Assembly (NCBI GenBank): GCA_902786855.1 | Contig: CADAEH010000002.1 | Span: 186,001 to 250,000, forward strand | Direction: 5' to 3' | Length of the DNA stretch: 64,000 bases | DNA from: an uncultured Eubacteriales bacterium | Lineage (GTDB): Bacteria > Bacillota > Clostridia > Peptostreptococcales > Anaerovoracaceae | In this document: one piece after another, positions 1 through 64,000 of the stretch | Position numbering within the stretch: the stretch's first letter is position 1 | How the letters are laid out: every line of letters begins with the position of its first letter | Position numbers and translations under genes: made by a program | The notes under the pieces: model-generated | Told to the model about the DNA's origin: nothing | The model's database searches: none | Seen by the model: only the letters and a program-made list of their open reading frames with translations

Positions 1-206
1 AAAGGCAGCTTTCCTGTATGGTCAATATGGGCATGAGTCACGACTATTGCATCTATATCGCCCGGAGCAACGGGAATCTCTATATTCTCGAAAATATCTT
101 CACCCTGCTCCATACCACAGTCTATCAGGATCCTTTTACCTCTAACTTCAAGTAAAGTGCAGGAACCTGTTACCTCGTGTGTGGCACCGATAAACGTTAC
201 TTTCAT
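1..206 (-). CDS. MBL-fold beta-CASP type ribonuclease/exonuclease, N-terminal part
   Basis: Only the first 68 codons are inside the window; the gene continues off the left edge. The start ATG (204-206) is preceded by a GGAGGT-type ribosome binding site at about 213-218. The protein opens with MKVTFIGATHEVTGSC and carries the metallo-beta-lactamase metal-binding motif HAHIDH near residue 59. That opening (the phrase EVTGSC) is typical of the CPSF73/RNase J-like beta-CASP group, which cuts or trims RNA in the cytoplasm using two zinc ions. The beta-CASP domain itself would lie outside the window, so the subfamily is inferred from the N-terminus. It is divergent from hsp20. Confidence 0.75.
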   Translation of the reverse strand, partial: MKVTFIGATHEVTGSCTLLEVRGKRILIDCGMEQGEDIFENIEIPVAPGDIDAIVVTHAHIDHTGKLP

Positions 207-349
207 ATTCCGACCTCCGTCGATAGAAATTGAGTAACAAATAGTTAACCATAAATCGACACGTTATTATAGCACGAAATGATGCGTATTACTTATAATT
301 CACTGTAAAATTCACAGCAAAACCACAAACTGAAAATTTTTAAAAATTA

Positions 350-376
350 TTAGCACTCAGTATTGACGAGTGCTAA
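350..376 (+). promoter_or_regulatory. CIRCE operator (HrcA binding site)
   Basis: Perfect inverted repeat TTAGCACTC, nine bases, GAGTGCTAA. This is the canonical CIRCE element bound by the heat-shock repressor HrcA. It overlaps the -35 box of the hsp20 promoter, so bound HrcA would block RNA polymerase directly. The gene for HrcA is not in the window. Confidence 0.97.
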
Positions 377-391
377 CAAATGTGCTATAAC
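363..391 (+). promoter_or_regulatory. Sigma-A promoter of hsp20
   Basis: The -35 box TTGACG (363-368) is followed by a 17-base spacer and the -10 box TATAAC (386-391), with an upstream TGn extension. The -35 box lies inside the CIRCE element. The untranslated leader would be about 65 bases, ending in the AAGGAGG at 448-454. Confidence 0.85.
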
Positions 392-461
392 ATAGTTGTC
401 CGCAAGACAATCGGACATCAACAAAGTTTAAAATATCATTTACATATAAGGAGGCAATACT

Positions 462-911
462 ATGTTCTATCCAACACTTTTTAAAGATGATTTGTTTGAT
501 GATTTCTTCAACTTCCCTTCATTCAGAGATATGGACCGCATCGACCGTAAGCTCTACGGAAAGCATGCAAACGGACTTATGAAGACTGATGTCCATGAGA
601 ACGAAGGAAACTATGAACTTGATATCGATCTCCCTGGATTCAAGAAAGATGAGATCACACTGACACTTGACAATGGATATCTGGTAGTCGGAGCTGTTAA
701 AGCTGTCAATGAAGATGAGAAAGACTCTAGAGGTAAGCTCCTGCGTCAGGAGAGATTCTCCGGTGCTATGCAGCGCAGCTTCTATGTAGGCGAAGCTATT
801 CAGGAAACTGATGTCAAAGCTAAATTTGAAGACGGCGTTCTCAGACTCACCTTCCCTAAGGAAAAAGAGCCTGAGATCCCTGAAAAGAAGACCATCATGA
901 TCGAAGGTTGA
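462..911 (+). CDS. Small heat-shock protein, Hsp20/alpha-crystallin family
   Basis: A 149-residue ATP-independent holdase chaperone that binds unfolding proteins in the cytoplasm and assembles into oligomers. The N-terminal arm (about 1-40) is followed by an alpha-crystallin domain (about 40-135) with the typical DVHENEGNYELDIDLPG start and the GVLRLTFPK segment. The C-terminal tail holds the PEIPEKK stretch in place of the usual I-x-I/V anchor. Length is normal. The start is fixed by AAGGAGG seven bases upstream. The gene is monocistronic: it has its own CIRCE-controlled promoter and a strong terminator at 958-993. Regulation by HrcA on heat or protein stress is therefore read directly from the sequence. 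Family assignment is secure. Confidence 0.95.
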   Translation: MFYPTLFKDDLFDDFFNFPSFRDMDRIDRKLYGKHANGLMKTDVHENEGNYELDIDLPGFKKDEITLTLDNGYLVVGAVKAVNEDEKDSRGKLLRQERFSGAMQRSFYVGEAIQETDVKAKFEDGVLRLTFPKEKEPEIPEKKTIMIEG

Positions 912-957
912 TCGTTTTAATCATCGATCCTTATTATAACCAACATCTTTCCTTTCA

Positions 958-993
958 AAAATATCCTCCGGATGAGATCCGGAGGATATTTTC
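958..993. terminator. Bidirectional terminator between hsp20 and the ABC importer operon
   Basis: A 13-bp stem (ATATCCTCCGGAT / ATCCGGAGGATAT) with a GAG loop is flanked by A-rich sequence on the left and T-rich on the right. It can stop hsp20 transcripts on the plus strand and importer-operon transcripts on the minus strand, whose last gene ends at 1049. Confidence 0.9.
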
Positions 994-1048
994 TATTACC
1001 TTTGAGGAGGTAAAAATATGAAGAAACTATTTCAGATACTGACTGATC

Positions 1049-2140
1049 TTACTGACAGATCGCAAGTTCAGTGTCTTTGTCGAATATGTGCAGCTTTTCT
1101 GTATCGATAGCCAGTTTTATAAATTCATCAGCTTTCCTGGCATATCTTGAAGGAACTCTGACTACGAGTTTCTGATCAGCATAGTTCAGATACAGGTATG
1201 ACTCAGATCCCATCATCTCATCGAGATCGATGTATGCATGGATCGTATTGCCATCTCCCATGAACTGCGGCTCAGCATGGAAATCCTCCGGTCTGACTCC
1301 GCAGATAACATCTTTGCCTACGTATGGAGCAAGTTCAGTTCTGTTGGCCCGGATCTTAGCTTCACCGAAGCAGAGAGCATAACCATCACCAGCCTTTTCA
1401 ACTCTGGCATTGATGAAGTTCATCTGAGGTGATCCGATGAAACCTGCTACAAACAGGTTGCAAGGATAATCATACAGAGTCTGAGGTGTATCAAACTGCT
1501 GGATCATTCCATCCTTCATGACGCAGATACGGTCGCCCATTGTCATGGCCTCTGTCTGGTCATGTGTTACATATACGAAGGTTGTTCCCAATTGTTTGTG
1601 GAGTTTGCTTATCTGAGACCTCATCTCGGTTCTCAGTTTAGCGTCAAGGTTGGACAGCGGCTCATCCAGAAGAAATACTTCCGGATTACGTACCATAGCT
1701 CTTCCCAGGGCCACTCTCTGTCTCTGGCCGCCAGACAAAGCCTTTGGCTTTCTGTCAAGATATGGCTCAAGGCCAAGGATCTCTGCTGCAGCGTGGACCT
1801 TTTTGTCGATCTCATCCTTAGGAGTCTTTGCCAGTTCAAGTGCGAACGCCATGTTTTTATATACGCTCATGTGAGGATAAAGCGCGTAGCTCTGGAATAC
1901 CATGGCGATATTTCTGTTCTTAGGAGGTACAGCATTCATCAGTGTATCTCCAATGTACATTTCGCCTTTTGTTATCGACTCGAGTCCTGCGATCATACGA
2001 AGAGTCGTTGACTTTCCGCACCCGGAAGGTCCTACGAGTACTACGAATTCTTTATCCTTGATCTCGAGGTTGAGATCCGGTACAACGGTAACCCCGTTAC
2101 CATATGTCTTCTCTACATGTTTGAATGTAATGCCTGCCAT
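1049..2140 (-). CDS. Sugar ABC transporter ATP-binding protein (MsmX/UgpC type)
   Basis: ATPase subunit (363 residues) that energises carbohydrate import at the inner face of the membrane. It has Walker A GPSGCGKST (about residue 38), the signature LSGGQRQRVALGRA (about 136), Walker B VFLLDEPLSNLD (about 156) and the switch histidine in VTHDQTEAM. A C-terminal TOBE-type domain runs from about 235 to 363. This arrangement is that of the CUT1 family (MalK, UgpC, MsmX), in which one ATPase can serve several importers. It is the last gene of the lacI-SBP-permease-permease-ATPase operon, 11 bases after the second permease. Cello-oligosaccharide as substrate is inferred from the divergent cellobiose phosphorylase. 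Confidence 0.93.
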   Translation of the reverse strand: MAGITFKHVEKTYGNGVTVVPDLNLEIKDKEFVVLVGPSGCGKSTTLRMIAGLESITKGEMYIGDTLMNAVPPKNRNIAMVFQSYALYPHMSVYKNMAFALELAKTPKDEIDKKVHAAAEILGLEPYLDRKPKALSGGQRQRVALGRAMVRNPEVFLLDEPLSNLDAKLRTEMRSQISKLHKQLGTTFVYVTHDQTEAMTMGDRICVMKDGMIQQFDTPQTLYDYPCNLFVAGFIGSPQMNFINARVEKAGDGYALCFGEAKIRANRTELAPYVGKDVICGVRPEDFHAEPQFMGDGNTIHAYIDLDEMMGSESYLYLNYADQKLVVRVPSRYARKADEFIKLAIDTEKLHIFDKDTELAICQ

Positions 2141-2151
2141 TACTTAACCTC

Positions 2152-2994
2152 CTACTCTTTGACACCGCCAAGCGCAACACCGGCAACGATGTATCTCGAC
2201 AGAGCAATATATACGATAATGATCGGAACGATTGCTATTGTGATCAGCATGTACACCTTGCCCATATCAAACTTCAGGAAGTCAGCGCTCCTGAGCATCG
2301 CTATGAGAATAGGCAGCGTCCTCTTACTGTTTTCCTGCAGCACCAGAGCAGGAATGAAGTAGTTGTTCCAGTTCTGTACAAAAGCGAATATCGCCTGTAC
2401 AGCAATTGCCGGTTTCATGATCGGAAGAACGATCCTGTTGAATGTCTTGAACTCGTTACATCCGTCTATTCTTGCAGCCTCGATCAGCTCGAGCGGCAGA
2501 GTTGACTGCATGTAGCTGTACATGAAGTAGAAAACAGCAGGTGCAGCCACAGAAGGCAGGATCAGCGGGTACAGAGTGTTGATCATTCCCATTTTGGTAA
2601 TAACATTGATGAACCCCATCGCAGATACCTGAGTAGGCATCACCAGAATCAGCATTATGAAGATGAATGCCGGCTTCTTGAGCTTGAAGTCATATGCATA
2701 CAGCCCGTATGCAGTCAGCGCTGAGAAATATGTTGCAAGTGCAGCGCAGCAAGCAGATACGATCAGACTGTTTTTGATTCCGGACAGCACAGGCAGCTTG
2801 GCGTCATGTATTACATTATTAAAGTTCTGTGCGAAAGATTTTCCCGGCAGGAATGAGAATCCTGCCTGGATCTGCTGATGACTTCTCGTGCAGTTGATCA
2901 CCAGGATATAGAAGAAGAACAGGCACAGGAATGTAAGTATTATCAGCACTACGTATGCTATGACTGTTCTTACATGTGAAGGCTTTTTATCCAT
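2152..2994 (-). CDS. Carbohydrate ABC transporter permease, MalG type
   Basis: Inner-membrane permease of a CUT1 sugar importer (280 residues, about six membrane helices). The coupling loop EAARIDGCNEFKTFNRIVLP is the EAA motif that docks on the ATPase, and the C-terminus IVAGVALGGVKE is typical of MalG-like proteins. I chose the start MDKKPSHVRT because AAGGAGGC lies seven bases upstream. A start 18 codons further up has no ribosome binding site and would overlap the preceding permease by 62 bases. With the chosen start the overlap is 8 bases, which suggests translational coupling. Confidence 0.92.
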   Translation of the reverse strand: MDKKPSHVRTVIAYVVLIILTFLCLFFFYILVINCTRSHQQIQAGFSFLPGKSFAQNFNNVIHDAKLPVLSGIKNSLIVSACCAALATYFSALTAYGLYAYDFKLKKPAFIFIMLILVMPTQVSAMGFINVITKMGMINTLYPLILPSVAAPAVFYFMYSYMQSTLPLELIEAARIDGCNEFKTFNRIVLPIMKPAIAVQAIFAFVQNWNNYFIPALVLQENSKRTLPILIAMLRSADFLKFDMGKVYMLITIAIVPIIIVYIALSRYIVAGVALGGVKE

Positions 2995-3958
2995 TGAGGG
3001 CCTCCTTTCTCGGTTTGAACCTGTCTCTCTTTCTGATCTTCTTATCATCCTCAGTAGGATTCAGGTTGAAGTATACGAGCAGACACAGAATTGCGCAGAT
3101 GATGAACAGTATTACTGATATAGCACCTGCCATTCCGTAGTTCTTGCTGTACAGGTGGTTGTTCAGGAACATAATCAATGTTGTAACTGTCCGGTCCGGT
3201 GAACCCTTGCCGTTAGTCAGGATCTGCGGTACATCGAACATCTGGAGTCCGCCAATCATCGAAGTGATCAGTACATACACAAGGATCGGCCTGATCATAG
3301 GAAGCGTGATCCTGAAGAATGTCTGTCTCGGAGAACATCCGTCAAGCTCAGCTGCCTCGAAGAGTGCAGGATTGATACCCATGACTGCTGCCATCAGAAG
3401 TATCGTTGTATTTCCGAACCACATGAGGAAATTCATCAGAGCTACCAGTCCTCGGGTTCCGGAAACCGATGCCAGAAACCTGAATGGTTTGTCGAGAATA
3501 CCCATCGATACGAGTGAAGCATTTACCGGTCCGTTTTCTGAGAACAGAGCGAAGAATAACATTGCAAACGCCGAAGCCATGATCAGGTTAGGCATGTATA
3601 TCACAACTTTGAAGAATTGCTTGCCCCTGATCTTCAGACGAACATCGGTGAACCATGCAGCAAGGATCAGAGAAATAACGATCTGTGGGATAAACCCGGC
3701 CAGCCACAGAATGATTGTGTTGCCGGCATATTTTAGAAAGTCGCTGTCAAAGAGCGCCTTGTAATTGTCAAAGCCAACGGGGTTAGGACCTATTATGGTC
3801 AGCCCGGAACGATAATATTCAAAGAAACTGTAGTAAATTGTCTGTGCCAGCGGTATGAGCTGGAATATCAGAAAAGCTATAAAGAAAGGTGCAATGAATA
3901 TATAGCCCCACTTAGCATAGCTCACTTGTTTTATTTCAGGTTTGCTTTTCTTTGCCAT
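2987..3958 (-). CDS. Carbohydrate ABC transporter permease, MalF type
   Basis: Partner permease (323 residues) with six predicted membrane helices and the EAA loop EAAELDGCSPRQTFFRITLP. The first helix is near residues 13-35, the last near 276-300, and a charged tail (KKIRKRDRFKPRKE) ends the protein. With the following MalG-type protein it forms the membrane channel. The gene is separated from the upstream substrate-binding protein by a 78-base gap containing a stable hairpin. A GGAGGTCA ribosome binding site precedes the ATG. Confidence 0.92.
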   Translation of the reverse strand: MAKKSKPEIKQVSYAKWGYIFIAPFFIAFLIFQLIPLAQTIYYSFFEYYRSGLTIIGPNPVGFDNYKALFDSDFLKYAGNTIILWLAGFIPQIVISLILAAWFTDVRLKIRGKQFFKVVIYMPNLIMASAFAMLFFALFSENGPVNASLVSMGILDKPFRFLASVSGTRGLVALMNFLMWFGNTTILLMAAVMGINPALFEAAELDGCSPRQTFFRITLPMIRPILVYVLITSMIGGLQMFDVPQILTNGKGSPDRTVTTLIMFLNNHLYSKNYGMAGAISVILFIICAILCLLVYFNLNPTEDDKKIRKRDRFKPRKEALNG

Positions 3959-3995
3959 AATGACCTCCTGAATTGGGGATCTGTTTTTTAAAATA

Positions 3996-4021
3996 AAGGG
4001 GTGACCGAAAGGCCACCCCTT
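3996..4021 (-). terminator. Intergenic hairpin between binding-protein and permease genes (leaky terminator or processing stem)
   Basis: The stem AAGGGGTG / CACCCCTT is extended by CC/GG across one mismatch and closed by a GAAA tetraloop. On the minus strand it is followed by TATTTT and A/T-rich sequence. Its position directly after the substrate-binding protein gene fits the common arrangement in which a partial terminator or 3'-protecting stem lets the binding protein outnumber the permeases. Confidence 0.7.
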
Positions 4022-4036
4022 AAAGCATGGCTGAAA

Positions 4037-5428
4037 TTATTCAGGCCAGTTAACTGTTTCGATCTCAGGATAGATTTCCTTGATGGATGTCTCGAAGTTA
4101 GCCTTTGCACCATCAAGATCAACGTTTCCGTCAAAGTAATCCTTCATAGCGTTCTGCATCTTCTCGATGACACCCTGGTCATATGCAGAAGCGATCTTCA
4201 GGCTGAGGCCGGCTGCAGAATCAGAGAGCAGAGCGTAGTGGTTCTGTCCGCCGAGGAAGGAGTTACCTTCATAGTTAGCAGCGAGGTCAGCGATAACGGA
4301 CTTGCTGTTGACGAAGTCGCCTTTCTCTGTAGCGATCTTGTTCAGAATGTCAGCATCTGTTGTCATCTTGATCATGATATCAGCGATGAGGTCAGCGTTG
4401 TCAGTTCCTGTTGCAGCGGTGATCCATGTACCGCCCCAGCACCAGGATACTGGACCAACGCATACTGCGTAGTCGCCCCATGCACTCTGTGCAGGATCCT
4501 GTGTTCCATCCGGGTCAGCATTGCCTGTCAGTGTGAAGTCGATTTCCCATGTGCATGCAGGAATGCAGAATACCTTAGCATCCTTGCCCTGGTCTGCTGC
4601 CCACTCTGCGGACCAGAGTGAAGTCTTGTTGTTCCATCCCTTGTCTGTGTAGTCCTTAGTCATTGCTACCCAGTCCATGATGTTCTTATCAATGTTCAGA
4701 GTCTTTCCATCTTCTACGAAAGGAGCAGCATCATTGTTGTAGAAAGGTCTGAATGTATCGTCATAACCGGAGAGCATCTTGTATCCGGCATCGGACATCT
4801 TCTGAGCTGTCTCTGCAAACTTATCCCAGTCAGCGAGTGCTTCCTGAACAGCTTCAGGATCATCTGTTCCGAGAACTTCCTTAGCGATCGAACGTCTGTA
4901 AGCGATCAGTCCCGGGCAAGCCTGCCAGGAAACGCCCTTAACGTTGCCATCAGCATCTGAAACTACTTCCTTAGTGTAATCATACTGATCAGCTGTTGCA
5001 TCGAGTACTCCAGGGAGATCAGCAACATTCATAGTAGCATCAGAGTTAGTATACTTTCTAGCATAGTCTGCCTCTACGAGGAACATATCGACCTTGCTGT
5101 CAGTGTCTGCACTTTCCTGTGAGAGCAGTGCTTCGTCGAGCTTTGTCTGATAGTTATTGCCTTCGTTTGGTTCAATGATCCAGTTAACTACTGTTCCGTC
5201 TTTCAGAGTTGTTGTAGATCCATCTTCAGCCACCTCTGCGACCTCTGGATAATAGTCATTGAAACGTGTCTGGAATTCATCGTTCCAGCACCAGATGTTC
5301 AGGACTTTACCTGCCTCACCGGCATCAGCAGTTCCTTCGTCACCGCCCTTGCTGCCGCATGCGGAAAGTCCGAATACCATTGCTGCGATAAGAGCAAAGC
5401 TCATTAACGCTTTCCATGTCTTCTTCAT
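4037..5428 (-). CDS. Extracellular sugar-binding lipoprotein of the ABC importer
   Basis: A 463-residue solute-binding protein. A lipoprotein signal peptide (about 1-25) ends in the lipobox LSAC; Cys26 would be lipidated and anchor the protein outside the membrane. The mature protein begins with a Gly/Asp/Glu linker and then the KVLNIWCWNDEFQTRF segment of family-1 extracellular solute-binding proteins. Several tryptophans (for example SWCWGGTWITAATG) could stack on sugar rings. It is followed by two permeases and the ATPase, and preceded by the LacI regulator 40 bases upstream. Binding of cellobiose or cello-oligosaccharides is inferred from the divergent phosphorylase, not from the protein itself. 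Confidence 0.9.
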   Translation of the reverse strand: MKKTWKALMSFALIAAMVFGLSACGSKGGDEGTADAGEAGKVLNIWCWNDEFQTRFNDYYPEVAEVAEDGSTTTLKDGTVVNWIIEPNEGNNYQTKLDEALLSQESADTDSKVDMFLVEADYARKYTNSDATMNVADLPGVLDATADQYDYTKEVVSDADGNVKGVSWQACPGLIAYRRSIAKEVLGTDDPEAVQEALADWDKFAETAQKMSDAGYKMLSGYDDTFRPFYNNDAAPFVEDGKTLNIDKNIMDWVAMTKDYTDKGWNNKTSLWSAEWAADQGKDAKVFCIPACTWEIDFTLTGNADPDGTQDPAQSAWGDYAVCVGPVSWCWGGTWITAATGTDNADLIADIMIKMTTDADILNKIATEKGDFVNSKSVIADLAANYEGNSFLGGQNHYALLSDSAAGLSLKIASAYDQGVIEKMQNAMKDYFDGNVDLDGAKANFETSIKEIYPEIETVNWPE

Positions 5429-5468
5429 TTGATATTCCTCCTTACGAAATAAACAAATCGCGGATAGC

Positions 5469-6482
5469 TTATTTTTCCCGCTTCTTCACACTGTACCCTG
5501 AAATCAGCTCACCTGACACCATGATCTGCTCGGCCATGCACGTATCTCTGTGCTCAATGGCCTCTACGAGCTTGCGCACGGATTCTTTTCCTATTCTCTT
5601 AGCGTCCTGACGCCAGGTTGTCAGCGGTGGCTGGAGCATCTGAGATATTTCTATACCGTCATAGCCGCAGACACTGATATCATCAGGTATTGACAGGCCT
5701 CTGTTCTGGAGTTCTGCCTGCCCTCCAAGGAAGGAAATGTCATCAGGGAACATGATCGCCGTCGGTGGGTCCTGCAGGTCCATGAGCTCTGCAGTCGCTT
5801 TTCTTGTCGTATCAGGATCATGGTATCTGGCTTCTCTGATGTACTCTTGCGGAATGGTTATTTTTCTCTCCTGCATCGCCCGGTAAAAACCTACCAGTCT
5901 TTTTCTGGTGACGGATGTGAGTTCACCGTGTATGAAAGCGATCTTGCTGTGCCCCATATCCAGAAGATAAGAAGCAAGTCTGTAGGCGCCTTCAACGTTG
6001 TCGGACATCACCGCGCTCACATTGTCAAAAGCATAGTCGATCGTAATGACAGGAACTTTGCTGGTAACAAGTTCATGTACACCCGGACTGTCGAACTTTA
6101 CACTAGCGATCACCACACCGTCACAGTTTCTGTACAGACAGTGCTGGAGAAATGACATCGACTGCTTACCTATTGTGTTACTGATAAATGTGATGTCATA
6201 ACCATGTTCTTCAGCCTCTTCCTTGACGCTGTTAAGAATATGGGAAAAGTATTCGTGTGTCAGGCCGCTCATGGTGTCGTCGACAAACAGAACTCCGATG
6301 TTGTGAGATATGCTTGTCTTGAGCAGCCTGGCAGCAGCGTTAGGCGTGTAATTAAGTTCCGCCGCAGTCTGCTTGACCAGCCTGATCGTTTCCGCGCTGA
6401 TATCATCATAACCGTTAAGCGCTTTTGAAACGGTAGCCGGTGAAACTCCACAAGCTTTTGAGATATCTTTTATAGTAACCAT
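5469..6482 (-). CDS. LacI-family transcriptional regulator of the cellobiose locus
   Basis: DNA-binding repressor of 337 residues. An N-terminal helix-turn-helix (VTIKDISKACGVSPATVSKALNGY, about 2-25) with the hinge helix PNAAARLLKT is followed by a periplasmic-binding-protein-like sugar sensor domain (about 60-330). I start it at MVTIKDI (6482): AAAGGAGA lies just upstream, whereas a start 22 codons earlier would fall at the transcription start and inside the operator region. It is the first gene of the importer operon and therefore autoregulated. Operators at both divergent promoters indicate that it also controls cellobiose phosphorylase. The effector is probably the imported disaccharide or a breakdown product. 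Confidence 0.92.
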   Translation of the reverse strand: MVTIKDISKACGVSPATVSKALNGYDDISAETIRLVKQTAAELNYTPNAAARLLKTSISHNIGVLFVDDTMSGLTHEYFSHILNSVKEEAEEHGYDITFISNTIGKQSMSFLQHCLYRNCDGVVIASVKFDSPGVHELVTSKVPVITIDYAFDNVSAVMSDNVEGAYRLASYLLDMGHSKIAFIHGELTSVTRKRLVGFYRAMQERKITIPQEYIREARYHDPDTTRKATAELMDLQDPPTAIMFPDDISFLGGQAELQNRGLSIPDDISVCGYDGIEISQMLQPPLTTWRQDAKRIGKESVRKLVEAIEHRDTCMAEQIMVSGELISGYSVKKREK

Positions 6483-6525
6483 TGATACTCTCCTTTCTTG
6501 CAGAGCTGATGGCTGAAGCTGTTTT

Positions 6526-6539
6526 CGAATACGTTTTCG
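6526..6539. promoter_or_regulatory. LacI-type operator at the start of the importer operon
   Basis: The near-palindrome CGAATACGTTTTCG (frame CGAAnACGTnTTCG) has the central CG pair typical of LacI/GalR operators. It starts eight bases downstream of the minus-strand -10 box, covering the expected transcription start. Its reverse complement is exactly the operator found at 6737-6750. Confidence 0.88.
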
Positions 6540-6546
6540 TAGGTCC

Positions 6547-6575
6547 ATTGTAACTCAAAGAAAATCATTCGTCAA
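6547..6575 (-). promoter_or_regulatory. Promoter of the lacI-importer operon
   Basis: Read on the minus strand: -35 TTGACG (6570-6575), a 17-base spacer, -10 TACAAT (6547-6552). Transcription would start near 6540, inside the operator. This also rules out the upstream alternative start of the LacI gene. Confidence 0.85.
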
Positions 6576-6604
6576 CCAGTATGTGAAAATTTTGTAGAAA
6601 AAAT

Positions 6605-6618
6605 TTCAAACGTTTTCG
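6605..6618. promoter_or_regulatory. Degenerate LacI-type half operator
   Basis: The right half (ACGTTTTCG) matches the two flanking operators while the left half is eroded. It lies between the two divergent promoters, upstream of both -35 boxes, where it could help looping. This is a weaker call than the flanking sites. Confidence 0.45.
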
Positions 6619-6694
6619 CAAGCTCATATTGTCCATATATTTGGTCATATTCCCAATTCATTTCAATTAATGTGCTTTTCTGTCATATTTTGTA

Positions 6695-6723
6695 TTTACA
6701 AATCCTCGATCTTTACATATAAT
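6695..6723 (+). promoter_or_regulatory. Promoter of cellobiose phosphorylase
   Basis: -35 TTTACA (6695-6700), a 17-base spacer, -10 TATAAT (6718-6723). The operator at 6737-6750 follows 14 bases downstream, so the repressor would block initiation or early elongation. Confidence 0.85.
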
Positions 6724-6736
6724 GAAAGCGAATTAG

Positions 6737-6750
6737 CGAAAACGTATTCG
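6737..6750. promoter_or_regulatory. LacI-type operator at the cellobiose phosphorylase promoter
   Basis: CGAAAACGTATTCG is the exact reverse complement of the operator at 6526-6539. It sits just downstream of the plus-strand promoter. Confidence 0.88.
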
Positions 6751-6768
6751 ATGAAAGGGACATTTTTT

Positions 6769-9204
6769 ATGAAATACGGATATTTTGATGATACTAACCG
6801 CGAATATGTTATAACCACGCCGGAGACTCCCCTTCCGTGGATCAACTATCTCGGTTCACAGGACTTCTTCCGCCTTATATCCAATACATCAGGAGGATAC
6901 TGTTTCTACAGGGATGCGAAGCTGATGCGTCTCACCCGCTACCGTTACAATAACTCACCTATGGACTGTAACGGTCATTACTATTATATTAAGGACGGAG
7001 ATACTGTATGGAATCCTGGCTGGCAGCCTGTACGTACTGAGCTGGATTCCTATGAATGCAGACATGGTCTCGGATATACTATATTTGAAAGCAGTAAAAA
7101 AGGTATCCGTGTCAAACAGGAAGTTTTCATCCCTCTTCATGAAAACTGTGAAGTTACACGCATCACTCTTAAAAACACTACCGCAAAGAGGCATGTTCTC
7201 GATCTTTTCAGTTATGTTGAATTTTGTCTGTGGGATGCTCAGGATGATGCTTCCAATTTCCAGAGGAACTTCTCAATTGGTGAGGTAGAAGTCAGAGATT
7301 CCGAGATATATCACAAAACAGAATACCGTGAAAGACGTGATCATTATGCGGTATTCGCTGTCAACAGTGATATAGATGGGTTTGATACCAGCCGTGACGA
7401 GTTCGTCGGTATCTACAATGGCCCACAGGATCCTAAGGCTGTATTTGAGGGAAAAAGCAGGAACAGCATTGCCCACGGATGGGCTCCTGTTGGAAGCCAT
7501 CACATCAAAGTGGATCTGTTGCCTGAAGAATCCAGAACATTCATTTTTGTTCTCGGATATTGTGAAAATGCCCGTGATGAAAAATTTGTTGCTCCGGGCA
7601 TCATCAATAAGAAACCTGCGGATGAGCTGCTTTCAAAGTTCCGTACTGACAAGCAGTTCGATGATGCTCTTGCTGCATTGAAGAAATACTGGTCTGATCT
7701 TCTCTCCACTTACAGCATCAGGAGTGAGGATCCCAGGCTCAACAGGCTTGTCAATATCTGGAACCAGTATCAGTGTATGGTCACATTCAATATGTCCAGG
7801 TCCGCAAGCTACTATGAGAGCGGTCTGGGACGCGGTATGGGGTTCCGCGATTCATGTCAGGATCTTCTCGGTTTTGTGCACCTCGTTCCTTCCCGTGCCA
7901 GAGAGAGGATCATTGATATAGCAAACACTCAGTTCGCTGACGGCAGCACCTATCACCAGTATCAGCCACTGACAAAACGCGGGAACAGCGCTGTCGGCGG
8001 CGGATTCAATGATGACCCCCTCTGGCTCATAGCCGGTGTTGCGGCATACCTGAGGGAGACCGGTGACTTCTCTGTTCTCGATGAGATGTGCACTTATGAT
8101 AATAATGAGGAGAACAAAGCTTCGCTGCTCGATCACCTCAGAAAAAGTTTTGAATTTACATCAACACACCTTGGGCCTCACAGTCTGCCATTGATCGGAC
8201 GCGCCGACTGGAATGACTGTCTCAACCTCAATTGTTTCTCTGAGCATCCGGGTGAAAGTTTCCAGATCACCGGTCCGAGCGAAGGTCCGGTCGCTGAAAG
8301 CGTATTCATAGGCGGCATGTATGTAAAATACGGGAAAGAGCTGGCTGACATACTCACATTCTGCGGTCAGGACAGCGAAGCAGCTGATGTCCTTGAGAAG
8401 GTTAAAGCGATGGAATCGGCTCTTCTCGATGCAGGCTGGGACGGTGAATGGTTCGTTCGCGCGTATGACGCGAATACCGAGCCTGTGGGCAGCAAGGTCT
8501 GTGATGAAGGCCAGATCTTCATCGAGCCTCAGGGCATGTGCGTGATGGCGGGTGTCGGCATAGAGACCGGAGAAGCGGCCAGAGCGCTGGAAAGCGTTGA
8601 GAAAAGACTCGAAACTGAATACGGGATCGTGCTCCTCCAGCCTCCATACACAAGATACAGACTCGAGCTCGGAGAGATAACATCCTATCCTCCTGGATAC
8701 AAGGAGAATGCAGGTATTTTCTGTCACAACAATCCATGGATAGCCTGTGCCGAGACCCTGCTCGGGCATGGCGACCGTGCATTCAGCGTATTCCGCAAGA
8801 CATGTCCGATATATCTTGAAGATATAAGCGAGATACACCGCACTGAGCCATATGCATACTGTCAGATGGTTGCCGGAAAAGACGCAGCAACTCCGGGAGA
8901 AGGTAAGAACAGCTGGCTCACCGGTACAGCTGCATGGACGTTCACGGCGATGAGCCAGTACATACTCGGTATACAGCCGACATTTACAGGTCTCAGAGTT
9001 GACCCTTGTATCCCATCGGATCTTGCCGGATTCACATGTGAAAGGCATTTCCGCGGATCTGTCTATCATATCAGCGTGGACAACTCCGCGGGTGCACAGA
9101 AAGGCATCCGTGAGATGACTGTGAACGATGAGCTTATCGAAGGTAATACTATTCCGCTACCGGTAAAGCCTGGTGAATTCTTCGTAAAAGTCGTAATGGG
9201 CTGA
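6769..9204 (+). CDS. cbpA: Cellobiose phosphorylase (glycoside hydrolase family 94)
   Basis: Cytoplasmic enzyme (811 residues) that splits cellobiose with phosphate to alpha-glucose-1-phosphate and glucose, saving one ATP compared with hydrolysis. The N-terminal beta-sandwich begins MKYGYFDDTNREYVITTPETP, characteristic of clostridial cellobiose phosphorylases. The alpha/alpha-barrel holds GRGMGFRDSCQDLLGF and the catalytic acid Asp in GRADWNDCLNLNCF. The motif PPGYKENAGIFCHNN is also conserved. Length matches the family. I start it at MKYGYFDD (GAAAGGGA upstream); an earlier in-frame ATG lies ahead of the promoter -10 box. It is divergent from the importer and shares its operators. Cellodextrin or other GH94 activities are possible but the sequence resembles true cellobiose phosphorylase best. 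Confidence 0.94.
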   Translation: MKYGYFDDTNREYVITTPETPLPWINYLGSQDFFRLISNTSGGYCFYRDAKLMRLTRYRYNNSPMDCNGHYYYIKDGDTVWNPGWQPVRTELDSYECRHGLGYTIFESSKKGIRVKQEVFIPLHENCEVTRITLKNTTAKRHVLDLFSYVEFCLWDAQDDASNFQRNFSIGEVEVRDSEIYHKTEYRERRDHYAVFAVNSDIDGFDTSRDEFVGIYNGPQDPKAVFEGKSRNSIAHGWAPVGSHHIKVDLLPEESRTFIFVLGYCENARDEKFVAPGIINKKPADELLSKFRTDKQFDDALAALKKYWSDLLSTYSIRSEDPRLNRLVNIWNQYQCMVTFNMSRSASYYESGLGRGMGFRDSCQDLLGFVHLVPSRARERIIDIANTQFADGSTYHQYQPLTKRGNSAVGGGFNDDPLWLIAGVAAYLRETGDFSVLDEMCTYDNNEENKASLLDHLRKSFEFTSTHLGPHSLPLIGRADWNDCLNLNCFSEHPGESFQITGPSEGPVAESVFIGGMYVKYGKELADILTFCGQDSEAADVLEKVKAMESALLDAGWDGEWFVRAYDANTEPVGSKVCDEGQIFIEPQGMCVMAGVGIETGEAARALESVEKRLETEYGIVLLQPPYTRYRLELGEITSYPPGYKENAGIFCHNNPWIACAETLLGHGDRAFSVFRKTCPIYLEDISEIHRTEPYAYCQMVAGKDAATPGEGKNSWLTGTAAWTFTAMSQYILGIQPTFTGLRVDPCIPSDLAGFTCERHFRGSVYHISVDNSAGAQKGIREMTVNDELIEGNTIPLPVKPGEFFVKVVMG

Positions 9205-9238
9205 TGCATTATTCTTTCTAAAACGGATAACTCATAAA

Positions 9239-9285
9239 TAAGACCGGCAGTCTGATACATGATCAGATCTGCCGGTCTGTTTATT
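9239..9285. terminator. Terminator after cellobiose phosphorylase
   Basis: The stem AGACCGGCAG / CTGCCGGTCT continues inward with CTGAT/ATCAG and is followed by GTTTATT. A T-rich stretch also follows on the minus strand, so it can serve the convergent DUF5662 gene. Confidence 0.85.
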
Positions 9286-9305
9286 CGCCTCCATAATATT
9301 GCTTA

Positions 9306-9905
9306 TTATTTACTCTTTTCCGTGTCTTCGTGCAGATACTTGCGAACATAACTGAATGCTGCATCCTCTCCTTCGTCTTTTAAGACTCTCAGCATCTCTT
9401 CGAGTTCTGCCCCGGTCTCAGGATGTATCATTGTCCACTTTTGTGCACGCTTATAATAATCATAAGCTGCTGCATCAGTGTACTTGTCGCCAAGGTATAT
9501 CCTGCATGCTGCTACCCTGTCACAGAACATCTCAGCCACATATTTCCTCGGCATCCGGTTGCCTCCGAATCCTACTGAACCGTCTTCATTGATAATATAA
9601 TCGATCCAGTATTCAAAATGATGCTTGTTGCGTCCCTTATGATGCAGCCATGCCTTAGATACACCAGTCTGCCTTCGTTCTGCATCATTAGGGCTGCGAT
9701 TGCCCTGATAATACTTCACTCCGCGCCAGAACTCGACAGGTGTATATTTGCTGAGATCATGCGTCAGCCCCTGCTTTATGAGTCCCAGTCTCAGACAGTA
9801 TTTGCAAACCAGGTTACGATGTTTCGTAATGGTCCTGAAATGCATGACCGGATGAAGCGAACTGCTTTTCTCTTTTATTTTCTTTACAGTTACTATAGGA
9901 TCCAT
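9306..9905 (-). CDS. DUF5662 family protein
   Basis: A 199-residue soluble protein matching the family called DUF5662, which is common in Firmicutes and phages and has no established function. Conserved stretches include HPVMHFRTITKHR near residue 20, LTHDLSKYTPVEFW near 47 and HHKGRNKHHFEYWIDYI near 88. The many His and Asp residues resemble a metal-binding, HD-like helical bundle, but that is inference. The gene is followed by a shared terminator and lies 15 bases from the NifX-FKBP gene on the same strand, so the two may be co-transcribed. Confidence 0.8.
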   Translation of the reverse strand: MDPIVTVKKIKEKSSSLHPVMHFRTITKHRNLVCKYCLRLGLIKQGLTHDLSKYTPVEFWRGVKYYQGNRSPNDAERRQTGVSKAWLHHKGRNKHHFEYWIDYIINEDGSVGFGGNRMPRKYVAEMFCDRVAACRIYLGDKYTDAAAYDYYKRAQKWTMIHPETGAELEEMLRVLKDEGEDAAFSYVRKYLHEDTEKSK

Positions 9906-9920
9906 TATAAATATCAGTCT

Positions 9921-10799
9921 TTATTTTGCCTCAAGAAGTTCTATCCTGAAATTGAGTTCCTTGCCTGCCATCTGATGATTGCAGTCAAATGTAACTGTCT
10001 TGTCATCTACAGCAGTTACAAGTGCATCAAAAGGTCTGCCGAGCTGATCCTGGAGGAACACCTTGTCTCCGGCTTCAAGATCGCCTGACCCATCAACAAC
10101 CTCCTTATCTACGGTGATGATCATTTCAGGTCTGTGCATCCCGTATGCCTCTTCCGGCATAAGATGAACATCAATGATCTCTCCTACTTCCATGTTGCCG
10201 ACTGCAAAGTCAAATCCCGGTATCATCATGCCTGAAGCACAGACGAACTCGAGTGGTTCGCCTCTGTCATATGAAGAATCGAACTGCTCACCGTCATTGA
10301 ATGTGCCGATATAATGGACCTTTACTGTTTTGCCTGTGTTCTTGGACTCGAACAAGAACTGCGGCACGCCGCATCCGGAACATCCGGCACAGCCACCTGC
10401 AGCCTGGTCTCCGCAGCCTCCGCATCCAGCCTCTTCATGATCATGATGGTGATCATGGCCTTCTCCATGGTGATGGTCGCAGTTTACTCCTGTGTTTACA
10501 AGCTCACCTCTGAGATAAGTCTCCACAGCAGCATCAGTGTCGCCCTCTGCACCTGCATAAACTTCTATCCCTGCTGCCGCAAGAGCATCCTGGGCACCCT
10601 GTCCCATTCCGCCGCATATCAGTACATCTATAGTTCTTTCAGCCAGAAGATCCGCAAGGGCTTCATGTCCTACTCCGTTGGTCCCCATGACTTCAGAAGA
10701 AACGACTTTTCCGTCTTCTACTTCATACACCTTGAACTGCTCAGTTCTGCCAAAGTGCTGGAATACATTGCCATTATCATATGTTACTGCTATTTTCAT
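9921..10799 (-). CDS. NifX/NifB-type cofactor-binding domain fused to SlyD-like FKBP peptidyl-prolyl isomerase
   Basis: A 292-residue two-domain protein. Residues 1-105 match the dinitrogenase iron-molybdenum cofactor (NifX/NifB-like) fold: MKIAVTYDNGNVFQHFGRTEQF and ICGGMGQGAQDAL. A linker follows with a His run (about 108-121) and a Gly/Cys cluster with six cysteines (about 126-143). Residues 155-292 are a SlyD-type FKBP domain (VHYIGTFNDGEQFDSSYDRGEPLEF, PGFDFAV, and NHQMAGKELNFRIEL near the end). NifX-like domains bind metal clusters; SlyD-like proteins fold proteins and handle nickel. Together they suggest a metal-chaperone/foldase for metalloenzymes. No nitrogenase gene is present, so a role in nitrogen fixation is not implied. 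Confidence 0.88.
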   Translation of the reverse strand: MKIAVTYDNGNVFQHFGRTEQFKVYEVEDGKVVSSEVMGTNGVGHEALADLLAERTIDVLICGGMGQGAQDALAAAGIEVYAGAEGDTDAAVETYLRGELVNTGVNCDHHHGEGHDHHHDHEEAGCGGCGDQAAGGCAGCSGCGVPQFLFESKNTGKTVKVHYIGTFNDGEQFDSSYDRGEPLEFVCASGMMIPGFDFAVGNMEVGEIIDVHLMPEEAYGMHRPEMIITVDKEVVDGSGDLEAGDKVFLQDQLGRPFDALVTAVDDKTVTFDCNHQMAGKELNFRIELLEAK

Positions 10800-10885
10800 A
10801 ATACTCTTCTGTTACCTTTCTTTTTTATGTGATAGCTGATCTTATGATCAACTTATATTTTCAATGCATGTATCTCAGATATGAT

Positions 10886-11818
10886 CTACTCGCCTTCAAA
10901 CAGCGGTGTCGAGAAATATCTCTCTGCTGTATCAGGCAGCACAGTCACTACTGTTTTACCCTTACCCAGCTTTTCTGCAAGCATCACTGCTGCTACGACA
11001 TTGGTCCCTGAGGAAATACCGCAGAGGAGACCTTCTTCTTTTGCCAGTCTCTTGGCCATATCCAGCGCGTTATCATCAGGTACCATGCAGATGTTATCGA
11101 TCACTTCCTGATTGAGATTGTCCGGTATGATACCGTCGCCTATCCCCATCTGAACATGGGTCCCTATGCTGCCTCCGGCAAGAATAGCTGCATCTTCCGG
11201 CTCAGCTGCCCATATCTCGATATCCGGATAACGATTCTTCAGGACTCCTCCTATGCCGCTTATCGTTCCGCCGGTACCGATACCTGAGCAGAACCCGTGG
11301 ATCTTGCCGTCAACCTGATTGATTATTTCATAAGCTGTATATTTGCTCTGCGCTCTGACATTATCCGGATTGGTAAACTGCTGAGGCACGAATACACGCG
11401 GGTCTTCATCCTGCATCCTGAGTGCAGTCTCCAGACACTCTTCGATACACTTGCCGATATCGCCATCATCATGGATCAGCTTCACTTCTGCTCCGTAATG
11501 ATGGACCAGCTTACGCCTCTCTTCGCTTACAGAGTCAGGCATTACTATGATCGTTTTGTATCCCCTTACTGCGCCTACGAGGGCGAGACCTATGCCCTGA
11601 TTGCCGCTGGTAGGCTCGACTATTATAGTATCAGGACCGATCTTACCGTCCCTCTCTGCTTCAACTATCATATTATATGCAGTACGTGTCTTGATAGAGC
11701 CGCCTACATTAAGGCCTTCGAATTTTACCAGAACATCGGCATTTCCGGGTTTGTTTACATGATTGAGACGGATCATAGGAGTATTCCCTATCGCCTCGAG
11801 AATATTGTTATATACCAT
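10886..11818 (-). CDS. cysK: Cysteine synthase family, PLP-dependent (O-acetylserine sulfhydrylase type)
   Basis: Fold-type II PLP enzyme of 310 residues, predicted to make cysteine from O-acetylserine and sulfide. The Schiff-base lysine is in NVGGSIKTRTA (about residue 43) and the phosphate-binding loop is GIGTGGTISGIG (about 180). The usual TSGNTG asparagine loop reads TSGNQG here, and the lysine motif differs from the usual NPGGSVKDR. The specific substrate (O-acetylserine, O-phosphoserine or another beta-substituted amino acid) is therefore less certain than the family. It has its own promoter at 11857-11885. SerA and SerC elsewhere in the window would supply serine. Confidence 0.85.
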   Translation of the reverse strand: MVYNNILEAIGNTPMIRLNHVNKPGNADVLVKFEGLNVGGSIKTRTAYNMIVEAERDGKIGPDTIIVEPTSGNQGIGLALVGAVRGYKTIIVMPDSVSEERRKLVHHYGAEVKLIHDDGDIGKCIEECLETALRMQDEDPRVFVPQQFTNPDNVRAQSKYTAYEIINQVDGKIHGFCSGIGTGGTISGIGGVLKNRYPDIEIWAAEPEDAAILAGGSIGTHVQMGIGDGIIPDNLNQEVIDNICMVPDDNALDMAKRLAKEEGLLCGISSGTNVVAAVMLAEKLGKGKTVVTVLPDTAERYFSTPLFEGE

Positions 11819-11856
11819 TTAATCCCTTTTCCTTTTTGTTGTTGTCAATCCAAAAG

Positions 11857-11885
11857 ATTATATCAGCAAACAGTGATTCAGGCAA
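11857..11885 (-). promoter_or_regulatory. Promoter of cysK
   Basis: On the minus strand: -35 TTGCCT (11880-11885), a 17-base spacer, -10 TATAAT (11857-11862). Confidence 0.7.
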
Positions 11886-11907
11886 CGGCTTAGTTTCGAA
11901 CCACAAG

Positions 11908-11936
11908 TTACTTGTTGACAGCCATTATGGTAGAAT
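11908..11936 (+). promoter_or_regulatory. Promoter of the DUF6873/radical SAM operon
   Basis: -35 TTACTT (11908-11913), a 17-base spacer, -10 TAGAAT (11931-11936) with a TGn extension. It faces the plus-strand gene at 11984. Confidence 0.6.
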
Positions 11937-11983
11937 AGTTAAGCAATATGTTTCTTTTACTGTTGAAAACTAAGATTTAATCT

Positions 11984-12637
11984 ATGAACAAAGTATTTAT
12001 TTCTGCCGGAGCTGATCATCGTCTTGTTGATTACTTAAAGAATATAGGACTTCAGGCTGAGCCGATCCACACTGAAGGTCTTGTCTCAGGACCTGTATCA
12101 GATCACCCGGATATGTTCATGTGCCGTATGGGAATCAGCCCTGAAGCACCGCTGGTCACATTCGGTACCACTATCGGGTCGATCCTGTCACCCGGTTATC
12201 CCGATGAGGTCGCTTTCAATGCGGCATGTACCGGCAAATATTTCATTCACAACCTTAAGTATACTGCACCACAGCTGCTGGATACTGCCCGCTCAATGGG
12301 AATGATCGAGGTAAATGTCAGGCAGGGTTATGCAAAATGCAGTACCGTGATCGTCGATGAAGATTCGATCATCACCTATGACCGCGGGCTTGGACAGAAG
12401 TGCATAGAAGCCGGCATGAATGTACTTTTTATTACTCCCGGATATGTACTGCTTGAGGGATATGAGAGCGGTTTTCTGGGCGGTGCAAGCGGAAGGATCT
12501 ATGATACCGTTTACTTCAATGGAGATCTTTCCGGACATCCGGATTTCCGGGCTATAAAAGAATTCATCGAAGACCGCGGCCTAAGGGTCAAATGGTTTAC
12601 TGAATGGCCGCTTACAGATATAGGTACGATACTCTGA
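11984..12637 (+). CDS. DUF6873-like protein of the guanidino-modifying-enzyme fold
   Basis: A 217-residue cytoplasmic protein. The repeated architecture, with an HPD near residue 40, CRMG, DPD-like acidic turns and GCASGRIYDTVYFNGDLSGHPD-type endings, resembles a small clostridial family annotated as DUF6873 with a guanidino-group modifying enzyme (GME) fold. I recognise this from the overall pattern and cannot verify it by search. No catalytic activity is established. The motif CTGKYFIHN near 83 and the late Ser/Gly-rich GGASGR are the most conserved-looking parts. It is followed 13 bases later by a radical SAM gene, and the two form a short operon. Moderate confidence in family, low in function. 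Confidence 0.6.
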   Translation: MNKVFISAGADHRLVDYLKNIGLQAEPIHTEGLVSGPVSDHPDMFMCRMGISPEAPLVTFGTTIGSILSPGYPDEVAFNAACTGKYFIHNLKYTAPQLLDTARSMGMIEVNVRQGYAKCSTVIVDEDSIITYDRGLGQKCIEAGMNVLFITPGYVLLEGYESGFLGGASGRIYDTVYFNGDLSGHPDFRAIKEFIEDRGLRVKWFTEWPLTDIGTIL

Positions 12638-12650
12638 AAAGAGAGAGGAA

Positions 12651-13733
12651 ATGAAAAAACACGCTATAATACCGATATTCATACCGCACAGGGGCTGTCC
12701 CAATGACTGTGTTTTCTGCAATCAGCGCAAGATCACAGCCAGAACGGATGATGTTACCCCTGATGATGCACGTCAGATAATAGATACCTGGCTCTCCACC
12801 CTGCGTCCGGTCCCGGTTCGGAATGATTCCGGAGAATCAAATAGCAGCACTGTTGAAGTGGCCTTTTACGGCGGCAGCTTCACCGGTCTTTCCATCGTTG
12901 AGCAGTCCTCTTTTCTCTCTGTCGCTGATGAATATAAGCAAAAAAGGCTCATTGACAAGATCCATCTTTCAACGAGACCTGACTACATAGATGAGGATAT
13001 TCTGGAAAACCTGCTCCATTATCATGTTGACACCATAGAGCTGGGTGTTCAGTCGTTTGATGATGAAGTTCTGAGACTATCCAACAGAGGACATACTGCT
13101 GATGATGTTTTTGAAGCAGTCAGGCTGATAAAAAAATACGGATTCGAACTTGGTATACAGCTGATGATCGGTCTCCCGGGAGATTCACTTGAGTCGTGTA
13201 TAATGTCCGCACGCAAAACGGTTGAACTCGGCCCCTCGCTGGCTCGCCTGTACCCTACTATAGTTCTTGATGAGACAGAGCTGTATGAAATGTATGTGCG
13301 TGATGAATATGTGCCTCTCTCTCGTGAAGAAGCAGTGCTCCGTACAAAAGAGATGTATAAGATACTGGATGATGCAGGTATTACCATAATGCGTGTCGGT
13401 CTCAAGAGCACTGATATAATCGGCGAAGGCGGAGCAATAAACGGAGGTACATATCATCCCGCTTTCCGTCAGCTGGTTGAAGGTGAAATAGCAAAGGAGC
13501 GGATCGAACCGCTCCTGAGAGATTTTCTATTAAGTAACGAAGTTAGTAAATCGGAAAACAAACATCAGAAAGTATCGGTATATTCCAGCAAGCGCTGGTT
13601 CTCCGATATGATCGGGCACCATGCCTGCAACCGCAGATACTTTACGAAAGAGTATCCTTCTCTTGATATTGCTTTCTTTGTGGATGAGAGTCTGCCTGAT
13701 GGCGTTTTCCGAGTCAGTTCCCGGGACAGCTAA
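12651..13733 (+). CDS. Radical SAM protein, Elp3-like, without acetyltransferase domain
   Basis: A 360-residue enzyme with the radical SAM cluster motif CPNDCVFC (Cys at about 18, 22 and 25), which binds a [4Fe-4S] cluster and S-adenosylmethionine. The following residues (HRGCP before, NQRKITG-like after; YGGSFTGL near 81; STRPDYID near 110; ELGVQSFDDEVL near 127; QLMIGLPGDS near 165) match the Elp3/coproporphyrinogen-oxidase-like branch. True Elp3 carries a C-terminal acetyltransferase domain, absent here, so tRNA-uridine modification is not safe to assume. It is preceded by an AGAGAGG site. Its 3' end forms part of a terminator shared with udk. Confidence 0.82.
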   Translation: MKKHAIIPIFIPHRGCPNDCVFCNQRKITARTDDVTPDDARQIIDTWLSTLRPVPVRNDSGESNSSTVEVAFYGGSFTGLSIVEQSSFLSVADEYKQKRLIDKIHLSTRPDYIDEDILENLLHYHVDTIELGVQSFDDEVLRLSNRGHTADDVFEAVRLIKKYGFELGIQLMIGLPGDSLESCIMSARKTVELGPSLARLYPTIVLDETELYEMYVRDEYVPLSREEAVLRTKEMYKILDDAGITIMRVGLKSTDIIGEGGAINGGTYHPAFRQLVEGEIAKERIEPLLRDFLLSNEVSKSENKHQKVSVYSSKRWFSDMIGHHACNRRYFTKEYPSLDIAFFVDESLPDGVFRVSSRDS

Positions 13734-13751
13734 ACACTAGCTGTCCTTTTT
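13724..13751 (+). terminator. Terminator overlapping both convergent stop codons
   Basis: The stem GGACAGCTA / TAGCTGTCC (9 bp, 5-base loop) is followed by TTTTT. The radical SAM stop TAA lies at 13731-13733 and the udk stop at 13737-13739, both inside the hairpin. The U-tract exists only on the plus strand and is made of the C-terminal lysine codons of udk. Confidence 0.88.
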
Positions 13752-14360
13752 GCTGTTCAGGTGAGCCTGGATCCTGACCTTCATAACATCGAACACTACA
13801 TCATTGAGTCCACTGTTCAATACTATGTCAGCCATGTATTTTGTCGGCTCTACATAGATGTAATGCATAGGCTTTACCGTGGTCAGGTACTGCTTGGCAA
13901 TGCCCTCCACATCACGGCCTCTCTCTTTGACGTCACGAATTACACGTCTGAGTATCCTCTCATCAGCGTCAGCTTCTACATAGATCTTGATATCCAGAAG
14001 CTTTCTGAGCTCCTCATTCTGCAGGACCATGATTCCCTCTACTATGATTACTTCAGACGGATAGATGGTCACAGTCTCACTGCTGCGGTTATGAACGGTA
14101 TAGTCATATACCGGGCATTCGATAGCCTCACCGTTTCTGAGTTTCGTCAGATGATCGATGAAAAGATCTGTCTCGAAAGCATCCGGATGGTCATAATTGA
14201 TCATCTTCCGCTCTTCAAACGGAATATCATCATGAGCCTTGTAGTAGTTGTCATAATATATGACTGTTACCTTATCTCCGAATTCTTCCTTGAGTCTGTT
14301 AGTGAATGTCGACTTGCCCGAGCCTGTGCCTCCGGCGATTCCTATTGTAAGAACGTCCAT
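13737..14360 (-). CDS. udk: Uridine kinase
   Basis: A 207-residue P-loop kinase that phosphorylates uridine and cytidine to UMP and CMP in pyrimidine salvage. The Walker A motif is GGTGSGKST (residues 10-18). The YYDNYYKAHDD segment (about 35) and NYDHPDAFETDLF (about 54) are uridine kinase signatures. The segment VIIVEGIMVLQNEELRKLLDIKIYV is typical, as are the lid arginines in RILRRVIRDVKERGR. Length is normal. It lies 6 bases after the Hsp70-like gene on the same strand, so it may be the last gene of that operon. Its 3' end is shared with a plus-strand terminator. Confidence 0.94.
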   Translation of the reverse strand: MDVLTIGIAGGTGSGKSTFTNRLKEEFGDKVTVIYYDNYYKAHDDIPFEERKMINYDHPDAFETDLFIDHLTKLRNGEAIECPVYDYTVHNRSSETVTIYPSEVIIVEGIMVLQNEELRKLLDIKIYVEADADERILRRVIRDVKERGRDVEGIAKQYLTTVKPMHYIYVEPTKYMADIVLNSGLNDVVFDVMKVRIQAHLNSKKDS

Positions 14361-14366
14361 TTTGTG

Positions 14367-16283
14367 CTACCTCCCCAGCGGGATCTCAACTACCTCTGCC
14401 ATCTTAATAAGTGTATGTTCGATCTGTCCCGATATCTCTTCCGTCATGCGAGAGCTGATCTCGTCATTCTTTTCCTTTTCAAGGCTCTCATAGAATGACT
14501 CTTTGACACTGTCTGCGATGCTGTCCATGCGTGATCTGAAAGCACTCTTAGGTATCATCTTTCTGACCATCTTAGGCAGATCAGCAGTGAGTATTGTCTC
14601 CTGCATCTTCTCTTTGCCGAGGAAGAGAACTACTATCGAAGCGATGATGCCGATGAGCACTCCTTCAGGACCTGCCATGAAAGGAATAATGTCAATAGCA
14701 GCAACCAGTATAGCAACAACTGCAGTTATTATAGAATCGATCAGGAATGTCATCTCTTCAACAGCGAAAATATTCTTGGCATCCATCTTGATATCGATAT
14801 CCGATGCATTGAGATATGATTTCAGGCTGAGTGCCGTATAAGGGACCCTGTGCCGGATGCAGATAGGAACAGTGTATTCCTCGATTTCCTCTATCACAGG
14901 CTTGAGCCAGCCTGTGATGGCTCCCGCAAGCAGTTCTCTGGTTTCATCACTTCTGAGAAAAGTGCCGATTTCTCTCTGAAGGACTTCGTCAGTATCCGAA
15001 AGTCTTGTGATCTCTCCGTTTCTCCACCTGTCAAATACCGGCAGCGCGACCTCTGTTACGATAGGTTTTACAAGAACATCAACTGCATCCTTGTATAGTT
15101 CAGGGATATGTTTACTTACTATGTCCTCGATTGTCGAAGACTTGATCAGCTGATCGAGCTCTTCGCGGAAATCTTTGATATCTTCATCTATCCTGCCGCA
15201 GTAAGCAAGGCCGCGGGCAACTGAAAATTCCGGGTCTGATGCAGAGATCACAACTGCTTCCGGAAAAGCACTGCAGCACCAGTCGCGAATAGCCGGAAGC
15301 TTGCTGACCCCTCCTGTCAGGAAGATGAGTTCCGGCTGCGCACCTGTTATACCTTTTTTCAGGTCTTCAAGTGATTTTATGAAAACCTCACGGAACGAAC
15401 GGCCGCCAAGCTTTTTGATTTTCTTGTTGACCAGCTTGTCCGCTATGTTCCTGTCCATTCTGAGGGTCAACTTGACAGGTCTGTCATAATGCAGGACTAT
15501 GGTCTCCTTGCATTCATGTGTACTCCAGTAGTCCTCATCGGAAAAATACTTTTCCTTGAGACGGCGAGCAGCAAACTCAGCATAAGTCCTCCACGGCTCG
15601 CTCGCATCGAATACAGACTGGATCTTTTTGCGGGCAAGACCGCTTGAGGCAACTGATTCTTCAAGCAGGATCTCGTCCATCAGACCGCCTCCGAGAACTA
15701 CCTCTCCTGCAGTCTGCATCTCGACTTCCTTGCCGCCCATGATATATGCGAAGTCAGTGGTTGAAGAACCGATATCTACGACCAGAACAGGCTTTGACAG
15801 GATATCTACGCCTATCTGAAGGTGCTTTGACTGGCACGCACTGACCATCGCAGCTCTTGATTCAGAGATGATCTTAGCAGGAGGATAACCGGCGCTCTCG
15901 AATATCTCGCGGTAATGCTCCCGGGTGTTTTTGTCCCAGCCTGCCGGGCAGCCTATGTAAAAACTGCAGTCTTCATTTTTGATGAGGTCTCCGCTGCCGT
16001 AGAGTTCTCCGAGCACTCCTGCAGCAAAACTCTTTACGTCTGCAGCACTGCTCCTGTCAGTCAGAAACCTGCTCTTGAAGCGAAGTTTGCGCTTTATGGC
16101 GTTGTCGGCATAACAGGCTTTTTCTCCTATCAGAAGCTCACCTGAAGCAAGCTGTGCATACGCTGTGATAAAGCTCTGCACACCTGCAACGTTTATCATC
16201 TCAGGAACTACCTGATCTTCCTTTTGCAGCCTGGCGATAGCGCTCTCAGCATCTCCCAGGTCAAATCCGAAAAAACGATCCAT
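14367..16283 (-). CDS. Membrane-anchored Hsp70-like ATPase
   Basis: A 638-residue protein. Residues 1 to about 370 form an actin/Hsp70-type nucleotide-binding domain: phosphate-1 loop FFGFDLGDAESA at the start, phosphate-2 loop VVDIGSSTTDFAYI (about 168), and adenosine loop LIFLTGGVSKLP (about 325). The usual substrate-binding beta-sandwich of DnaK is absent. Instead there is a long helical region (about 375-500), two close membrane helices (roughly 515-565, including IITAVVAILVAAIDIIPFMAGPEG) and a charged helical tail. It is predicted to sit in the membrane with the ATPase in the cytoplasm. The gene lies 3 bases after a two-helix membrane protein. No J-protein or GrpE is nearby. Function unknown; a specialised chaperone or cytoskeleton-like ATPase is possible. 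Confidence 0.8.
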   Translation of the reverse strand: MDRFFGFDLGDAESAIARLQKEDQVVPEMINVAGVQSFITAYAQLASGELLIGEKACYADNAIKRKLRFKSRFLTDRSSAADVKSFAAGVLGELYGSGDLIKNEDCSFYIGCPAGWDKNTREHYREIFESAGYPPAKIISESRAAMVSACQSKHLQIGVDILSKPVLVVDIGSSTTDFAYIMGGKEVEMQTAGEVVLGGGLMDEILLEESVASSGLARKKIQSVFDASEPWRTYAEFAARRLKEKYFSDEDYWSTHECKETIVLHYDRPVKLTLRMDRNIADKLVNKKIKKLGGRSFREVFIKSLEDLKKGITGAQPELIFLTGGVSKLPAIRDWCCSAFPEAVVISASDPEFSVARGLAYCGRIDEDIKDFREELDQLIKSSTIEDIVSKHIPELYKDAVDVLVKPIVTEVALPVFDRWRNGEITRLSDTDEVLQREIGTFLRSDETRELLAGAITGWLKPVIEEIEEYTVPICIRHRVPYTALSLKSYLNASDIDIKMDAKNIFAVEEMTFLIDSIITAVVAILVAAIDIIPFMAGPEGVLIGIIASIVVLFLGKEKMQETILTADLPKMVRKMIPKSAFRSRMDSIADSVKESFYESLEKEKNDEISSRMTEEISGQIEHTLIKMAEVVEIPLGR

Positions 16284-16286
16284 ATT

Positions 16287-17174
16287 TTATTTCCCCGTCT
16301 GTGCAAGTCCTTTTTTGAGCAATACGCCATCGGCGACAAGAGCCGGCCTGATCGTGCCGCTTTGTGTACCAGGCATCAGGTCAAAATACTGAGCAGTATC
16401 TTTATTGTAATCAACAACTTCTATCTGCTGTTTGTGCAGGTAATACTTTATATCGTCTATTTTCTCAAGTGCATACTCAGGATCTTTGCTGTAAGAAGCA
16501 GCCATCAGATCTGAGAACAGATCTATCTCAGGTGTCAGGGCCTTCCTGCCGTCGATATTGCCTGCCTGCTCACGCTTGCTCCAGCGCTCTGCCGCATTTA
16601 TCTCCTCGAGGCTCTGATCTACAGAATATATAGCCGCTCTGAAGTGTCTGTATATTTTGTCGGCATCGACTCTTATCTCCACCTGATGCTCCTTTGCAGC
16701 CTTTTTCTCTTGTCTGCGCTGCATCGCGCCGGCAAAAAATCCCATTACCATGCCTCCTATGACGAAAGCGGTTCTGATCAGGAGCTGGTTGCGATACTGA
16801 TCGCCTGCATTGATAAGACCCGCAACGACCAGCGGTACCAGACCATATGCGACAAGTGCTACAGCGGCTATCGTGAGAAGCAGGAACGGTATATTGATTT
16901 TGCCCTTCTCCTCACCATCCTGCTTGTCTGTTCCGCGCTCCCATACTTTGGTCTTACCCGCAGAGTCTATAAGAGGCAGGGAAAGTCTTACTGCCTGCAT
17001 CATATATGCTGCAGCTTCTCTCTCCCGGTCGGTATCGCAGTGCTCGTTATGTTTCAGAAGCAGTTTATCAACCTCGTTTTCAAGCACAGTGACAGCTCTG
17101 GCTGCACTGCCTGACTCAGCTATGGCTGTAAGTATGTTTTCTTTATCTTTTTCAAGAAAATCTGTCATCTTCAT
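16287..17174 (-). CDS. Two-helix membrane protein paired with the Hsp70-like ATPase
   Basis: A 295-residue protein of no family I recognise. The N-terminal helical domain (about 1-95) is followed by two membrane helices (about 97-125 and 133-155), a very basic segment QRRQEKKAAKEHQ, and a C-terminal soluble domain (about 170-295) containing several tyrosines and the phrase IDLFSDLMAAS. The start at MKMTDFLEKD is preferred because GGAG lies five bases upstream of it; an ATG five codons earlier lacks a good site. The stop is 3 bases before the Hsp70-like start, so the two are almost surely translated together. It may be a membrane docking partner or nucleotide-exchange-like cofactor of the ATPase; this is inference. 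Confidence 0.75.
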   Translation of the reverse strand: MKMTDFLEKDKENILTAIAESGSAARAVTVLENEVDKLLLKHNEHCDTDREREAAAYMMQAVRLSLPLIDSAGKTKVWERGTDKQDGEEKGKINIPFLLLTIAAVALVAYGLVPLVVAGLINAGDQYRNQLLIRTAFVIGGMVMGFFAGAMQRRQEKKAAKEHQVEIRVDADKIYRHFRAAIYSVDQSLEEINAAERWSKREQAGNIDGRKALTPEIDLFSDLMAASYSKDPEYALEKIDDIKYYLHKQQIEVVDYNKDTAQYFDLMPGTQSGTIRPALVADGVLLKKGLAQTGK

Positions 17175-17277
17175 GGCGACTCCGATCATATCTGTTCTTT
17201 TGCGCTATGACAATTTTATATCAACTATATTATTATACTATTTGTGAACGAGTATTGAAATACAGGTGTCTTATTAT

Positions 17278-18345
17278 TTACTGTTCTTCTGATGAAGAGT
17301 TTTCTCCTTCCTTCTCTTCTCTTTCGATCATCCATTTCTCGGCCACTTCGATCCCGGTGAATTCTTTCAGCTCTCCGGAATAGAAATGATCATAGAAATA
17401 AGCCTCCATAGGAACATGCTCTCCGTCTTTTATGTAATAATACCAGTCATTATCTATAAATGATTCCGACATTTCATAAACACTGCCGTCTATGCCTGTA
17501 AAGGTGAAATCATCCTTTGTTCCGTAAACAGGATAACCGGTACGCCGCAGCACTTCATATATCGTAGGAAATGAGATGCCATAGCTGAAAAAACTGCAGA
17601 CAAGATCTTCCGGCATATACCACGATCCGTCGCTTTGCTTTATTCCCAGTGAATGCTCGCTGTTCCTGACATGATTTCTGATCTCTTCTTCGGTAAATTC
17701 CCGGAGCCTGTCCTCATATCTCATGTCCAGCAGCAGATGCAGCATCGCGCCTTCTGTATAATCGCAGGTAACGTGCTGGCTTTTTCTGACAGTGCCCTGA
17801 AAGTCTCCTTCTGTTTTTTCATAATCACCTATGGTACGGTATGGATGGTCATATTTGATCGTAAAAAGAAGCGACAGATCAAGATCGCTCCCGTCAGCCA
17901 GATCGTTGAGCCTCTCAGCGATTTCATGAAGCTCCTTTCTGGAGCTGTAGTTTCCTGTGATCTCAACACTCGCCATGAAATGCTTTTCATCCGGGACATC
18001 CAGATCGAACCCGGTCAAATCCGCTGTGCTGAGATACTTTTTAACGTGGACTGCATTCCAGTTATCCCTCAGAGAATTCGTCACGAATTCAAAAGAATAG
18101 TAATAGTCATCCAAAACATAGAATACCGTCCCGTCGGATTCTGTTACTTCCCACCTGTAATCTGTATAACCGTCATCATCTTTGATCTCTGTATAGGACC
18201 TGCTCACTGTAAATCCATTGAGTCCCAGATCATCACGGACATATTGTTCGATGTCTTTCCTGTCATATTCATTTGTGCATCCTGACAGGATCAGACATGC
18301 GATCACGATCAGGCAGGAACTAATAGTTTTCTTCATATTAACCAT
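17278..18345 (-). CDS. Putative lipoprotein of unknown function
   Basis: A 355-residue protein. A signal peptide (MKKTISSCLIVIACLILSGC) ends in the lipobox LSGC, so the mature protein would be lipid-anchored outside the cell. The mature part is rich in Asp, Glu and Tyr, with phrases such as YRWEVTESDGTVFYVLDDYYYSF. I recognise no domain. The C-terminus is acidic and disordered (EREEKEGENSSSEEQ). The start is either ATG at 18345 or the ATG three codons later; the upstream gene's TAA lies between them, so translation is probably coupled. It shares lipobox type and the ESDGT phrase with the upstream lipoprotein and may be a divergent relative. Confidence 0.75.
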   Translation of the reverse strand: MVNMKKTISSCLIVIACLILSGCTNEYDRKDIEQYVRDDLGLNGFTVSRSYTEIKDDDGYTDYRWEVTESDGTVFYVLDDYYYSFEFVTNSLRDNWNAVHVKKYLSTADLTGFDLDVPDEKHFMASVEITGNYSSRKELHEIAERLNDLADGSDLDLSLLFTIKYDHPYRTIGDYEKTEGDFQGTVRKSQHVTCDYTEGAMLHLLLDMRYEDRLREFTEEEIRNHVRNSEHSLGIKQSDGSWYMPEDLVCSFFSYGISFPTIYEVLRRTGYPVYGTKDDFTFTGIDGSVYEMSESFIDNDWYYYIKDGEHVPMEAYFYDHFYSGELKEFTGIEVAEKWMIEREEKEGENSSSEEQ

Positions 18346-19006
18346 TAAACAATGAATACCACGGATACTTTACCTGTGTTTCAAATATATAGATACCTCT
18401 GTCAACGAGCTTCATATCCACACGATAATACATACCTTTGTGATAACTGGTTTTGTCTTTTCTGTGATCCGCAATAAAAGTCACTTTGTCACCGTCTACT
18501 GACTTTTCCCAGTTCATAAGTTCAATATCCCGACCGGCATCCCAGTAAGGGTTTGAAACATTTTCCGGTGTTTCATCACTTTTTAGGATTTCACAGTAAT
18601 TCCCATCCAGGGAGTTGGTGATCCCTTCTATTATTATTCCTGATTGATTTCTGTAAATACTGCAGTTGTCGTGATTTGCAAGAAAATCAATGATGTCTTT
18701 GTATGATCCATCGCTCTCACTTATTACTGTTCCCGATGAGGTCTCTTCATCAGTAACACACCACTTACCTTCATTTTCTCCATATCGGCAGTAATAGATA
18801 CTTCGAACGTTTTCAAGACGATCAAATTCGGTGATCACATGGTCAAGTTCATCGATCTCTTCGTTCAGGTTTTTCTCCACATCACTGAAATCAGCCTCCT
18901 CAGGAAGACCGCACCCTGACAGTGTAATGCTGAGCACAAAAATGAGAATAGTGATCAGCAGTGTCCTTTTTTTACTTTTTTCGTTTATTGAAATATATGA
19001 TTCCAT
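18338..19006 (-). CDS. Putative lipoprotein of unknown function, partner of the following lipoprotein
   Basis: A 222-residue protein with a basic N-terminus (NEKSKKR), a membrane helix (about 15-30) and the lipobox LSGC (Cys32). The mature part starts with a helical acidic stretch (SDVEKNLNEEIDELDHVITEFDRLENV) and continues as a likely beta-rich domain with several Trp and Tyr. No known family is recognisable. The 3' end overlaps the next lipoprotein gene by 8 bases. No clear Shine-Dalgarno site precedes the ATG, and the sequence around it is more AT-rich than neighbouring genes. Both lipoproteins are probably expressed as a unit at the cell surface. Confidence 0.7.
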   Translation of the reverse strand: MESYISINEKSKKRTLLITILIFVLSITLSGCGLPEEADFSDVEKNLNEEIDELDHVITEFDRLENVRSIYYCRYGENEGKWCVTDEETSSGTVISESDGSYKDIIDFLANHDNCSIYRNQSGIIIEGITNSLDGNYCEILKSDETPENVSNPYWDAGRDIELMNWEKSVDGDKVTFIADHRKDKTSYHKGMYYRVDMKLVDRGIYIFETQVKYPWYSLFNG

Positions 19007-19033
19007 ATTGTTTTGGTAAATAGGTACTAATAA

Positions 19034-19246
19034 CTATGTTAATACAAACAATACTAATATAGTTGCGATTGCAACTATACCAAGTTCAACTACAATCATT
19101 GCACCAAGCTCCCTAAGACCGATCTTTTTTTCTTCCTTATCATATGATTTGTTCTGATCATAATCAGTAAGCCCCAATTTTGTGCTTGAATACTTCAACA
19201 ATCCATTATCCAGGCATCTCAGTAAATGTAAAATGAATTTTTTCAT
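19034..19246 (-). CDS. Small single-pass membrane protein
   Basis: A 70-residue peptide: a basic amphipathic N-terminus (MKKFILHLLRCLDNGLLKY), a charged middle (YDQNKSYDKEEKK) and one C-terminal membrane helix (GAMIVVELGIVAIATILVLFVLT). An AGAAGG-like site precedes the ATG. The GLRELGAMIVVELGIVAIA stretch is vaguely like the processing region of Flp-type pilins, but there is no tad locus nearby and the match is too weak to name. It sits between the lipoprotein pair and VanZ-RDD. Confidence 0.5.
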   Translation of the reverse strand: MKKFILHLLRCLDNGLLKYSSTKLGLTDYDQNKSYDKEEKKIGLRELGAMIVVELGIVAIATILVLFVLT

Positions 19247-19384
19247 TGTATTTGCCTTCTCCAGTATGTCTTATCTGTACGGCATTTTCATACGATTATT
19301 TAAAGTGTAATTATGTCTTTCATATTATAACAAATGTCACTTTACCACCGCTTTGATCTTATTGACTCAGTAAACGTATTATTA

Positions 19385-20506
19385 TCAGCTTCGATTTACA
19401 GTCACCATATAAAGTGTTCCACTGAGCTTGTCGTGCGGCATCAATCTGCCTTTTCTAAGCACTACATTGATCAAATAGATCAAGAAATACACGCGCGAAA
19501 CAGCGGTCAGCGCCAGTATTATAATATCGACTATGAAAGCGACCCGTATACCCATGAGCCATCCGGCTATGATCAAAGGCAGATCAGTAAACAGCCACAG
19601 GTACAGATAGCGTTTTATAAGCTGTGCTGCTGATGCCATTCCCCCGTTTTCCGACACCAGGATGATCCTGCAGGCGGCATGTCCCAGCGTTGATCCTTCA
19701 GTCACGAGCACCTGTACAAGAGACACTATGCAGAAAAACGACCAGCTATATACCTCTCCATATATAGAATAAACTGTAAACCCCGGGTACAGGACACGTA
19801 TCAAACCGAGTAAAAATATATACACCGAAGCGATACATACATAATCGAAAAGAGCTGCCCATAATCTGCGCATACCTGTGACCTTGGTTCCGTGCGCTCT
19901 GCATCTCTCATCTATCTCATCTCTGCTCGGAAGCACTCCGGTAAATACATATGCTATATAATAGCCTCCGGCTCCCCCAAGCGTATTACATATGAGATCT
20001 TCTACATCAGCAAGTCTGTATGGTCCCGGGTAAATGCCGAAAAGCGCTGTTATCTGACTCGTTTCATAGAAAAGGCTCAGAAGGAACGAGTAAAGGATCG
20101 TGCGCTTCAAACTCAGTTTGAAATAATATCGCATGTAAACGCCAAACGGAACAGTCAGCAATATGTTGAACAGCAGCTGCCAGAGCGACATGCTCACAAG
20201 ATATTGCTTAAAAGTCGCAATGCCAAAAGGCTTATCATGCCAGTACAGCCAGATCTGCCTGAAAGGTATCAGATTAAGGTGATCGCGCCACGTGTTTCCT
20301 ACAGTCGAAGCCCTGTCCGGCAGCGGCAGGCTGACCATAAAGAAAGCTATCAACATATAGAGGATAAAGCTATAGATGATCAGAGTCCTGTACTTCGATA
20401 CCGAACCATGCTTGTTATACTGATACACCGCATATGGCAGTGTGAATACTGCAGCAATAAACGGGAACACCAGAAGTCCTGTGTAAATGTTATTTATATA
20501 AACCAT
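19385..20506 (-). CDS. VanZ-like / RDD-like polytopic membrane protein
   Basis: A 373-residue protein with about nine membrane helices. The first half (to about 205) matches the VanZ-like family: four helices with LNLIPFRQ (about 77), the loop ETSQITALFGIYPGPYRLADVEDLICNTLGGAGGY and its D-V-E-D-L-x-x-N-T motif. VanZ family members affect teicoplanin or lipoglycopeptide sensitivity by an unclear route. The second half resembles an RDD domain: RLWAALFDYVCIASVYIFL (R-x-x-A-x-x-x-D) and EGSTLGHAACRIILV. The VanZ-RDD combination is known in Clostridia. No resistance cluster surrounds it, so a resistance role should not be assumed. Confidence 0.83.
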   Translation of the reverse strand: MVYINNIYTGLLVFPFIAAVFTLPYAVYQYNKHGSVSKYRTLIIYSFILYMLIAFFMVSLPLPDRASTVGNTWRDHLNLIPFRQIWLYWHDKPFGIATFKQYLVSMSLWQLLFNILLTVPFGVYMRYYFKLSLKRTILYSFLLSLFYETSQITALFGIYPGPYRLADVEDLICNTLGGAGGYYIAYVFTGVLPSRDEIDERCRAHGTKVTGMRRLWAALFDYVCIASVYIFLLGLIRVLYPGFTVYSIYGEVYSWSFFCIVSLVQVLVTEGSTLGHAACRIILVSENGGMASAAQLIKRYLYLWLFTDLPLIIAGWLMGIRVAFIVDIIILALTAVSRVYFLIYLINVVLRKGRLMPHDKLSGTLYMVTVNRS

Positions 20507-20530
20507 TAAGCCATCCTTGTTTTGTCAGAT

Positions 20531-21010
20531 TTACAGCTCATACACTGCAACAATCTCATTTCCGCACATCTCACCGTTCTCCACAAATCCGTACTTTTGA
20601 TACAGCTCTCTTGCACGGATGTTTTCAGGTTCATAAGATAACCATACTTTTTTTGCTTCTCCGAAAGGAAATGTGCGAATCAAGGCCATTGCAGTATCCA
20701 GTGTCTGCCATCCAAGACCTTGCCCCTGGAATTTTTTATCGATCATGAATCTCCAGAAGCAGTAGTTTTCTTTGATCAGATCGCTCTCGTCCGGGTTGCC
20801 CACAGTTCCCTTTCCGATCATAACAAACCCGATGAGATCGTCATCATTGTATACTGCCAGTGGCAAAGCATTATTGCCTTCGTTCCTTGTAGCATAAGCT
20901 TCCGCCAGACTTTGCATGTTTTCTGCAACGAAATCCTTTTGCTCTTCAAAAGGTTCCAGAGCACATACTTTCCAAATATTTTTGTTTGTAATTTCTGCAA
21001 ATTGAATCAT
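20531..21010 (-). CDS. GNAT-family N-acetyltransferase
   Basis: A 159-residue acetyl-CoA dependent acetyltransferase. The acetyl-CoA loop is KFQGQGLGWQTLDTAM (Q-x-x-G-x-G, about 95), preceded by the strand YCFWRFMIDKKF and followed by VWLSYEPENIRARELYQKYGFVENGE. This order resembles the spermine/spermidine acetyltransferase (Blt/PaiA) branch, so a polyamine or other small amine is a plausible substrate. It starts at MIQFAEITNKNIWKV with an AAAAGGAAAAA stretch upstream. It is separated from the tRNA pair by a strong terminator at 21131-21168. Confidence 0.85.
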   Translation of the reverse strand: MIQFAEITNKNIWKVCALEPFEEQKDFVAENMQSLAEAYATRNEGNNALPLAVYNDDDLIGFVMIGKGTVGNPDESDLIKENYCFWRFMIDKKFQGQGLGWQTLDTAMALIRTFPFGEAKKVWLSYEPENIRARELYQKYGFVENGEMCGNEIVAVYEL

Positions 21011-21130
21011 AATTTTTTCCTTTTTACTTCTGTCTTATCTTATCACAATCGGCTTATAATTCGTATTGCTGCGAGGTCACTTCTGACACAAAGAGATACC
21101 GAGCAATTTCAGCATCACTGGCAATAACCA

Positions 21131-21168
21131 CAAAAAAAAACGAAAACCGTTGGAATTCCAACGGTTTG
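21131..21168 (-). terminator. Terminator of the tRNA-Leu/tRNA-Ala transcript
   Basis: The stem AAACCGTTGGAA / TTCCAACGGTTT is followed on the minus strand by TTCG and nine T. It lies directly after the tRNA-Ala CCA end. Confidence 0.92.
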
Positions 21169-21170
21169 AT

Positions 21171-21246
21171 TGGTGGAGCGTACGAGGCTCGAACTCGTGA
21201 CCTCCTGACTGCCAGTCAGACGCGCTCCCAGCTGCGCTAACGCCCC
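21171..21246 (-). tRNA. tRNA-Ala(GGC)
   Basis: A 76-base cloverleaf read on the minus strand: acceptor GGGGCGT/ACGCTCC, D-arm GCGC/GCGC, anticodon loop CTGGCAG with anticodon GGC, T-arm ACGAG/CTCGT with TTCGAGC, discriminator A and an encoded CCA. It reads GCC and GCU alanine codons. It is co-transcribed with the upstream tRNA-Leu. Confidence 0.95.
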
Positions 21247-21256
21247 ATTTCTCGAA

Positions 21257-21282
21257 AGCCCATACCGTGAATGGTATGGGCT
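21257..21282 (-). other. Hairpin between tRNA-Leu and tRNA-Ala
   Basis: A perfect 10-bp inverted repeat, AGCCCATACC / GGTATGGGCT, with a six-base loop. Only three T follow on the minus strand, so it is a weak terminator at best. It may be a processing site or may lower the ratio of tRNA-Ala to tRNA-Leu. Confidence 0.6.
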
Positions 21283-21289
21283 CATAAAG

Positions 21290-21374
21290 TGGTGCGGATG
21301 AAAGGATTCGAACCTTCACGATGTTACTCACACGGACCTGAACCGTGCGCGTCTGCCAATTCCGCCACATCCGC
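21290..21374 (-). tRNA. tRNA-Leu(CAG)
   Basis: An 85-base class II tRNA: acceptor GCGGATG/CATCCGC, anticodon stem CACGG/CCGTG with loop TTCAGGT (anticodon CAG), a long variable arm, T-loop TTCGAAT, discriminator A and an encoded CCA. It reads CUG leucine codons. Confidence 0.95.
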
Positions 21375-21451
21375 ATATTGACGTGCTTTCTATCGCACGC
21401 CATGTATTATACACTATTGATCAGCCTCTGTCGAGTAAAATTTTAAAAGAT

Positions 21452-21742
21452 TTAATTATCTTCTTCCTCTGCCATGATAGCATCAAATTCTGCTGCTGCC
21501 GCATCGAATTCTTCTTCTGACTCGATCTCAAGGATCTCGAACTCGTCATCGCTGACCTGCTTGTATCCATAGATATAAACATCGCCTGTTCCGTCTTCAG
21601 GCTCAAGAGCGATATATTCCTTGCCATCAAGTTCAAATGTGCCCATTACATAGCAATCAACGGCTGTGTCATCGTCGAATTCCAGAGTGATGATATCTTC
21701 CTCTTCTTCCTCGATGTTTACGTTCTTGATATCTTCTGCCAT
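21452..21742 (-). CDS. DUF1292 domain protein (YrzB-like)
   Basis: A 96-residue acidic protein of the DUF1292 family, which is widespread in Firmicutes and of unknown function. The core is the DIITLEFDDDTAVDCYVMGTFELDGKEYIAL and VYIYGYKQVSDDEFEILEI region (about 15-72), predicted as a small beta-sheet. The tail is nearly all Glu, Asp and Ala. I start it at MAEDIKNV: AAAGGAGA lies seven bases upstream, while an ATG six codons earlier overlaps that ribosome binding site. DUF1292 genes often lie near yrrK/yqgF or mnmA; here it lies between tRNA genes and uvrC. Confidence 0.88.
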   Translation of the reverse strand: MAEDIKNVNIEEEEEDIITLEFDDDTAVDCYVMGTFELDGKEYIALEPEDGTGDVYIYGYKQVSDDEFEILEIESEEEFDAAAAEFDAIMAEEEDN

Positions 21743-21799
21743 TTCGATATCTCCTTTCACTTAAATGCAATCTCAATATAACATGCAATCGCTTTATTT

Positions 21800-23707
21800 T
21801 CAAGTACGGAAGAATTCTATGATATTATCTGCGACCGCAGAAGTCATTCCGTCCAGTTTCATCAGATCATCATGGCTAGCCCTTTTGATAGCATCGATGC
21901 TGCCGAATTCATCCAGGAGCATGGCCCTCCTCTTAGGGCCGACGCCCGGAATGTCTTCCAGTACTGACTTTATCATTTTTTTGCCCTTTACTCCAGACAT
22001 GTATGTGATGGCAAATCTGTGCACTTCCTCCTGGATATTGCCGCAATAGCTGAAAAGCAGGCGGTTGCCCTTGAGTTCTATCTCGCGGCCGTCATCAAAG
22101 ACGATGGCTCTGGTACGGTGGGCATCATCTTTTGCGAGACCGACTACCGGGATCGCGATACGGAACGCATCGACGACTGCCTTAACAGCATGTACCTGAC
22201 CGAGGCCACCGTCTATGAACATGATATCCGGGTAAGTGCTGAATCCTTCATCGCCATTTCTGGCCCTCTTGAGTCTTCGGTATATCACTTCTCTCAAGCT
22301 TCCGTAATCATCACCTTCAGCAGTTCTGACCTTGAATTTGCGGTAGTCAGACTTGACAGGTTTTCTGCCCTCATATACCACCATGGCACCTACAGTATCC
22401 AGACCGTTGAAATTAGAGATGTCGTATGCTTCCACCCTGTATTCTCTGTCATCTTCATCCGGTATCAGAACAGGCGCCTGTCCGCTTATCTCGCTGGCAT
22501 ATTCAATGATACGGGAGATCTCTTCTCTGAGTGCGTTCTTTCTCTCTTTTTCTCTCTCGGCGCGGTCATCAAGTGATTTTGCCAGTTCCAGAGAGTCTTC
22601 TGAAGCCATTCTGATAAGAGCTTTCTTTTCTCCCCTTTCAGGCACAATTATCCTTGTCCTGTGGGCAGTATCAGAATGCTCCTCTGCGTTGGAAGTATTG
22701 ACTGCGTCAAGGAATTCCTCAAGCAGGCTCTCATCCTCTATATGTACAGGCAGAAGTATCTCTCTCGGCAATACGGTCAGTTCAGGGTAATACTGCTTTA
22801 TAAAAGAACCAAGCACTTCTCCTGCAGTTGTTTCGCTTATACCGGAACAATCTGACCTGATATATGTTATCTCACGGCCCGAAAGTTTTCCTTCTCTGAC
22901 CTTATACTGTGCCACCACACTGCTCCGGTCAGTGATGACAGGTATCAGTATATCCACATCTCTGTCTCTCACCATCGAGGCTCTCTGGGTCTCTGAAAGC
23001 TGGCGTATCGATCTTATATAATCGCGGTAACGGGCAGCATCCTCGTATTCCATTCTCTCAGATGATGCGTTCATCTTTTCTGTCAGCGAAGCAATTATCT
23101 TCGCATCATGCCCGCCCAGCACGTCTATGATCTCACCGATCATCGCATTGTAATCCTCTCTGTCGGCTGCTCCGATACATACACCGCTGCATTTGCCGAT
23201 AAAGTAATTAAGGCAAGGTCTGACACCCGGTCTGAATTCCTGCTGGCGGCATTTTTTGAGAGGATACATCTCATCTATCATCCTGAGCATACTTCTTACA
23301 GCTGCACCGTCTGTATATGGACCGAAATACCGGTTGCCATCTCTGCGTAGATTACGTGTGCTGAATACCCTCGGATAGTCTTCCGTGACAGTGATCTCGA
23401 TATAAGGATATGACTTGCCGTCCTTGAGAAGGATATTGTATTTCGGCATGTATTTCTTGATAAGGTTGCATTCCAAAACAAGAGCTTCCATCTCCGTAGC
23501 GCAGGTGATATATTCAAACTCTGCGATATTGGAGACCATAGCTCTTACTTTTGGGTCTGCCTGAGAGGTCTTGCGGAAATATGATCTGACGCGGTTCCTG
23601 AGGTTTACCGCCTTACCGACATATATCACTTCTCCCAGGCTGTCCTTATGCATATACACTCCCGGTGTCTTGGGGAGCTTAGCGAGTTCCTCCTCAATTA
23701 CGAACAT
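21800..23707 (-). CDS. uvrC: Excinuclease ABC subunit C
   Basis: Nucleotide excision repair nuclease (635 residues) that makes both cuts around a lesion bound by UvrAB. It has an N-terminal GIY-YIG domain (TPGVYMHKDSLGEVIYVGKAVNLRNRVRSYF, about 14-44), a UVR motif near 195-230 (IASLTEKMNASSERMEYEDAARYRD), an RNase H-like endonuclease domain (about 390-540, including EAYDISNFNGLDTVGAMVV and MFIDGGLGQVHAV) and C-terminal helix-hairpin-helix motifs (EDIPGVGPKRRAMLLDEFGSIDAIKRAS). Length is normal. The ATG overlaps the stop of the upstream S11-like gene by one base (TAATG), so the two are translationally coupled. Confidence 0.97.
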   Translation of the reverse strand: MFVIEEELAKLPKTPGVYMHKDSLGEVIYVGKAVNLRNRVRSYFRKTSQADPKVRAMVSNIAEFEYITCATEMEALVLECNLIKKYMPKYNILLKDGKSYPYIEITVTEDYPRVFSTRNLRRDGNRYFGPYTDGAAVRSMLRMIDEMYPLKKCRQQEFRPGVRPCLNYFIGKCSGVCIGAADREDYNAMIGEIIDVLGGHDAKIIASLTEKMNASSERMEYEDAARYRDYIRSIRQLSETQRASMVRDRDVDILIPVITDRSSVVAQYKVREGKLSGREITYIRSDCSGISETTAGEVLGSFIKQYYPELTVLPREILLPVHIEDESLLEEFLDAVNTSNAEEHSDTAHRTRIIVPERGEKKALIRMASEDSLELAKSLDDRAEREKERKNALREEISRIIEYASEISGQAPVLIPDEDDREYRVEAYDISNFNGLDTVGAMVVYEGRKPVKSDYRKFKVRTAEGDDYGSLREVIYRRLKRARNGDEGFSTYPDIMFIDGGLGQVHAVKAVVDAFRIAIPVVGLAKDDAHRTRAIVFDDGREIELKGNRLLFSYCGNIQEEVHRFAITYMSGVKGKKMIKSVLEDIPGVGPKRRAMLLDEFGSIDAIKRASHDDLMKLDGMTSAVADNIIEFFRT

Positions 23708-25590
23708 TACTGGCTTTTCTTCTGTTGCGCCTTTTCTCTGGCTGCCTCCCTCTTCTTTTCAGTCTTAGCTGCCTTTTTCATTATTGTCTTAGGTGATGCA
23801 CCTGTCTTGGCAGCCTCGGCAATGAGCTCTTCTCTTATAGTGTCCTTTCTTGCCTGTTCACGCAGATCACCTATACGAAGATCTCTCGTATCATCATAAA
23901 CCGGAGCTGTCCTGTTTTCCCAGTTCCTCATCCTGCGGTCTTCTTCAGCAGCAAGCTGCATCATAGCAAGTTCGCGGATACGTCTCTCTCTCCTTGCAGC
24001 CTGTATCTTCGCCTTGCGCTTCTTCACATACAGTATCCTGAGGAGAAGCAAAAATATCAGGAACAACACTACTCCGATAGCAATAGTCATGTTATTGGAT
24101 ATATAGTAACGCGATGGCCACCAGCCACGCGGAATACTCTTTTTTGTAATAAGGTCTACCGTTCCCTTAAGCTCATCAGCAACGTAGATCCTGAATTCGC
24201 CGACCTTTGTCCCTTCTTTCAGAGGCGCATTAAGTCCGTCATACATGAATACTTCGGTACGTACCAGGTCAGTACTGCCTTCCGGCGGAACATAAGCGAA
24301 GCCTTTTGTCTCAGTATAGGCATTAACGAAAGTCTTGCTGCCGCCTCTCACGCGAGCACGTCCTTCGCGCTTATTTGCCTTTACTATAACACTTCTGGTC
24401 ACCTTTGCATCGCCATACTCAAGCAATGATTTTGCCTCATAGGCTATCTTAGAAGCCTTGGCATCAAGCAGTATGACTATCAGCTGCATATCGTCAGAAG
24501 TAGCTGCACCGGCATACTGTGACACATTTATAGGATCACCGATGGTGCTCAGCAGACCTCCCCTTGTAAGATTGTAAAGTTCTGACGGCTTGCTGCCCAC
24601 AAGCAGCGGATTAGTGCTTGTAAAGGTGACTTCTCTGTCACCGGCAGCAGATGTCACGGTAAAAGTGGTATTTCTCTTGGCAAAGGCATTTTTGATCAGC
24701 TGATATCTGGTTGCCGCCTGTGTGATAATGGCACAGTCGTGTGCTGTCGAATAATGCTGTGCATCGTAAGCGCCGCTCGGATTGGTGAACTGCGTGTCCA
24801 TGAGGCCGAGCTCCATTGCCTTGGAATTCATCTCACTGATGAATATCTTTCTCTTGGAAGCACTGTATCTTGAGAGTGCTTCAGCAGCCTGATGCGAACC
24901 ACTTACCAGCATCGCGTTGAGCAGATCCCCTACCTTGACCGTCTCACCAAGCATGAAATCATTGCCGTATGTAGTCAGTTTTTCATTGATCTCAACAGTA
25001 TTGTTGAGCTCTTTTTCATTGTACATATTGTCAATGACAACCATTGCAGTCATCAACATTGTGATGTTGCCCGGGGAAAGCTTTCGCTCAGAATGTTTTT
25101 CAAGCACTATCTCACTTGTAGATCCGGACATGACAATATATGACTCAGCCGTTACCTCAGGCTCAGTCGTCTGTCTTTTAAGGCCAGTATCAAGAGGATC
25201 GCTGGATTCAGGTTCCTCCTCTTCGACCTGTTCCGGCGGAAGAACTCCTTCTGAAGGCGTCTGTCCCTCAGCAGGAACTGCATCGGCAGGAGTTTCTCCC
25301 TCTGCAGGAGCAGCGTCCTGTACGGCAGCTTCACCTCCTGCAGCTGCAGGATCAGCCGGAGCAGCTTGCTGTGCTGCGGGATCAGCAGCCTGCTCTGCAG
25401 GTGCCGCCTGCTGGGTCTCAGATGCAGCGGCTTCTTCTCCCTCTGCATATGATGCCGGATACACATCAAAACTGATGGTGGTCACCAGTGTCAGTACCAG
25501 AAGTACTGACATGATGGCCACCAGACATTTCTTAACTCTTATTCGCAGTGTTTTGTTTTTCTCTGACACTAACTTATCTCCGTGAGTCAA
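23707..25590 (-). CDS. Membrane-spanning S11 peptidase-like pseudoenzyme (D,D-carboxypeptidase homologue lacking the active site)
   Basis: A 627-residue envelope protein. A signal or membrane helix (about 20-42) is followed by a low-complexity Ala/Pro/Glu linker (about 50-135), an S11 (DacA-like) domain (about 145-395), a second beta domain like the DacA C-terminal one (about 400-480), a membrane helix (about 500-521) and a basic cytoplasmic tail of about 105 residues. The S11 domain aligns well with clostridial D,D-carboxypeptidases, but the SxxK motif reads N-I-T-M (175-178), the SxN motif reads S-G-S (230-232) and the KTG motif reads T-R-G (342-344). It is predicted unable to cleave D-Ala. 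A scaffold or sensor role is inferred. It is coupled to uvrC. Confidence 0.85.
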   Translation of the reverse strand: MTHGDKLVSEKNKTLRIRVKKCLVAIMSVLLVLTLVTTISFDVYPASYAEGEEAAASETQQAAPAEQAADPAAQQAAPADPAAAGGEAAVQDAAPAEGETPADAVPAEGQTPSEGVLPPEQVEEEEPESSDPLDTGLKRQTTEPEVTAESYIVMSGSTSEIVLEKHSERKLSPGNITMLMTAMVVIDNMYNEKELNNTVEINEKLTTYGNDFMLGETVKVGDLLNAMLVSGSHQAAEALSRYSASKRKIFISEMNSKAMELGLMDTQFTNPSGAYDAQHYSTAHDCAIITQAATRYQLIKNAFAKRNTTFTVTSAAGDREVTFTSTNPLLVGSKPSELYNLTRGGLLSTIGDPINVSQYAGAATSDDMQLIVILLDAKASKIAYEAKSLLEYGDAKVTRSVIVKANKREGRARVRGGSKTFVNAYTETKGFAYVPPEGSTDLVRTEVFMYDGLNAPLKEGTKVGEFRIYVADELKGTVDLITKKSIPRGWWPSRYYISNNMTIAIGVVLFLIFLLLLRILYVKKRKAKIQAARRERRIRELAMMQLAAEEDRRMRNWENRTAPVYDDTRDLRIGDLREQARKDTIREELIAEAAKTGASPKTIMKKAAKTEKKREAAREKAQQKKSQ

Positions 25591-25599
25591 AAAACCAGT

Positions 25600-26694
25600 T
25601 TATTTCTTGTGTGCAGCCTCGAATTCCTTCATGTATGCTATGAGTGCATCAACGCCTTCCTCAGGGAATGCATTATATACGGAAGCTCTCATTCCTCCAG
25701 CGATCCTGTGTCCCTTGAGGTTGATCATGTTTCTCTCCTTTGCACCTGCGATGAACTCCTTATCGAGTTCAGGATCGCCTGTAACAAACGGGATGTTCAT
25801 GAGAGATCTGTCTTCCTTAACAACAGTTCCTCTGAAGAGCTCTGAAGAGTCGAGATAATCGTAGATCTTCTGAGCCTTGCGTACGTCTTTCTCATGCATT
25901 GCAGGGATTCCGCCGTTTGCAAGCAGATACTTGAATACTTCACCGGCTACATAGATTGTGTAGCAAGGAGGTGTGTTATACATCGATCCCTTCTCTGCGT
26001 GTGTCTTGTAGTTAAGGTAAATCGGAGTGTTTGCAGGAGCCTTGCCTACGAGGTCCTTTCTGACAATGACGATCGTCATACCAGCAGGAGCAACGTTCTT
26101 CTGAGCGCCGGCATAAATGAGACCGAACTTATTAACATCGACTTCCTCGGAAAGGATGCAGGATGACATGTCAGCTACGAGCAGATGATCACCGAAGTCA
26201 GGAAGCTCATTGTAGTGAGTTCCGAATACGGTGTTGTTGTAGCAGATATAAACGTAGTCAACGTCATCTCTGATGTCTTCCTTGGTTACCTTCGGAATGT
26301 ATGTATATTTATCAGCCTCTGATGAAGCAACGCATCTTGCATCACCAAACTTTGTAGCTTCTTCCCAAGCCTTCTTGCCCCACTGGCCTGCTACGATGTA
26401 GTCAGCTTTGCCAGTACCTGTCATCAGGTTGATCGGAACCATTGAGAACTGGAGTGTAGCTCCGCCCTGCAGGAACATTACATAGTAGTTATCAGGAATA
26501 TTCATGAGTTTGCGTAAATTAGCTTCCGCATCGTCAATGATCTTCTGGAACTCAGGGGATCTGTGGCTCATCTCCATTACGGACTCGCCTGTTCCTTCAT
26601 AGTTCAGCATCTCTGCTGCGCACTTTCTGAGTACCGGCTCCGGAAGAACGGATGGGCCAGCAGAAAAGTTAAATACGCGATATTCATCAGCCAT
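25600..26694 (-). CDS. serC: Phosphoserine aminotransferase
   Basis: PLP enzyme (364 residues) converting 3-phosphohydroxypyruvate and glutamate to phosphoserine, the second step of serine synthesis. It opens with YRVFNFSAGPSVLPE and has EMSHRSPEF (about 42), QGGATLQFSMVP (about 75) and the PLP lysine in GAQKNVAPAGMT (about 195). I start it at MADEYRVFNF because GGAGGT lies upstream; an ORF extension of 30 codons passes through the leader hairpin and is not credible. The leader (26695-26866) holds a promoter-like element, a palindrome and a terminator-type hairpin ahead of the ribosome binding site. SerA, the first pathway enzyme, lies across pckA on the other strand. Confidence 0.95.
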   Translation of the reverse strand: MADEYRVFNFSAGPSVLPEPVLRKCAAEMLNYEGTGESVMEMSHRSPEFQKIIDDAEANLRKLMNIPDNYYVMFLQGGATLQFSMVPINLMTGTGKADYIVAGQWGKKAWEEATKFGDARCVASSEADKYTYIPKVTKEDIRDDVDYVYICYNNTVFGTHYNELPDFGDHLLVADMSSCILSEEVDVNKFGLIYAGAQKNVAPAGMTIVIVRKDLVGKAPANTPIYLNYKTHAEKGSMYNTPPCYTIYVAGEVFKYLLANGGIPAMHEKDVRKAQKIYDYLDSSELFRGTVVKEDRSLMNIPFVTGDPELDKEFIAGAKERNMINLKGHRIAGGMRASVYNAFPEEGVDALIAYMKEFEAAHKK

Positions 26695-26737
26695 TGGTCT
26701 ATACCTCCGTAAATTTGTTTTGAGTAAAAGGGTTATT

Positions 26738-26780
26738 GAAAAATGCCGCTGAAGGCCGAAGCTCTTTCGGGCTCCAGCGG
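26738..26780 (-). terminator. Terminator-type hairpin in the serC leader, downstream of pckA
   Basis: The stem CCGCTGGAG / CTTCAGCGG continues inward with CCGAA/TTCGG and is followed on the minus strand by ATTTTT. It may end pckA transcripts. It also lies downstream of a candidate serC promoter (TATAAT on the minus strand at 26798-26803), so it may act as an attenuator. Confidence 0.8.
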
Positions 26781-26797
26781 TCATTTTTACTTAAGTC

Positions 26798-26826
26798 ATT
26801 ATACTTCACTTTTGTGAAGAATTACA
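26798..26826 (-). promoter_or_regulatory. Candidate serC promoter with palindrome in the spacer
   Basis: On the minus strand, a consensus -10 TATAAT (26798-26803) has a poor -35 (TGTAAT, 26821-26826). The spacer is almost filled by the perfect inverted repeat CTTCAC-4-GTGAAG (26804-26819), which looks like a repressor site. The weak -35 keeps confidence low. Confidence 0.45.
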
Positions 26827-26866
26827 GACAGAATTATGATATCCGCTAAGAAATATCACTTGATGA

Positions 26867-28480
26867 TTACAGCTTCGGGCCTGCTGCTACGAGAGCCTTA
26901 CCTGCTTCATTTGTGGTGTACTTGTCGAAGTTCTTGATGAATCTGCCGGCAAGGTCCTTAGCCTTTGCATCCCACTCTGCAGGATCAGCGTATGTATCTC
27001 TGGGATCGAGGATTCCAGGATCTACGCCAGGGAGTTCTGTAGGAACCTCAAAGTCAAAGTAAGGGATCTTCTTGGTAGGTGCCTTGAGAACATCGCCGTT
27101 GAGGATAGCGTCGATGATACCTCTTGTATCCTTGATGGAGATACGCTTGCCTGTGCCGTTCCAGCCTGTGTTGACCAGATAAGCCTTAGCGCCGCTCTTT
27201 TCCATTCTCTTTACGAGTTCCTCTGCATACTTGGTTGGATGCAGCTCGAGGAATGCCTGTCCGAAGCAAGCAGAGAATGTAGGTGTAGGCTCTGTGATGC
27301 CTCTCTCTGTACCTGCGAGCTTAGCTGTAAATCCGCTGAGGAAGTAGTACTGTGTCTGCTCCGGTGTCAGGATCGATACTGGAGGCAGTACTCCGAATGC
27401 GTCAGCTGAAAGGAAGATTACATTGTCAGCCTGTGGACCAGCGGACTTGCCGTTGACCTTCTTAGCGATATTTGTGATGTGCTCGATCGGATAGGATACA
27501 CGTGTATTCTCTGTGACACTCTTGTCAGCGAAATCGATCTTTCCGTCTGCGTCAACTGTTACGTTCTCAAGGAGAGCGTCACGCTTGATAGCATTGTAAA
27601 TATCCGGTTCTGATTCCTTATCGAGATTGATTACCTTAGCATAGCAGCCTCCCTCGAAGTTGAATACGCCCTCATCATCCCAGCCGTGCTCATCGTCTCC
27701 GATGAGGAGTCTCTTAGGGTCTGTGGAAAGAGTGGTCTTTCCTGTTCCGGAGAGTCCGAAGAAGATAGCTGTGTTCTTGCCTTCCATGTCGGTGTTGGCT
27801 GAGCAGTGCATCGATGCAATACCCTTGAGAGGCAGATAGTAGTTCATCATTGAGAACATACCCTTCTTCATCTCGCCACCGTACCATGTGTTGATGATGC
27901 ACTGTTCACGGCTTGTGATGTTGAAAGCAGCACATGTTTCACTGTTGAGTCCGAGTTCTTTGTAGTTCTCTACTTTTGCCTTGGATGCGTTGTAGACAAC
28001 GAAGTCAGGTTCGAAATTCTCAAGCTCTTCGTCTGTAGGAACGATGAACATGTTCTTGACAAAGTGTGCCTGCCAAGCAACTTCCATGATGAAACGGATA
28101 GCCATACGTGTGTCTTCGTTCGTGCCGCAGAAAGCATCAACTACGAAAAGTCTCTTGTTGCAAAGCTCGTTGATCGCAATTTTCTTGATCTCTGCCCATA
28201 CTTCCTCTGACATAGGATGGTTATCATTCTTGTAGCCCTCTGTTGTCCACCATACAGTGTCCTTGGAGTTCTCGTCCATTACGATGTACTTATCCTTAGG
28301 GGAACGGCCTGTGTAGATTCCTGTCATTACATTAACTGAATCAAGTTCTGTGAGCTGTCCCTTGTCAAAGCCTTCAAGTTCAGGCTTCATTTCTTCTTCA
28401 AAAAGAAATTCATAAGATGGGTTGTATACCAGTTCAGTAGTTCCGGTAATTCCGTATTTGGTCAGATCAATGTTTGCCAT
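26867..28480 (-). CDS. pckA: Phosphoenolpyruvate carboxykinase (ATP)
   Basis: Converts oxaloacetate and ATP to PEP and CO2. In fermenting anaerobes it often runs in the carboxylating direction and conserves ATP. The protein (537 residues) has the substrate-binding [11 protein letters not shown] (about 57), the metal-binding and kinase loop [18 protein letters not shown] (about 242-259), [23 protein letters not shown] (about 262) and the adenine-binding [15 protein letters not shown] (about 446). Length is typical of the ATP-type enzyme and the GTP-type signatures are absent. GGAGGTACC precedes the ATG. The gene stands between serC and serA, and only serC shares its strand. Confidence 0.97.
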
Positions 28481-28608
28481 TTAGGTACCTCCTGTTGTTT
28501 TAAATATGGCTTTCATCTTTCGAAAATCCATTTTTCGGTCAATATAATATTATTCATTTTATGTCAATGTTTCAACTTGTATTTATCATTCTCATCATGT
28601 CTTCGATG

Positions 28609-28637
28609 TTGAATGTCAGCAGGTACGGGTGTATACT
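28609..28637 (+). promoter_or_regulatory. Promoter of serA
   Basis: -35 TTGAAT (28609-28614), a 17-base spacer, -10 TATACT (28632-28637). The leader to the serA ATG would be about 75 bases. Confidence 0.7.
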
Positions 28638-28718
28638 TGAATAACGCGGAATAACCCTTTTTAAAAGCTGTTCTGCATCACACAAATCCAATCATTATCA
28701 AATAAAACGGAGGACATA

Positions 28719-29855
28719 ATGGATAAGTATTTTATCGGTACTCTTAACAACATTTCCCCTAAGGGACTTTGCAGACTTACTGACAAGTTCGAGCTCACAG
28801 AAGATGTAGATAAGGCTAACGGAATCATCGTCAGATCTTACAAGATGCATGACATGGATTTCTCCGATAACCTTCTTGCAATCGGAAGAGCCGGCGCAGG
28901 AGTCAACAACATCCCTCTTGACAAGTGTGCAGAAAAAGGAATCGTAGTATTCAACACACCTGGTGCTAACTCAAACGCAGTTAAGGAGCTCGCTGTTGCC
29001 GGAATGATCATGGGTGCACGTAACATCTATGAAGGCATTTCATGGGGCCAGACACTCGAAGGCGATGTTGCAGCCAACGTTGAAAAAGGCAAAAAGCAGT
29101 TCGCAGGCACTGAAATCGCAGGCAAGACTCTCGGAGTCATCGGCCTCGGAGCTATCGGAGCTAAGATCGCTAACGCAGCTGAAGCTCTCGGCATGAAGGT
29201 AGTCGGATACGAAGCATTCACACCTCATCCATGTCTGACAGCTGATGTTGAACTTAAGAACAGCACTGAAGAAATGGTTCCGGAGTGCGATTTCATCACC
29301 ATCCATGTTCCGTCTCTCCCTACTACCAAGGGTATGGTCAATAAGGATCTCATCGCAAAGATGAAAGACGGCGTTATCTTCATGAACTATGCAAGACCTG
29401 ACCTCATCGTAGTAGATGATGTTGTTGAAGCACTTGAGTCCGGCAAGATGAGAAAGTACATGACAGACCTTCTTGAGCCTGAATACATCGGCAAGAAGGG
29501 CATCGTTGCTACACCTCACCTCGGAGCTTCCACAGCAGAGGCTGAAGAGAACTGCGCAGTTATGGCAACTGACCAGCTCATGGATTACCTCGAGAACGGA
29601 AACATCGTCAACTCTGTCAACTTCCCAAGAGTATCCATGGAGAGGAAGGGCGCTGAAAGACACTGCTTCCTCCTCAAGAATGACAAGACAGCTGACGAAG
29701 TCAAGGCTAAGATGGAAGAGTTCTACGGCGATAAGCTCGTCGGATTCGCAGGCGCCAAGGTAAGAGGCAGCGAATTCGGATACTTTATCGCAGATGTTGC
29801 TGAAAGCACAGAGCCATTCTCATGTGACTGCATCATCAAGACAAGAGTTCTGTAA
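28719..29855 (+). CDS. serA: D-3-phosphoglycerate dehydrogenase
   Basis: First enzyme of serine synthesis (378 residues), oxidising 3-phosphoglycerate to 3-phosphohydroxypyruvate with NAD. The Rossmann loop is LGVIGLGAIGAKIANAA (G-x-G-x-x-G, about 139) and the catalytic residues are in YARPDLIVVDDV and TPHLGASTAEAEENCA (His near 268). GAGVNNIPLDKC near 60 is the substrate loop. The C-terminal part (about 305-378) is shorter than a full ACT or ASB regulatory domain but resembles an ACT-like extension. GGAGGA lies upstream of the ATG. It has its own promoter and a perfect palindromic terminator and is divergent from pckA. Codon use is markedly biased, suggesting high expression. Confidence 0.95.
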   Translation: MDKYFIGTLNNISPKGLCRLTDKFELTEDVDKANGIIVRSYKMHDMDFSDNLLAIGRAGAGVNNIPLDKCAEKGIVVFNTPGANSNAVKELAVAGMIMGARNIYEGISWGQTLEGDVAANVEKGKKQFAGTEIAGKTLGVIGLGAIGAKIANAAEALGMKVVGYEAFTPHPCLTADVELKNSTEEMVPECDFITIHVPSLPTTKGMVNKDLIAKMKDGVIFMNYARPDLIVVDDVVEALESGKMRKYMTDLLEPEYIGKKGIVATPHLGASTAEAEENCAVMATDQLMDYLENGNIVNSVNFPRVSMERKGAERHCFLLKNDKTADEVKAKMEEFYGDKLVGFAGAKVRGSEFGYFIADVAESTEPFSCDCIIKTRVL

Positions 29856-29881
29856 TCTGTAATCAGAACAGGTATCAACAT

Positions 29882-29909
29882 AAAACGGCGGATCATGATC
29901 CGCCGTTTT
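29882..29909. terminator. Bidirectional terminator between serA and the GH2-GalK gene
   Basis: A perfect 28-base palindrome, AAAACGGCGGATCA / TGATCCGCCGTTTT, with T-rich sequence on both exits. It serves the two convergent genes. Confidence 0.92.
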
Positions 29910-29944
29910 ACTTTGTTTCATATTGATTTACCGATTGCTGCAAG

Positions 29945-32617
29945 TCATTTTTTTCTGAAGACAAGCACACTGCCTCCGAATCCGCCCCCTATCAGTCTGA
30001 TAGCTGCTGTGTCCGGTTTTGCACGATACTCTTTAAGAGTCCTTGAGAGATCATTCTCCTCTACTCCTTTTGGAACGACATTTTTGAGCAGATTCTCAGA
30101 ACTCAGCCCACTGCCGTTAACACAATCAAAGAACTTTTCGATATTGCCGGTCTGCAGTGCGACAGATGCTGCAAGCACTCTCTCGTTTTCATCGAAATAA
30201 TGTTGTGCCCTGTTCACCTGAAGCTGGGTCAGTTCTCCTCTGTTTACCATCTTTTCAAGCTTAGGAAGACTCCTTCTGAACTGCTCTTCGTTGATATCTC
30301 CAAGTCTGCTGACACCCAGAGCCTCTGCAACCTTGAACATGTCACCCGGTACTGCTGCGTATTCCTCATCAAGACCTTCATGACTTGATTCTGTCGGAAC
30401 TATGACAACGTCATATCCTGCTGCGTCAAAATCGAAATCTATCAGTTCGATCTCAGGCTCTTTGCCATTGAAATCCACCATTGCAAGCCTTCCAAGACTG
30501 ACAGCAAGCTGATCAAGCATACCGCATGGTTTGCCATAGTATTCTCTCTCGGCAAACATAGCTATCTTGGCTATCTGAACGGCATCAGCTCTGCCGTTAA
30601 AGTATCTGTCATTGATAATACGACAAATAAGAACTTCGAATGCAGCGGAAGAACTCAGTCCGCTCCCTACGGCTACATCGCTCTTTACATATACATCGAA
30701 TCCGTTGCCTTCGCCCTTAAATGGGCCGAACAGGTCGACAAATCCTTCCAGTATCCCTGTGACCAGCGCAGATGCAGTACCCTTTTCATATCCTTTTCTG
30801 TCAGTTATGCTGACACTGAAAGGACTGAATCCTTCGGAAGCGACTGTAATAACGTCGGAATGGTTTTCAGCAACATAGGCCTTTATCTTCTGTTCTGTAG
30901 GCATCATAAGGACCTTGCCGCCCTGATGATCGGTATGATTGCCGAGCACTTCGATCCTTCCCGTACCGATATACGAGCGGAACTTGAGTATCTCCCTGTC
31001 ATAGGTGAGTATGCCATTGGTCTCATCTTCCACATCTGAAAGTTGTGTATAAATTGCTGCGCATAAACCTTTATCTATCATTGGTAGTATTTCCTCTTTG
31101 TACAGCCTGCATATATCTCTGAGCAGTGCTGCTTCGTTCTCACATTTTCTGTATCCGTATGTTTTGTCTTTATTATAGCAGTGATCCTCAAGCTTGCATG
31201 CATATCCTCCGAATTCTGACAGGACCAATGGTTTGTCACCTGCTGTCAGTCTGATCGGTTTAAAATACACATGATAGCTGTCTACATCGCTTTTGCTCTG
31301 ATGGAACCATCCCGAAGTGCTGTCTATGAACCTGCTGCTGTCAAGGCTCCTGAGCCTGTCATAAGCCTGGTCGGCCTCAAACTGTCCCCAGCCTTCGTTA
31401 AAAACAGTCCAGTAACAGACCGACGGATGATTATACAGATGCTTCACTGTCTCATCCATAGACTCTAGGAATATCTGTCTGCTTTCAGCAGAACTGTGCA
31501 GCCTGCTGTCATTCCGCTTCCGGATCCCTATCGTAGGCAGCACAGTATCCCGGATGAATGAATAGTCTGAATTATTAACCATATCCTGGAAGACGATCAT
31601 TCCCAGCCTGTCACAGTCATAATAAAACTGCTCATGTTCAACTTTGATATGTTTCCTGAGAGTATTGAAGCCAAGACTTTTCATTGCCAGGATATCCCCG
31701 GAGAAAGCTTCCGGACTCTCGGGAGTATATATACCGTCCTCCCAGTATCCCTGATCGAGGAGTCCGTTGAAGAAGAACGGCTCCCCATTGAGACAAAGCC
31801 TTTTATATCCGCCCTTCTCCTCTATCGTAAGTGTTCTGAGGGCAAAATACGAGCTCACTCGGTCACTGCCGGATTCGATCTCGAATTCGTACAAATACGG
31901 GTCATCAGGAGTCCACAGATGAGGATGTCTTATGTCCATATGGATCATTGCACACTTTTCATCAGTTTCATCCCGGATAAGCATATATCTCTCTCCAAAA
32001 GCTGAGATGTATCCCTCTGTGATACCGTATGCTTTTATCTCCACCCAGTCGCTCCCACAGTCTATCTTAAGAGATCTTATATGATTTTCAGGTATCGGCT
32101 CCATCCATACGCTCTGCCATATGCCGGATACCGGAGTATACCACATGCCTCCGTTATCACGTTTCTGTTTGCCCCACGGAAACCTGTGGTCAAGTTCATC
32201 AGTTGCTTCAACTCTGATGACATGAGCATCTCTGTTGCCTTTGGCTGTCAAAAGATCGGTTATGTCAAATTCAAAAGGCAGATATCCGCCTTCATGATAA
32301 CCAGCTTCATTGCCATCTACATATATCCTGCAGATCTGATCGACTGCGCCGAAGTGCAGGATGATTCTTCTGTCTGCCCACTTATCAGGCACGGAAAAAT
32401 TATGCTCGTAGATCATCTTTTCTCCGGGCATGATCCTTTTTGTGATACCGCTGAGCCTGCTCTCAGGACAAAATGGAACCGTTATCTCTCCCCATCCATC
32501 TTCCGTGCCGGCAGCGGCTATGCCGTTTTCTGTTTTGAATCTCCATTTACCATTGAGCCCCAGCCAGTCATTTCTGACGAGCTGAGGTCTCGGGTATGAT
32601 CTATTCCATTTGCTCAT
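29945..32617 (-). CDS. Fusion of a GH2 glycosidase with galactokinase
   Basis: One 890-residue ORF. Residues 1 to about 546 are a family 2 glycoside hydrolase (beta-galactosidase/glucuronidase type): jelly-roll (PRPQLVRNDWLGLNGKWRF), Ig-like domain and TIM barrel, with acid/base Glu408 in FNEGWG and nucleophile Glu468 in LSEFGG. From about 547 to 890 it is a galactokinase: GTGRIEVLGNHTDHQGG (551-567; Arg554, His561, Asp563), GSGLSSSAA (651-659), catalytic Asp702 in GMLDQLAVS, and GGGFGGS (877-883). The GH2 lacks only its last few residues; the galactokinase lacks the N-terminal segment that normally precedes the first motif. If active, it could release galactose and phosphorylate it. It follows mscL and a small acidic gene. 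Confidence 0.88.
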   Translation of the reverse strand: MSKWNRSYPRPQLVRNDWLGLNGKWRFKTENGIAAAGTEDGWGEITVPFCPESRLSGITKRIMPGEKMIYEHNFSVPDKWADRRIILHFGAVDQICRIYVDGNEAGYHEGGYLPFEFDITDLLTAKGNRDAHVIRVEATDELDHRFPWGKQKRDNGGMWYTPVSGIWQSVWMEPIPENHIRSLKIDCGSDWVEIKAYGITEGYISAFGERYMLIRDETDEKCAMIHMDIRHPHLWTPDDPYLYEFEIESGSDRVSSYFALRTLTIEEKGGYKRLCLNGEPFFFNGLLDQGYWEDGIYTPESPEAFSGDILAMKSLGFNTLRKHIKVEHEQFYYDCDRLGMIVFQDMVNNSDYSFIRDTVLPTIGIRKRNDSRLHSSAESRQIFLESMDETVKHLYNHPSVCYWTVFNEGWGQFEADQAYDRLRSLDSSRFIDSTSGWFHQSKSDVDSYHVYFKPIRLTAGDKPLVLSEFGGYACKLEDHCYNKDKTYGYRKCENEAALLRDICRLYKEEILPMIDKGLCAAIYTQLSDVEDETNGILTYDREILKFRSYIGTGRIEVLGNHTDHQGGKVLMMPTEQKIKAYVAENHSDVITVASEGFSPFSVSITDRKGYEKGTASALVTGILEGFVDLFGPFKGEGNGFDVYVKSDVAVGSGLSSSAAFEVLICRIINDRYFNGRADAVQIAKIAMFAEREYYGKPCGMLDQLAVSLGRLAMVDFNGKEPEIELIDFDFDAAGYDVVIVPTESSHEGLDEEYAAVPGDMFKVAEALGVSRLGDINEEQFRRSLPKLEKMVNRGELTQLQVNRAQHYFDENERVLAASVALQTGNIEKFFDCVNGSGLSSENLLKNVVPKGVEENDLSRTLKEYRAKPDTAAIRLIGGGFGGSVLVFRKK

Positions 32618-32649
32618 AATAATGTTACACCACTTACAGGCATATTATG

Positions 32650-32958
32650 TCACACAGTCTCATATTCATGTGCTTCTTCCGGCACTTCGATAACAACTGC
32701 GCCTTCTTCAGGAGATGATGTAGGTTCCACGACAAACTCTTCTGCATCAAGATCATCATTGTCTATCGTTTCAGCTTCCACGTCAATGGCTGTTCTGCGG
32801 ATCTCTTCTTCCTCTTCAGCCTCCTCCATTGCTGCTTCAGCCTCCTGTTCACGTCTCATCCTTTCGGCGTCTCTTCGCGCGAATTCAGCTCTTGTATTTA
32901 AAACCTTGAGCACTATATATGCGATAGCCAGAACAGCGAGTAAAAATCCGGTTATCAT
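32650..32958 (-). CDS. Small membrane protein with acidic coiled-coil tail
   Basis: A 102-residue protein. One N-terminal membrane helix (MITGFLLAVLAIAYIVLKVL) is followed by a charged helix (about 25-60) rich in Glu, Arg and Ala that reads like a coiled coil, then an acidic, Pro-containing disordered tail (about 60-102). No family recognised. AAGGAGGAC precedes the ATG, supporting a real gene. It lies 30 bases after mscL and 32 bases before the GH2-galactokinase fusion, all on one strand. A link to channel gating or the cell envelope is only suggested by position. Confidence 0.65.
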   Translation of the reverse strand: MITGFLLAVLAIAYIVLKVLNTRAEFARRDAERMRREQEAEAAMEEAEEEEEIRRTAIDVEAETIDNDDLDAEEFVVEPTSSPEEGAVVIEVPEEAHEYETV

Positions 32959-32988
32959 AAGTGTCCTCCTTAATGCTGTATATCAGTA

Positions 32989-33372
32989 TTACTTTTTGAG
33001 CAGATCTCTGATCTCTGTCAGCAGAGCGATGTCTGCCGGAGTTTCTTCCGGTTCTTCAGGTGCAGGCTCTTCTTCTTTGACAACAGCTGCCTTAGCCTTG
33101 TTGAGTGCCTTGATGATCATGAAGAGCACCCATGCGATAAGCAGGAAATCGATGATAGCCTGGATGAATGCGCCGTATCCGATAGTGGCTTCACCGATCT
33201 TCCATGACATCTGGTCTACGCTGAATCCGCCGCAGATAGCTCCGATGATCGGCATAAGTATGCTGTCAACAAGAGAATTGACAATAGCTGTAAATGCAGA
33301 ACCTATGATGATTCCGACAGCCATGTCCATTACATTACCTTTACTGATAAACTCTTTAAATTCTTTGATCAT
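32989..33372 (-). CDS. mscL: Large-conductance mechanosensitive channel
   Basis: Pentameric channel (127 residues) that opens under membrane tension to release solutes on hypo-osmotic shock. The N-terminal helix MIKEFKEFISKGNVMDMAVGIIIGSAFTAIVNSLVDSILMP contains the gate glycines and the conserved A-V-G-I-I-I-G. The second membrane helix (about 62-86, GAFIQAIIDFLLIAWVLFMIIKAL) and C-terminal helical bundle (TEIRDLLKK) follow. Between them is the periplasmic loop ICGGFSVDQMSWKIGEATIGY. Length is typical. The short acidic Pro/Glu insert before the C-terminal helix is common in Firmicutes. It is first in a likely operon with the small acidic membrane protein. Confidence 0.96.
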   Translation of the reverse strand: MIKEFKEFISKGNVMDMAVGIIIGSAFTAIVNSLVDSILMPIIGAICGGFSVDQMSWKIGEATIGYGAFIQAIIDFLLIAWVLFMIIKALNKAKAAVVKEEEPAPEEPEETPADIALLTEIRDLLKK

Positions 33373-33447
33373 TGTGTTTTACCTCCAAATTGAATTTTCC
33401 ATATATATGTATTTTAATGCCGAAAAGCATCGATATACAAGAGCGAA

Positions 33448-34110
33448 TTATATGTTCTGCGGTCTGATGGCAAGTACGCAGTCACTGAGGCCAGTCTCAT
33501 CCGTATCATAGAAGCATACCTTTGCGATATTTACCTTGAACCCTGCTGCCTGAGCATCCGCGAGAAATTTCTCTATCGAACCGATATTATCAAGCCCGAA
33601 TACACCCGTATCTGTCTTGAAATGCATCGGTACCGCAATTTTCGGAGCTGTCCTTCTGATGAGTTCTATGGCCTGCTCAGCATCATAAGTATAAGTACCG
33701 CCGACCGGTATAAGAGCAACGTCAGCTCCTTTAAGGAGTGCCATATTCTCCTCAGTCAGAAGATCGTCCATAACCTCTCCTATATCTCCGTAATGGATCA
33801 GTTTCTTGCCGGTCTTCTTTTCAGTGATAACATGAATACGGTTAGGGCCTCTTTTTGCGCCCTTTACCTCATCATGCCAGGTGTCTATGGTCTGCACTTC
33901 AAAAGGACTGTTTTCTGCAGGCTCGATAATAAGTGATTCTCTGTGGTTATGGTCAAAATGCTCGTGAGAACAAAGTACTTCACTTGCTGTATCTACTACC
34001 TTACGGAACCCCGGCACGGAATCCGGTGAATATGGATCAAACACAATTGAATAGCCGGTCTCGTTATCCCTTATCTTAAAGCATGCATGTCCTATATATT
34101 TTATTATCAT
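33448..34110 (-). CDS. MBL-fold metal-dependent hydrolase (UPF0173/UlaG-like)
   Basis: A 220-residue cytoplasmic metallo-beta-lactamase-fold protein. The metal site is SHEHFDHNHRES (about 49) with further ligands in HYGDIGEVMDD (about 113) and the C-terminal PMHFKTD (about 180). The opening MIIKYIGHACFKIRDNETGYSIVFDPY is typical of the UlaG-like/UPF0173 group of hydrolases, whose natural substrates are mostly unknown. GGAGGACATTGCC stands before the ATG. It lies 17 bases downstream of the lipid kinase gene and is probably co-transcribed with it. Family secure, substrate unknown. Confidence 0.85.
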   Translation of the reverse strand: MIIKYIGHACFKIRDNETGYSIVFDPYSPDSVPGFRKVVDTASEVLCSHEHFDHNHRESLIIEPAENSPFEVQTIDTWHDEVKGAKRGPNRIHVITEKKTGKKLIHYGDIGEVMDDLLTEENMALLKGADVALIPVGGTYTYDAEQAIELIRRTAPKIAVPMHFKTDTGVFGLDNIGSIEKFLADAQAAGFKVNIAKVCFYDTDETGLSDCVLAIRPQNI

Positions 34111-34127
34111 GGCAATGTCCTCCTTAG

Positions 34128-35048
34128 CTACTCGCCATCTCTCTTTTGAATAAGTGAAATAGCCGACTCTATGGTTCTGATCTCGCAGTGGTCTTTGCCC
34201 TCTTCATACTCCCCGTCAAGAGTCCAGTGCGTACCCGGTTGGATGTCAACTTCCACATTTTTTGCAGAGAAGAATTCTATCTGGCTTGAATGCAGCGTGC
34301 CGTTGAGCATATTGACTGCTATCTCATTCAAGTCTATCAGATCCTTTGGTACACGTATCAGGAATACTTCCATAAAACCGTCGTTCATGTCGATATCCTG
34401 TTTGTCGAGCTTGAGTATCCCTGCGACTGATCTTGAATTGCAGACCGCTCCGAATATAAAGTCCCCTTCGCACGTGTACTCTCGGTCAGTTCCTCTGTCA
34501 GTCACTATTTTTGCATGCACCGGCTTGATGGTCAGTATGTCTTTGATGCCTCCCAGTATATATGCTGTATGCCCAAGCATGTTCTTGACTGTCTGCGGGA
34601 CAGAGTAGCTTGTAGAAGTAAAAGCGCCAAAACTAGCTATATAACTGAAGTATCTGCCATTGAAACAGCCAATATCAAAACTTCTGGCATTTCCTCCAAT
34701 GATGATATCTGTACAGTCGAATATCGATCCTGTAAGGCCTATAGACGTCGCAAAATCATTGGTCGACCCGGAAGGGATATATCCGATGCTGGTTTTGTGA
34801 CCGGCAGTGATCATTCCATCGATGACTTCGTTGAGAGTACCGTCTCCGCCAGAAACAGCAACGACATCAACTTCCCCGCCGTATTCCATGGCGAACTCTC
34901 TCGCATCGCCTCTTGCTGTTGTCATCAGTATCTGTGTGATGAAGCCGCCTCTGGAAAACCGTTCTACTATCTCAGACAGATATTTCGGTGCCAGCATCAC
35001 TCCCGATTTCGGATTCATGATAAGCAGTAATTTTCGTCTTTTCTGCAT
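34128..35048 (-). CDS. Diacylglycerol/lipid kinase of the YegS/BmrU family
   Basis: A 306-residue kinase of the diacylglycerol kinase catalytic family (DgkB/YegS/BmrU). The N-terminal domain has LLLIMNPKSG (about 8-17) and the nucleotide-binding GGDGTLNEVIDGM (about 67-79). The Gly-rich GYIPSGSTNDFATSIGL (about 93) completes the active site. The C-terminal beta-sandwich contains NDGFMEVFLIRV and the LDGEYEEG motif. It phosphorylates diacylglycerol or a related lipid at the membrane inner face, recycling diacylglycerol released during lipoteichoic acid synthesis. Its stop is 17 bases before the MBL hydrolase gene, and YihY lies 5 bases upstream of its start. An envelope operon is likely. Confidence 0.92.
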   Translation of the reverse strand: MQKRRKLLLIMNPKSGVMLAPKYLSEIVERFSRGGFITQILMTTARGDAREFAMEYGGEVDVVAVSGGDGTLNEVIDGMITAGHKTSIGYIPSGSTNDFATSIGLTGSIFDCTDIIIGGNARSFDIGCFNGRYFSYIASFGAFTSTSYSVPQTVKNMLGHTAYILGGIKDILTIKPVHAKIVTDRGTDREYTCEGDFIFGAVCNSRSVAGILKLDKQDIDMNDGFMEVFLIRVPKDLIDLNEIAVNMLNGTLHSSQIEFFSAKNVEVDIQPGTHWTLDGEYEEGKDHCEIRTIESAISLIQKRDGE

Positions 35049-35053
35049 CTCTG

Positions 35054-36271
35054 TTACTCCTCGTCTTCTGACTCTTCAGTTTCTTTGTCTCCGTAATAAA
35101 GTATCGCTGCATCAATATCATCCTCTTCAGGATCGGCATCGATAAATGTACTTTCCTGCAGTTTATCTTCTATTTCTTTTTCTATACGCAATCTTATCCT
35201 GCGCTCTTCCTGCAGTTCCCGTATCTCCCTTTCACGTTTTTCTTCATATCCGGGATCGAACTTTCTGGAGAATCTCACTGCGATGCTGTCAAGAGACTTA
35301 TCCTCCATATCGTAGTCTCCGATGATCAGCTTATTAAACATCTCCTCGCCCTTTGACGGATACTGATGCATCAGGTATTCCTTGATCTTGGCAGGTGTCA
35401 GTCTGCCCCTGCGCATATGGATATCCCATGACTTGTTAAACATCATGCCAATGCACAGCACCCAGCTGATCATATAAAACCACAGCATCATAGCTACGAT
35501 GGTTGAAAAAGCTCCGTACAGAAGGTTATGGCTGGTTGCTCTCGATGTATAAATTGAGTATATCCAGGTCACAAGCATGATTCCCACAGTTGCCACGATA
35601 GCTCCGGGCAATACTGCTCTGACCGGGACTCTTATCCTCGGAAGCATATAATAATTGGCCAGTATCACGAAAAAGAACATCAGCCCGAGTATCGGAGTCC
35701 TGAGAGAACTGATCATATCAGCTGCAAACGGACTGTGGAATATCCGCGAGGCAATGGTCTCACCATATACATAAACGATCAGAGTGACTGCTACGACCAG
35801 CATTGAGAGCACAGCAATAGGTATCGCCTTAGCTCTTTCTGTAAAGAAATTGAATCTGTACCTGCCATAACTGAGCGTGTATGTGGTCAGACGTGAAAGT
35901 GAAAAAGCAAGTGAGGAACTAGCCCAGAGTGCAAGAGCGATCAGGAAAACATTAGACAGCGTTGTGGAGGACGCTGTAAAAAGGCCTTCCATGAATTCAC
36001 TCATCTCGCTCGAAAGGTGGTTTTCAAGCCATATCCTGATGAAGTCCATGGATATATCGAAAATACCCAGTATCTGTGTGATTACGATCAGCATCGGCAC
36101 TGAAGACATGAAAAAGAAATACGCGATCTGAGCGGCGAATCCCGCATAATAAGGATCATCAAACTGCCTCCAGAGGTGAAAGGCTACCTTTCGGAACCTT
36201 TTCCATGTCAGAGGGAGTTTTTTTGCGTTTTCTTCGGGTTCTGTTACAGTGTTCCGCCAGAAATCACTCAT
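35054..36271 (-). CDS. YihY/BrkB family membrane protein
   Basis: A 405-residue inner-membrane protein with about six helices between residues 40 and 285, of the YihY/virulence factor BrkB family (formerly misnamed ribonuclease BN). Conserved features include YAGFAAQIAYFFFMSSVPMLIVI, LWASSSLAFSLSRLTTYTLSYGRYRFNFFTERAKAI and the late GAFSTIVAMMLWFYMISWVLCIGMMFNKSW. A long cytoplasmic tail (about 290-405) is highly charged and probably coiled coil. Starting at MSDFWRNTV overlaps the rdgB stop by eight bases; an ATG nine codons earlier is possible. Transport or lipid-related function is not established. It lies between rdgB and the lipid kinase. Confidence 0.87.
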   Translation of the reverse strand: MSDFWRNTVTEPEENAKKLPLTWKRFRKVAFHLWRQFDDPYYAGFAAQIAYFFFMSSVPMLIVITQILGIFDISMDFIRIWLENHLSSEMSEFMEGLFTASSTTLSNVFLIALALWASSSLAFSLSRLTTYTLSYGRYRFNFFTERAKAIPIAVLSMLVVAVTLIVYVYGETIASRIFHSPFAADMISSLRTPILGLMFFFVILANYYMLPRIRVPVRAVLPGAIVATVGIMLVTWIYSIYTSRATSHNLLYGAFSTIVAMMLWFYMISWVLCIGMMFNKSWDIHMRRGRLTPAKIKEYLMHQYPSKGEEMFNKLIIGDYDMEDKSLDSIAVRFSRKFDPGYEEKREREIRELQEERRIRLRIEKEIEDKLQESTFIDADPEEDDIDAAILYYGDKETEESEDEE

Positions 36272-36926
36272 CTTCCATAAGTCTCTCAAGCTCGTCAAGA
36301 GCCTTGGCCCTGTGGCTTATCGTGTTCTTGAAATCAGTTCCGAGTTCAGCAAATGTCTCTTCATATCCATCAGGTATAAAGACCGGGTCATAACCGAAGC
36401 CCTGTCCGCCTCTCTTGCGGTCAGCTATCCTGCCTCTGCATTCGCCTCTTGCGGTCAGAACGTATACATCATCATCCTTTTTTGCAGCAGATGGGACATG
36501 TCCGTCCTGAGGGTATACAATGGTAATGACGGTCACAAAGCCCGCACTCCTGTCTTTCTCATCAACTCCATCCAGAGCCGCCAGAAGCTTCACATTATTA
36601 TCGTCGTATGTACAGCCTTCTCCTGCATATCTGGCACTGTATACTCCCGGTTCTCCTCCGAGAGCATCGACCATGAGACCTGAATCATCTGCAATGACAG
36701 GACTGTCGAGATATTTTGACATGGCAGGATCTTCTCTGATCATGTCGAAGACAGTACGTGCTTTGAGATATGAGTTCTCTTCAAATGTGGTGCCGGTTTC
36801 TTCTATATCATCCGCACGTATCCCGGCATCATCTCTTGTGATCACATCGAGACCATATTTTTCAAGTATTGCTCTTATCTCTTTTATCTTGTTCTTGTTC
36901 TGTGAAGCGAGTATAGCAGTACGCAT
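36264..36926 (-). CDS. rdgB: Non-canonical purine NTP pyrophosphatase (RdgB/HAM1)
   Basis: House-cleaning enzyme (220 residues) that hydrolyses ITP, dITP and XTP to monophosphates, keeping deaminated purines out of nucleic acids. The N-terminal substrate loop is ILASQNKNKIKEI (about 5-17). The catalytic acidic segment is SPVIADDSGLMVDALGGEPGVYSARYAG (about 75-102), and KRGGQGFGYDPVFIPDGYEETFAEL with SHRAKALDEL near the C-terminus complete the signature. A short insertion (KKDDDVYVLTARG region) is slightly longer than average. The gene is 3 bases after the SCIFF maturase and overlaps the YihY gene. Confidence 0.95.
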   Translation of the reverse strand: MRTAILASQNKNKIKEIRAILEKYGLDVITRDDAGIRADDIEETGTTFEENSYLKARTVFDMIREDPAMSKYLDSPVIADDSGLMVDALGGEPGVYSARYAGEGCTYDDNNVKLLAALDGVDEKDRSAGFVTVITIVYPQDGHVPSAAKKDDDVYVLTARGECRGRIADRKRGGQGFGYDPVFIPDGYEETFAELGTDFKNTISHRAKALDELERLMEDE

Positions 36927-36929
36927 ATA

Positions 36930-38360
36930 TTATATCTCCTGTCTTGCAGCTGCCAGCATAAGAGCGCATTCTATCCGCTTGCGCTGGAGCTCGCAGCCGA
37001 ATCTGTATACTTTATTGATATCGCCGTTTGAATGATAATTATTGGCGGCGCAGCCTCCTGCGCAATACAGTTTGGCCCAGCACCCTTTGCATTCATCTCT
37101 TGTGTATAGGTTATTATTTCCACTGAAAATGTCAACTGTTTCCGGGTGTGTTATTCCTTCGTAGATATTGCCGACGATCATATCGTCATCACCTACGAAC
37201 TGATGACATGGATACAGGTCTCCCGAAGGTGTCACAGCGAGGTATTCAGTAGCAACGCCACATCCTGATACCCTTTTATATATACATGGTCCGCCGGTAA
37301 GATCAACTGTATAGTGATAGAAACTAAACCCTTCACCGGCTTTTTCCCGTCTGAGCATCTCAAAAGCCAGCTTTTCGTACTCCTCAAAAAGCTGCGGAAG
37401 ATCATTTTCATGTAAAGCATAAGGTGCTGCAGGATCTGATACAACAGGTTCTATGGACGTTTCGGTAAAACCAAGGTCAGCCATGGCAAGCACATCCCGG
37501 GAAAAATCCTTGTTGTACGCTGTATAAGTGCCCCGCATGTAGTATTCGTGTGAACGTCTTTCGGCACTCTCATCGGTCCTTGATCTGACAAGCGCCCTGA
37601 AATTATCTATGATGCTGTCATATGTTCCGCTGCCTGACTTGCTGTGCCGCATCCTGTCGTGAGTCTCTCTGCGGCCATCCATACTGAGGACCACATTGCC
37701 CATCTCTCTGTCCGTGAAGTCTATTACATCATCGTCTATGAGGACACCGTTAGTCGTTAAAGTGAAATTGAAAACCTTGTCGTATTTTTTTTCAAGCTCA
37801 CGGCCGTATCTCACAAGCTCCTTGCATACTTCCCAGTTGATGAGTGGCTCTCCTCCGAAGAAATCTACCTCAAGATGTCTCCTTGAACCTGAATTCTCCA
37901 CAAGATAGTCCAATGCTCTTTTGCCTGTCTCAAGACTCATTATGCCGCTTTTGCCTGAATAGTCACCCTTTCCGGCAAAGCAGTATTCACAATCCATATT
38001 GCATCCGTGAGCAACGTGAAGACATATCGCCTTGAGAACAGACTGCTTGATTTTGAGTTCTCCGGCAGCCTCTTCATAAGGATCCTCTGACCAGAGGAGA
38101 CCTTCAGCATGGAGCTCAGCAAGATCATCAAAGATCTCTTCAGCGTCATCCACAGGTATATCATGATCCAGAGCGACTTTCGAAGCCGCTTCAGACCTGA
38201 TATTTACATCAGAAAAGATGCCTGCAGCATCTGCTCCACTGCAGAGCTCCCGATCGAGGATAGAAATCATATCATATGCGGCATCGTCCACGGTATGGAC
38301 GGAAGCGCTGTTTGCATCCACTACGATGCAGTATCCGTTAAGTTTGTACTGATGTATCAT
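36930..38360 (-). CDS. scfB: SCIFF peptide maturase, radical SAM/SPASM thioether-forming enzyme
   Basis: A 476-residue radical SAM enzyme that forms a thioether bridge in the SCIFF ranthipeptide. The start MIHQYKLNGY is the family's usual N-terminus. Residues 1-100 form the RiPP recognition region. The radical SAM cluster ligands are Cys120, Cys124 and Cys127 (CNMDCEYC), with GGEPL at 169-173. The SPASM auxiliary-cluster cysteines lie at 359, 367, 385, 424, 427, 433, 437 and 456. All expected cysteines are present, so the enzyme looks functional. It lies downstream of the precursor gene across a terminator. No Shine-Dalgarno site is visible before the ATG, suggesting low expression. Confidence 0.95.
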   Translation of the reverse strand: MIHQYKLNGYCIVVDANSASVHTVDDAAYDMISILDRELCSGADAAGIFSDVNIRSEAASKVALDHDIPVDDAEEIFDDLAELHAEGLLWSEDPYEEAAGELKIKQSVLKAICLHVAHGCNMDCEYCFAGKGDYSGKSGIMSLETGKRALDYLVENSGSRRHLEVDFFGGEPLINWEVCKELVRYGRELEKKYDKVFNFTLTTNGVLIDDDVIDFTDREMGNVVLSMDGRRETHDRMRHSKSGSGTYDSIIDNFRALVRSRTDESAERRSHEYYMRGTYTAYNKDFSRDVLAMADLGFTETSIEPVVSDPAAPYALHENDLPQLFEEYEKLAFEMLRREKAGEGFSFYHYTVDLTGGPCIYKRVSGCGVATEYLAVTPSGDLYPCHQFVGDDDMIVGNIYEGITHPETVDIFSGNNNLYTRDECKGCWAKLYCAGGCAANNYHSNGDINKVYRFGCELQRKRIECALMLAAARQEI

Positions 38361-38371
38361 CTATGTATCAC

Positions 38372-38405
38372 TAAAAAAGAGGCGCTGCTCTTTTAAGCAG
38401 CGCCC
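38372..38405 (-). terminator. Read-through terminator between SCIFF precursor and maturase
   Basis: The stem GGCGCTGCT / AGCAGCGCC has a six-base loop and is followed on the minus strand by TCTTTTTTAG. It lies 11 bases after the precursor stop and ends 11 bases before the maturase ATG. Such a site would keep the peptide in large excess over the enzyme. Confidence 0.9.
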
Positions 38406-38415
38406 CTGTATGATG

Positions 38416-38565
38416 CTACTTCTCCTTCTTCTGCTCGCAGTGCTGATTAGCAACGCTGCAGGAAGTCTTACTTGCGGACTGGCAGGATGTCTGACACTCG
38501 CCGCAGCCGCCTGTAACGCGGGACTTAGCCATATCTCTTGTTGTGATGGTTCTGATTCTCTTCAT
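38416..38565 (-). CDS. scfA: SCIFF ranthipeptide precursor, variant with five cysteines
   Basis: A 49-residue peptide. The leader MKRIRTITTRDMAKSRVTGG precedes the core GCGECQTSCQSASKTSCSVA and tail NQHCEQKKEK. The family (six cysteines in forty-five residues) normally reads CGECQTSCQSACKTSCT. Here cysteines are at 21, 24, 28, 36 and 43, while position 32 is Ser and position 37 is Ser. In characterised SCIFF peptides the thioether joins Cys32 to Thr37, so both partners appear changed. AGGAGGAAATTCACG precedes the ATG, giving strong translation, and a consensus promoter lies at 38622-38650. The neighbouring maturase confirms identity. The role of mature SCIFF is poorly known; quorum-type signalling has been proposed. 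Confidence 0.95.
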   Translation of the reverse strand: MKRIRTITTRDMAKSRVTGGCGECQTSCQSASKTSCSVANQHCEQKKEK

Positions 38566-38621
38566 CGTGAATTTCCTCCTAAATATAGAAACTTGACTTA
38601 TCGTCTTGGTTCTTTCAAGTT

Positions 38622-38650
38622 AGAATACCATTATACTTTTGGCATGTCAA
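38622..38650 (-). promoter_or_regulatory. Promoter of the SCIFF precursor gene
   Basis: On the minus strand: perfect -35 TTGACA (38645-38650), a 17-base spacer, -10 TATTCT (38622-38627) with a TGG extension. It lies between the universal stress protein stop codon and scfA, so the peptide has its own transcript. Confidence 0.8.
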
Positions 38651-38661
38651 TGAGGCAGCCT

Positions 38662-39447
38662 TTACAACATCTCAGGCTTAGGAGCTGCTGTGATCCTGTA
38701 TGTGAACACGGCTTCCTTCTTCATGTCTCTGTTGACTATCCTTATCCTGTCGGCTTTTCCGTCAGTACTGTCAGCTTTTACCAGGATATCGGCCTGCTCG
38801 CCTGCAAGGATGTCGCGGTATGCATCCTGGCCAGGTGCCGGAGGCAGATCCCAGTTCCTTGTGTCAGGATTGTATGCTGTGTGGTAGAAACGGATCTTTC
38901 CGACAGTCACATCAAAGTGATAGTTACAGTCGACATTGACGCTTGGCAGAAGACATTCGCTCTGCTTGTCGCCAAGCTGTCCCCTCAGAGTAACAGCAGC
39001 CGTCGCTGTCTTATATATAAGACCTCTGTACTCTTTTCGATTGTTGATCGCCTCAGACACTATCATTACTTCGCATGGAGCATTATTGATGACGTATTCT
39101 GTTGTCGACCCTATGCTGCTCTGGTTATCGTCTTTGGATGACTTGGTCATAATGATCAGGTCCGCTCCTGTATCGCGTGCCGCCCTGATTATCTTGGCAC
39201 CGGCCGAGCCAGTCGCAGCCTTAGTCAACACTTTATAACCGCCGATAGACGATTTTATAACTTCGAGCTTTTCATCAAGCGCACTGAGTGCAGCTGCTTC
39301 AGCTTCTGATCTTAAGCTATAGTTCTGGCTGTCATCCACCATCACAAGTACTATATCCGCTTCGTCAGGTGTGTAATGCTTTGTGACATAGTGGAGTGCC
39401 TTGAGACTTCTGTCTGTTTCTTCAAGTGGCAGGAGTATTCTTTTCAT
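38662..39447 (-). CDS. Universal stress protein with an added C-terminal domain
   Basis: A 261-residue protein. The N-terminal UspA domain (about 1-135) begins MKRILLPLEETDRSLKAL and ends with the nucleotide-binding IIMTKSSKDDNQSSIGSTTEYVINNAPCEVMIV; the G-x-x-x-S/T-type loop is partly kept (GSTTEYV). A further 120 residues follow (about 140-261), apparently beta-rich, with the phrase FYHTAYNPDTRNWDLPPAPGQDAYRDILAG; I know no family for this part. The start at MKRILL is chosen because GGAGG lies six bases upstream; a start 12 codons earlier would include that site. USPs usually end near residue 150, so this is a lengthened form. Confidence 0.8.
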   Translation of the reverse strand: MKRILLPLEETDRSLKALHYVTKHYTPDEADIVLVMVDDSQNYSLRSEAEAAALSALDEKLEVIKSSIGGYKVLTKAATGSAGAKIIRAARDTGADLIIMTKSSKDDNQSSIGSTTEYVINNAPCEVMIVSEAINNRKEYRGLIYKTATAAVTLRGQLGDKQSECLLPSVNVDCNYHFDVTVGKIRFYHTAYNPDTRNWDLPPAPGQDAYRDILAGEQADILVKADSTDGKADRIRIVNRDMKKEAVFTYRITAAPKPEML

Positions 39448-39521
39448 GCCTTCCTCCGTATCTGATATATCTATTACGGCCATGCCGTTGCTTCATACAG
39501 AACAAGTATACTACAAATCAG

Positions 39522-40604
39522 CTATTTTAGGAACTTCTTGTTAAGCGTCATGATGAATATTTCAAGTGCCGCATACAAAACAAGATAATCTTCGTCATAC
39601 GACAGTATAAGGTCATTTTCGCAGTAGCCGGCAGATTCGAAAAGGATATTGGGCGATCCCCCTATCACAGCTTTGAGCTCTCCGTCCATCTCAACCATGT
39701 AGTTGCATGAGATATTAGCTCTCATGCAGGCCGGGAAGATCGTTACTGTGAACTTTCCCGCATCGGTATCCGCAATGAAACCTTCCCGTTTGCCTTCCTT
39801 GTACCTTGAGATATCTCCGAAATGCTTTCCGTCAGCGTACATATCATATCCGGCACTGTCTATGACCACACCCTTTCCGTTGAAAGAGCGGGGCATGACG
39901 GAAGCCATCTCGTTTCCATCAGTATCCAGCACTCTGGCTTCAAACGGATGATAGCTGTTTTTTACTTCGAGGACATCAGCTCCATCAGAATTCCGGAAAA
40001 AACCTTCGGAGGAATTATGATAATAAAATTCTGAAACATCAAGCTCAGGAGGGATCTCCGGTTCCCTGCCTGCAGCCATGGCTTCTATCATTTCAGCCAG
40101 ATGCCTGATCATGACAACAGAAGCCAGCTTTAACCCGGCAAATTTTGCGTAATGTTCAGGAGTGACCTCAGTCTCTTTTGGATCTACGAAGCTGCTGAAC
40201 CTGTATTCATCCTCTTCTTTTCGAATAATGTTGTCTACAAGCGTCAGGTGCTTTATGTCCAGATCACCTTTTTTGCGTGATATGACCACGCAGTCCTTGT
40301 AAGCACTCGGACCGAATACTATGCTGTCTCCGTCAAAACCCTTGTGCTGAGCGATCCATGGTCTTCCGAGTGGTGTCTGCATGTTTTCAAGCCTTCTGTA
40401 AAGATCGGCTATATCGATATCAGTCCTTATGACCTTTTCATACAGACTTCTGTCGTTAAACCTTCCGAGTCCACGGTTCCAGAAAATTCCAAAAGCCAGC
40501 AGAAGGATCACTCCTCCCATTATGTATCTGCCGACCGAAATGGCCAGCAAAGCTGTTATTATAGTCAGCACTCCCAGCAGAGTGACTGCCCTGTCCTGTT
40601 TCAT
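39522..40604 (-). CDS. Uncharacterised membrane-anchored protein
   Basis: A 360-residue protein of no family I can name with confidence. Two short membrane helices at the N-terminus (about 8-42) are followed by a large cytoplasmic or external domain. The middle part (about 60-170) is mixed helix and strand. The last 150 residues read like a twelve-stranded barrel of the LURP/Tubby type, with repeated D-G-N/K turns (VLDTDGNEMASV, DMYADGKHFGDISRYKEGKREGFIADTDAGKF). That resemblance is weak and only by pattern. It is 15 bases upstream of the next gene start region and probably co-transcribed with the phosphohexomutase. Confidence 0.6.
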   Translation of the reverse strand: MKQDRAVTLLGVLTIITALLAISVGRYIMGGVILLLAFGIFWNRGLGRFNDRSLYEKVIRTDIDIADLYRRLENMQTPLGRPWIAQHKGFDGDSIVFGPSAYKDCVVISRKKGDLDIKHLTLVDNIIRKEEDEYRFSSFVDPKETEVTPEHYAKFAGLKLASVVMIRHLAEMIEAMAAGREPEIPPELDVSEFYYHNSSEGFFRNSDGADVLEVKNSYHPFEARVLDTDGNEMASVMPRSFNGKGVVIDSAGYDMYADGKHFGDISRYKEGKREGFIADTDAGKFTVTIFPACMRANISCNYMVEMDGELKAVIGGSPNILFESAGYCENDLILSYDEDYLVLYAALEIFIMTLNKKFLK

Positions 40605-40619
40605 CTATAAATGATCTCC

Positions 40620-42329
40620 TTATGCATCCAGAAGAGCTTCAACTGAACTGCGTATTACTCCGAGGTTCTCCTCTGCTTTATCAGCTGAATCACCCTGAGC
40701 CATCACATATGTCTTGATTTTAGGCTCTGTTCCTGATGGTCTGATAGCCACTGCGCAGCCGTCATCAAGATAGTAGAACAGTACATTGCTCTTTGTGAAG
40801 CCAGGGACACCTGCCTGGTAGTCTTTTACTGACTCGATCGCAAGACCGAGATCTGCAGGCTGGTCAGCACGGATCTTTGCCATTACAGCAGACATCCTCT
40901 CCTGAGCGTCGTATCCTCCGAACACTGTTGAATCAGTCTTTTCAATATAGTATCCGTACTTCTTATAGAGTTCCTGAAGTCCATCGTAGACAGACATTCC
41001 CTTTGCCTTGTAGTAGCAGCCCACCTCTGCCATCATCATCGCGGCAAATACTGCATCCTTATCTCTTGCATATGTTCCGCCGAGGAATCCTATACTTTCT
41101 TCAAATCCGAAAATGAATGTGTACTCACCTGTCTCATGATACTGCTTGATCTTCTCACCGATGAACTTGAATCCGGTAAGGACCTCAAACATCTTGACAT
41201 CGTTCATCTCACAGATCTTGTTGGCCATAACAGTAGAAACGATCGACTTGCAGGCAAACGCGTTGTCAGGCATAGTTCCTGTCTCTCTTCTTGCCTTGAT
41301 TATATAGTCGAGCATCAGGCAGGCTATCTGGTTCCCGGAAAGCACCTTATACTCATCACCGCTCTTAACGACGACTCCGCATCTGTCGCTGTCCGGGTCA
41401 ACGCCGATAACAAGCTCTGCTCCGTTCTTTTTCGCATATTCTATCGCAAGAGCAAAACCTTCGGTATTTTCAGGGTTAGGTGATTTTACCGTCGGGAAAT
41501 TGCCGTCAGGGATCATCTGCTCTTCAACAGGAATGATCGCGCCATAGCCCTGGCGTCTGAGTATTTCAGGTACGAGCTTGTATCCGGCACCGTGGAACGG
41601 TGTGAATACTATTTTCATCTCTTTGGCTACCTGATCGATATACTTCCTTGTGATGGATGTCTCCATGACCTTTGCAAGGTAAGTCTCATCCATCTCTTCT
41701 CCGAGCATCTCGATGAGTCCGGCTTCAAGCGCTTCATCAAAGTCCATCGTCTTAACGTCTTTGAATATATCGATTTTTGCTATCTCGGAAGAAACAACAT
41801 TTGCATGCTCCGGTCCGAGCTGAGCGCCGTCTGCCCAATAAGCCTTATATCCGTTGTATTCTTTTGGATTATGGCTGGCTGTGATATTGATGCCTGCCAG
41901 AGAACCTGTTTCTCTTACAGCAAAGGACAGCTCCGGTGTCGGCCTCAGATCATCAAAAAGATAGGATTTTATCCCGTTAGCAGCAAGTACTGATGCTGCC
42001 TCTTTTGCAAACAGTGCCGAGTTGTTTCTTGAATCATAAGCTATTGCAACGCCGTTTCCCTCAGGAGAATCTCCGCCTACCTGACCGCCCTTTTCGATTA
42101 TCAGGTTAGCAAGACCCTGCGTCGCATATCTGACAGTATAGACGTTCATATTACCTATACCTGCCTTCATAGTGCCTCTGAGTCCAGCAGTACCGAATGT
42201 CAGCATAGCTTTGAATCTGCCTTCGATCTCTGCCGTGTCATTAGCAATGCTTCTGAGTTCTTCCTTAGTGGCGCTGTCTACAACATCAGATTCCAGCCAA
42301 TAAAGGTACTCTTCCATGAATGATCTCAT
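40620..42329 (-). CDS. Phosphoglucomutase/phosphomannomutase (alpha-D-phosphohexomutase family)
   Basis: A 569-residue enzyme interconverting hexose-1- and 6-phosphates. The catalytic phosphoserine is in GINITASHNPKEYNGYKAYW (about 143), the magnesium loop is DPDSDRCGV (about 300), the sugar-binding loop is FGFEESIGFLGGTYARDKD (about 396) and the phosphate-binding loop RPSGTEPKIKTY is near the C-terminus. The N-terminal MLTFGTAGLRGTM is the expected opening of the PgcA branch. It would turn the glucose-1-phosphate made by cellobiose phosphorylase into glucose-6-phosphate, linking the sugar locus to glycolysis. GAAGGGAG-type sequence precedes the start. Substrate preference between glucose and mannose is not decided by sequence alone. 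Confidence 0.93.
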   Translation of the reverse strand: MRSFMEEYLYWLESDVVDSATKEELRSIANDTAEIEGRFKAMLTFGTAGLRGTMKAGIGNMNVYTVRYATQGLANLIIEKGGQVGGDSPEGNGVAIAYDSRNNSALFAKEAASVLAANGIKSYLFDDLRPTPELSFAVRETGSLAGINITASHNPKEYNGYKAYWADGAQLGPEHANVVSSEIAKIDIFKDVKTMDFDEALEAGLIEMLGEEMDETYLAKVMETSITRKYIDQVAKEMKIVFTPFHGAGYKLVPEILRRQGYGAIIPVEEQMIPDGNFPTVKSPNPENTEGFALAIEYAKKNGAELVIGVDPDSDRCGVVVKSGDEYKVLSGNQIACLMLDYIIKARRETGTMPDNAFACKSIVSTVMANKICEMNDVKMFEVLTGFKFIGEKIKQYHETGEYTFIFGFEESIGFLGGTYARDKDAVFAAMMMAEVGCYYKAKGMSVYDGLQELYKKYGYYIEKTDSTVFGGYDAQERMSAVMAKIRADQPADLGLAIESVKDYQAGVPGFTKSNVLFYYLDDGCAVAIRPSGTEPKIKTYVMAQGDSADKAEENLGVIRSSVEALLDA

Positions 42330-42353
42330 TATTCCGCTCCCTTCTTTGTTATA

Positions 42354-44216
42354 TTAACTAACGTTTTCAAACTGTGAATTGTACAGGTCTGCGTAGAAAC
42401 CTCCCTTTGCCAGAAGTTCCTCATGCTTGCCCTGTTCTACTATATCTCCGTGATCCATTACAAGGATCAGATCAGCGTTTCTGATTGTCGAGAGCCTGTG
42501 AGCGATGATGAAGCTCGTCCGTCCTCTGGTAAGGGTGTCCATCGCCTTCTGGATCTCTTCTTCTGTCCGGGTGTCGACAGATGATGTCGCCTCATCGAGG
42601 ATAAGCAGTTTCTTGTCAGCAAGTATCGCTCTCGCGATGGTCAGAAGCTGCCTCTGTCCTTCAGATATATTGGTCGCATCCTCGTTCAGCACAAACTTAT
42701 AACCACCCGGCAGGGTCCTGATAAAATGATGTGCCTTGGCTGCTTTTGCAGCTGCTATGATCTCCTCATTAGTAGCACCTTCTCTTCCGTAGAGGATATT
42801 AGCACGGATAGAACCCTTGAACAGCCAGGTATCCTGCAGGACCATCGCAAAATTGTCGCGGTGAGAACGTCTCGTGACAGAACGGATATCCGATCCGTCT
42901 ATGCGGATCATTCCGCTGTCCACATCATAAAACCTCATGAGAAGCTTGACGATAGTGGTCTTTCCGGCGCCTGTCGGCCCGACGATAGCGACCTTTTGTC
43001 CCGGCTCGATTTTTGCTGAGAAGTCCTTGATGACCGGATGCTCCGGATCATATCCGAAAACGACATGATCGAATTCTACCTCTCCGCGGGTATCCAGGGT
43101 AGCAACACGGTTATCAGGCGCATCTGTTTCCTCTTCTTCATCAAGGAATTCGAAGACCCTCTCTGCAGCAGCAGCCATCGACTGCACCTGATTCATGATC
43201 TGCGCGATCTCCTGTATAGGCTGACCTATATTCTTTACATACTGTACAAAAGCCTGGATATCTCCGACGCCGATTGCACCGCGAACGCACAGTATACCTC
43301 CGGATATCGCTACCCCTGCATATCCGAGGTTGCTGACGATCCTCATCAGTGGTCTCATCATACCCGAAAAGAACTGAGATTTCCATGCAGATTCATACAG
43401 TTTTTCATTGGCTGCATCAAATTCTTTTGTGATCTCCTCTTCTCTGTTAAAAGCTTTGATGACAAGATGTCCCGAGAAGTTCTCCTCTACCTGTCCGTCT
43501 ATCACGCCCAGATAATCCTGCTGTGCTTTGAAGAACGGCTGTGAGATCCTTATCAAAAGGGTCATTATTATCGCGGAAAGAGGTATGACAAGGAGTGCTA
43601 CCAGTGTCATCGTTACGTTTATGGTAAGCATGACGACAACTATTCCTACCATGCTGACGATCGCCCAGATGAAGTTCGAAATGCTCTGGCTCAGCGCCTG
43701 TCCGAGAGTATCTACATCGTTTGTTATCCTGGAAAGGATCTCTCCTGTCTGTGTCCTCTCGAAATATCCTACCGGCATGCGGCCGATCTTTTCAGAAATA
43801 TCCCGTCTCATCCGGTAGACGATCTTCTGAGTGATATTCGTCATTATGAACGCCTGCAGCCACTGTGCAAAAGCGCCAATAGCATAGAGGGCCAGAGTCA
43901 GCATCAGTACTTTGCCTACAGCTTCAAAGTCGATACCTCCCGTGCCTCTCAGCTTGGCCATGGCACCTTCAGCAAGAAGCGTGGTGGCCTTGCCCATGAC
44001 TTTCGGACCGAGCGTCTCAAATATCGTCGCAAGTGCTGATATAAGGATAACAAAAACCACAGCAAGTTTGTACCCTCCCATATAGCTGAGGGTATCTTTT
44101 ACCGCCTTGCGGAAATTTTTCGGCTTTTCGCCCGGTGCCAGTATCGCGCTCGGGCCTCCTCTCCTCTGTCTTCGCCTCGTGTTATTCTGCTGCCGGTTTT
44201 CACTGTTTTCTGACAT
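42354..44216 (-). CDS. Heterodimeric ABC exporter subunit with canonical ATP site
   Basis: A 620-residue half-transporter: a basic N-terminus (NTRRRQRRGG), six membrane helices (about 45-330) and a nucleotide-binding domain. It has Walker A VGPTGAGKTT (about 405), Walker B LLILDEATSSVD with the catalytic Glu, and a degenerate signature NISEGQRQLL in place of LSGGQ. Paired with the next gene upstream (which has an intact signature but Asp in place of the catalytic Glu), this gives one working and one degenerate ATP site, as in TM287/288 and BmrCD. The start ATG directly abuts the partner's TAG. Likely a drug, lipid or peptide exporter; substrate unknown. Confidence 0.92.
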   Translation of the reverse strand: MSENSENRQQNNTRRRQRRGGPSAILAPGEKPKNFRKAVKDTLSYMGGYKLAVVFVILISALATIFETLGPKVMGKATTLLAEGAMAKLRGTGGIDFEAVGKVLMLTLALYAIGAFAQWLQAFIMTNITQKIVYRMRRDISEKIGRMPVGYFERTQTGEILSRITNDVDTLGQALSQSISNFIWAIVSMVGIVVVMLTINVTMTLVALLVIPLSAIIMTLLIRISQPFFKAQQDYLGVIDGQVEENFSGHLVIKAFNREEEITKEFDAANEKLYESAWKSQFFSGMMRPLMRIVSNLGYAGVAISGGILCVRGAIGVGDIQAFVQYVKNIGQPIQEIAQIMNQVQSMAAAAERVFEFLDEEEETDAPDNRVATLDTRGEVEFDHVVFGYDPEHPVIKDFSAKIEPGQKVAIVGPTGAGKTTIVKLLMRFYDVDSGMIRIDGSDIRSVTRRSHRDNFAMVLQDTWLFKGSIRANILYGREGATNEEIIAAAKAAKAHHFIRTLPGGYKFVLNEDATNISEGQRQLLTIARAILADKKLLILDEATSSVDTRTEEEIQKAMDTLTRGRTSFIIAHRLSTIRNADLILVMDHGDIVEQGKHEELLAKGGFYADLYNSQFENVS

Positions 44217-46277
44217 CTATACTGCTTTCAGCTCATTTTCTGATAACTGTGATACAGCGATCTCTCTATATACATCACATGTCTTCATCAGTTCGCTGTG
44301 TGTTCCTTTTCCTACTATCCTGCCCTCATCGAGAACTATGATCTGCTCCGCTTTGAGTATCGTCCCGACTCTCTGTGCAACAATGATTCTCGTTGCATCC
44401 GTCAGTTTCTCTGCAAGTGCTCTTCGGAGAGCGACGTCTGTCTTCATATCAAGAGCTGAGAATGAATCATCAAATATCATGATCTGAGGCTGCTTTACCA
44501 CAGCTCTTGCAATAGCAAGTCTCTGTTTCTGCCCGCCGGATACATTTGCACCTCCCTGAGATATGATGCTGTCATAGCCGTCAGGCTTTTCATCGATGAA
44601 TTCCGACGCCTGTGCTATTTCTGCCGCAGTACGGATCTCCTCATCAGATGCATCTTCCTTTCCCCATCTGATATTCTCTCCTATCGTTCCGGAGAAAAGT
44701 ATGCCTTTCTGAGGTACATATCCTATGGTGTCTCTGAGCGATCTCAGACTGATATCTCTTACATCATGCCCTCCGACTGTAACTCTGCCCTCAGTTACAT
44801 CGAAGAACCTAGGTATAAGACTGATAAGAGTTGTCTTGCCGCATCCCGTTGAACCGATGATCGCTGTCGTTTCCCCCGGACGGGCTTCAAAATTTATATC
44901 AGTCAGGACATTCTCTTCAGCATCAGGATACATGAACGTAACGTTTTCAAATCTCACCGTACCGTCTATGTTCCTGCTGTCTATATCTGCAGCATCATCC
45001 GCATCTGCAATGCTCGGTTTCGTATTTATGACCTCATAGATTCTGTCGGCTGCGATGCCTGCCCTCGGCAGGAATATCGCCATGCTTGCTATCATGAGGA
45101 ATGAGAAAACTATCTCCATTGAATACGCAATAAAAGCGGTCATTGTACCGACCTGGAGCTGTCCCGCATCTATCCTGCCGGCAGCTACCCATGTGATCCA
45201 TATACTCAGGCCATACATGATGATCATGAGTAACGGAGTCATTGATATCATCGTCCTGTTGACGAATAGCTGATTACGGTAAAGATTCGTATTGGCTTTG
45301 TCAAATCTCTTTTCTTCGGTCTTTTCCCTGCCGAATGCTCTAATGACCTGTATACCGGTGAGTATCTCTCTTGATACAGCGTTCAGAGCATCTATGAGAG
45401 TCTGCATTATCTTGAATTTAGGCATGGCTACGACGAAGAGAAGAAGTACCATCAGCAATATAGCTATGACTCCGGTCATTATTACGAAATTCATGTGGGC
45501 GTGAGTCTGCCACACCTTTATGATGGACCATGTGCAGATACACGGTGCGAAAAGCATCATCCGGAGCATCATGGTCGATGTCATCTGGACCTGCTGTATG
45601 TCATTGGTAGCTCGGGTAATGAGTGATGATGTCTGGAATCTGTTGATCTCTGCTGCAGAGAAGGACATGACATTGTCAAAAAGAGCCGATCTGAGATCGC
45701 GTCCTATAGTAGCTCCGACTCGCGCAGCCAGAAAAGATATTCCCGTTGTGAAGATAAGCACTATTGCTGACATAAGCAGCATCAGCCCGCCGCATCTCCA
45801 CATGTATCTATTCTGGATCGTAAGAATATCGATACCTGCTTCCTGATCGCATTCAGCTGCATATGCTATTGCCATAGCGTTCAGATTCTGGCCGCTGCTG
45901 TCCGCATCATCTGATATATTCTCACCTATTCTGTCAGCATACCGCCTGGCAAGAGGTTCTGTGAATATCTCGTCATACTTCTCAAGCGAATCTTTATCTG
46001 CATCCACTCTGACCAGAACATCTCCGGACTCTGTGAAAAGAGATTCCCATTCTGCTTTCTGCTCAGAGGTCATGTATGTCTCTGCATCTTTAAGTTCGCT
46101 GTCTGTGATAGCTTCAGGTACTACATGCTCTATTCCGTGATTCTGTATGCCTGTATCGATGATATTCTGTGTGTACTGAGGAAGATTCATCTCACAGAAA
46201 GCCTGTCCTGCCATGAGTAGCAGGACAAGCAGTGCAGTCATCTTATGAGGTAAAAGTGTTTTGAACAGATTCTTCAT
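44217..46277 (-). CDS. Heterodimeric ABC exporter subunit with large extracellular loop and degenerate ATP site
   Basis: A 686-residue half-transporter. The first membrane helix (about 12-32) is followed by an unusually long outside loop (about 45-155) rich in Asp and Glu, then five more helices. The nucleotide domain has Walker A IIGSTGCGKTT, an intact signature NVSGGQKQRLAIARA and Walker B IMIFDDSFSALD, where Asp replaces the catalytic Glu. That makes this the non-hydrolysing partner. The acidic loop could contact the cell wall or a substrate; similar loops occur in some Firmicute heterodimers. It is 6 bases from the LOG gene, so a shared operon with glsA, LOG and the second subunit is likely. 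Confidence 0.92.
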   Translation of the reverse strand: MKNLFKTLLPHKMTALLVLLLMAGQAFCEMNLPQYTQNIIDTGIQNHGIEHVVPEAITDSELKDAETYMTSEQKAEWESLFTESGDVLVRVDADKDSLEKYDEIFTEPLARRYADRIGENISDDADSSGQNLNAMAIAYAAECDQEAGIDILTIQNRYMWRCGGLMLLMSAIVLIFTTGISFLAARVGATIGRDLRSALFDNVMSFSAAEINRFQTSSLITRATNDIQQVQMTSTMMLRMMLFAPCICTWSIIKVWQTHAHMNFVIMTGVIAILLMVLLLFVVAMPKFKIMQTLIDALNAVSREILTGIQVIRAFGREKTEEKRFDKANTNLYRNQLFVNRTMISMTPLLMIIMYGLSIWITWVAAGRIDAGQLQVGTMTAFIAYSMEIVFSFLMIASMAIFLPRAGIAADRIYEVINTKPSIADADDAADIDSRNIDGTVRFENVTFMYPDAEENVLTDINFEARPGETTAIIGSTGCGKTTLISLIPRFFDVTEGRVTVGGHDVRDISLRSLRDTIGYVPQKGILFSGTIGENIRWGKEDASDEEIRTAAEIAQASEFIDEKPDGYDSIISQGGANVSGGQKQRLAIARAVVKQPQIMIFDDSFSALDMKTDVALRRALAEKLTDATRIIVAQRVGTILKAEQIIVLDEGRIVGKGTHSELMKTCDVYREIAVSQLSENELKAV

Positions 46278-46283
46278 TCAGTA

Positions 46284-46871
46284 CTATTCTTTAATATATA
46301 GAGTATTACGTTTCGTATCAGTTTCTCCTGCTGAAGCGAGGACATTTTCTATGTCTTCGATAGACTTCACTTCATGAACAGCTTCACGGTCGCTCTTCCG
46401 GAAAAACTCCTCATCCGCCATCCTGTCAAAGAAAGCCAGCAGGTGATCATAATATCCGTTCACGTTGTAAAGCATCACAGGTCTGATCCGATCTCCGAGC
46501 AGACCGAGTCTCCTGAGACTCATGACCTCGCTTATTTCATCCAGTGTGCCGGTCCCACCCGGGAGCGCAATGAATGCATCCCCTTCTTCTATCATAATGG
46601 ATCTTCTCTCCGGCATATCTCTGGATATCCGGAGATCTGTAAGGTTAGGGTGGATCTCTTCGGCCATAACAAAGAAGTCAGGCGTTACGCCTATGACTTC
46701 TCCTCCGTTCTCAAGCACGGCATTGGAAACAGCACCCATCATCCCGACGTCTCCTGCTCCATATACTAATCTGTGACCATTCCTGGCCATCCATGCACCA
46801 AGCTCTCTGGCTTTCTCAGCGAAAAGCGGATCTTTTCCGAAATTCGCACCGCAGTATACAGTAATATTCAT
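46284..46871 (-). CDS. LOG family protein (nucleoside 5'-monophosphate phosphoribohydrolase)
   Basis: A 195-residue enzyme of the LOG/TIGR00730 family, a Rossmann-like protein that cleaves nucleoside 5'-monophosphates to base and ribose-5-phosphate. The family motif PGGTGTLDEI (about 103-112) and the substrate loop YGAGDVGMMGAVSNAVLENGGEVIGV (about 40) are present, as is the conserved arginine in ERRSIM (about 88). In plants this activates cytokinins; in bacteria it is more likely nucleotide salvage or stress clean-up. It sits 2 bases downstream of glsA and 6 bases upstream of the ABC exporter. Length is typical. Confidence 0.92.
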   Translation of the reverse strand: MNITVYCGANFGKDPLFAEKARELGAWMARNGHRLVYGAGDVGMMGAVSNAVLENGGEVIGVTPDFFVMAEEIHPNLTDLRISRDMPERRSIMIEEGDAFIALPGGTGTLDEISEVMSLRRLGLLGDRIRPVMLYNVNGYYDHLLAFFDRMADEEFFRKSDREAVHEVKSIEDIENVLASAGETDTKRNTLYIKE

Positions 46872-46873
46872 GA

Positions 46874-47950
46874 TCAGATCCCTACAGAGGCATCAAGCAT
46901 TTTGGTAACGACGGTGTCATCATGGTCTTCCTTGTTCCATTCAGGGTCATAGAACAGGTTGAGCCTGAGTACGTTTGAAATCTCTCTGAGCAGCTTACAG
47001 CCGGCAATGCTGTTACCCTGTGCGTCAAGAGCAGGTCCGAACACTCCTATCCCGGCTCTCTTGTCAGATACAGACAGAAGACCACCGCCAACACCGGACT
47101 TGGTCGGGATGCCGACCTTGATAGCAAATGTTCCGGATCCGTCGTACATGCCGCACGTCAGCATGAGAGTTTTGACGATCCGTGCTGTCTGAGAAGACAT
47201 GAATCTCTTTCCGGTCTTCATGCACACTCCGTCGTTAGCAAGTTTCTTGCCGAGATTTGCCAGGGATTCTGCCGTTATGTCAAGTGAGCACATCTTAGTG
47301 TAGAATCTCAGTGTGTCTTCAACATCCGTGGTGATAACACCCTTGCTTTCAAGAAGATATGCGATAGAGCGGTTTCTCGAGCATGTCTTCATCTCAGAGT
47401 CGAACACTCTCTGATTGAGCTTCATCTCAGGGTCAGAACAGATCTCTCTTGCATATCTGAGCATATCCTGGAAAGAAACTTCCGGCAGGAGCAGGCCGCA
47501 TACGGCAAGTGCACCTGAATTGATCAGCGGATTGTATGGTCTGGAGTCATTGACATCGAGTTCAACGAGTGAGTCAAAAGCTTCGCCTGATGGCTCAGCA
47601 CCGACCTTTTTGAATACTTTCTTAAGACCACATACTTCAAGAGCTACGATCAGCATCAACACTTTGGAAACAGACTGCATCGTAAATCTGACATCATAAT
47701 CGCCAAGGCAGATCTTTTCACCCTTGAGTGGATATACACAGATACCCAGCTGATGCGGGTCAACTTTACCAAGCTCCGGGATATATGTGGCAACTGCACC
47801 CTTAGGTATCTCCTCTCTTGCAAGATCCATGGCTTTCTGGATGATTTCCGTTGCCCTTTTGGTATCCATCATCTCATAGTGTCTGTCTATGGTATTTGCA
47901 TGTTCATCAGTATGAGCGGTACCGATATTTTCAGTCTTCTTCTGTGTCAT
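46874..47950 (-). CDS. glsA: Glutaminase (serine-dependent)
   Basis: Hydrolyses glutamine to glutamate and ammonia (358 residues). It belongs to the serine-dependent beta-lactamase-like glutaminase family: catalytic Ser-x-x-Lys in RFTMQSVSKVL (about 92) and the conserved Asn/Glu-rich SRPYNPLINSGALAV (about 135). The Tyr/Lys-type pair lies in the late KSGVGGGLLSV (about 285). The first 27 residues (MTQKKTENIGTAHTDEHAN...) are an extra N-terminal tail compared with most members, but GAGGTGAATT before the first ATG supports this start. In gut anaerobes glutaminase may support acid resistance by ammonia release. It heads the LOG-ABC exporter operon. Confidence 0.95.
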   Translation of the reverse strand: MTQKKTENIGTAHTDEHANTIDRHYEMMDTKRATEIIQKAMDLAREEIPKGAVATYIPELGKVDPHQLGICVYPLKGEKICLGDYDVRFTMQSVSKVLMLIVALEVCGLKKVFKKVGAEPSGEAFDSLVELDVNDSRPYNPLINSGALAVCGLLLPEVSFQDMLRYAREICSDPEMKLNQRVFDSEMKTCSRNRSIAYLLESKGVITTDVEDTLRFYTKMCSLDITAESLANLGKKLANDGVCMKTGKRFMSSQTARIVKTLMLTCGMYDGSGTFAIKVGIPTKSGVGGGLLSVSDKRAGIGVFGPALDAQGNSIAGCKLLREISNVLRLNLFYDPEWNKEDHDDTVVTKMLDASVGI

Positions 47951-48112
47951 AATTCACCTCATAATAGTTATTTTTATACATTTACGGGGATAAATATAGT
48001 TATATTATTATACCGCAAACCGCCACTCAGTGAAATAGAATTATCCTCAGGCACTTACCTGACGGTATCTATTGATATCCAGTCGTTTCCGGCTGATCTC
48101 AGCCTGTGTTTA

Positions 48113-48155
48113 TCCCCCCTGCAGGGTTCCTAAACAGCTGATATTCTGCTACAAT
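48113..48155 (+). promoter_or_regulatory. Candidate csoR promoter and operator
   Basis: A -10 TACAAT (48150-48155) is 17 bases after a weak -35 TTCCTA (48127-48132). Immediately upstream, and touching the -35, is a C-tract with the perfect palindrome CCCTGCAGGG (48117-48126). CsoR/RcnR repressors bind G/C tracts flanked by AT-rich DNA, so this is a plausible autoregulatory site; it needs testing. Confidence 0.45.
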
Positions 48156-48196
48156 CTGATAAAACAGCGATTGCATTGGAAAACCGGAGGGTAAAG

Positions 48197-48613
48197 ATGT
48201 CAGGATCACACGATCACACACACGATCATCAGCATACACATACACATGAACACTTTCACGAGCACACTCATGTTGATGAAAGCGGCAATGTTTATTCTCA
48301 TACACACGTACATACAGATTCTGATCATCACCATGACCACGGTCACATACACTCCGAAGAGCATACCCGCAAGGTACTGAACCGCATGGCACGCATCATC
48401 GGTCATATGGAATCAACACGCAGGATGGTCGAAGACGGGCGTGATTGTTCAGAAGTGCTCATCCAGCTATCTGCGATCGAATCTGCTATCAATTCTGTCA
48501 GCAGAGTGATACTAAAAGAGCACCTGTCAACATGCGTCATAGATGCTGTAAAGCGGGATGACATCGAAGCTATCGAAGAACTCAACCGCGCAATAGATAA
48601 ATTCATCAAATAA
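48197..48613 (+). CDS. CsoR/RcnR family metal-sensing repressor with His-rich N-terminus
   Basis: A 138-residue all-helical transcription factor. Residues 1 to about 54 are a His/Thr/Glu-rich metal-binding extension (roughly every third residue is His). Residues 55-138 match the DUF156/CsoR core: RMARIIGHMESTRRMVEDGRDCSEVLIQLSAIESAINSV. The copper ligands of CsoR, Cys in RDCSE, His in KEHLS and Cys in STCVI, are all present (C-H-C). This points to copper(I) sensing; the His tail could store or load nickel, zinc or copper. I start it at MSGSHDH: GGAGGG lies seven bases upstream. No metal transporter is next to it, so its targets are elsewhere or itself. Confidence 0.85.
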   Translation: MSGSHDHTHDHQHTHTHEHFHEHTHVDESGNVYSHTHVHTDSDHHHDHGHIHSEEHTRKVLNRMARIIGHMESTRRMVEDGRDCSEVLIQLSAIESAINSVSRVILKEHLSTCVIDAVKRDDIEAIEELNRAIDKFIK

Positions 48614-48633
48614 TAAATGATTTGCATATCATG

Positions 48634-48668
48634 AAAGAGCCGTGCAGAATGAACTGCACGGCTCTTTT
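48634..48668. terminator. Bidirectional terminator between csoR-like gene and PFK
   Basis: A 14-bp stem AAAGAGCCGTGCAG / CTGCACGGCTCTTT with a six-base loop, T-rich on the plus side and A-rich start on the minus side. It serves the convergent genes. Confidence 0.9.
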
Positions 48669-48714
48669 AAAATCCGGTGAAAGGTTTATCTATATCAACT
48701 TAATATTATTACTT

Positions 48715-49956
48715 TTATTTTGTATCAAGTACGATATGAGAAGGTACTCCGCCGGCAAAGTGCGGCTGCAGTTCACCTATTATCAGAGGTCTTGCATACG
48801 CAATGAATTCATTGCTCACGTCTGTACCGCCTTTGGTGATCCACTTCTTAGGTACTTTGCGTTCTACGTTGGCGATCTCATGGATATCGAACTGTGCATA
48901 ATCAGCTATATACGGTCTTCTTGATTTTACCTTGATGATGACCATCATTCCTGACAGTCCCTCAAAAGCTTTCTGTGCAGCTGTATAGCCGACACCATAA
49001 GCTTCATCAGCATCAGTCAGAGAGGTCAGATGTGAAGCACATCTCTGCATGGTGGAGAACTCGATAGAACGTGATTTGAATCCAGTTTCTTCTTTTACTT
49101 TTTCAGCAAGGAATGCTCCTACACCGGACAGCTGTTTATGACCGAAAGCATCAAGCTTGTCTTCGCCTCCCTGGAGCTCGCAGACAAATCTTCCATCCGC
49201 AAGTTTTACTCCTTCAGATACAGCTACAACGATGGATTTTTTCTTTTTAGCGATTTCTTTAACTCTTGCAATAAAATCATCTACATCAAACGGTGCTTCA
49301 GGCAGATAGATCAGATCAGGTCCGCAGCAATCAGCACCTCTTGAAAGAGCAGCGGCGGCTGTAAGCCATCCTGCGTGTCTGCCCATGATCTCCACGATAC
49401 ATACTGTAGTTCTGGAAATACCGTAGCTTCCATTGTCTCTTATGATTTCTTTAACAGCTGCTGCAATGAATTTTGCTGCAGAACCATAGCCCGGACAGTG
49501 ATCTGTGATAGGCAGATCATTATCTATTGTTTTAGGGATCCCCATGAATTTCTGCGGTTTGCCATGCTGAGCCGCATAGTCTGACAGCATCTTGATGGTA
49601 TCCATCGAGTCATTACCGCCGTTATACAGGAAATACTGGATGTTGTACTTCTCCATGATCGAGAAGAGTTTCTCGTATACTTCTTCGTTGCCTTCTATCT
49701 CAGGCAGCTTGTATCTGCATGTTCCGAGGAATGCACCCGGTGTTCTTCTGAGAAGAGCAAGATCCTGTGAGTCCTTGATATGATCTGAAAGATCAACTAT
49801 ATCCTCCTGCAGAAAACCTTCGATCCCGCAGTGCATTCCGTAGATCTTCTTTACACCTGCGTCTTTTGCTGCTTCGATCGCCCCTGCAAGGCTTGAGTTG
49901 ATGACTGCTGTCGGTCCACCGGACTGTCCTATGATGATATTACCCTTGATTGCCAT
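48715..49956 (-). CDS. pfp: 6-phosphofructokinase, PPi-dependent type
   Basis: Phosphorylates fructose-6-phosphate in glycolysis (413 residues). The opening GNIIIGQSGGPTAVINSSL, the donor loop GGNDSMDT (about 102) and the substrate loop PKTIDNDLPITDH (about 130) are seen. The Lys in PKTIDND and the Asp after Gly-Gly-Asn are features of pyrophosphate-using enzymes; ATP enzymes have PGTIDND and GGDGS. Using PPi saves ATP and lets the step run backwards, which suits a fermenter. I start it at MAIKGNIII: AGAGGT lies upstream, and the extra 28 codons of the longer ORF look like leader. It is preceded by a terminator for the fprA operon. Confidence 0.92.
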   Translation of the reverse strand: MAIKGNIIIGQSGGPTAVINSSLAGAIEAAKDAGVKKIYGMHCGIEGFLQEDIVDLSDHIKDSQDLALLRRTPGAFLGTCRYKLPEIEGNEEVYEKLFSIMEKYNIQYFLYNGGNDSMDTIKMLSDYAAQHGKPQKFMGIPKTIDNDLPITDHCPGYGSAAKFIAAAVKEIIRDNGSYGISRTTVCIVEIMGRHAGWLTAAAALSRGADCCGPDLIYLPEAPFDVDDFIARVKEIAKKKKSIVVAVSEGVKLADGRFVCELQGGEDKLDAFGHKQLSGVGAFLAEKVKEETGFKSRSIEFSTMQRCASHLTSLTDADEAYGVGYTAAQKAFEGLSGMMVIIKVKSRRPYIADYAQFDIHEIANVERKVPKKWITKGGTDVSNEFIAYARPLIIGELQPHFAGGVPSHIVLDTK

Positions 49957-50012
49957 ATTAACCTCTTTTCTGTTGACCTTCTGTGTACTGGCTAATGCAG
50001 TGATGTAAACAA

Positions 50013-50037
50013 ATGCGCCGTATATAATACGGCGCAT
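50013..50037 (-). terminator. Terminator after fprA
   Basis: The stem ATGCGCCGTAT / ATACGGCGCAT with a three-base loop is followed on the minus strand by TTGTTTAC. It lies between the fprA stop codon and the PFK gene and separates the two transcripts. Confidence 0.82.
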
Positions 50038-50048
50038 CAAATAACAGA

Positions 50049-51221
50049 TTATCTGTAAAGTGCAGCGAGCTCTTCAGCCAGAGCCTCGATTTTCGCCCTG
50101 CTGTCATCATTCAGTGCAGAAACGATCTTTACATCATTCTCCGCATATGTGAGATTTTTGCTGCCTTCAAGCATGCCTTTCATGGTCTTTGTTGCTACAG
50201 GTGCCCAAGACCCGTTTTCTATAAATGCTACTGTTCTGTTCTGATAATTCCTCTCTGTGAGTGAGTGGATGTACTCCTTCATGAATGGGAAGATATCATT
50301 GTTGAAAGTTGTAGTAGCAAATACCTGCGTATCATATCTGAATCCGTCCTCTACGCACTCAGCCATATCGCTGCGTGCAAGGTCATTGACCACGACCTTA
50401 GGAACACCCTTTTCTTCAAGCTTATCTGCGAGCAGCTCAACTGCAGCACGGGTATTTCCGTAAACTGATGTGAAGGATATCACCACACCGTGGGATTCAG
50501 GGCGATATGATGACCATGTATTATACAGGTCAAGATAGTATCCGAGGTTCTTATCGAGTACAGGTCCGTGGAGCGGGCAGATGATCTGGATGTCCAGAGC
50601 AGCAGCCTTTTTAAGCACTGCCTGCACCTGCATACCGTACTTGCCTACTATTCCGAAATAGTAGCGTCTTGCCTCACATGCCCAGTCATCAGGATCAGCC
50701 TTGTCGTGTGCACCGAATTTGCCGAATCCGTCAGCACTGAAGAGTACCTTGTCAGTGCTGTCATATGTCATTAATACCTCTGGCCAGTGGACCATAGGAG
50801 CAGCTATGAAGTTCAGCACATGGCTTCCGAGTTCAAGCGTGTCTCCCTCTTTGACCACAATACGTCTGTCCGCATATTCTTCGCCCTCGAAAAAGTTCTT
50901 CATCATTCCGAATGCTTTCTGAGAGCTGACGATGACTGTTTCAGGGAATTCTGACATGAATCCTCTTATGCTTCCTGAATGGTCAGGCTCCATATGCTGA
51001 ACAACGAGGTAATCAGGTGCCTTGTCTCCGAGGATACGCTTTACATTTCCGATCCACTCGTCTGTGAAATGACCGTCTACAGTATCCATGACAGCAGTCT
51101 TTTCATCACAGATAACGTATGAGTTGTATGCCATTCCCTCAGGAACTACGTAATGACCTTCAAAAAGATCTACATCATGATCATTGACGCCGGCAAAAAT
51201 TATTTTTTCTGTAATGTCCAT
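50049..51221 (-). CDS. fprA: Flavodiiron protein (FprA family, A-type flavoprotein)
   Basis: Oxygen- or nitric oxide-reducing enzyme (390 residues) that reduces O2 to water. The N-terminal metallo-beta-lactamase-like domain carries the diiron site: HMEPDHSG (about 76-83), APMVHWPEVL (about 143), ADGFGKFG (about 161) and CPLHGPV (about 222). The C-terminal flavodoxin domain starts at VISFTSVYGNTRAAVELL (about 252) and binds FMN. Both domains are complete. It lies 31 bases downstream of the desulfoferrodoxin gene and is followed by a terminator, so the pair form one oxygen- and superoxide-defence operon. This is strong evidence of a strict anaerobe. Confidence 0.96.
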   Translation of the reverse strand: MDITEKIIFAGVNDHDVDLFEGHYVVPEGMAYNSYVICDEKTAVMDTVDGHFTDEWIGNVKRILGDKAPDYLVVQHMEPDHSGSIRGFMSEFPETVIVSSQKAFGMMKNFFEGEEYADRRIVVKEGDTLELGSHVLNFIAAPMVHWPEVLMTYDSTDKVLFSADGFGKFGAHDKADPDDWACEARRYYFGIVGKYGMQVQAVLKKAAALDIQIICPLHGPVLDKNLGYYLDLYNTWSSYRPESHGVVISFTSVYGNTRAAVELLADKLEEKGVPKVVVNDLARSDMAECVEDGFRYDTQVFATTTFNNDIFPFMKEYIHSLTERNYQNRTVAFIENGSWAPVATKTMKGMLEGSKNLTYAENDVKIVSALNDDSRAKIEALAEELAALYR

Positions 51222-51252
51222 TATGCGTGTTTCTCCTTACTTAAATAATGTA

Positions 51253-51630
51253 TTATTCTGCTTTCCACAGAGAGTGGAGATTGCAGTATGCATATACGGC
51301 CTCGACCTCATCGCCCTCGCACATAGCGAACTCGACCTTAGGTGCGTCACCAGGTTTCAGTGCTTTTCTCTGGTTGCCCTGCTTTGTCTTAAGCGATACC
51401 CATTCGATGTAATGAGCATCGACCATAGGATGCTCTGCAGCGCCTACAGTTACATATACTGTATTCCCTTTTACCTCAAATACAGGAACATGCTTTTCTA
51501 CTGAGGCATCAGAAGTTCCTGCTATGATTTCTTCCATTGGTTCTCCACAGCAAATGATTGGAACACCTGTCTCTTTTACGATTGCGACGATCTGCCCGCA
51601 ATGTTTACATTTATAGAATTTCATTTCCAT
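51253..51630 (-). CDS. dfx: Desulfoferrodoxin (2Fe superoxide reductase)
   Basis: Reduces superoxide to peroxide without releasing oxygen (125 residues). The N-terminal desulforedoxin domain has Cys8, Cys11, Cys27 and Cys28 (CKHC and CC) around the rubredoxin-like iron. The catalytic domain has the His ligands in EKHVPV, EHPMVDAHYIEWV and CNLHSLW, plus the Cys ligand in AYCNLH. All are present. GGGAGGA precedes the ATG. It is the first gene before fprA. An inverted repeat TGTAAC-4-GTTACA lies about 45 bases upstream and may be a regulatory site. Confidence 0.96.
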   Translation of the reverse strand: MEMKFYKCKHCGQIVAIVKETGVPIICCGEPMEEIIAGTSDASVEKHVPVFEVKGNTVYVTVGAAEHPMVDAHYIEWVSLKTKQGNQRKALKPGDAPKVEFAMCEGDEVEAVYAYCNLHSLWKAE

Positions 51631-51673
51631 TTTTAGTCCTCCCGTTCATTAGAAAGTAGTTCTGAAACAGCTG

Positions 51674-51689
51674 TGTAACAGCAGTTACA
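51674..51689. promoter_or_regulatory. Inverted repeat upstream of dfx, candidate operator
   Basis: A perfect TGTAAC-AGCA-GTTACA repeat. It lies in the dfx leader region and could be a redox-regulator site. No known consensus is matched with certainty; it is not the Rex or PerR box. Confidence 0.4.
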
Positions 51690-51918
51690 GTAAGCACGAA
51701 AATTCTTCTTTATATAACTATTGTATTCTAACATATGTGCAATATCGTTGCATGGAGAATTTGCAAAGAAGCGATTTGCATGATGGAAATAAAGTGCCTG
51801 CGGGATATCGGGATATAATGTAAACTTTCAACTTTTAACTTGTCCTGAAAGCAGTATATTCAGTATACTTTTATCATAATTCAGAATCAGGGTAATTTGA
51901 GATACGGAGGTACTAATT

Positions 51919-52476
51919 ATGAAGACTCTGCCTTTCAGACACGAGATGATCAACGGCAAAGGTGAACCGTTGTATATAGATTACAGAAGAGCAACGCCGG
52001 AGGACCTTGATAAGGTTATGGCGCTGCAGGATGCGATCGTGGAAGCTCTGCCGGACAAGGATCTGTATGCTACTTTTTCAAGAGAAGAATCTCTTGGTCA
52101 GCTTGAACATGATATCTGCATAATAGCTGAATGCGATGGTGAAGTGGCAGGATATTCCGTTATGATCCCTAACGACCCGGACAATCCCGAGAACTACGGC
52201 AAATATTTCAATTACGACCGTGAGCAGCTGGCAAAAACAGTCTCGATGGATCTGACCATGGTCGCTCCTAAGTACAGAGGAAACGGTATCCAGCGGATGT
52301 TCAACAAGCTCCGCCTTGGAATGGCCAATGAGATGGGCGCGCATGAAGCGCTCACGACGATATCTCCGGATAATCCATACAGCTACAGGAACTTCCTTGT
52401 CCTCAACTTCGATATAGTAGATGAGAGAGAACTGTACGGCGGTAAGAGAAGATACATATTGAGAAAAGTGTTCTGA
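51919..52476 (+). CDS. GNAT-family N-acetyltransferase
   Basis: A 185-residue acetyltransferase. The acetyl-CoA loop is PKYRGNGIQRMFNKLRLGMA (about 115), preceded by VSMDLTMVAPKYRG and followed by EALTTISPDNPYSYRNFLVLNFDIVDERELYGG. The last part resembles the C-terminal Tyr loop of the small-molecule branch. The substrate is unknown. GGAGGTAC lies upstream of the ATG. It is divergent from dfx and convergent with the thioesterase operon. Its final codons overlap a hairpin that terminates the opposite strand. Confidence 0.82.
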   Translation: MKTLPFRHEMINGKGEPLYIDYRRATPEDLDKVMALQDAIVEALPDKDLYATFSREESLGQLEHDICIIAECDGEVAGYSVMIPNDPDNPENYGKYFNYDREQLAKTVSMDLTMVAPKYRGNGIQRMFNKLRLGMANEMGAHEALTTISPDNPYSYRNFLVLNFDIVDERELYGGKRRYILRKVF

Positions 52477-52504
52477 TAAAAACAGAGGAGACTGGTCTCC
52501 TCTG
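52476..52504 (-). terminator. Terminator of the glk-proX-thioesterase operon
   Basis: A perfect 10-bp stem CAGAGGAGAC / GTCTCCTCTG, followed on the minus strand by TTTTTATC. The U-tract overlaps the end of the convergent GNAT gene. There is no U-tract on the plus strand. Confidence 0.8.
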
Positions 52505-52527
52505 CATACTGTTCCATGTTGTCTTTA

Positions 52528-53265
52528 TTATGATATCTTCGCAAGAAAGGCGGCTTTGCCGTCTTTTTTTATGGCACCTATCTCATACGCGCCGCATTCT
52601 GATCTCCTGCTCATGAAAGTAAGAGTCTCGCCCTCGTAACTCTGGGATATATATTGCACTTCAATATCGTGGATATCCATCCCTTCGATCTCCTCAGTGC
52701 TGAAGCACCCAAGCATAGCCCTTATATAATTCACATTGTTCATATGTCCGCCGAGATCCATATCAATAGAGCGTATCGTATATTCACCGATCTTTTCAGC
52801 TCCGTCAAAGTCCTTTTTGATTTTGCTGAACTCTATTTCCGGTGCAGGCTCGTTGAATTCCAGATAGTCCGGATACAGCCCGGCCATCGGGACTAATCTG
52901 CCCGTATCATGACTCATAACTGCCCATATGCTCCTGCAAACCAACAGAGGATCATCTCCGCTGAAAAGTGCAAAATCCCTCTCGCATTTTGCCCTGTCAG
53001 CCGGTTGGATCCATGTTTTTGCAGTTACATCATCCATCATGACAGGCATTCTGTAAAAGTGCATCGCAGTCTTTGAAATGATCCAGAAATAGTTACGCCT
53101 GTTCATACCCTCAGGCCCTATGTCAAAGTGATCCGCATGAAGAGTTGCCATGTTCTGAAACAAGTCAAAAGCCGCCGGTATGCTGAGACGCGATTTGCTG
53201 TCACACATGCTTGGCAGTATCCTGACTTTTTCTTTATATCTGCATCCAATTGTTTCTTTTGTCAT
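52528..53265 (-). CDS. Acyl-ACP thioesterase (FatA/FatB-like)
   Basis: A 245-residue double-hotdog thioesterase that releases free fatty acids from acyl carrier protein. The first hotdog holds RILPSMCDSKSRLSIPAAFDLFQNMATLHAD; the second holds the family's catalytic N-x-H-x-N-N-like segment in DMDLGGHMNNVNYIRAMLGCF (about 165-185). Further conserved Trp/Tyr patches are WIISKTAMHFYRMPVM and RSIWAVM. In anaerobes this enzyme sets fatty acid chain release or turnover. It lies 45 bases downstream of a second thioesterase gene, and they likely share an operon, ending at the terminator 52476-52504. Confidence 0.9.
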   Translation of the reverse strand: MTKETIGCRYKEKVRILPSMCDSKSRLSIPAAFDLFQNMATLHADHFDIGPEGMNRRNYFWIISKTAMHFYRMPVMMDDVTAKTWIQPADRAKCERDFALFSGDDPLLVCRSIWAVMSHDTGRLVPMAGLYPDYLEFNEPAPEIEFSKIKKDFDGAEKIGEYTIRSIDMDLGGHMNNVNYIRAMLGCFSTEEIEGMDIHDIEVQYISQSYEGETLTFMSRRSECGAYEIGAIKKDGKAAFLAKIS

Positions 53266-53310
53266 TTTATTCCCTTACAATGATCTGCCTTGCAGACTCT
53301 CCCTCTTTTC

Positions 53311-53733
53311 TCACTTTTCCTCAGGCTCGTATTCAGCCTGGAAGATCTTATAAAACTCCGGTCTTTCTTTTGGCAGCACCACTGGCTTTCCTTCTCTGGT
53401 GATAAAGCCATGCTCAGATGTTCCTCTGGCACGGATCTCGCCTGTAGAAGCATCTGTAATCTCATATGTGAAAGCGCATTTAAGTCTCGTAAGCCTCACC
53501 ATCCTGACTGCGATCCTTATCTTATCTCCATATCTGACAGGATGGATGTACCTGCATGATACGGCCAGAGCCGGGCTCATGATCTCTTCCGCTTCAAGTC
53601 TCGCATATGGGTATCCAGCCTGCTCCATAAAAGAGCATCTGGCTTCCTCAAAATACCTGATGTAATTGGAGTGATGGACTACCCCCATCTGATCTGTTTC
53701 GTAGTAATTGATCACTCTATCGTAATAACGCAT
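53311..53733 (-). CDS. Acyl-CoA thioesterase, YbgC/4HBT family
   Basis: A 140-residue single-hotdog thioesterase. The catalytic motif is YETDQMGVVHHSNYIRYFEEAR (Asp near residue 12), normal for the 4-hydroxybenzoyl-CoA thioesterase/YbgC group that hydrolyses short-chain acyl-CoA or acyl-ACP. I start it at MRYYDRVINYY: AGGAGAG precedes it, while a start 19 codons earlier is inside the upstream deacylase gene and lacks a site. It is close to the acyl-ACP thioesterase; both may act on fatty acids released during lipid turnover. Substrate not decided by sequence. Confidence 0.88.
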   Translation of the reverse strand: MRYYDRVINYYETDQMGVVHHSNYIRYFEEARCSFMEQAGYPYARLEAEEIMSPALAVSCRYIHPVRYGDKIRIAVRMVRLTRLKCAFTYEITDASTGEIRARGTSEHGFITREGKPVVLPKERPEFYKIFQAEYEPEEK

Positions 53734-53746
53734 ATCTCTCTCCTGT

Positions 53747-54301
53747 CTATTGACCGGCGCATACCGTAATCCAGTCATGATCCACGGCATTTAAGAACTT
53801 TTCAAAAATATCTTCACGTCTGATCCTGAGGCTGGAAGTATTGATGCATGGATGGCATCCTATGTATTCCTGACTGAGCAGTGCCTCATCAACCAGGAGC
53901 TGCACTCTCTTCCCGGTATCATTCATCAACCCCATCACGCTCGCAGATCCCGGAGTCGTATCTATCATCTCCAGCATGTACTCAGGCTCTGCAAAATGCA
54001 GCCTTGAGCTGCCGGCCTGCTTCGATATCTCGCTGCTTCTGAAAGTCTTTTCTTCAGGTATCATGAGCATGTAAAACTTCGTTCTCTGCCGGTTGGCAAG
54101 GAAAAGGTTCTTACATATCTTAGCTCCCAGCGCATCCTCGACTGCCCTGCAGACATCCGGATGAGAAGAATCAGCCGGCTCGTGGTCCAGCCTGTCATAC
54201 TCTATCCCCAGTTCATCGAGAAAATCATATACTCTTATCTCTTTATCCAGCCTGCCGGAAACATCTTCAGGCCTTCCTCTGTATCTTATCAGTTTTTCCA
54301 T
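53747..54301 (-). CDS. Prolyl-tRNA editing deacylase (ProX/YbaK superfamily)
   Basis: A 184-residue trans-editing enzyme of the INS/YbaK superfamily that clears mischarged Ala-tRNA(Pro) or similar errors. Key features are the segment VYDFLDELGIEYDRLDHEPA near 25, AKICKNLFLANRQRTKFYMLMIPEEKTFRSSEISKQ (Lys near 82), and the conserved TTPGSASVMGLMND (about 130) plus CHPCINTSSLRI. ProX relatives bind the acceptor arm of tRNA(Pro). It lies 30 bases after the glucokinase gene and 13 bases before the YbgC gene. Confidence 0.88.
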   Translation of the reverse strand: MEKLIRYRGRPEDVSGRLDKEIRVYDFLDELGIEYDRLDHEPADSSHPDVCRAVEDALGAKICKNLFLANRQRTKFYMLMIPEEKTFRSSEISKQAGSSRLHFAEPEYMLEMIDTTPGSASVMGLMNDTGKRVQLLVDEALLSQEYIGCHPCINTSSLRIRREDIFEKFLNAVDHDWITVCAGQ

Positions 54302-54331
54302 TGTCTCTTTTAAATCTATTGCACTGTCCGG

Positions 54332-55267
54332 TTACATATTGCCTGTGAGTTCCTCTTTGCTGAGCAGATAGTATACCGCACCGACCATTCCTGCATCATT
54401 TCCAAGCGCTGCGGCTTTAAATTCAAGATCCTCAGCAAAATCCGGCATGATCATTGAAAGTACTTTTTCCCGAAGCGGTTCGATAAGCATCTCCTTCTGA
54501 GCAGATACACCTCCGCCTATGAGCACAAGCTGAGGATCGAATACATGGACATATCCTGCTATACCGTATGCTATCTCAGTTATCCAGTTGTCCAGGATAC
54601 TCTTTGCGTGCATTTCACCGGCACCAGCTGCTTCGAACAATATCCTGCCGTTTCTGAGATTTGGATCGACATCTACTGCCGACCTTATCATTGATGCGGT
54701 AGAGGCATAGCGCTCAAAGCATCCGTCGAGCCCGCATATGCAGTGAGCTCCTCCGGCATGTGTCGGAAAGTGTCCGAGCTCTCCTGCAAAGCCATGTGCT
54801 CCCTCCAGCAGACGTCCGCCCGTAATGACTCCGCCTCCGACTCCAGTTCCGAGAGTAATGCCGAGAACATCAGTATAGCCTTCCGCCGCTCCCGTCCAGA
54901 ATTCTCCGAGTATTGCGCAGTTGGCATCATTTGCAAGGGATACCGGAAGATCAAATTCTTTTCGAAGAATATGGCACACTTCAGTTTGTGACCAGTTCGG
55001 GACATTGCCTCCGTTCATAGCAACCTTTCCTTCGACAGAATTTATGCATCCGGCAGCTGATACACCTATTCCGGAGAAAGCCTCTATACCGATACTTCCA
55101 TCAGCCAGCTCATGTATACTTTTGATGATCACATCCATAACTGATGCACTGCTGCCGGCTTCAGTGTATACTACTTCCTTACGCAGATGCACCTGCCCTT
55201 TATCGTCAACTATTCCAAGCTTTACTGACGTGCCGCCAATATCGACACCTATATATCTTTTGTTCAT
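54332..55267 (-). CDS. glk: ROK-family glucokinase
   Basis: A 311-residue sugar kinase phosphorylating glucose to glucose-6-phosphate. The opening RYIGVDIGGTSVKLGIVDDKGQV is the phosphate-1 loop, and the ROK signature with the zinc-binding CICGLDGCFERYAS (about 180-193) follows. The substrate loop GTGVGGGVITGGRLLEGAHGFAGELGH (about 140-167) and the catalytic Asp in LANDANCAILGEFW (Asp near 113) are present. It would phosphorylate the free glucose released by cellobiose phosphorylase. It has its own promoter element at 55309-55317. Other ROK sugars (mannose, N-acetyl sugars) remain possible but the glucokinase pattern is clear. Confidence 0.92.
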   Translation of the reverse strand: MNKRYIGVDIGGTSVKLGIVDDKGQVHLRKEVVYTEAGSSASVMDVIIKSIHELADGSIGIEAFSGIGVSAAGCINSVEGKVAMNGGNVPNWSQTEVCHILRKEFDLPVSLANDANCAILGEFWTGAAEGYTDVLGITLGTGVGGGVITGGRLLEGAHGFAGELGHFPTHAGGAHCICGLDGCFERYASTASMIRSAVDVDPNLRNGRILFEAAGAGEMHAKSILDNWITEIAYGIAGYVHVFDPQLVLIGGGVSAQKEMLIEPLREKVLSMIMPDFAEDLEFKAAALGNDAGMVGAVYYLLSKEELTGNM

Positions 55268-55308
55268 CAGTTTTCTCCTTGATCGATCTTATTTTCGCAT
55301 ACAAAAGT

Positions 55309-55317
55309 ATTATAGCA
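55309..55317 (-). promoter_or_regulatory. Extended -10 promoter element of the glk operon
   Basis: On the minus strand TGCTATAAT is a consensus extended -10 element, 42 bases upstream of the glk start. The -35 hexamer 17 bases upstream is poor (CGCAAT), as is common for extended -10 promoters. Confidence 0.6.
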
Positions 55318-55513
55318 GAATAAAGATGGAAATTGCGTTTTTTGCCCGTCTGTTGCCTGTTAACAAAGTTTTTTGGCGTTCTTTGTTTCAAAAAATGACC
55401 GTGCGTCCAGTTGTGTATTTTTTAACAATCAATCATGTGAAGTTTTTAACAAGCCTTGAACACTATGCAAATCCTATGATAGGGTACGGCCGTAAGTTTG
55501 AATATTCGTATGA

Positions 55514-55676
55514 AGCGGCTGCGGAAAGACCACCGTTGTGGCACCGAAGAAGAAAGTGCCTGCCTGCATCAGGGCAGCCATGAAGCTTTCAGGTAAACAT
55601 ACACAGCGCTGACGAAACTCTGGAGAGAGCCTTATCGGCCACCGAAGAAGTAATACTTTCAGGTAAAAGTACAGGG
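55514..55676 (+). ncRNA. Tandem glycine riboswitch
   Basis: Two glycine aptamers in tandem upstream of a glycine/alanine transporter. Aptamer 1 (about 55514-55610): P1 pairs AGCGGCTG with CAGCGCT (one bulge), with GCGGAAAGACC, GGCACCGAAGAAG and CTTTCAGGTAAA conserved blocks. Aptamer 2 (about 55618-55676): P1 pairs CTCTG with CAGGG, with GGAGAGAGCC, GGCCACCGAAGAAGTAA and TTTCAGGTAAAAGTACAGGG. These are the glycine class blocks. P1 of aptamer 2 uses the same bases as the terminator stem that follows, so glycine binding should open expression (an ON switch). Confidence 0.92.
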
Positions 55677-55722
55677 AACATGATGCCTTTCTTTTTGGCA
55701 TACATGTTCCCTGTTTTGTTTT
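55671..55722 (+). terminator. Riboswitch-controlled terminator
   Basis: The stem ACAGGGAACATG / CATGTTCCCTGT (with an inner GCC/GGC) is followed by TTTGTTTT. Its 5' strand includes the P1 bases 55672-55676 of aptamer 2, so glycine-bound RNA cannot form it. Confidence 0.93.
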
Positions 55723-55822
55723 CAGGTCATGTCTGATCACGCTGATAGTGTTCTCGTCCAGGATAGAACTTCCGCCCTTCCATTCATACGAATCGTCGCT
55801 TGGTGAAGTAAGGAGAGATTTA

Positions 55823-57247
55823 ATGGAAACTATTTCAAGTATCAATTCCGCTATCAACAATTTCGTATGGGGTGTACCTGCTATGGTATGTATCCTCGGC
55901 ATCGGCCTGTACCTGAGCATCCGGACAGGGTTCATCCAGGTCCGCAAGTTCGGTCTTGCAATGAAAGAGACTTTCGGCAAGATTTTCACCAAGGGGGACA
56001 CCAAGGAAGGAGCGATTTCTCCATTCCAGGCACTCTGCACTGCTCTTGCAGCTACTGTAGGAACAGGAAACATTGCAGGAGTAGCCGGCGCTGTAGCGAT
56101 CGGCGGTCCGGGAGCTGTATTCTGGATGTGGATCTCAGCTATTCTGGGAATGTGCACCAAGTTCTCTGAAGTAACACTCGCAGTTCATTTCAGAGAGATC
56201 GATGACACAGGAACATATGTCGGCGGACCGATGTACTACATCAGAAACGGTCTTGGTAAGAACTGGAAATGGCTCGGCTATGTGTTCGCAACATTCGGTA
56301 TCTTTGCAGTATTCGGTACAGGTAACGCAACACAGGTCAATACAATCACCACTTCGATCGACACTGCCCTCATCTCCTATAATGTTATGGGTGAGAAAGG
56401 TATCGGAACACTCAATTTTATCATCGGTATCATCCTCGCTGTTCTCATCGCTTTCATCCTCATCGGAGGAGTTCAGAGGATCGGCGCGGTTACCGAGAAA
56501 CTGGTCCCGTTCATGGCAGTTTTCTATATCCTTCTCGGCCTCGGAGTAATCGTTATCAATTACAGATATATCCCTACTGCTATCGGAAGCATCTTTGAGG
56601 GAGCATTCAGCCCTGCAGGAGTCACAGGCGGCGTCGTAGGCAGTATGTTTCTCAGCCTGCAGAAAGGTATCGCAAGAGGTATCTTCTCCAATGAGGCAGG
56701 TCTTGGTACCGGTTCAATGGCTCACGCCAGTGCTGATGTAAATCATCCGGTCAGGCAAGGTTTCTTCGGGATCTTCGAAGTATTCGTAGACACCATCGTC
56801 ATCTGCACCATGACAGCTCTGATCATCCTCTGCGGACGTGCAAGCTTTGAATACGGACAGCCTGCCGGAGCTGAACTGACCATCCAGGGATTCACAAATA
56901 CTTACGGAAGCTGGGTATCCATCTTCACTGCAGTAGCAATGTGCTGCTTCGCATTCTCCACCATCCTCGGCTGGGGGCTGTACGGAACCAGATGCTCTGA
57001 GTTCCTCTTCGGCAGCAAGGCTCAGAAGCCTTTCCTGATCATCTATGCTCTTGTAGCTATTCTCGGAGCAACTATGGATCTCGGACTTATCTGGGAAGTG
57101 GCAGAGACCTTCAACGGACTTATGGCCATCCCTAACCTGATCGGAGTATTCCTTCTCTCCGGAACAGTCGTCAAGCTGGTCAAGAACTACTTCAGCGGTG
57201 ATGAGTACATTCCGTATCACGAGCAGAAGAAAATGCTTGAGAAATAA
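55823..57247 (+). CDS. Alanine/glycine:cation symporter (AGCS family)
   Basis: A 474-residue membrane transporter with about ten helices that takes up glycine or alanine with Na+ or H+. It has the AGCS signature (TALAATVGTGNIAGVAGAVAIGGPGAVFWMW, about 72-102) and the conserved MYYIRNGLGKNW and SNEAGLGTGSMAHASA (about 290). I start it at METISSINSAINNFV because AAGGAGAG lies upstream; an earlier in-frame ATG 25 codons up lies in the leader after the terminator and lacks a site. The tandem glycine riboswitch says it responds to glycine, so import or export of glycine is likely. Terminated at 57259-57305. Confidence 0.94.
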   Translation: METISSINSAINNFVWGVPAMVCILGIGLYLSIRTGFIQVRKFGLAMKETFGKIFTKGDTKEGAISPFQALCTALAATVGTGNIAGVAGAVAIGGPGAVFWMWISAILGMCTKFSEVTLAVHFREIDDTGTYVGGPMYYIRNGLGKNWKWLGYVFATFGIFAVFGTGNATQVNTITTSIDTALISYNVMGEKGIGTLNFIIGIILAVLIAFILIGGVQRIGAVTEKLVPFMAVFYILLGLGVIVINYRYIPTAIGSIFEGAFSPAGVTGGVVGSMFLSLQKGIARGIFSNEAGLGTGSMAHASADVNHPVRQGFFGIFEVFVDTIVICTMTALIILCGRASFEYGQPAGAELTIQGFTNTYGSWVSIFTAVAMCCFAFSTILGWGLYGTRCSEFLFGSKAQKPFLIIYALVAILGATMDLGLIWEVAETFNGLMAIPNLIGVFLLSGTVVKLVKNYFSGDEYIPYHEQKKMLEK

Positions 57248-57258
57248 ATATAATCAAA

Positions 57259-57305
57259 ACAAAGACTGCGTCTCCACCAATGCGATGACGCAGTCTTTTT
57301 TCTTT
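57259..57305 (+). terminator. Terminator after the symporter
   Basis: The stem AAAGACTGCGTC / GACGCAGTCTTT with a 14-base loop is followed by TTTCTTTA. Confidence 0.88.
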
Positions 57306-57331
57306 ATCTCACAATAATTACTATCTAAGCT

Positions 57332-57541
57332 CTACAAAACTCTTTCAATTATCATTTCAACGGAACCCTCTTCAAGAGAATTGAATTCGTCATAATGGAT
57401 ATGATCTCCCGGCACTGCGTCGGCAAGTGTCGCGAGCTGACCGGCAAGAGACTGCAATCCTTCTCTGTTAGCCGAAATGGTGACTGTGCCATTATCTTCA
57501 CTGACTGCTATCGAAAAGCCATCGACCCATTTTACAATCAT
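57332..57541 (-). CDS. Small conserved protein, Imm32-like pattern
   Basis: A 69-residue acidic protein. The phrases VTISANREGLQSLAGQLATLA and PGDHIHYDEFNSLEEGSVEMIIERV match a small domain often annotated as Imm32-like (immunity-type) in Firmicutes. I recognise the pattern from memory and cannot confirm it. No polymorphic toxin gene is next to it, so an immunity role is not supported by context. It stands directly before the SRAP gene (4 bases), as a likely operon partner. Confidence 0.5.
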   Translation of the reverse strand: MIVKWVDGFSIAVSEDNGTVTISANREGLQSLAGQLATLADAVPGDHIHYDEFNSLEEGSVEMIIERVL

Positions 57542-57545
57542 TCTT

Positions 57546-58205
57546 TTACCCTCTCAGATCCTGATCCGTAAAATTGTAATCGTCCCCAAAGAGAAAACTT
57601 ATCTGTCCTGAATCCTGTTCGCATACAAGTGACACCTGCGGCCTGCTAAGGAAGTCAGGCAGCCGCTCATCGTCTTCGATCCAGGGTCTTATCTCATCCC
57701 TTCTGATCATGACAGGCATACGGTCATGGACCTTCATCATTGAATCATTCGCATCAGTAGTCAGGATCGTGAATCTCGGCACACCCTGCTCGCTGCGATA
57801 GAAACCGGCAAGCAGAAGAAGTCCACCTTCCGACGATGTGAACCGATACCTTGCTTTGTACGGATCCCATTCATAAAAACCGCTCGCAGGGATCACGCAG
57901 CGCCTTCTCGCTATACTGTCTGCAAAAGTCCTCTTTTCTCTTGCGGTCTCAGCTCTCGCATTGATGATCAGTCCCTTTTTTGCAGGATTGGAAAACCCCC
58001 AGACCATCTCCGAAACAGTGATGGAGCCATCTTTCTCATCATCCCTTTGTTCTGTACTGTGTAAAATAACCGCAGCCTGGGATGGATATACATCCCGTCG
58101 GGCTGTTCCTATGCAAGGTAAATCAGGCAGCTTAACTACCCGCTCTGCCCTCATCAGCTCTCTGAGCTCTCTTTCAAAGTCCTCGTAATAATATCTGCAG
58201 CACAT
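57546..58205 (-). CDS. SOS response-associated peptidase (SRAP/YedK family)
   Basis: Enzyme of the HMCES/YedK family (219 residues) that forms a thiazolidine crosslink with abasic sites in single-stranded DNA and protects them. The catalytic Cys must follow the initiator Met: the chosen start gives MCCRYYYEDFERE with Cys2, so five upstream codons are discarded. The Glu in GFYEWD (about 105) and His in HDRMPVMIR (about 155) are present. Asn in LIINARAETA (about 75) completes the pocket. It lies in a run with the Imm32-like protein and a nucleoside phosphorylase; DNA damage induction is not visible. Confidence 0.9.
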   Translation of the reverse strand: MCCRYYYEDFERELRELMRAERVVKLPDLPCIGTARRDVYPSQAAVILHSTEQRDDEKDGSITVSEMVWGFSNPAKKGLIINARAETAREKRTFADSIARRRCVIPASGFYEWDPYKARYRFTSSEGGLLLLAGFYRSEQGVPRFTILTTDANDSMMKVHDRMPVMIRRDEIRPWIEDDERLPDFLSRPQVSLVCEQDSGQISFLFGDDYNFTDQDLRG

Positions 58206-58216
58206 GTTCCCTGTTA

Positions 58217-58981
58217 TCACATATTCCTTAACACTTCCAGGCCAAGGATCAGAGCTTTCTCATGAGATCCCATTCCGAAATTTCTCTGATCATACTCATG
58301 GACATTTGCCAGAGAGTCTCCGGTAAACAGGAACTGTCCGAACTCTGCTTTCCTTTTCCTGCAGCATGCTGCAAGAGCGGCACACTCCATTTCAACTACA
58401 TCGCACCCCTCTTCCAGCCGGTACTTTACCATGTCTTCTGTTTCTCTGAAGAACCCGTCAGTTGTCCACGTTGTGCATGTGACAACCGGAAGTCCATGAC
58501 TCTCAAATGTTTTTTTAATCGCTGAAACAGGTCCTTCATCCAGTTCTATATATCTTGAAGCAGGAAGATAATGATATGAAGTACCCTCTGATCGAAGTGC
58601 TCTGGTCGGTACCATAAATGCATTTTCAGGGATATCAGATAAAACTCCGCACGAACCGACTGCAATTACTTTTCTGCAGCCGCAGGAGATAAGCGTATCC
58701 AGTATCATTGCGGCTGCAGCCGAGCCTATCAGTGACTGGACCAGGCATATGTCTTCTTTCTCTTCATGAAGAACATAGATCTTTATGTTGTGGGAAACAG
58801 TGATAAGCTCCTCTGCCACTTCCGCATCGTTGCTCTGTGCATACGAATGCACCACATCACCCAGAAATGCAAACAGACACTTCTCCGGAAGATTTAAATT
58901 CCTGCAATCATGATCCGGAGAAATGACCTCCTTAGAACTGTTATCATATTCAAGAATCGGTGTCTCTTTTTTTAATATCAT
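58217..58981 (-). CDS. Nucleoside phosphorylase (uridine/purine phosphorylase superfamily)
   Basis: A 254-residue member of the PNP/UDP family, which cleaves nucleosides with phosphate to base and ribose-1-phosphate. Features include the phosphate loop VQSLIGSAAAAMILDTLISCGCRKVIAVGSCGVL (about 80-113), the purine/uracil pocket region YHYLPASRYIEL and the ribose-binding VVEMECAALAACCRKR (Glu near 196). FTGDSL near 217 is the usual late Asp position. It resembles short uridine phosphorylases more than PNP. The start ATG directly abuts the upstream GNAT stop codon, so the two are translated together. Confidence 0.85.
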   Translation of the reverse strand: MILKKETPILEYDNSSKEVISPDHDCRNLNLPEKCLFAFLGDVVHSYAQSNDAEVAEELITVSHNIKIYVLHEEKEDICLVQSLIGSAAAAMILDTLISCGCRKVIAVGSCGVLSDIPENAFMVPTRALRSEGTSYHYLPASRYIELDEGPVSAIKKTFESHGLPVVTCTTWTTDGFFRETEDMVKYRLEEGCDVVEMECAALAACCRKRKAEFGQFLFTGDSLANVHEYDQRNFGMGSHEKALILGLEVLRNM

Positions 58982-59701
58982 TCATGCAGTTCCTCTAAAC
59001 ATGTATATCAGTTTATCGTATGTCTTTTCGCCGACCGTGATACCGTCCTTTTCAACATCAACAAGATGCATACCTGACTTTTCAAGCACTCTCTTCGATC
59101 CGATATTTTCCGCAGCGCACCAGGCAATCACACAGGATATACCCTCATTTTCTGTCAGATATTCCAGCACTCTTGCTAAAGCTTCAGTCGCATAACCGCG
59201 CCCCTGCCATCTTTGCACTACGCTGAAACCTACCTCGATCTGATCATCTTCATAATCATAGGCTCCGATCGTCCCGATAACAACATCATCAAAATCCATC
59301 ACCCACGAATAAACATGTTCATCATCATAGCTGTCGATAAAATGTAGAACGGTTTCCTGCGCCATTTCCGGAGTCGCGTATGGATTCCATCCCGAGTATT
59401 TATGCATCTCAGGATCTGTGCCCAGATACTGATACAGCGGCTCGGCATCTTCCGGGCGGTATCTGCGCAAAGTAAGGCGTTCCGTCCACATCTCAGCCGT
59501 ACCATGTACTTCGATCTCTTCTATGGATTCGATCTGTGAATTGTATATAAGGTAGTTTTCAATGAAAATACCGTCCTCGTCTCCGCCATATTCACACATC
59601 AGAAAATCGTAATTACCATAACTTGCGAGACCTGTAAAGATCTCACCATATATATCCTTTATACGGACATACTTTTGATCATATCTTGATAGATCGTCCA
59701 T
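58982..59701 (-). CDS. GNAT acetyltransferase with an N-terminal Sm-like domain
   Basis: A 239-residue protein. Residues 1-65 form a small beta-barrel resembling an Sm/LSm fold (VRIKDIYGEIFTGLASYGNYDFLMCEYGG and NYLIYNSQIESIEEIE). Residues 70-239 are a RimJ/RimL-type GNAT: LTLRRYRPEDAEPLYQYLG, the acetyl-CoA loop VQRWQGRGYATEALARVLEYL (about 162) and NIGSKRVLEKSGMHLV. The GNAT part probably acetylates a protein N-terminus, ribosomal protein or small amine. The Sm-like part could bind RNA or a protein; its function here is inferred. It is 22 bases after the following small gene's stop side and abuts the nucleoside phosphorylase. Confidence 0.78.
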   Translation of the reverse strand: MDDLSRYDQKYVRIKDIYGEIFTGLASYGNYDFLMCEYGGDEDGIFIENYLIYNSQIESIEEIEVHGTAEMWTERLTLRRYRPEDAEPLYQYLGTDPEMHKYSGWNPYATPEMAQETVLHFIDSYDDEHVYSWVMDFDDVVIGTIGAYDYEDDQIEVGFSVVQRWQGRGYATEALARVLEYLTENEGISCVIAWCAAENIGSKRVLEKSGMHLVDVEKDGITVGEKTYDKLIYMFRGTA

Positions 59702-59723
59702 TATTTATCACCTTACGCTTTAC

Positions 59724-59987
59724 CTAACCACCCATTGGCTTTGATATCGCATCGAAAATAGCTTTGCTTAGAAGTATTTCTTTGATATCATCACTCGACG
59801 ACAATTCCAATGACTCAATATTCACGGCCAGATCTTTTAATCTTTTTTTGAGTTCACCGTCAAGTATCTCATCATAGGAAAGCCTTGGAATGGTATTGTT
59901 CAAGAGATCAATCAGCTCATCGTTTTTGGGATCAACTTTGATTTTGATATTTTTATTATCTCTTGTCACAAATTTAGCCATAGTCAT
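59724..59987 (-). CDS. Small hypothetical protein
   Basis: An 87-residue soluble protein of no recognised family. The N-terminus is a basic beta-like segment (AKFVTRDNKNIKIKVDPKNDE); the rest is helical and acidic (ELIDLLNNTIPRLSYDEILDGELKKRLKDLAVNIESL). Its ATG overlaps the stop codon of the upstream gene (ATGA), so it is translated in coupling with it. An in-frame ATG two codons downstream is an alternative start. Context gives no function. Confidence 0.55.
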   Translation of the reverse strand: MTMAKFVTRDNKNIKIKVDPKNDELIDLLNNTIPRLSYDEILDGELKKRLKDLAVNIESLELSSSDDIKEILLSKAIFDAISKPMGG

Positions 59988-60202
59988 AAAACCTCTTTTT
60001 CATAAACGTTTTGCGGATCGTGCTGCGCACAGAACTCCATATTGATTTCGCGAATTTCCTTCTTACCATCAATATAATCCTGATACATCTCTGCAAGCCC
60101 GACGGCACAGCCATCACAGGAGCCATTGATATTCCCAATGGACTCTGTGACGATCTGTTCGCGTTCTTCCCTTGTCGTATCTTTGATCAGAATTGAATTC
60201 AC
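59984..60202 (-). CDS. Small conserved hypothetical protein
   Basis: A 72-residue protein resembling a small Firmicute family that opens with a VLIKDTTREER motif and ends with MYQDYIDGKKEIREIN. I start it at the GTG giving MNSILIKDTTREE: AGAGGGG lies eight bases upstream. The longer ORF begins at a GTG abutting the TlpA stop codon and would add 25 Cys/Lys-rich residues unlike the family. Function is unknown. It lies between the TlpA-like gene and the 87-residue protein. Confidence 0.6.
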   Translation of the reverse strand: MNSILIKDTTREEREQIVTESIGNINGSCDGCAVGLAEMYQDYIDGKKEIREINMEFCAQHDPQNVYEKEVL

Positions 60203-60277
60203 AGCTGTTCCCCTCTTCTTGCAGCAGCACTGCTTTATAATACCTGAAAGTCTGAATTTTGTGCCACATGCCTCCAC

Positions 60278-61399
60278 TTATTGTATTGTTTCGAGGAGCT
60301 CATCCAGACTCTTCCTGTACTTCAGTAAGTTGGCACCAAGAACCGGATCGCCGATCAGTCTGCCCTGACTGTCAATAAAGTAAGTAGTCGGCGTTGCTCT
60401 GCATGCGAGCTGATCCTTGTATCCGTCCCATGCACGCAGATTAGTGAATGTCATTCCGTTTTCACCTACTATATCCTTCGCAGCCTGCAGCTTTTTATCG
60501 TTACCGACAGGGACATCACCTACCACCCCGACAACATTGACGCCTTTTTCTGCATAATCTTTATATAGCTCCTCAAGTCCAGGCATCTCCTCGATACAAG
60601 GACCGCAGTATGTTCCCCAGATGTTGATCATTGTGATCTTGCTCTGTGAGAAGAGTTCCTCGGATTTCACTGCGTTGCCGTCGAGATCAGTAGTCTCAAA
60701 GCTTATGACAGTTCCGTCTTCGCTGCCTCTCCAGATCTGAGGCTCATAGAATCTCATGTTTTTTAATATCTCGTCTGTCGCATCATAAAAAGCGTTAAAT
60801 TCCTCCTGATATCCCTCTGGCAGGTTGTCAGCTTTCGGAGCCATTGCGTAAAACCAGGTGTATTCGCCTTCCTGATGTAACAGCTTGAACTGATTCAAAA
60901 AAGCAATCTGCTCTTCGCTTATTTCTCCCGATTCCTGTATGATCTGTTCGGTAAAATCCTTCTTCATCGTTTCCAGATCTCTGCCGCCGCCGGCACATAT
61001 GATAGTGAAAGATCCTCCCGCAACACTCTTACCTACATCTGCATCAGTCTGATTTTTAAACTCTTCTTCTGTACAGTTCCAATATACTGGATATGCATAT
61101 GAGAGCCTGCCATTGTATTTGATCTCTCCGATATCTTTGGCTTCAATGAATCCCTTTGTGAGCTTGACATTCTCGGGCAGCTCAAAGCCGAACCCGCACT
61201 GCGGGAAATCATAAGTCTGTCCGCTGCCTATACTCTCCTGAACTATTTCAGATTCTTCGGCGGCAGCATTCGTTTGCTCTTCTGCCGGTTCACTGCTTTC
61301 CTCGCTGTCCTTGCTGCAGCTCGTGAATGCGAATACCATGCTCGTGATCAGCATGAGTGAGATACAGATCATTATTGACTTGTAGAATATCTTTTTCAT
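60278..61399 (-). CDS. Thioredoxin-like (TlpA-type) lipoprotein
   Basis: A 373-residue lipoprotein: signal peptide ending FTSC (Cys28), an acidic linker (about 29-60), a unique domain (about 60-220) with no match I know, and a TlpA-like thioredoxin domain (about 228-373) with the redox motif WGTYCGPCIEEMPGLEEL (Cys at 265 and 268), the Thr/Pro loop ATPTTYFIDSQGRLIG and DPVLGAN. It would act outside the membrane, probably reducing or repairing disulfides or delivering electrons. The gene order (TlpA then two small genes) suggests a short operon. Possible partner membrane protein (CcdA) not seen in the window. Confidence 0.85.
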   Translation of the reverse strand: MKKIFYKSIMICISLMLITSMVFAFTSCSKDSEESSEPAEEQTNAAAEESEIVQESIGSGQTYDFPQCGFGFELPENVKLTKGFIEAKDIGEIKYNGRLSYAYPVYWNCTEEEFKNQTDADVGKSVAGGSFTIICAGGGRDLETMKKDFTEQIIQESGEISEEQIAFLNQFKLLHQEGEYTWFYAMAPKADNLPEGYQEEFNAFYDATDEILKNMRFYEPQIWRGSEDGTVISFETTDLDGNAVKSEELFSQSKITMINIWGTYCGPCIEEMPGLEELYKDYAEKGVNVVGVVGDVPVGNDKKLQAAKDIVGENGMTFTNLRAWDGYKDQLACRATPTTYFIDSQGRLIGDPVLGANLLKYRKSLDELLETIQ

Positions 61400-61436
61400 T
61401 GTCTTGCCTCTCTGTTTCCTGCTTTCTTGAATTTAG

Positions 61437-61751
61437 CTATTTCTTTTTCTTTGGCGCTGGCAACTCATCGTACATTGCTTCAATGAGTTTGTGCAGAAAT
61501 GCTTTATCTTCTACATTATCCACAAGCAGCATTTCCTTTGCTCCTTCATACGGAAGTTCCCGGCACGCGCCCGGCATCAAAGCTGCTGCGGATCTCGTTG
61601 GTTTTACGAGAAACCGATCATCATAAATACCGCCAACAACCTTACCTCCATAATAGATGATGTATTCGCCCATCATCGAGCGGCAGGTAATGCCATGAAG
61701 TTCAGAAAGCTGCTCCAAAATGTAGTCAAGGTATTCTTTGCTTGATGCCAT
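61437..61751 (-). CDS. TfoX/Sxy N-terminal domain protein
   Basis: A 104-residue protein of the TfoX_N family: MASSKEYLDYILEQLSELHGITCRSMMGEYIIYYGGKVVGGIYDDRFLVKPT. In gamma-proteobacteria TfoX/Sxy controls competence, but the single N-terminal domain found in Firmicutes has no known role. The C-terminal tail ends in lysines (PAPKKKK). It lies 3 bases after the GyrI-like gene and they are probably one transcript. Confidence 0.82.
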   Translation of the reverse strand: MASSKEYLDYILEQLSELHGITCRSMMGEYIIYYGGKVVGGIYDDRFLVKPTRSAAALMPGACRELPYEGAKEMLLVDNVEDKAFLHKLIEAMYDELPAPKKKK

Positions 61752-61754
61752 ATA

Positions 61755-62387
61755 TCACACCTCCTTAACAGGGTGCCTGATCACCGTTTTCAACTTCTCA
61801 GGTACTACCTTTCGGGCATCGCTCAGATATATCTCATGATGAAGCCTCCTATCATTGATGTCCAGGGCATATCCCCGGTCTTCCATATATTTGTGCATTT
61901 TTGCGACAGTTGCAGGCTCATCGTCATATGGGCCTACATGCAGGCACTGCACGCACACACCCTCTTCATATGTGATAAACTCCACTTTCGAGAAGTCAGC
62001 TTTCTTTTTCTCAGTCGCCTCTGCGACAGCCCAGTCAAAGTCAGCTCTGGTCACGAAATCCGGCAGTCTTATAACAGATATCCAGTTAAATGTCTCCTTA
62101 TGAGAATAGTCTACTCCTGCAACACCATCCTGCCACCAGAATCCTTCAAGCGGAGGGACTACATAATCGAAGTATCCTTCGATCCGGTGGTCTCCCTTCT
62201 TGCTCATCTTGATAGTGAATGCTATGGCATACAGCATGCCGATAGCCTTCTTGTATTCGCCATCCTCCATGTTCGGGTCACCTTTGCCCCTTACAGCAAT
62301 GTAATTCATGGCCGGGACATCAACTAAAGAAGGCTTGCTCTTCGGCATATAGAATTCTTTGTATTCCTTTTTGAAGTCAAAGGCCAT
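61755..62387 (-). CDS. GyrI-like small-molecule-binding domain protein
   Basis: A 210-residue protein of the GyrI-like/SOUL-BacR superfamily. It begins MAFDFKKEYKEFYMPKSKPSLVDVPAMNYIAVRGKGDPNMEDGEYKKAIGMLY and has the typical duplicated beta-alpha repeats (FVTRADFDWAVAEATEKKKADFSKVEFITYEEGVCVQCLHVGPYDDEPATVAKMHKYM). Such domains bind drugs or small hydrophobic ligands, often fused to MerR/AraC regulators; here it stands alone, with no DNA-binding part. TGCAGCACGT-type context is absent. It may bind or hydrolyse small compounds. Confidence 0.85.
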   Translation of the reverse strand: MAFDFKKEYKEFYMPKSKPSLVDVPAMNYIAVRGKGDPNMEDGEYKKAIGMLYAIAFTIKMSKKGDHRIEGYFDYVVPPLEGFWWQDGVAGVDYSHKETFNWISVIRLPDFVTRADFDWAVAEATEKKKADFSKVEFITYEEGVCVQCLHVGPYDDEPATVAKMHKYMEDRGYALDINDRRLHHEIYLSDARKVVPEKLKTVIRHPVKEV

Positions 62388-62509
62388 AACTGGTTTTCTC
62401 CTTATTTCTTAGTCAGTTGTTGTAGATGAATGCAACTTGTTCCATGTAATCATATCATACCTTCCTCTATTGCGAATACGGAAAGCCGGGCTAATCAAAT
62501 CTTCAGGTA

Positions 62510-62518
62510 TGGTATAAT
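62510..62518 (+). promoter_or_regulatory. Extended -10 promoter element before the GNAT gene
   Basis: TGGTATAAT: a consensus extended -10 (TATAAT at 62513-62518). The -35 is poor. The distance to the ATG at 62562 is 43 bases. Confidence 0.55.
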
Positions 62519-62561
62519 CAAAAAAATCGGCAGTAGTATGCAGTAGTATAAAGGGGGAAAA

Positions 62562-63032
62562 ATGGATATTCAATTCAGACTCGGAACGGTAGATGACGCC
62601 GGTATGATAGTCGGACTCATCAATGAGCTTGCGGAATATGAGAAGCTGCCGGATAAGATAACAACAACGGAGGAAGACATCCACACGGCAATAGCTAACA
62701 GGGATATAGAGACTATGTTCGCAAGTCGGGACGGAAAAGACGTGGGATTCGCGATGTTCCTTGATAACTACGCATCCATATTCGGCGCCAAAGGCATGTT
62801 CATTGAAAACCTTTATGTCAGGCCTGAATACAGGGGGAATGGTATAGGCGAAGCCATGATGAGGGAGCTCTGCCGCATAGCGGTAAGCCGCGGATACAAG
62901 AAAGTAGAATGGCACTGCCTCGAATGGAACGAACCGGCAAACAACCTGTACCTCAAACTGAATGCAACCCAGAAGAGAGACTGGATATTCTACCGTCTGT
63001 TCGGAGAAACTCTTGAAGAACTCGGCAAATAA
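62562..63032 (+). CDS. GNAT-family N-acetyltransferase
   Basis: A 156-residue acetyltransferase. The acetyl-CoA loop is RPEYRGNGIGEAMMRELCRIAVSRGY (about 87), preceded by FIENLYV and followed by VEWHCLEWNEPANNLYLKLNATQK. This order matches the diamine/spermidine acetyltransferase branch (SSAT-like). It opens MDIQFRLGTVDDAGMIVGLINELAEYEKLPDKITT, also typical of that group. AAAGGGGG lies upstream of the ATG. It is convergent with the AraC regulator. Confidence 0.88.
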   Translation: MDIQFRLGTVDDAGMIVGLINELAEYEKLPDKITTTEEDIHTAIANRDIETMFASRDGKDVGFAMFLDNYASIFGAKGMFIENLYVRPEYRGNGIGEAMMRELCRIAVSRGYKKVEWHCLEWNEPANNLYLKLNATQKRDWIFYRLFGETLEELGK

Positions 63033-63100
63033 TCTGTCTGATTCTGTACCACACTTTAATCATCTGACTATCCTTAATCGTATCGTCCGGAAGCAGCAAC

Positions 63101-63991
63101 TCATTTTCGGTAACTGCGAAATTCGCGCGGTGTCATTCCGAAAACTCTGCGAAACTGCAGATTGAAGTAAGAAATATTATCAAAGCCATGGATCATGGCG
63201 ATCTCAGAAACAGGTTTGGTAGTTTCCTCAAGTGCGTGAGCTGCTTTCTGAACGCGATAATGATTGATATATTGAATGCAGCTCATTCCTACATATTGAC
63301 GAAAGAGACTCATAAAGTAATTCTCACTGAATCCTGCAAGCTGTGCCATCTCTGAAATACTGATCTTCTCACTATAATGGTCAGCGATATACTCAAGCGC
63401 AGACTTTATGTGCCGGCGATTCTCAGAGGTTATATGGCTGTCACCCGACTCTCGTATATAGCCGTATGAAAAGAGAAGGATCAGGATATGCAGCAGATTT
63501 TCTTTCAATAGCATCTCATAAAACGGCGGTTTGTTTTTAAAGCAGTCAAGTGCTCTTAAAAAGGTATCTTTGATTTCTGCATAGCCGGCATCAACATCTC
63601 TGATAACTTCCTGCATCTGTAACTGCCCTTCCGCCATTGGTCTGAGATAGTTGGATGCAGAGAGGTCCTGATTATTTGCCCCTAAATAGTCAAGGTGGAA
63701 CACCATGCTGTCGGATATCATTGTCTTTCTCGGGATCTCGCATGCCGAGTGAGTGCAATACGGCGGTATCAGTATGATGTCTCCGGCATTTGTTTTGAAC
63801 ACTTCCTGCCCGACCTTGTAGTCTGAAGTCCCATCCTGTATCAAAGTGATCTCCATTTCCTCGTGCCAGTGCAGCGCAAGTTCTCTGTATGTAAATGGAA
63901 TAAGGCAGTGATAACTGTTTACCGGAAGAAAAATGTCACCATGCTTCGCTTTTTCTTTGTTGCTTTTCAGATCACTTTCTTTTTTCATCAT
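63101..63991 (-). CDS. AraC-family transcriptional regulator
   Basis: A 296-residue regulator with an N-terminal cupin sensor (about 20-150: HWHEEMEITLIQDGTSDYKVG, TNAGDIILIPPYCTHS) and a C-terminal AraC helix-turn-helix pair (about 195-296: SISEMAQLAGFSENYFMSLFRQYVGMSCIQYINHYRVQKAAHALEETTKPVSEIAMIHGFDNISYFNLQFRRVFGMTPREFR). It probably responds to a sugar or similar ligand; its target genes are beyond the window. The gene is complete within the window, with only the promoter region possibly outside. Family secure, target unknown. Confidence 0.92.
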   Translation of the reverse strand: MMKKESDLKSNKEKAKHGDIFLPVNSYHCLIPFTYRELALHWHEEMEITLIQDGTSDYKVGQEVFKTNAGDIILIPPYCTHSACEIPRKTMISDSMVFHLDYLGANNQDLSASNYLRPMAEGQLQMQEVIRDVDAGYAEIKDTFLRALDCFKNKPPFYEMLLKENLLHILILLFSYGYIRESGDSHITSENRRHIKSALEYIADHYSEKISISEMAQLAGFSENYFMSLFRQYVGMSCIQYINHYRVQKAAHALEETTKPVSEIAMIHGFDNISYFNLQFRRVFGMTPREFRSYRK

Positions 63992-64000
63992 TAAATTATT

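Follow-up and report, generated by a model that had tools for sequence, protein, structure and literature searches.

How a SCIFF maturase deals with a precursor that lacks the cysteine from which the described crosslink starts is the question raised by a locus on the minus strand of the window, the 64,000-nucleotide stretch of DNA from an uncultured Eubacteriales bacterium that was analyzed here. In the review passages concerned, the SCIFF peptides CteA and Tte1186a are assigned a single thioether from Cys32, which was linked to Thr37 in vitro in both cases, whereas co-expression of CteA in E. coli led to a link between Cys32 and the gamma carbon of Thr34 (PMC8326336, PMC8172795). The original prediction had treated Cys32-Thr37 as the known link, which holds for the in vitro reaction but not for the co-expression result. 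Having noted the lack of both residues in the window peptide, it proposed that the maturase encoded next door either makes a different bridge, acts on another peptide or no longer acts. The precursor gene and its three informative codons are located as follows:

38416..38565, minus strand: SCIFF precursor peptide of the ScfA type, 49 aa, Ser32/Ser37 subtype (TIGR03973 and sequence)
38470..38472, minus strand: codon 32, AGT (Ser), site of the described donor Cys32 (codon readout)
38464..38466, minus strand: codon 34, ACT (Thr), acceptor reported from E. coli co-expression (codon readout and review passages)
38455..38457, minus strand: codon 37, AGC (Ser), site of the in vitro acceptor Thr37 (codon readout)

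The translation of this open reading frame, MKRIRTITTRDMAKSRVTGGCGECQTSCQSASKTSCSVANQHCEQKKEK, scores 76.2 bits against the TIGR03973 (SCIFF) profile, above the curated cut-off of 50, and thus belongs to the family; the same profile gave no match in 14 control genomes. Residue numbers follow those of CteA, for which the review passages describe a fragment ending at Cys21 and count Cys32 as the fourth cysteine of the family. In this numbering, the window peptide has its first cysteine at position 21, as does CteA, followed by Cys24, Cys28, Cys36 and Cys43, and it retains Thr34. The codon readout bears out the predicted 49-residue precursor with five cysteines and serine at positions 32 and 37. 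The peptide accordingly departs from the six cysteines in about 45 residues that gave SCIFF its name, and its AGT codon provides no Cys32 for a link to either Thr37 or Thr34; a maturase gene of the ScfB type does lie next to it on the same strand. A second, canonical SCIFF in the source genome was considered and rejected, as TIGR03973 gave one match in total in an assembly that is 87% complete, a rejection that holds for the assembled part.

The maturase gene follows the end of the peptide gene after 55 bases:

36930..38360, minus strand: SCIFF maturase of the ScfB type, radical SAM and SPASM, 476 aa (TIGR03974, 666 bits; best PDB match CteB, 5wgg/5why)
37524..37526, minus strand: maturase codon 279, Tyr, overrepresented among Ser32 maturases, whereas most others have Phe (alignment columns)
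37254..37256, minus strand: maturase codon 369, Val, a hallmark of Ser32 maturases, two residues C-terminal to Cys367 of the SPASM motif (alignment columns)
38378..38407, minus strand: terminator-like hairpin, 13 pairs followed by a T run, inside the peptide-maturase gap (terminator scan and RNA fold)

Its product lies well above the TIGR03974 (SCIFF maturase) cut-off of 425 bits, reaches 258.6 bits against NF047865 (PapB), below the cut-off of 340, and matches CteB with an E value of 5.3e-152. All cysteines of the radical SAM motif CX3CX2C (C120, C124 and C127) and of the SPASM domain (C367, C385, C424, C427, C433, C437 and C456) are in place, confirming that the neighboring maturase is intact. 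The window pair thus belongs to the same precursor and maturase families as CteA and CteB of Clostridium thermocellum, which produce the SCIFF ranthipeptide thermocellin, but it has Ser32 and Ser37 in place of Cys32 and Thr37, and Val369 where CteB has Ser after the GCG motif. It likewise shares the SCIFF family with Tte1186a/Tte1186 of Caldanaerobacter subterraneus but has neither of the two residues joined, according to the review passages, in the in vitro thioether of Tte1186a. The freyrasin system PapA/PapB uses ranthipeptide radical SAM/SPASM chemistry as well, although with another precursor and with Asp or Glu acceptors, PapB taking Cys-Xn-Asp substrates with n = 0-6 in the part of the study concerned (PMC9413430).

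The hairpin in the gap has an RNA fold z of -5.28, and the 3.7 kb around the SCIFF locus contain four terminator-like sites, compared to 2.1 expected in shuffles. Its position would fit a high peptide and low maturase output and may point to attenuation of the maturase. Directly upstream of the peptide gene, 38662-39483 on the minus strand encodes a 273-aa protein with a Usp domain (PF00582) at residues 13-142 and a C-terminal half without match, and for the 360-aa protein encoded by 39522-40604 on the same strand neither Pfam nor NCBIfam gave a match at E 0.001.

The alignment with related genomes suggested by the original prediction shows that Ser32 extends throughout the genus of the source organism. 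A SCIFF peptide is found in 44 of its 48 genomes, all of which have Ser32; one of them combines it with Ala37 and the other 43 with Ser37. The remaining four genomes lack a match to the maturase as well as to the peptide. In the class as a whole, SCIFF was detected in 322 of 391 sampled genomes. Within the source family, 243 genomes bear SCIFF, and our reading covered 154 of them; from the rest of the class sample (314 genomes, the 322 minus eight of the source family) it covered 198. We took the best-scoring 30 per search, most low scorers, and a single representative of each genus or family among the remainder. A codon-blind profile survey of 347 genomes, 40 of which come from the source genus as the most heavily sampled one, yielded Cys32/Thr37 in 185, Cys32/Gly37 in 99, Ser32/Ser37 in 61, and Ser32/Ala37 and Cys32/Ala37 in one each. 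Five further genomes outside this table (G063 and four of the source genus) agree with it. Ser32 occurs in 19 of the 230 genera read, namely the source genus and 18 others, and 17 of the 19 belong to the source family. A pattern scan of named genomes, whose loci have AGY at codon 32 by construction, retrieved at least 120 loci, comprising at least 117 true SCIFFs and three chance matches; at least 112 of the true ones have Ser37 and at least five Ala37, with Thr37 or Gly37 in none of those listed. The carriers include many rumen or gut assemblies as well as Eubacterium brachy, Mobilibacterium timonense, Baileyella intestinalis (L172) and Mogibacterium sp. Judged by these sequences, the Ser32 SCIFF is a common and widespread subtype rather than the private loss of one genome. 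The original prediction had regarded a combined loss of donor and acceptor as unusual: the donor Cys32 is indeed absent, but with Ser32 in 19 genera and a large maturase clade the loss is no rare, isolated event, and Gly37 is found in many SCIFFs that keep Cys32. We found no description of SCIFF precursors without Cys32 in the open-licence PMC literature searched. A study of pig isolates states, in the part concerned, a six-cysteine SCIFF motif for all its precursors, and it also describes B. intestinalis, whose genome has Ser32 in our scan.

The residues of the core differ sharply in their freedom to vary. For residue counts, we used 488 peptide copies from 484 loci; per-genome counts are taken from the 347 genomes, as the copies include some genomes twice. 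Four of the 488 loci examined yielded no peptide (L098 and the chance matches L125, L167 and L189). Cys21, Cys24, Cys28 and Cys43 are never substituted (with two copies truncated or unaligned at position 43), Thr34 is invariant in 488/488 copies, and Cys36 is changed to Ser in only two copies, both from one genus and both also with Ser32. The predicted loss of the acceptor therefore applies to Thr37, which is Ser here, but not to Thr34. Position 32 is Ser in 199 copies and Cys in all others, never Ala, Gly or any other residue. It is strictly paired with position 37: among the 347 genomes, Ser32 occurs with Ser or Ala37 only (62) and Cys32 with Thr, Gly or Ala37 only (285), and the combinations Ser32/Thr37, Ser32/Gly37 and Cys32/Ser37 are absent from the 488 copies. 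Ala37 accounts for seven of the 199 Ser32 copies. All 62 Ser32 genomes of the codon-blind set use AGY codons, one step from the TGY codons of Cys, which fits few origins of Ser32 from TGY. Replacement of Cys32 by a newly gained cysteine was rejected as an explanation: among the 199 Ser32 copies, 43 have Cys13 and 27 have Cys46, but 127 have no gained cysteine, and Cys13 is found in 33 of 103 Cys32/Gly37 copies as well.

Several loci deviate from the usual arrangement. The two copies with a changed Cys36 (L091 and L401) are left with four canonical cysteines plus one in the leader. Tandem double SCIFF units, all Cys32/Gly37, are found at L037, L371, L373 and L392, forming one open frame in L037. 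Two assemblies, genome G231 (L489 and L490) and isolate Pal332_bin16 (L157 and L186), each contain two SCIFF-maturase pairs, all with Ser32 and Val369, which reflect either duplication or a mixed assembly. At L501 (genome G027), a peptide with a deviating C-terminus is accompanied by a maturase match in two parts with an internal stop, due to either decay or an assembly error.

Both genes bear the marks of purifying selection. Over 435 pairs of genus members, the SCIFF core has a mean pS of 0.387 and a pN of 0.0021, and residues 19-45 are invariant in 31 genus members save for one Ala37, with one copy cut at the end. The maturase shows a pN/pS of 0.167 over the same number of pairs. We therefore take both genes to be in use, and the nearly frozen peptide core together with the constraint on the enzyme makes it unlikely that the maturase no longer acts. 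The two genes share one strand in 408/408 copies.

To what extent the enzymes changed along with their substrates can be judged from their phylogeny. The 438 maturase matches were reduced to 404 near-complete sequences and, after removal of identical ones, to 372. In the tree of these 372, an inner branch with a support of 100 emerges from a Cys32/Thr37 background and splits into a Cys32/Gly37 and a Ser32 group; the window maturase lies among enzymes labeled Mogibacterium, so the source genome probably belongs to Anaerovoracaceae. The Cys32/Gly37 SCIFFs thus constitute a sister group, with a leader similar to that of the window peptide, but they keep Cys32 and have Gly37 where the window peptide has Ser at both positions. 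A model-based tree of 77 of the 372 maturases, from which the four most telling columns were omitted, agrees, separating the main Ser32 group by a branch with a support of 88 and the Cys32/Thr37 enzymes with 97. On the tree of 372, position 32 needs two changes and position 37 eight. With so few changes at position 32 (one or two), its perfect pairing with position 37 may be inherited history and not repeated co-adaptation.

A second origin would be implied by a small lineage of three Ser32 loci whose maturases fall inside the Gly37 group (support 99 in the tree of 77). They come from two Oscillospiraceae assemblies, Pal332_bin16 (L157 and L186) and isolate Th196P3bin147 (L166), which, to guess from their names, stem from insect gut. 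Outside the coupled columns, their profiles weakly favor kinship to the Gly37 group, with log-odds of 22 to 42 compared to >100 for true members; four columns place them with the Gly37 group, but three columns place them with the Ser32 group. AU tests do not reject a single Ser32 clade (p 0.716, the constrained tree outscoring the free one by 19.3 log units), also in a smaller set of 41 (p 0.402), and in that set they do not reject the Gly37 grouping of the small lineage either (p 0.668, constrained tree 7.3 better). We therefore do not regard the three loci as a demonstrated second origin, as the tests reject neither scenario; Ser32 appears to have arisen once or twice.

The clearest enzyme change associated with Ser32 affects residue 369. 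Val369 is present in 140/140 Ser32 maturases (137/137 of the main group and 3/3 of the small lineage), compared to 4/231 Cys32 enzymes. The 87 aligned Cys32/Gly37 maturases have Ser in 82, Ala in four and Cys in one case at this position, along with Phe at residue 459 in 81/81 aligned sequences, and the 144 Cys32/Thr37 maturases have Ala in 101, Ser in 33, Cys in six and Val in four, so that Val369 is not strictly tied to Ser32. Tyr279 follows a similar but looser trend, being found in 134/137 enzymes of the main group and 3/3 of the small lineage, as against 14/87 Gly37 and 28/144 Thr37 enzymes. The cluster-binding cysteines are retained throughout: in every one of the three maturase groups, those of the radical SAM motif and the SPASM domain are 93-100% conserved. 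None of the 137 enzymes of the main Ser32 group lacks a radical SAM cysteine or any SPASM cysteine from 367 to 437, and 96% of them have Cys456 near the C-terminus, compared to 93-94% in the other groups. SPASM domains include the motif CX9-15GX4C. Cys367 and Cys385 fit this motif, and we take Cys367 to be a putative ligand of Aux I, which would place Val369 next to this cluster, a placement based on the motif and not on coordinates. If the small lineage had a second origin, Val369 would be convergent; with a single origin, it would be one shared change. According to the part of the CteB study concerned, the Aux I cluster has an open site that is bound by a substrate cysteine (PMC6231123). It is conceivable that a bulkier residue 369 could change which cysteine binds there.

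With Cys32 absent and the maturase intact, the Cys32-Thr37 link cannot form at this locus, and a different bridge appears to be the most likely of the three options proposed originally, at about even odds. Our main reading, to which we assign a probability of roughly 0.5, is that the window encodes a working, co-adapted SCIFF subtype in which Ser has taken the place of Cys32, and Ser or Ala that of the residue at position 37. ScfB would still use its N-terminal domain to bind the leader and would still perform radical chemistry on the peptide core, and the thioether, if made, would have to start at a different cysteine. As a first guess, it may connect Cys28 or Cys36 to the invariant Thr34; in the two genomes in which Cys36 is Ser as well, Cys36 cannot be the donor. 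An unlikely alternative, albeit one that deserves consideration, is that the Cys32 link is not part of the core chemistry and that all ScfB enzymes share a modification involving Cys21, Cys24, Cys28, Cys36, Cys43 and Thr34, with the Cys32 thioether being an extra or an in vitro outcome that the Ser32 branch dropped. In its favor, nearly all of the 488 copies, those with Ser32 among them, retain these five cysteines and Thr34, while positions 32 and 37 vary, and it is consistent with the lack of Thr37 in 162/347 genomes, 99 of them Cys32/Gly37, and with the disagreement of the review passages about the acceptor. However, the same passages give the Cys32 thioether as the single one in CteA and Tte1186a, and both Val369 and the distinct grouping of the maturases point to an enzyme that changed along with position 32.

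The absence of the described donor combined with the joint retention of both genes could also mean that the Ser32 maturase stopped crosslinking and was retained to serve its peptide in some other way, such as binding, chaperoning or a different radical reaction, for instance epimerization. We consider this quite unlikely, since the conservation of the radical SAM and SPASM cysteines argues for cluster chemistry that is still in use. That Ser32 itself reacts, by forming an oxygen-linked bridge or through oxidation of Ser32 or Ser37, seems improbable. We know of no ScfB-like enzyme that forms an oxygen link or oxidizes Ser, the uniform AGY codons suggest that inheritance from a single ancestor may partly account for the persistence of Ser, and the Ala37 copies indicate that an oxygen at position 37 is not needed. 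On the other hand, the restriction of position 32 to Cys or Ser is in line with such chemistry, and ether formation by a radical SAM enzyme has a precedent in DarE, which produces darobactin, according to the part of the literature concerned (PMC9055067). It is very improbable that the SCIFF-like reading frame is a relic and that the maturase has a different peptide as its substrate, given the contrast between pN and pS in its core. A survey of open reading frames of 25-95 aa with at least three cysteines in the fetched stretches around 89 Ser32 loci yielded no support for this idea: 173 of the 194 recurrent small Cys-rich frames besides SCIFF overlap the SCIFF or maturase gene, and 15 of the remaining 21, inspected by eye, look like shadows of neighboring genes. 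Finally, sequencing error was rejected, and the chance that Ser32 reflects such an error or a decayed gene is practically negligible, as it recurs in all 44 SCIFF-bearing genus members and at least 117 scan loci.

More tentatively than for the main reading, we suggest that the Ser32/Ser37 pairs may represent a third SCIFF branch with a new crosslink topology, based on another donor cysteine or an oxygen link, in which the paired loss at positions 32 and 37 would have been accompanied by an enzyme change beside the putative Aux I cluster, possibly twice. The physiological SCIFF product is itself unsettled, with the review passages naming Thr37 as the acceptor in vitro but Thr34 upon co-expression in E. 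coli. The existence of a large natural group without Cys32 casts doubt on the view, expressed in the relevant part of a paper on rebuilding the family, that all clear ScfA homologs are apparently functionally equivalent (PMC5300114). The Ser32 pairs, including those of the named strains of E. brachy, M. timonense and B. intestinalis, constitute ready-made sets of donor-less substrates and their enzymes for asking which residues matter.
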